A DNA stretch of 13,353 bases from NCBI GenBank assembly GCA_018067055.1, contig JAGPVK010000039.1, positions 1-13,353 on the forward strand, read 5' to 3'. Within the stretch, counting starts at the first letter, position 1. The number at the start of each line of letters is the position of its first letter. This stretch comes from Sphingomonadales bacterium (lineage in GTDB: Bacteria; Pseudomonadota; Alphaproteobacteria; Sphingomonadales; Sphingomonadaceae). Made by a program: the position numbers and the translations under genes. Of this stretch, positions 1-13,353 are shown piece by piece. A model generated the notes under the pieces. The model searched no databases. It worked only from the letters and a program-made list of their open reading frames with translations, and was not told where the DNA came from.

Positions 1-1
1 C

Positions 2-1222
2 ATCACTGGCTTCGGCCGCAATCTTTCTTATGGCCGATCTATTCTCCCCCAGATCAAATGGCATGAAGGTGATCTCAGTCGCTATTGCGACCCACAAAGC
101 TGGTCGAGCATCCTTCGAAATATCGATATTGTAATCAATGCGAGCGGCATTCTGCAATCCGGTCCAAGTGACGACGTGAATATCACGCAGACCAAGGCCA
201 TAATCGCACTGATCGAAGCATCCGAAAGTTCAGGCACCTCGCAGTTCATCCAGATTTCAGCCTGCGGCGCGTCAATTGATGCGGCTCATGATTTCATGCA
301 AAGCAAGGGCCGAACTGATCTCCGGCTCGGTGAATCGCCGATCAATGCAACAATACTGCGTCCCGGACTGGTGATCGGTAGAAACAGCTACGGTGGCACC
401 GAACTGATCCGCATGATTGCCGCCATGCCCTTTTTCGCACCACAATTGAACGGCTTTGGGCATATTCAATGCGTCGCCCTTTCCGACGTGGTCGAAGCGG
501 TCGAAAGGGCTATCGACCAACCGGCGGCGCTATCCGGCTCTTATGATCTTGTGGAAGCCGAGGCCCGGCCAGTCGATCAGATCATTGCGCAGCACCGAAA
601 ATGGCTCGGATTTGATAACACAGGCTGGCAGTTTCCAGTCGGACGGAATTTAACGGGTTTCGCCGCTTGGGGGTCCGATATACTGGGGTGGTTCGGCTGG
701 CGCTCGCCTATGCGCAGCAACACCATCCAATCCCTGAGAGACGGGGTGCAAGGCGATGCCGGTCAAGCGGCTATCATCTTAGGACGGCCAGCGATCAAGC
801 TGGAACAGATTCTAAACGGTTTTCCAGCAGGCAAACAGGACCGCATACATGCACAATTAATGCTCGGACTGCCGCTGTTTCTGGCAATGCTCATTTTTCT
901 CTGGCTGGGTTCGGGCCTGCTGGGAATATGGAAGGCTGATGAAGCGGCGGCACTGCTGGGGCGGACTTCCCTCTCACCCGTGATCGCATTGGCGATGGTC
1001 TGGGGAGGAGCAATTGCCGATCTGGCTCTAGGGTTCGGTCTGATTTTTCGCAAGTCCGTGCGAGCAGCGCTGGCCGGAACCATTGCAATGTCTCTCGCCT
1101 ATCTAGTCGGCGGCACCATCTTAACGCCACTGCTCTGGCTTGATCCTTTGGCGCCACTGATCAAGGCCCTCGCGTCCATCGGGCTTTCCATGACCTGTCT
1201 GATCGCGCTGGACAAGCGATGA
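2..1222 (+). CDS. NAD(P)-binding SDR-like protein fused to DoxX-like membrane domain (5' end missing)
   Basis: The reading frame is open from base 2 with no stop before 1220, so the gene starts outside the window. The first in-window start (GTG at 176) is internal. About 406 residues are visible. The first residues (ITGFGRNLSYG) look like the end of a glycine-rich Rossmann loop. IDIVINASGILQ and ILRPGLVIGR are typical of the atypical SDR/NmrA-like epimerase group. The usual YxxxK position appears as F-M-Q-S-K, so classical SDR catalysis is doubtful. The last ~125 residues hold about four hydrophobic segments separated by short loops, resembling a DoxX-like membrane domain. Similar SDR-DoxX fusions are known, usually annotated only as oxidoreductases. 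The stop overlaps the next gene by 4 bp (ATGA), which implies translational coupling with the DUF2269-like protein. The substrate is unknown; a membrane-tethered NAD(P)-dependent oxidoreductase or an electron/quinone-related role is inference. Confidence 0.8.
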   Translation: MTGFGRNLSYGRSILPQIKWHEGDLSRYCDPQSWSSILRNIDIVINASGILQSGPSDDVNITQTKAIIALIEASESSGTSQFIQISACGASIDAAHDFMQSKGRTDLRLGESPINATILRPGLVIGRNSYGGTELIRMIAAMPFFAPQLNGFGHIQCVALSDVVEAVERAIDQPAALSGSYDLVEAEARPVDQIIAQHRKWLGFDNTGWQFPVGRNLTGFAAWGSDILGWFGWRSPMRSNTIQSLRDGVQGDAGQAAIILGRPAIKLEQILNGFPAGKQDRIHAQLMLGLPLFLAMLIFLWLGSGLLGIWKADEAAALLGRTSLSPVIALAMVWGGAIADLALGFGLIFRKSVRAALAGTIAMSLAYLVGGTILTPLLWLDPLAPLIKALASIGLSMTCLIALDKR

Positions 1223-1692
1223 CCGACCTGCTGCTCTTCGCCCAGTGGCTGCATATTATCGGTGCAACCATATTGATCGGGACCGGTGCGGGCATCGCTT
1301 TCTTCATGCTGATGGCCCATCGCACCGATGATCCGAAACTGATTGCCCATGTAGCCGAAACCGTGGTTGTTGCAGATTTCCTGTTCACCGCTCTGGCGGT
1401 GATCGTTCAACCGATCACCGGATTCTGGCTGGCCTATCTGATCGGTTGGCCGATCATGACACCCTGGATCATCTGGTCGCTAGCGCTATATATTTTCATT
1501 GGACTGTGCTGGCTTCCTGTAGTCTGGATACAAGTTCGCCTGCGAAACTTGGCCCGGCAAGCCGTCCGCAGGGACTCGGCGCTGCCACCGGAATATTACC
1601 GGCTGTACAAGGTCTGGTTTGCGCTTGGCATTCCCGCCTTTGCAGCTATTTTGTTAATTGTCTGGCTGATGCTCGCCAAATCTGTTTTTTGA
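1219..1692 (+). CDS. DUF2269-like integral membrane protein
   Basis: 157 residues with four hydrophobic segments (roughly residues 4-28, 48-75, 82-106 and 132-155) and short charged loops, so an inner-membrane protein. The N-terminal stretch FAQWLHIIGATILIGTGAG, with its conserved-looking His, and the later ITGFWLAYLIGW are characteristic of the DUF2269 family, predicted membrane proteins of unknown function. The ATG overlaps the TGA of the upstream SDR/DoxX-like gene (ATGA), so the two are almost certainly co-translated and probably work together. hisN begins only 15 bp after the stop, so the transcript may continue. No enzymatic motif is visible. Family assignment is from sequence character only. 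Confidence 0.8.
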   Translation: MTDLLLFAQWLHIIGATILIGTGAGIAFFMLMAHRTDDPKLIAHVAETVVVADFLFTALAVIVQPITGFWLAYLIGWPIMTPWIIWSLALYIFIGLCWLPVVWIQVRLRNLARQAVRRDSALPPEYYRLYKVWFALGIPAFAAILLIVWLMLAKSVF

Positions 1693-1707
1693 CTATAGGA
1701 CAGGGCT

Positions 1708-2487
1708 ATGACACCCAAAGATATTGAACTCGCGCAAAAACTCGCCGAAGCAGCAGCGGAAGCGATCCGGCCATTTTTCCGCGCCAAATTCGATCAGGAA
1801 AGCAAGGATGATTCCACCCCGGTAACCGAAGCGGACCGTGCGGCAGAAGCGGCGATGCGGACGATCATCGAAGCCGAACGGCCGGACGATGGTATCATCG
1901 GCGAGGAATATGGCACCCGCAACGAGGGCGCGTCGCGGCAATGGGTGCTCGATCCGATTGACGGCACCACCAGTTTCATCGCCGGTCGGCCGATATTCGG
2001 CACCTTGATCGCGCTGATGCAGGAAGGCTTTCCGCTGATCGGGATTATCGACCAGCCAATTGCCAGAGAGCGCTGGATCGGCGTGGTCGGTCGCCCGACA
2101 ATATTCAACGGACAGCCAGCGAAGTCCTCGCGTTGCCGGGAGCTGAAGGACGCGGTCCTCGCCACCACCTCCCCGCATCTTTTCGACGAGCATGATGCCG
2201 AGCATTTCATGGGACTGGCCAGCAAGGTCGCACCGCGCAAGATCATCTATGGCGGCGATTGCTATAATTACGGCCTGGTCGCCAGCGGCCATGTCGATGT
2301 GGTCTGCGAAGCGGGCTTGAAACTGCACGATTTTGCCGCCCTCGCGCCGATCATCGAGGGCGCCGGGGGCATGATGTGCGACTGGAACGGCGAACCATTG
2401 CACGCAGAATCAGACGGCCATGTGCTGGCGATCGGTGATCATGCACGGGTGGATGATGTGCTGGAGGCGATTGCCTGCCATCATTGA
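1708..2487 (+). CDS. hisN: Histidinol-phosphatase, inositol monophosphatase type
   Basis: 259 residues, the usual length of the Mg2+-dependent inositol-monophosphatase superfamily. Metal-binding motifs are present: G-E-E at residues 65-67, D-P-I-D-G-T at 82-87 following WVL, and the C-terminal Asp in GLKLHDFAALAPIIEGAGG (Asp208). The combination of GEEYGT, RPIFGTLIAL and a C-terminal LKxxDFAAL motif (not the W-D-x-A-A of SuhB/CysQ proteins) fits the HisN group, which hydrolyses L-histidinol phosphate to histidinol in the penultimate stage of histidine synthesis. ATG at 1708 is preceded by AGGA 7 bp upstream. No other his gene is in the window. A broader inositol- or nucleotide-phosphatase specificity cannot be excluded from sequence alone. 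It is soluble, with no signal peptide. Confidence 0.85.
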   Translation: MTPKDIELAQKLAEAAAEAIRPFFRAKFDQESKDDSTPVTEADRAAEAAMRTIIEAERPDDGIIGEEYGTRNEGASRQWVLDPIDGTTSFIAGRPIFGTLIALMQEGFPLIGIIDQPIARERWIGVVGRPTIFNGQPAKSSRCRELKDAVLATTSPHLFDEHDAEHFMGLASKVAPRKIIYGGDCYNYGLVASGHVDVVCEAGLKLHDFAALAPIIEGAGGMMCDWNGEPLHAESDGHVLAIGDHARVDDVLEAIACHH

Positions 2488-2510
2488 TCGGACCCAGGAA
2501 GGACTAGTCA

Positions 2511-3122
2511 ATGACCAAATCGGATCACTGGAACCGGGTTTATGATGAAAAAGCACACGAGGACGTCAGCTGGTTCCAGTCACATCCCTGGGTTTCCCTA
2601 GCTGCAATTGATCGGCATGTGGCAAGAACCGAGGATGCGTTTATCGACATCGGCGGCGGAGAATCACTGTTAATTGATCATCTCGCCGCGCGCGGCTGGA
2701 CGGATTTGACCGTTCTCGACATTTCAGCCTCCGCGCTCGCGGTCGCGAAACAGCGGATTGGCGCGCAGGCAGCAACTATGGAATGGATAATTGCCGATAT
2801 TACCCGCTGGCAACCCGAGCGCCAATATGATGTTTGGCACGACAGAGCGGTTTTCCATTTTCTCACGGAGCGAAATCAGCGCAGCGCTTATCGTCGCGCC
2901 ATCCTGAAAGGCACGCGAACCGGCAGCATTGTCATCATGGCTACATTTGCACCCGACGGTCCGGAACAGTGCAGCGGACTAGCGGTGGAACGCTATGATT
3001 CCAAGGCTCTGTCCATCGAGTTGGGTAGCAGTTTTATCTTGCTTGAGGACTGGCGCGAATTGCATGAAACGCCCTGGGGATCGAGGCAGAACTTCAACTG
3101 GTGCGTATTTAGACGAGCGTGA
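2511..3122 (+). CDS. Class I SAM-dependent methyltransferase
   Basis: 203 residues with the Rossmann methyltransferase order: the SAM-binding glycine motif IDIGGGES near residues 45-52, an acidic residue closing strand 2 (VLDIS, Asp70) that should bind the ribose hydroxyls, and a motif IV-like segment YDVWHDRAVFHFLTE at 106-120. The N-terminal HWNRVYDEK...EDVSWFQ is characteristic of a small family of bacterial methyltransferases related to thiopurine/tellurite (TehB-like) enzymes. The substrate is unknown. A strong Shine-Dalgarno (AGGAAGGA, 2496-2503) lies 7 bp before the ATG. It follows hisN by 23 bp on the same strand and is probably the last gene of this run, since a 130-bp gap precedes rpmI. 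Confidence 0.85.
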   Translation: MTKSDHWNRVYDEKAHEDVSWFQSHPWVSLAAIDRHVARTEDAFIDIGGGESLLIDHLAARGWTDLTVLDISASALAVAKQRIGAQAATMEWIIADITRWQPERQYDVWHDRAVFHFLTERNQRSAYRRAILKGTRTGSIVIMATFAPDGPEQCSGLAVERYDSKALSIELGSSFILLEDWRELHETPWGSRQNFNWCVFRRA

Positions 3123-3252
3123 ACGACGATATCACTTCAATTGGCCTTGCTTTCCCGCCGAATCCTGTTAATGCGCCCCTTCCGAAGTGACGCTCTGGCC
3201 AGTGTTGGGCTGCCACAAGTGTCCGTAACGGTACCATCTAGAGGAGACCAAA
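3123..3252 (+). promoter_or_regulatory. rpmI-rplT leader region, candidate promoter
   Basis: A 130-bp non-coding gap precedes the ribosomal-protein genes and should carry their promoter. The best candidate by eye is TTGCTT (3147-3152), a 16-bp spacer and TAATGC (3169-3174), which is a weak match to the sigma-70 consensus. A small bulged hairpin (TGGC-C-AG / CT-GCCA, around 3198-3217) lies downstream. Whether L20 represses its own operon here, as in E. coli and Bacillus, cannot be judged. infC, often upstream of rpmI, is absent. Confidence 0.25.
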
Positions 3253-3456
3253 ATGCCCAAGTTGAAGACCAAAAGTGGTGTGAAGAAACGCTTCAAGATC
3301 ACCGCAACCGGTAAGGTCAAGCACGGCGTAGCCGGCAAACGCCACCGTTTGATGAGCCATAACAGCAAATATATCCGCCAGAACCGCGGCACCAAGAAAT
3401 TGTGTGATGCGGATGCTCGGACAGTCAAGAAATGGGCGCCATACGGCCTGGGTTAA
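3253..3456 (+). CDS. rpmI: 50S ribosomal protein L35
   Basis: 67 residues, the standard length for L35. The start [20 protein letters not shown] and the [20 protein letters not shown] block are diagnostic. The protein is strongly basic, as expected for this late-assembling rRNA-binding protein of the large subunit. GAGGAGA (3241-3247) gives a strong ribosome-binding site 5 bp from the ATG. It is followed after 40 bp by rplT in the universal rpmI-rplT order. Confidence 0.98.
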
Positions 3457-3496
3457 TTCCCGCCGCAGCGACATTCAAACTTACAGGATATAGAAT

Positions 3497-3859
3497 ATGG
3501 CACGTGTAAAACGGGGTACGACCACTCGTACAAAACATAAGAGATTATTGGTTCAGGCGAAGGGCTATTACGGCCGTCGCAAGAATACCATCCGCATCGC
3601 GCGGCAGGCCGTCGAAAAAGCCGGTCAATATGCCTATCGCGATCGTAAAGTTAAGAAGCGCGCTTTCCGTGCGATCTGGATCCAGCGGATCAACGCTGCG
3701 GTTCGCGCCGAAGGCATGACCTATGGTGTCTTCATCCATGGCACAAAGCTGGCCGGGATTGAACTCGACCGGAAAGTGATGGCCGACCTGGCGATGAATG
3801 AACCCGCAGTATTTAGCGGCATCATCAAACAGGCGCAGGATGCTCTGGCGAAAGCTTAA
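3497..3859 (+). CDS. rplT: 50S ribosomal protein L20
   Basis: 120 residues, typical of L20. The N-terminal [18 protein letters not shown], the [21 protein letters not shown] block and [20 protein letters not shown] identify the family unambiguously. L20 binds 23S rRNA directly and is needed early in 50S assembly; in several bacteria it also represses its own operon. AGGA at 3485-3488 lies 8 bp before the ATG. The gene ends 21 bp before a strong intrinsic terminator, so rpmI-rplT form a transcription unit that is at least partly separated from pheST. Confidence 0.98.
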
Positions 3860-3880
3860 GCATTTTCAGAAATTCAAAGA

Positions 3881-3912
3881 AGCGCCGGAGAGCAATCTCG
3901 CGGCGCTTTTTT
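3881..3912 (+). terminator. Intrinsic terminator after rplT
   Basis: The 5' arm AGCGCCG (3881-3887) plus GAGA (3888-3891) pairs with TCTC (3896-3899) and CGGCGCT (3901-3907) around a GCAA tetraloop, with a single bulged G at 3900. A run of six T (3907-3912) follows directly. It is a G/C-rich stem with a T tract, placed 22 bp after the rplT stop. Confidence 0.88.
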
Positions 3913-3954
3913 ATTGGGTTTTTCGCATTGGGTTTTATGCATTGGGTTTTATGC
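3913..3954 (+). repeat. Three tandem 14-bp repeats between rplT and pheS
   Basis: Units are 3913-3926 (ATTGGGTTTTTCGC), 3927-3940 (ATTGGGTTTTATGC) and 3941-3954 (ATTGGGTTTTATGC). The last two are identical; the first differs at two positions. The array begins immediately after the terminator T-run and ends 39 bp before the pheS start, so it occupies the space where a pheS promoter or leader would lie. The function is unknown. Confidence 0.9.
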
Positions 3955-3993
3955 AGGGCTTGCTAGACGGGCAGCGATTAAAAACGGGACAAT

Positions 3994-5112
3994 ATGATGA
4001 GCGACATCGAGGCGATCAGGGACAAATATCTGGAGCAGATTGACGCTGTATCCGATGGCGACGCGCTGGAGGCGATCCGCCTGGCTGCGCTCGGCAAGAA
4101 GGGCGAGATTTCGCTGCTGCTGAAAACCCTGGGCCAGATGACGCCGGAACAGCGTCAGGAGCAAGGCCCGAAGATCAACGGCATGCGGCAAGCGGTCGCT
4201 GATGCCCTGACATCCCGCAAGGAGGCGATGGAGACAGCGGCTCTGGATGCCAAGCTGGCCACCGAAAAACTCGATCTAACCTTGCCGGCACCGGCTGCAC
4301 CGAAGGGCAGTATCCACCCGGTCAGCCAAGTGATGGACGAACTGGCCGAAATATTCGCCGATCTCGGCTTCTCGGTCGCCACCGGTCCTGAAATCGAGGA
4401 TGACTGGCATAATTTCACCGCGCTCAATATTCCGGACACCCATCCGGCGCGGGCAATGCACGACACTTTCTATTTTCCGCAGACCGATGAAGCCGGCATG
4501 GCCAAACTGCTGCGCACCCATACCTCGCCGGTCCAGATCCGCACGATGATGGACGTCGCGAAACAAACCGATGGTGCCGGCGAACCGATCTACCTTATCG
4601 CGCCGGGCCGCACCTATCGCAGCGACAGCGATGCTACCCACACCCCTATGTTTCATCAAGTCGAGGGGCTGGTGATCGACAAGAATATCCATATGGGCCA
4701 TCTCAAATGGACGCTGGAGACCTTCGTCCGCGCCTTTTTCGAGCGTGACGATATCGAGCTGCGCCTGCGCCCGAGCTATTTCCCGTTCACCGAACCAAGC
4801 GCCGAAGTCGATGTCGGCTTCAGCGTCGAGCAGGGCCGCCGCATCATCGGCGGTGACCCGCGGGGCGAAAATGGCGGCTGGATGGAGATCCTCGGCTCCG
4901 GCATGGTCCATCCCAACGTCATTCGCAATTGCGGGCTGGATCCGGATGTCTGGCAGGGCTTTGCCTTTGGCTGCGGCATCGACCGGCTGGCGATGCTGAA
5001 ATATGGCATGGACGATCTGCGCGCCTTCTTCGACGGCGATCTGCGCTGGGCCGACCATTACGGATTTGACGCGCTCGACGTGCCCACCTTGAGCGGAGGA
5101 GTCGGCGCATGA
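3994..5112 (+). CDS. pheS: Phenylalanine--tRNA ligase alpha subunit
   Basis: 372 residues. The N-terminal ~95 residues form the tRNA-contacting coiled coil; the class II aminoacyl-tRNA synthetase core follows. Motif 1 is at [19 protein letters not shown] (108-126), followed by the family signature [12 protein letters not shown] (150-161). Motif 2 is [19 protein letters not shown] (204-222). [16 protein letters not shown] lies at 259-274 and motif 3 [14 protein letters not shown] at 322-335. It is the catalytic subunit of the cytosolic alpha2-beta2 enzyme that activates phenylalanine and charges tRNA-Phe. Two in-frame ATGs (3994 and 3997) are possible starts; GGGAC lies just upstream of both. 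The stop overlaps the pheT start by 4 bp (ATGA), which couples subunit synthesis. Confidence 0.97.
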
Positions 5113-7559
5113 AATTCTCCCTTTCTTGGCTCAAGGCCCATCTCGACACTGATGCCTGTGCGACCGAAATTGCTGAAAAACTGACCAGCATTGGCTTGGA
5201 AATCGAAGGGATGGAAAATCCCGCCGATGCGCTGAGACCCTTTCGCGTGGCGAAAGTGCTTGAAGCGGGGCCGCATCCCAATGCCGACAAGTTGCAATTG
5301 CTTAAAGTTGCTGATGGTGCGGCGGAACCGTGGCAGGTGGTGTGCGGGGCGCCCAATGCGAAAGCCGGGATGATCGGCGTGTTCGGGCCTCCGGGCACCT
5401 ATATTCCGGGCAGCGATTTCACGCTGAAACCCGCAAAAATCCGGGATGTCGAGAGTTTCGGCATGATGTGCAGCTATCGCGAGCTGGAGCTCGGCGATGA
5501 TCATGACGGGATCATCGAATTGCCGGAAAGTGCGGCCAGTGAAGTTGGCACCAGCTATGCCGATTATGCAAAGCTCGACGATCCGGTGTTCGATGTGTCG
5601 ATCACCCCCAATCGTCAGGATTGCATGGGCGTCCGCGGGATTGCGCGCGATCTGGCGGCAGCGGGTCTTGGCTCTCTGAAGCCATTGGACATTGCCAACA
5701 TCGCCCGCAACGGCACTGGCCCGGATGTCCGCACCGACGATCCGGAAGGCTGCCCCGCTTTCTACGCTTGCACAGTCAAAGGCGTGAGCAATGGCGCGTC
5801 GCCTGCCTGGATGCAGGCGCGGCTGAAATCGGCCGGACAGAAGCCGATCAACACCCTGGTTGATATCACCAACTATGTGATGCTCGATCACGGGCGGCCG
5901 CTGCATGTCTATGATGCAGGCAAACTTGCTGGCGGTCTGATTGCCCGCAAGGCGAAGCCGGGCGAGACCGTGCTCGCACTCAACGACAATGAATACACGC
6001 TCGACGAGAGCATGACCGTGATTGCCGATGACAAGGGCGCGCATGATATCGGCGGGATCATGGGCGGCGCGAACACTGGTTCGGACCAGGCCACGACCGA
6101 GGTGCTGATCGAATGCGCCTATTTCACGCCGGAAAATATTGCCAAAACCGGCCAGAAACTGCTGCTGACCAGCGACGCGCGCCAGCGGTTCGAGCGCGGC
6201 GTTGATCCGGCTTTTCTCGATGATGGCCTGGAATTGGCCACTGCGTTAGTACTCGAGCTGTGCGGTGGCACCGCCAGCGCGGTCACTCGCGCCGGAACGC
6301 CGCCGACGGAGCAGCGCACCATATCCTATGACCCGGCCCAATGTCTGGCGCTGGGCGGACTAGATGTCGCGCCGGATCGCCAGACAGCGATTCTCGAAGC
6401 GCTGGGATTTGAGGTCTTGTGTCCCCGCGAAGGCGGGGAACCATCTCCCGATGGTTCCACGACCGAAGCGCGGGAGATGGGCCCCGGCCTTCGCCGGGGA
6501 ACCTGGACGATCACCATTCCGACCTGGCGGCGCGATGTGCAGGGCTGGCAGGATATTGTCGAGGAAATCGTCCGCATCGAAGGGCTGGACACTATTCCCT
6601 CGACCCCGCTGCCCCGCAAGCCGGGCGTCGCCAAACCGACCGCCTCACCCGAGCAGCTGGCCGAGCGCAAGGCCCGCCGGGCTGCGGCCGCGCGTGGGCT
6701 CAACGAAGTGGTCAACTGGAGCTTCATTTCCGAGAAGGAAGCCGCGCCTTTTGGCGGCGGCAACTGGTCGCTGGCCAACCCGATCAGCGAGGATCTCAAG
6801 GTGATGCGGCCCTCGATGCTACCCGGCCTGATCGCCGCTGCCAAGCGCAACAGCGCGCGCGGCGCATCGTCGGTCCGGCTGTTTGAAGTGGGACGCCGCT
6901 ATCTGGAGTCCAGCGAACATCCGACCATCGGCCTGGTGCTGACCGGCGAGAAGACAGCCCGCAACTGGCAGGGCCGCGGAGCGAGCAAGTTTGATGCCTA
7001 TGACGCCAAGGCGGAAGTGCTGGCGATTCTCGAGGCGGCTGGCGCGCCGGTCGACAAGCTGATGGACTTCGGGGAAGCAGGTGACGCTTATCATCCCGGA
7101 CAGTCCGGCACGTTGCGGCTCGGGCCTAAGAAGATTCTTGCCGCTTACGGCGCGCTGCACCCCAATGCTACCAAGGCGTTCGGCCTGAAGGGCGCAGCGG
7201 TCGGCGCGGAGATTTTCCTCGACGCGATTCCGCTGAAGAAGAAGGCGGGCCACATGCGCGACGCCTTTGCACCACCCGCGCTACAGGCCGTTACCCGCGA
7301 CTTTGCCTTCATCGTCGATGCGGATCTGCCAGCAGGCGATCTGGTGCGCGCGGTCAAGGGTGCGGACAAGAAACTGATCACCGATGCGCGGATTTTCGAC
7401 TTGTTCGAGGGGCCGAGTGTGGGAGAAGGCAAGAAGTCGCTGGCGGCGGAAGTTACGTTGCAGCCAACCGACGCGACACTGACCGAAGAGGATCTCAAGG
7501 CACTTTCGGACAAGGTTGTCGCGAGTGCGGCTAAACTCGGTGCGTCGCTACGTGGCTAA
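5109..7559 (+). CDS. pheT: Phenylalanine--tRNA ligase beta subunit with a 28-residue insertion in the B5 domain
   Basis: 816 residues. The order matches bacterial PheT: N-terminal region, OB-fold tRNA-binding domain (about 44-150, [18 protein letters not shown]), B3/B4 editing domain (about 210-390, including [19 protein letters not shown]), B5 domain (about 402-495, with [23 protein letters not shown]), catalytic-like domain, and C-terminal FDX-ACB anticodon-binding domain (about 720-815, [15 protein letters not shown]...). AGGAG at 5097-5101 and the ATGA overlap with pheS support the start. The oddity is residues 438-465 (nt 6420-6503), between ALGFEVL and [12 protein letters not shown], where other PheT proteins need only a short turn. 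The DNA there is a palindromic repeat element of 84 nt (28 codons) that keeps the frame. Without it the protein would be ~788 residues. The enzyme is essential, so the insertion must be tolerated. Confidence 0.97.
6420..6503. repeat. Palindromic repeat element inserted in frame in pheT
   Basis: The left hairpin is CCCCGC-GAAG-GCGGGG (6423-6438) and the right hairpin CCCCGGC-CTTC-GCCGGGG (6482-6499). The two halves are inverted copies of each other (GCGAAGGC near the left, GCCTTCGC near the right). Inside them is a perfect 10-bp inverted repeat, CCATCTCCCG (6441-6450) and CGGGAGATGG (6471-6480). AACCAT/ATGGTT (6439-6444 and 6451-6456) is an alternative small stem. The arrangement, including the GAAG/CTTC hairpin loops, matches the dispersed element at 11300-11385. 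Such elements are normally intergenic in proteobacteria; here it lies inside the B5 domain of pheT. The boundaries are set from where the B5 sequence is interrupted. Confidence 0.85.
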
Positions 7560-7578
7560 GGAAGAAGATTTTGAACGC

Positions 7579-7980
7579 ATGCACCGTTTTATTGGCCATA
7601 TCACGACCTTGCGCTTCAATATAGCTGCCGACTCACCGGTTCATCCCCTCAAAGAGATGGAACGGATCGAACGAGAATTTGGCCGAGCGAACGCCCTCAA
7701 AGGGTTAAAGATGGCCGTCAATGATATGGTTGAAGAGCTCTCTAGGTTTGACGTACCCGCGACCAAACAGCTTGATGCCGAACTGACCGAAATCGGAGCA
7801 ATGACGCTAAGCGAGGCGCGAGCTAGGTTTTCGAAAACACTGAAGCGCGTTTTGAAGCGGGGTGAAATTCTCTCCGAGGAAGAATCTTATCTCGTCAGAA
7901 ACGCCCAAGATTTCCTCCGAGGCAATGACGCCGCGAATTGCCAGCGTTTGCTTGCAGAATTCGAAATCGCACAGATCTGA
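7579..7980 (+). CDS. Small hypothetical protein between pheT and prfC
   Basis: 133 residues from ATG 7579; not recognised. The protein is charged and probably mostly helical (for example HPLKEMERIEREFGRANALKGLKMAVNDMVEELSRF, residues ~23-58), with no membrane segment, signal peptide or catalytic motif visible. The start is uncertain. The frame is open further upstream, with GTG at 7552 (8-bp overlap with pheT) and TTG at 7516. ATG 7579 is preferred because AAGGAAGAAG (7558-7567) lies a little upstream as a possible Shine-Dalgarno, at a rather long distance. G/C is lower than in its neighbours: two 60-base stretches counted by hand give 53%, against about 60% or more in pheT and prfC. It may be translationally linked to pheT. 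It looks like an accessory gene in a core region. Confidence 0.7.
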   Translation: MHRFIGHITTLRFNIAADSPVHPLKEMERIEREFGRANALKGLKMAVNDMVEELSRFDVPATKQLDAELTEIGAMTLSEARARFSKTLKRVLKRGEILSEEESYLVRNAQDFLRGNDAANCQRLLAEFEIAQI

Positions 7981-7994
7981 ACAGAAAAATCATT

Positions 7995-9557
7995 ATGACC
8001 AAACCCCGCCGTACATTCGCGATTATCTCCCACCCCGATGCGGGTAAGACGACGCTGACCGAGAAGCTGCTCTTGAAGGGCGGCGCCATCCATCTCGCCG
8101 GCGAGGTCAAGGCGCGGGGCGATAACCGGCGGGCGCGGTCCGACTGGATGAAGATCGAGCAGCAGCGCGGTATTTCAGTGACCTCCAGCGTCATGACCTT
8201 CGAGCGTAACGGGATTGTTTTCAACCTGCTCGACACGCCGGGCCATGAGGATTTTTCCGAGGATACCTATCGCACGCTGACCGCCGTCGACAGCGCGATC
8301 ATGGTGATCGATGCCGCGTCGGGAATCGAGGCGCAGACGCTGAAACTGTTCGAGGTCTGCCGGATGCGCAACGTGCCGATCATCACCTTTGTCAACAAGG
8401 TCGACCGTGAAGGCCGCGATCCGTTTGAACTGCTCGACGAGGTCGCCGACAAACTGGCGCTCGACGTCTGCCCGATGAGCTGGCCGACCGGTATGGGCGG
8501 ACAGTTTGAGGGCGTCTATGATCTGCAACGTAACCAGCTGCATCAGCCGACCGGCGACAGCAAACAATATGACGGCGTGACCCAGCAATTTACCGGTCTC
8601 GATGATCCGAAACTGGCCGACGTACTCAGCGAAGGCGCGCTTGAGCGGCTGACCAGCGAGGGCGAGCTGGCCAAGGGTGGCTATAGCAGCTTTGATCTCG
8701 AGGCCTATCAGAATGGCGATCTGACGCCGGTCTATTTCGGCTCTGCGCTCAAGCAATTTGGCGTCGAGGAATTGATCGAGGCGATTGCCGATTATGCCCC
8801 CTCGCCGCGTCCGCAGCCGGCGGAACCGGCGCCGATCGATCCGGCGAGCGATGATGTCACCGGTTTCATTTTCAAGATTCAGGCCAATATGGACCCGCAG
8901 CACCGCGACCGGATCGCCTTCATGCGGCTCTGCTCGGGCGAGTTCAAACGCGGCATGAAGCTGACCCCGTCGGGTCTCGGCAAGCCGATCGCAATCCACT
9001 CGCCGATCCTGTTTTTCGCGCAGGATCGCGAAATTGCCGACACGGCGGAACCGGGCGATATCATCGGCATTCCCAATCACGGCACCTTGCGGGTCGGCGA
9101 TACGTTATCGGAAAAGAACCAGGTGCGGATCACCGGACTGCCAAATTTTGCGCCGGAAATCCTGCGCCGGGTGATCCTGCGCGATCCGACCAAGACCAAG
9201 CAATTGCGCAAGGCGCTCGATGACCTTTCCGAAGAGGGCGTGGTCCAGGTCTTCTATCCCGAAATCGGTGCCAACTGGATCATCGGCGTGGTCGGGCAGT
9301 TGCAGCTCGAGGTGCTGGTGTCGCGACTGGAGGCGGAGTACAAGGTCGATGCCTATCTCGAAATGGCGCCGTTCGAAACCGCCCGCTGGATCAGTGGCGA
9401 CGAGGCAACGGTCCAGGCCTTTGCCAATATCAACCAGAGTTCGCTGGCCAGGGACCGCGACAATAATCTGGTGTTTCTGGCGAAATCGGCCTGGGATGTG
9501 AACTATCAGCAAGAACGCAATCCTGACCTAAAGTTCAGCGCGACACGGGAGCGGTGA
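7995..9557 (+). CDS. prfC: Peptide chain release factor 3
   Basis: 520 residues, close to the ~529 of E. coli RF3. ATG 7995 is chosen because MTKPRRTFAIISHPDAGKTT aligns with the RF3 N-terminus; the open frame further upstream is not conserved-looking. The GTPase motifs are in order: P-loop S-H-P-D-A-G-K-T (12-19, Ser in the first position as usual for RF3), QQRGISVTSSVM (switch I, 56-67), DTPGH (80-84) and NKVD (134-137). An EF-Tu-like domain 2 and the C-terminal RF3 domain (QVFYPEIGANWIIGVVGQLQ) follow. RF3 uses GTP to recycle RF1/RF2 from the ribosome after termination. The Shine-Dalgarno is weak. The last 12 codons (NPDLKFSATRER) and the stop are duplicated at 9905-9943, downstream of the next small gene. 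Confidence 0.96.
   Translation: MTKPRRTFAIISHPDAGKTTLTEKLLLKGGAIHLAGEVKARGDNRRARSDWMKIEQQRGISVTSSVMTFERNGIVFNLLDTPGHEDFSEDTYRTLTAVDSAIMVIDAASGIEAQTLKLFEVCRMRNVPIITFVNKVDREGRDPFELLDEVADKLALDVCPMSWPTGMGGQFEGVYDLQRNQLHQPTGDSKQYDGVTQQFTGLDDPKLADVLSEGALERLTSEGELAKGGYSSFDLEAYQNGDLTPVYFGSALKQFGVEELIEAIADYAPSPRPQPAEPAPIDPASDDVTGFIFKIQANMDPQHRDRIAFMRLCSGEFKRGMKLTPSGLGKPIAIHSPILFFAQDREIADTAEPGDIIGIPNHGTLRVGDTLSEKNQVRITGLPNFAPEILRRVILRDPTKTKQLRKALDDLSEEGVVQVFYPEIGANWIIGVVGQLQLEVLVSRLEAEYKVDAYLEMAPFETARWISGDEATVQAFANINQSSLARDRDNNLVFLAKSAWDVNYQQERNPDLKFSATRER
9519..9557 (+). repeat. Direct repeat copy A: present prfC 3' end
   Basis: Copy A of a direct repeat whose partner is at 9905-9943. Bases 9519-9547 are identical to 9905-9933 (29 bp). 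The remaining 12 bases differ only at third codon positions and in the stop codon (CGG/CGC, GAG/GAA, CGG/CGT, TGA/TAA), so both copies encode NPDLKFSATRER and a stop. Together they behave like the left and right attachment sites of an integrated element. Confidence 0.9.
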
Positions 9558-9564
9558 CGGTCAG

Positions 9565-9900
9565 ATGAAGAATATCCAGATCGTTGATGCGGCTGCGAAC
9601 GCGACATTCAGCATATTTCAGGCGACGGAAAGCGAATTCAAACTAATTTTTCCTGCAAATCAGGACATAGAATTCGCGGAAGATTTATTTGAGCGCTTGG
9701 GCAATGACACCGCATATAATCTGCTCATGCCCGTTTGGGACCGACCGATTTTAAAACGAGAAGTAAACGGTCTTCACGGCACATTGTTCTACAATTGGAT
9801 CGACAGAAAAACGAATTACCCTGCATCAAAACGTGAAGTAGACATGGACGAACGGTCTATCAACGAAGCCCAACGCATCCTTTTTCGGTCAAATCGATAA
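9565..9900 (+). CDS. Small AT-rich hypothetical gene inside the prfC 3'-end duplication
   Basis: 111 residues starting with ATG 9565, 7 bp after the prfC stop; not recognised. The protein is soluble-looking, with a hydrophobic/acidic N-terminal half (FSIFQATESEFKLIFP, DIEFAEDLFERLG) and a polar C-terminal part (HGTLFYNWIDRKTNYPASKRE). No catalytic motif, membrane segment or signal peptide is visible. A hand count of 9601-9840 gives 103 G/C in 240 (43%), against 62% in a 60-base stretch of prfC and 70% in one of the MFS gene, so its composition is foreign. It is the only gene between the two copies of the prfC 3' end and is therefore the likely cargo of the 386-bp inserted unit. The Shine-Dalgarno is weak, so translation may depend on coupling to prfC. 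A role in defence or immunity is only a guess. Confidence 0.75.
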   Translation: MKNIQIVDAAANATFSIFQATESEFKLIFPANQDIEFAEDLFERLGNDTAYNLLMPVWDRPILKREVNGLHGTLFYNWIDRKTNYPASKREVDMDERSINEAQRILFRSNR

Positions 9901-9904
9901 CTCA

Positions 9905-9943
9905 AATCCTGACCTAAAGTTCAGCGCGACACGCGAACGTTAA
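9905..9943 (+). pseudogene. Displaced remnant of the prfC 3' end (direct repeat copy B)
   Basis: In the prfC frame this reads NPDLKFSATRER followed by TAA, the same residues as the live prfC terminus at 9519-9557. Homology starts abruptly at the AAT codon; the bases just before it belong to the end of the inserted unit. There is no start codon or ribosome-binding site, so it is a non-expressed fragment. It probably marks the ancestral end of prfC, 17 bp before the MFS gene. Confidence 0.85.
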
Positions 9944-9960
9944 TCCGGTAATTGCTGGCC

Positions 9961-11262
9961 ATGGCCAGCAGAAGCACGACCGAGAAAGCCTTTCAGGCGA
10001 TCGTCATCGATGACGAAGGGCGGGTGTGCGCGGAAATCCCGGAAAGCGCCTGCCAGCAGGAACCGGGCAATTTCTTCAAACATGTCGGCGCGCTGGCGTT
10101 GACCAAGAGCGCCGACGGGCTGATTGACCCAAAGCTGGTGCTCAGCTGGCTGATGACATCGCTCGGCGCGCCGGTAGCGCTGATCGGGCTGCTGGTGCCG
10201 GTCCGCGAGGCGGGCGCGTTGCTGCCGCAGCTGCTGACAGCAGGCTATCTTCGGCGTCTGCAGCGCCGCAAATGGGCATGGGCCGTCGGGTCGACGATAC
10301 AGGGTCTGGCCGCCGCCGTGATCGGGCTGATCGCGATCAGCCTGACCGGCGTCGCTGCTGGCTGGGCGATTGTCATGGCGCTGGCGATATTGGCGCTGGC
10401 GCGGAGCGTCTGCTCGGTCTGCTACAAGGACGTGCTCGGCAAGACCATCGACAAGTCGCGGCGCGGCACCGCCACCGGGCTCGCCGGTTCGATCGCCTCG
10501 GTGACCGTGATCGTCTATGCGCTGACCCTGTCCTTCCATCTGGTCGACCGGATGATGCTGGTCATCGGCGGCCTGTTTCTGGCCGGCGGGGCGTGGCTGT
10601 TGAGCGCAGCATTGTTCGCGACTCTCACCGAAAGGGCTGGCGCGACCGACGGCGGCAAATCCGCATTGAAGGAAGCGTGGAAGAATTTCACCTATCTGCG
10701 CGATGATCCGCAGCTGCGCCGCTTCATCCTGACCCGCGGATTGTTGACCGCCACCGCGCTGGCACCGCCGTTCATGATCGCGGTCGGCAGCAGTGCCGGA
10801 GAAGGCTATGACAAGCTCGGCTTTCTGGTGCTGGCCTCGGCGCTGGCCAGCCTGTTGAGCAGCTTTGTCTGGGGCCGCCTGTCGGACCGGTCCAGCCGCA
10901 AGGTGCTGACCTTCTCAGCGATGGTCGCGGCGATCATATTGGCCGCCACCAGCTGGCTCGCCTTCGCCGGCACTCTGGCTAGCGGCTATATATTGCCGGT
11001 GCTGCTGTTCGGGCTGATGATCGCCTATCAGGGCGTGCGGCTTGGCCGGGCGACGCATCTGGTCGATATGGCCGACGAAGACACGCGCGCCGCTTATACC
11101 GCGCTGTCGAATACGGTGATCGGATTACTGTTGCTGGCGGGCGGTGTTTTCAGTCTGGTCGCGAACTGGTTTGGCGGGGAGGTTGTGCTGGCGATCATGG
11201 CGGGGATGAGCGGGCTGGCTATATTGGCGGCTTGGGGACTGGACGAAGTGCAGCGGGGGTGA
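9961..11262 (+). CDS. MFS transporter
   Basis: 433 residues from ATG 9961; a TTG at 9952 in the same frame is less likely. After a ~55-residue soluble N-terminal part, about ten to twelve hydrophobic segments follow, in two groups separated by a hydrophilic central loop (about 222-252, TERAGATDGGKSALKEAWKN and onward), the usual 6+6 MFS arrangement. WGRLSDRSSRKV (304-315) resembles the MFS loop motif GxLxDRxGRR between helices 8 and 9. Inner-membrane permease; the substrate cannot be told. No clear Shine-Dalgarno is visible. Before the insertion at the prfC end, this gene would have begun 17 bp after the prfC stop. It converges on the SUKH-like gene. Confidence 0.85.
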   Translation: MASRSTTEKAFQAIVIDDEGRVCAEIPESACQQEPGNFFKHVGALALTKSADGLIDPKLVLSWLMTSLGAPVALIGLLVPVREAGALLPQLLTAGYLRRLQRRKWAWAVGSTIQGLAAAVIGLIAISLTGVAAGWAIVMALAILALARSVCSVCYKDVLGKTIDKSRRGTATGLAGSIASVTVIVYALTLSFHLVDRMMLVIGGLFLAGGAWLLSAALFATLTERAGATDGGKSALKEAWKNFTYLRDDPQLRRFILTRGLLTATALAPPFMIAVGSSAGEGYDKLGFLVLASALASLLSSFVWGRLSDRSSRKVLTFSAMVAAIILAATSWLAFAGTLASGYILPVLLFGLMIAYQGVRLGRATHLVDMADEDTRAAYTALSNTVIGLLLLAGGVFSLVANWFGGEVVLAIMAGMSGLAILAAWGLDEVQRG

Positions 11263-11299
11263 AGTGAATTTACGGGGTGTTGAACCATATCAAGATATT

Positions 11300-11385
11300 C
11301 GTCACCCCAGCGAAGGCTGGGGCCTAAACCAAGCTCCGGAAACTCACTGCCATTGGGTTGGATCCCAGCCTTCGCTGGGATGACG
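11300..11385. repeat. Intergenic palindromic repeat between convergent genes
   Basis: The left arm (11300-11324) begins CGTCACCCCAGCGAAGG. The right arm (11360-11385) is its near-exact reverse complement (ends GGGATGACG), with about two mismatches or indels. Each arm also folds alone: CCCCAGC-GAAG-GCTGGGG and CCCAGC-CTTC-GCTGGG. This is the widespread proteobacterial repeat whose spurious translation gives VIPAKAGIQ. It fills most of the 185-bp gap between the MFS and SUKH-like genes and could act as a bidirectional transcription barrier, though no T-run follows. Confidence 0.9.
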
Positions 11386-11447
11386 GCTTTCAAATCGCAT
11401 GCGAACCTAAAATCAAATTTGGTGCGACGCAGGAGCATTGATACCGC

Positions 11448-11987
11448 TCAGCCGAACTCATCAGGATTAGCCGTTTGATAGAATGAATAAGGAGTTTCGT
11501 GATCTTCGGCGATGTCTGACCAAAACGAGATACGTTTCACCGTACCAATATTCCACTCATCCATAAACTCATTTCTAAGCCATTGCTCCAGATTCGCGCC
11601 ATAATAGATCGTATCAAAACCGTGCATTGAAAAGACTGGATTACCCGCCGCATTAGGTGAATCAGGTATAAACCTGTGTCCCGATAATGGGATCAAGCGC
11701 GGCTGTCGATCCAGGTACTCGCGCAACACTGTCTTGCAGTCTTCAGTGTTTTGCGGTCGATCTCCAAAATCTGGCCACCAGAAGCCGTTCTCGACGTCGG
11801 AAAGCAACATTTCGAATGGCCATTCGAGGCGCTCTCGAATTTGGTCGTGATCCTTGGTCCAATCGTAACCATCCGGGATCCTTGCTTTGAGCAAGGTGTC
11901 GATCAAATCGGGTGGAAAGCTCAGATTGTGGCGATCTTGCGCTTCGTCCAGTTCTTCTTTCGAATAACCTTGAGCTTCGTTTGACAT
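11448..11987 (-). CDS. SMI1/KNR4 (SUKH)-like protein
   Basis: 179 residues if ATG 11987 is used (MSNEAQGYSKEEL); an in-frame ATG at 12011 would add eight residues, and neither has a clear Shine-Dalgarno. The layout is that of bacterial SMI1/KNR4-like proteins: an N-terminal helix with EELDEAQDRHNLSFPPDLIDTLL, then a beta-rich part with NGFWWPDFGDRP, PRLIPLSGHRFIP, GNPVFSMHGFDTIYYG and WLRNEF. SUKH proteins are commonly immunity proteins against polymorphic or contact-dependent toxins, but many are orphan and uncharacterised. No toxin gene is nearby, so an orphan immunity gene is only inference. It is soluble. It lies directly after metW (21 bp to ATG 12011) on the same strand and is less G/C-rich than metW (31 of 60 in a counted stretch). 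An 11-bp inverted repeat flanks it. Confidence 0.75.
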   Translation of the reverse strand: MSNEAQGYSKEELDEAQDRHNLSFPPDLIDTLLKARIPDGYDWTKDHDQIRERLEWPFEMLLSDVENGFWWPDFGDRPQNTEDCKTVLREYLDRQPRLIPLSGHRFIPDSPNAAGNPVFSMHGFDTIYYGANLEQWLRNEFMDEWNIGTVKRISFWSDIAEDHETPYSFYQTANPDEFG

Positions 11988-12032
11988 GCAGACATTTTGG
12001 CCATGGCTCATCCAAAGGTCAATTTGATTTTG

Positions 12033-12623
12033 TTACCCCCGCAACAGAAACACTGCATGTTCGGCCAGCAAATTGGCCATGCCGCGCCCGGTCTGCTTGT
12101 CGCCGCTGAGGAACCACTGCCCTTCCTGCGCATATTTGCCGTCCTGCACCAGCGCGCGGAAATCGTCGATCGTGACATGGTGGATATTGGGCGTGTCATA
12201 CCAGCTTTGCGGGAGCAGCCGGGTGACCGGCATCCGGCCGCCAAAGAACAGCGACATGCGCCCGCGCCAATGGGCGAAATTGGGGAAGCTGACAAAGGCC
12301 TGCTGGCCGATCCGCAGCAGTTCGGAGAGAATCACGTCGGGGCGGCGGGTGGTCTGCAGCGTCTGGCTGAGCACGGCATAGTCGAAACTGCCGTCGGGAT
12401 AGGTGCTGAGATCGGTGTCGGCATCGCCCTGCACCACCGACAGGCCCTTGGCGACGGCGCTGGCGACATTGGCCGGATCAATCTCCAGCCCGCGCGCGTC
12501 GCAACCTTTTTCATCGCGCAACGCCGCCATCAGCGCGCCATCGCCGCAGCCGATATCGAGCACCCGGCTGCCGGGCGCGATATTGTCGGCGATGATCTGC
12601 AGGTCGGGCCGGAGCTTGGTCAT
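12033..12623 (-). CDS. metW: MetW, methionine biosynthesis protein (class I methyltransferase fold)
   Basis: 196 residues from ATG 12623. MTKLRPDLQIIADNI matches the usual MetW N-terminus; the open frame further upstream runs into a repeat element and is not used. The SAM-binding-like motif VLDIGCGDG lies at 21-29, GLEIDP at 45-50 and VVQGDADTDLSTYPDGSFDYAVLSQTLQ at 63-90; PNFAHWRGR and PQSWYDTPNIHH are MetW signatures. MetW is the partner of the homoserine O-acetyltransferase MetX and is reported to be needed for full MetX activity. metX lies upstream on the same strand, but 151 bp away instead of adjoining or overlapping as is common, because a repeat element sits between them. Confidence 0.95.
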   Translation of the reverse strand: MTKLRPDLQIIADNIAPGSRVLDIGCGDGALMAALRDEKGCDARGLEIDPANVASAVAKGLSVVQGDADTDLSTYPDGSFDYAVLSQTLQTTRRPDVILSELLRIGQQAFVSFPNFAHWRGRMSLFFGGRMPVTRLLPQSWYDTPNIHHVTIDDFRALVQDGKYAQEGQWFLSGDKQTGRGMANLLAEHAVFLLRG

Positions 12624-12661
12624 GCGGCGCACTCGTGGAATCGGGAGACAGAAGATTCTTG

Positions 12662-12731
12662 CGCACGAAGACACGAAGGCACGAAGCAAAGAAGCAATAA
12701 ATTTTTCTTCGCGCCTTTGTGTCTTTGTGCG
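12662..12731. repeat. Imperfect inverted repeat between metX and metW
   Basis: The left arm 12662-12686 and right arm 12707-12731 are 25 bp each and reverse-complementary, with three transition mismatches that would mostly form G-U pairs in RNA; the loop is 20 nt and A/T-rich. The left arm is built of degenerate 8-bp units (CACGAAGA, CACGAAGG, CACGAAGC, then AAAGAAGC). It resembles the dispersed cacgaaggcacgaag-type repeat seen in many proteobacterial genomes. Transcripts from metX into metW would contain this stem. Confidence 0.88.
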
Positions 12732-12774
12732 AGCCTAAAATAAAGCGATCGCAAGGATACTATAAGACCTTCGG

Positions 12775-13353
12775 TCATTTCCCCTCTCCCGCCTTCAGGA
12801 ACCCGTCGACAATCCGGTTCATCTCGGGATTTTCGAGCAGGAAGCTGTCGTGGCCAAACGGGCTGGAGAGTTCCATGAAGCTGACCTCGGCGCCGGCGGC
12901 GTTGAGGGCGTGGACGATGGTCCGGCTTTCGGCGGTCGGATAGAGCCAGTCGGTATCGAAGCTGATCAGGCAGAAACGGGTTTTGGAACCGCTGAAGGCA
13001 TTGGCGAGCACGCCGCCATGCGCCTCGGCGAGATCAAAATAGTCCATCGCCCGGGTGATATAGAGATAGCTGTTGGCGTCGAACCGGTCGACGAAGCTGA
13101 TCCCCTGATGGCGGAGATAGGATTCGACCTGGAAATCGGCGTCGAAGCCGAATGTCTTGGCGTCACGATCCTGCAACCGGCGGCCGAATTTCTCGGTCAG
13201 GCCGGCTTCCGACAGATAGGTGATATGCGCTGCCATTCGCGCGACCGCGAGGCCGCTGCTCGGCGGATCGTCGTCGGCATAATAAGCGCCGCCGCGCCAG
13301 CGCGGGTCGGCCATGATCGCCTGCCGTCCGACTTCGTGAAAGGCTATATTCTG
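12775..13353 (-). CDS. metX: Homoserine O-acetyltransferase, C-terminal part (cut by window edge)
   Basis: 192 residues are visible; the frame stays open to the right edge ([22 protein letters not shown]), so the gene starts outside the window. The sequence is the second half of an alpha/beta-hydrolase-fold Met[21 protein letters not shown], the lid region [21 protein letters not shown]...[16 protein letters not shown], and the catalytic Asp and His in [10 protein letters not shown] and [11 protein letters not shown]. The nucleophile Ser lies in the missing half. The enzyme acetylates L-homoserine with acetyl-CoA in the first committed step of methionine synthesis. Some family members use succinyl-CoA, which cannot be excluded from this part. 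metW follows on the same strand. Confidence 0.95.

Follow-up and report, generated by a model that had tools for sequence, protein, structure and literature searches.

Organization of the prfC 3′ end

The window, by which we mean the whole 13,353-nt stretch of DNA analysed here, contains an intact prfC gene followed by a compact unit, a second copy of the prfC terminus and an MFS transporter gene (Table 1). The full repeat is 39 nt long, comprising the prfC 3′ terminus (9519–9557) and its second copy (9905–9943). An initial annotation of this DNA had described a 29-bp identical repeat at the end of prfC, with only synonymous differences beyond it, and this was borne out: positions 9519–9547 and 9905–9933 are identical at a spacing of 386, the remaining differences (CGG GAG CGG TGA versus CGC GAA CGT TAA) are synonymous, and both copy A and copy B (twelve codons) read NPDLKFSATRER-stop. 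Over 35 nt, the copies match at 33 positions, and the 26-mer core of the repeat occurs twice in the window (at most three mismatches) versus zero times in 200 shuffles. The same annotation placed one gene of low G+C in a 386-bp unit. Indeed, the single listed ORF of at least 60 aa between the copies (9565–9900, 111 aa) has a G+C content of 44%, compared to 59% in the last 400 nt of prfC and 65% in the MFS gene, and the unit is tightly packed, with a 336-nt gene inside 347 nt. The prfC product itself shares 89–98% amino acid identity with the 29 other full-length same-genus matches listed.

Table 1. Features in and around the prfC–MFS interval of the window.
Feature	Coordinates	Strand	Basis
prfC (peptide chain release factor 3), intact, ending in copy A	7995..9557	+	NCBIfam NF001964/TIGR00503 equivalog matches
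Copy A (R0), functional prfC terminus	9519..9557	+	20 nt after the stop unlike all 10 empty sites
Unique part of the inserted unit, 347 nt (386 nt counting a single repeat copy)	9558..9904	+	Missing from 10 empty-site genomes; 44.7% G+C
111-aa cargo gene, precomputed family PF26665	9565..9900	+	725 homologues at E ≤ 0.01
Copy B (R1), displaced native prfC terminus, running into the native MFS leader	9905..9943	+	Comparison with the best empty site
MFS transporter gene, adjoining prfC in 10 empty-site genomes	9961..11262	+	PF07690; synteny
R2, third and decayed prfC 3′-end copy, with an open frame up to a stop at the equivalent position	11379..11441	+	Shuffle tests; translation
Orphan 187-aa ORF, 48% G+C	11448..12011	-	Lies beyond R2

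Empty and filled sites in related genomes

A search of relatives at a loose limit returned a match in 60 of 60 genomes, those in G021 (same genus, incomplete), G041, G047, G054 and G059 being only at the level of other GTPases. The end of prfC is present in 31 of the 32 genus genomes, the window's included, and the MFS gene lies downstream in 14 of these 31. Ten of the 14 have no insert (G001, G002, G003, G007, G009, G011, G015, G024, G028 and G029), the MFS match beginning 12–57 nt past the last prfC codon; the other four, namely the window's genome (G000), G014, G025 and G004, are filled. Both the empty prfC–MFS junctions and the occurrence of other cargo between the same repeats (in G014, G025 and G004) had been predicted in the initial annotation. 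While the window's genome carries the 111-aa gene, the cargo of G014 is a 68-aa ORF with a Fic-domain gene (PF02661), and that of G025 is an S9 peptidase gene, 88% identical to the one in G004 over most of its length. G004 presents an array in the order S9 peptidase (domain PF00326, tested on the G004 protein), prfC-tail copy, Rce1-like protease gene (PF02517, on the other strand) and tail copy. In all four filled genomes a prfC-tail copy directly precedes the MFS gene. The remaining 17 genus genomes have other genes after prfC, with no tail copy in the stretch examined (684 nt for G017). That an insertion took place behind prfC is, in our judgement, very nearly certain. Separately, prfC of the single-contig genome G022 (L066/L068) shows a one-base frameshift ~60 codons before its end, reflecting either a broken gene or a sequencing error.

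Native and foreign termini

Altogether, five extra copies lie between prfC and the MFS gene. Their last 24 coding nt match empty-site alleles at 22–24 of 24 positions; across positions −100 to −40, the match is 14–38 of 60 (ungapped), where empty-site genomes agree with one another at 53–60 of 60. This contrast between end and left part gave Fisher p-values from 0.004 to 5e-10, which are inflated because it was by their ends that the copies had been identified. A diverged but recognisable prfC left part is present in the G014 copy (88% over 78 nt, gapped) and in the inner copy of G004 (77% over 84 nt, gapped), and in the other three copies prfC similarity ends near −40. Left limits range from about 38 to 90 nt, and by our estimate three of the five fall near −40.

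The nucleotides after the stop codon identify the native copy. The native leader is kept in the four copies preceding the MFS gene (15–19 of 20 nt; empty sites among themselves, 13–20), and the corresponding values are 5 of 20 for the inner copy of G004 and 4–8 of 20 for the four prfC-borne copies. From these identities, the terminus attached to prfC has a foreign right flank, and the displaced terminus has the native one. For the window, copy A matches the best empty site at 4 of 20 positions after the stop, where empty sites match one another at 13–20 of 20, and copy B matches it at 23 of the last 24 coding nt and at 16 of 20 after the stop. The earlier suggestion that copy B is the displaced native terminus is thus supported by its native downstream flank. 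In most cases, the exchange point appears to fall within about the last 25–40 nt of prfC. By eye, the unit ends share nothing obvious besides the prfC tail.

Stacked copies and their decay

Beyond the MFS gene, the window contains a further tail copy, R2, which the initial annotation does not mention and whose translation is DDGFQIACEPKIKFGATQEH-stop. Its 39-nt part (11403–11441) matches clade prfC tails at 27 of 39 positions, a value reached by none of 2000 shuffles, and as a 63-nt stretch (11379–11441) it matches at 42 of 63, reached by none of 1000. The first 8 nt of R2 are also the end of a palindrome found after the MFS gene in relatives; without its first 10 positions the match is 33 of 53. 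The palindrome itself, at 11300–11386 on the 3′ side of the MFS gene, has a similar stretch after the MFS gene in several relatives and is one that we take to be REP-like. The orphan 187-aa ORF had no counterpart in Pfam, NCBIfam, PADLOC or PHROGs under the thresholds applied and none in the other 114 prfC downstream loci, and is probably further cargo beyond R2. Of the single-unit picture given in the initial annotation, the insertion stands and the single unit does not, as several successive tail copies are present in each of G004, G014 and the window.

In G004, the inner copy matches at 35 of 39 positions and the outer at 31 of 39. For G014, the copy before the MFS gene has 88% identity over 78 nt, and another, 12 nt past the MFS stop, has 78% over 49 nt; this outer copy scores 45 of 63 (0 of 1000 shuffles), its best 39-nt match being 24, which 93 of 2000 shuffles reached. 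Decay therefore rises with distance from prfC in the three comparable genomes (the window's, G014 and G004), which fits repeated entry at the prfC end. However, the MFS gene is common to all 14 genomes, and outer copies occur in two of them (the window's and G014) at different distances from it, a pattern that plain accretion would not lead one to expect. In a 19-genome tree built from prfC minus its end, G014, G004 and G025 group together (98/94), and the window falls in an unresolved position at the base of the MFS clade. Insofar as G014, G004 and G025 form one clade, the first duplication may be a single event. Four different cargos entered; for the tail copies, two origins represent the simplest count, one origin plus loss being also possible.

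Confinement of the signal to prfC

To measure the repeat beyond the window, the last ~100 nt of prfC were aligned with gaps to the next 6 kb (less at contig ends) at 115 loci. Four loci stood out (scores of 60, 53, 31.5 and 25.5; reversed-control maximum 19.5). The next two scores, 21.0 and 20.0, belong to family genomes, and their matches stop short of the stop codon and were treated as chance. Genome-wide blastn across the 32 genus genomes (E ≤ 3e-4) returned extra prfC tails only beside prfC, in G014, G004 and G025; this search missed copy B of the window and is therefore insensitive to short copies, with weaker matches starting at 0.0011 (23 nt, G018). A 14-mer match on another contig of the window's genome (G000:C34) was set aside as chance.

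The same comparison was extended to 708 crudely called gene ends on the 784-kb contig of G004. Here, prfC scored 53 and the control maximum was 20.0 apart from a run of N, which at 56 gave the sole value above prfC. The next scores were 35.5 and 24.0, from paralogue-like neighbours, and 26.0 and 22.5, from matches inside other genes and short of the stop. The gene ends inspected were those above 21.5, and this comparison would not single out a weak copy such as the one in G025 (25.5). No other gene end on the contig has a copy as clear as that of prfC.

Upstream, the pheT–prfC interval holds an extra 435–964 nt with ORFs in 6 of 30 genomes, the same gene occurring in three; none of these six filled intervals contained a copy of the pheT 3′ end or the prfC 5′ end. 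The window has its own ORF between pheT and prfC (7516–7980; 133–154 aa depending on the start; interval 49% G+C), for which no match was found in the corresponding stretch of 29 relatives, five of which carry other ORFs there, and no flanking repeat was found.

A wider sample comprised 80 of 175 matching family genomes, chosen from the listed places mainly for contiguity. In none of the 80 did a repeat of the genome's own prfC terminus outscore the reversed control (both reached a maximum of 25). A tail-pattern search of 397 family genomes found the pattern in 58, with two copies only in the window's genome; this set includes only 10 genus genomes, the window's among them, and such a pattern misses diverged termini.

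Cargo genes and their neighbours

Cargo of the window and of G014 has a G+C content of 44–45%. The homologues of the 111-aa protein (725 at E ≤ 0.01, of which the best 120 were listed) fall under the precomputed family PF26665, with local Pfam scans giving no match; nor was there a PADLOC, PHROGs or NCBIfam match, and the best solved-structure match (E 0.94) is not meaningful. Its predicted model is of low confidence (mean pLDDT 58.9). The gene had no match in 35 other genus or family genomes searched. Judged by record titles, 64 loci of the family are mostly from Alphaproteobacteria, with one acidobacterium, Granulicella. We considered whether the 111-aa gene is in general a mobile unit that duplicates gene ends, and rejected this, as family members are not generally flanked by repeats. 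For this comparison, 63 of the 64 fetched family loci had long enough flanks and were set against 120 mismatched pairs (control maximum 12): the window scored 29, and four others exceeded 12, namely L088 (24), L076 (14), L132 (14) and L095 (13). The L088 repeat is a local tandem or dispersed repeat, and the L076 string recurs in other family loci. Nothing in the analysis ties the 111-aa gene to the insertion.

The G014 pair has relatives in a genome of another genus, G123, where the Fic gene (76% identical to that of G014) and the 68-aa partner (62%) occur ~480 nt after prfC, behind a 106-aa gene and with no tail copy (L141). The genes found between the core genes prfC and metW differ across the 31 genus genomes and include S9 peptidase; the others are presumably YoeB/YefM-like, YtoQ-like and peroxiredoxin-like genes and a transporter.

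Searches for a recombinase and a parent element

Neither the units nor the regions downstream of prfC at 115 loci (0.7–19 kb each) yielded a recombinase. The motif test used recovers 13 of 20 known integrases of the genus, its short serine-recombinase motif having no positive control, and three motif matches were judged false from the matched strings. Similarly, tblastn with 16 ORFs from known genus integrases gave no match downstream of prfC, and no tyrosine recombinase lay within 30 kb of prfC among the matches listed. The initial annotation had envisaged either a minimal trans-mobilised cassette or the remnant of an island; its premise of a unit with no recombinase gene agrees with these searches, and the mobilising machinery was not found in the 115 loci.

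An intact parent element was likewise not found in the 31 genus loci and 84 others, and no transfer- or phage-gene relic was recognised in the units. Among viral contigs, one search returned zero prfC tails of sphingomonad type and another returned 76 pattern stretches, none of which was confirmed. Plasmid matches numbered 40 records, with 11 of the 20 listed annotated as release factor 3 and a best identity of 70%; phage matches numbered 5 records, at no more than 40% identity. As far as seen, these plasmid and phage matches are RF3 and not sphingomonad tail stubs.

Possible modes of entry

We tentatively propose that, in one clade of the genus, DNA has integrated repeatedly at the 3′ end of prfC. 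Units would enter as circles by crossover in about the last 25–40 nt of prfC, each bringing a replacement terminus that keeps prfC intact and pushing the native terminus downstream. Having no recombinase of their own, they would be moved by an enzyme supplied in trans, or would be left from elements that lost theirs. The layout would then represent CIME-like accretion, i.e. units lacking an integrase that entered repeatedly by a site-specific route. We put a site-specific mechanism a little short of an even chance, with hotspot recombination and partial duplication close behind; this grading reflects that a hybrid structure is demonstrable in just two of the five copies. The restriction to one gene end and the two hybrid copies favour a site-specific process, whereas the absent enzyme and the variable left limits favour the hotspot.

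The hotspot would operate with no site-specific enzyme, and we regard it as a serious possibility. Foreign DNA carrying a prfC end would recombine homologously on one side and illegitimately on the other (HFIR), or a circle would enter by a single crossover; the partial prfC copy would be a by-product, and later cargo swaps would proceed via the flanking core genes and the repeats. HFIR is a described process (PMC3240628, as partly consulted), and duplications made by transformation are known (PMC3784515, likewise in part). In keeping with a hotspot, gene content between prfC and metW varies across the genus mostly with no repeats, as it does between pheT and prfC; a 75%-identical S9 peptidase occupies the same interval of G010 and G031 with no tail copy; and the tail copies differ in their left limit. 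However, clear copies are confined to prfC (1 of 708 gene ends, on the one G004 contig), and none occur at the pheT 3′ or prfC 5′ ends in the six filled pheT–prfC intervals. Moreover, one-sided HFIR should yield a uniform copy, yet two of the five combine a diverged left part with a native right one, and three of the five left limits are estimated to lie near −40. The one-sided layout, then, fits HFIR, but the confinement to prfC (on the contig tested) and the two hybrid copies do not.

Returning to site-specific entry, a version of it, and not its opposite, is that the units are deletion remnants of larger prfC-targeting islands or prophages whose integrase was lost. Tandem units that lack an integrase are known to arise through CIMEs and accretion (PMC5704250; for the Dehalococcoides ssrA islands, PMC3146451; both as far as the portions consulted describe). 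Yet the window unit leaves very little room around its gene (336 of 347 nt), no transfer or phage relics were recognised in the units, and no intact parent was found among 31 genus and 84 other loci, so that we consider this origin rather unlikely. Still less probable is a minimal gene-capture system, in which the last ~25–40 nt of prfC would serve as a landing site, and small circles of one or two genes, with a single tail copy each, would be inserted serially by a recombinase encoded elsewhere. That the repeat arose as an assembly artefact, or as a tandem duplication passed on vertically, is highly improbable. The window's genome is admittedly a fragmented draft of 487 contigs, and the filled genome G025 is rated 7% contaminated. 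Against this, the same architecture with other cargo recurs in three other assemblies, one of only 5 contigs; empty sites are found in single-contig genomes such as G009 and G024; and the protein cluster containing the window's 111-aa product has entries on 17 contigs of up to 1.28 Mb.

These loci present small recombinase-less units at the end of one protein-coding gene, in empty, single and double states among close relatives, and this natural series allows one to ask how genes enter hotspots with no visible mobile element. A trans-acting enzyme for the prfC site, if there is one, would define a new kind of cassette array; in the gene-capture case, the array would be integron-like but built on the end of a housekeeping gene in place of attI/attC. 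If homologous recombination alone is responsible, the short prfC-tail copies would be fossils showing how hotspot insertions join.

Comparison with known systems

Integron gene-cassette arrays consist of small units, mostly of one gene each, in a row. The window resembles them in its small serial units, and decay suggests that the newest lies nearest the anchor. It differs in that the anchor is a coding-gene end and no integron integrase was found: there was no real motif or tblastn match downstream of prfC (motif sensitivity 13/20) nor, upstream, in the window's ORF list. Attempts to fold the copies in an attC-like manner gave results no better than shuffles (z of −0.53 for copy A and −1.37 for copy B on the plus strand; 0.63 and −0.64, respectively, on the minus strand).

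SXT/R391 ICEs integrate at the 5′ end of prfC and are large, conjugative, integrase-bearing elements of gammaproteobacteria. The target gene is shared, but the window has a 347-nt one-gene unit at the 3′ end and is not classed as an SXT/R391 ICE. The open-licence literature on prfC integration, in the portions consulted, deals mainly with SXT/R391, and no prfC 3′-end insertions in Sphingomonadales were found in it.

Hotspots with no mobile elements (PMC5635113) similarly involve an interval flanked by core genes, gene turnover and no recognised recombinase, although a repeated tail of the flanking core gene goes unmentioned in the consulted part of that source. The ssrA islands of Dehalococcoides, as partly described in PMC3146451, are likewise tandem, with direct repeats of the target gene end and variable cargo; they differ in their target, ssrA (tmRNA), and in the serine recombinase module (DsiB) that marks many of them.

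The accretion of CIMEs, ICEs and IMEs, according to the part of PMC5704250 consulted, likewise involves integrase-less units bounded by att copies, including a gene end, and stacked at one site. Here, by comparison, no integrase-bearing relative was found at the site, each unit has one or two genes, and the prfC 3′ end serves as the target. No ICE or IME with the same att site was detected in the 115 loci or in the virus, phage and plasmid searches, where absence is not proof. As in CIMEs, the cargo ORFs and domains include no integration or transfer genes of their own, and direct repeats, in the form of prfC-tail copies with a putative att role, lie on both sides of the units in four genomes.
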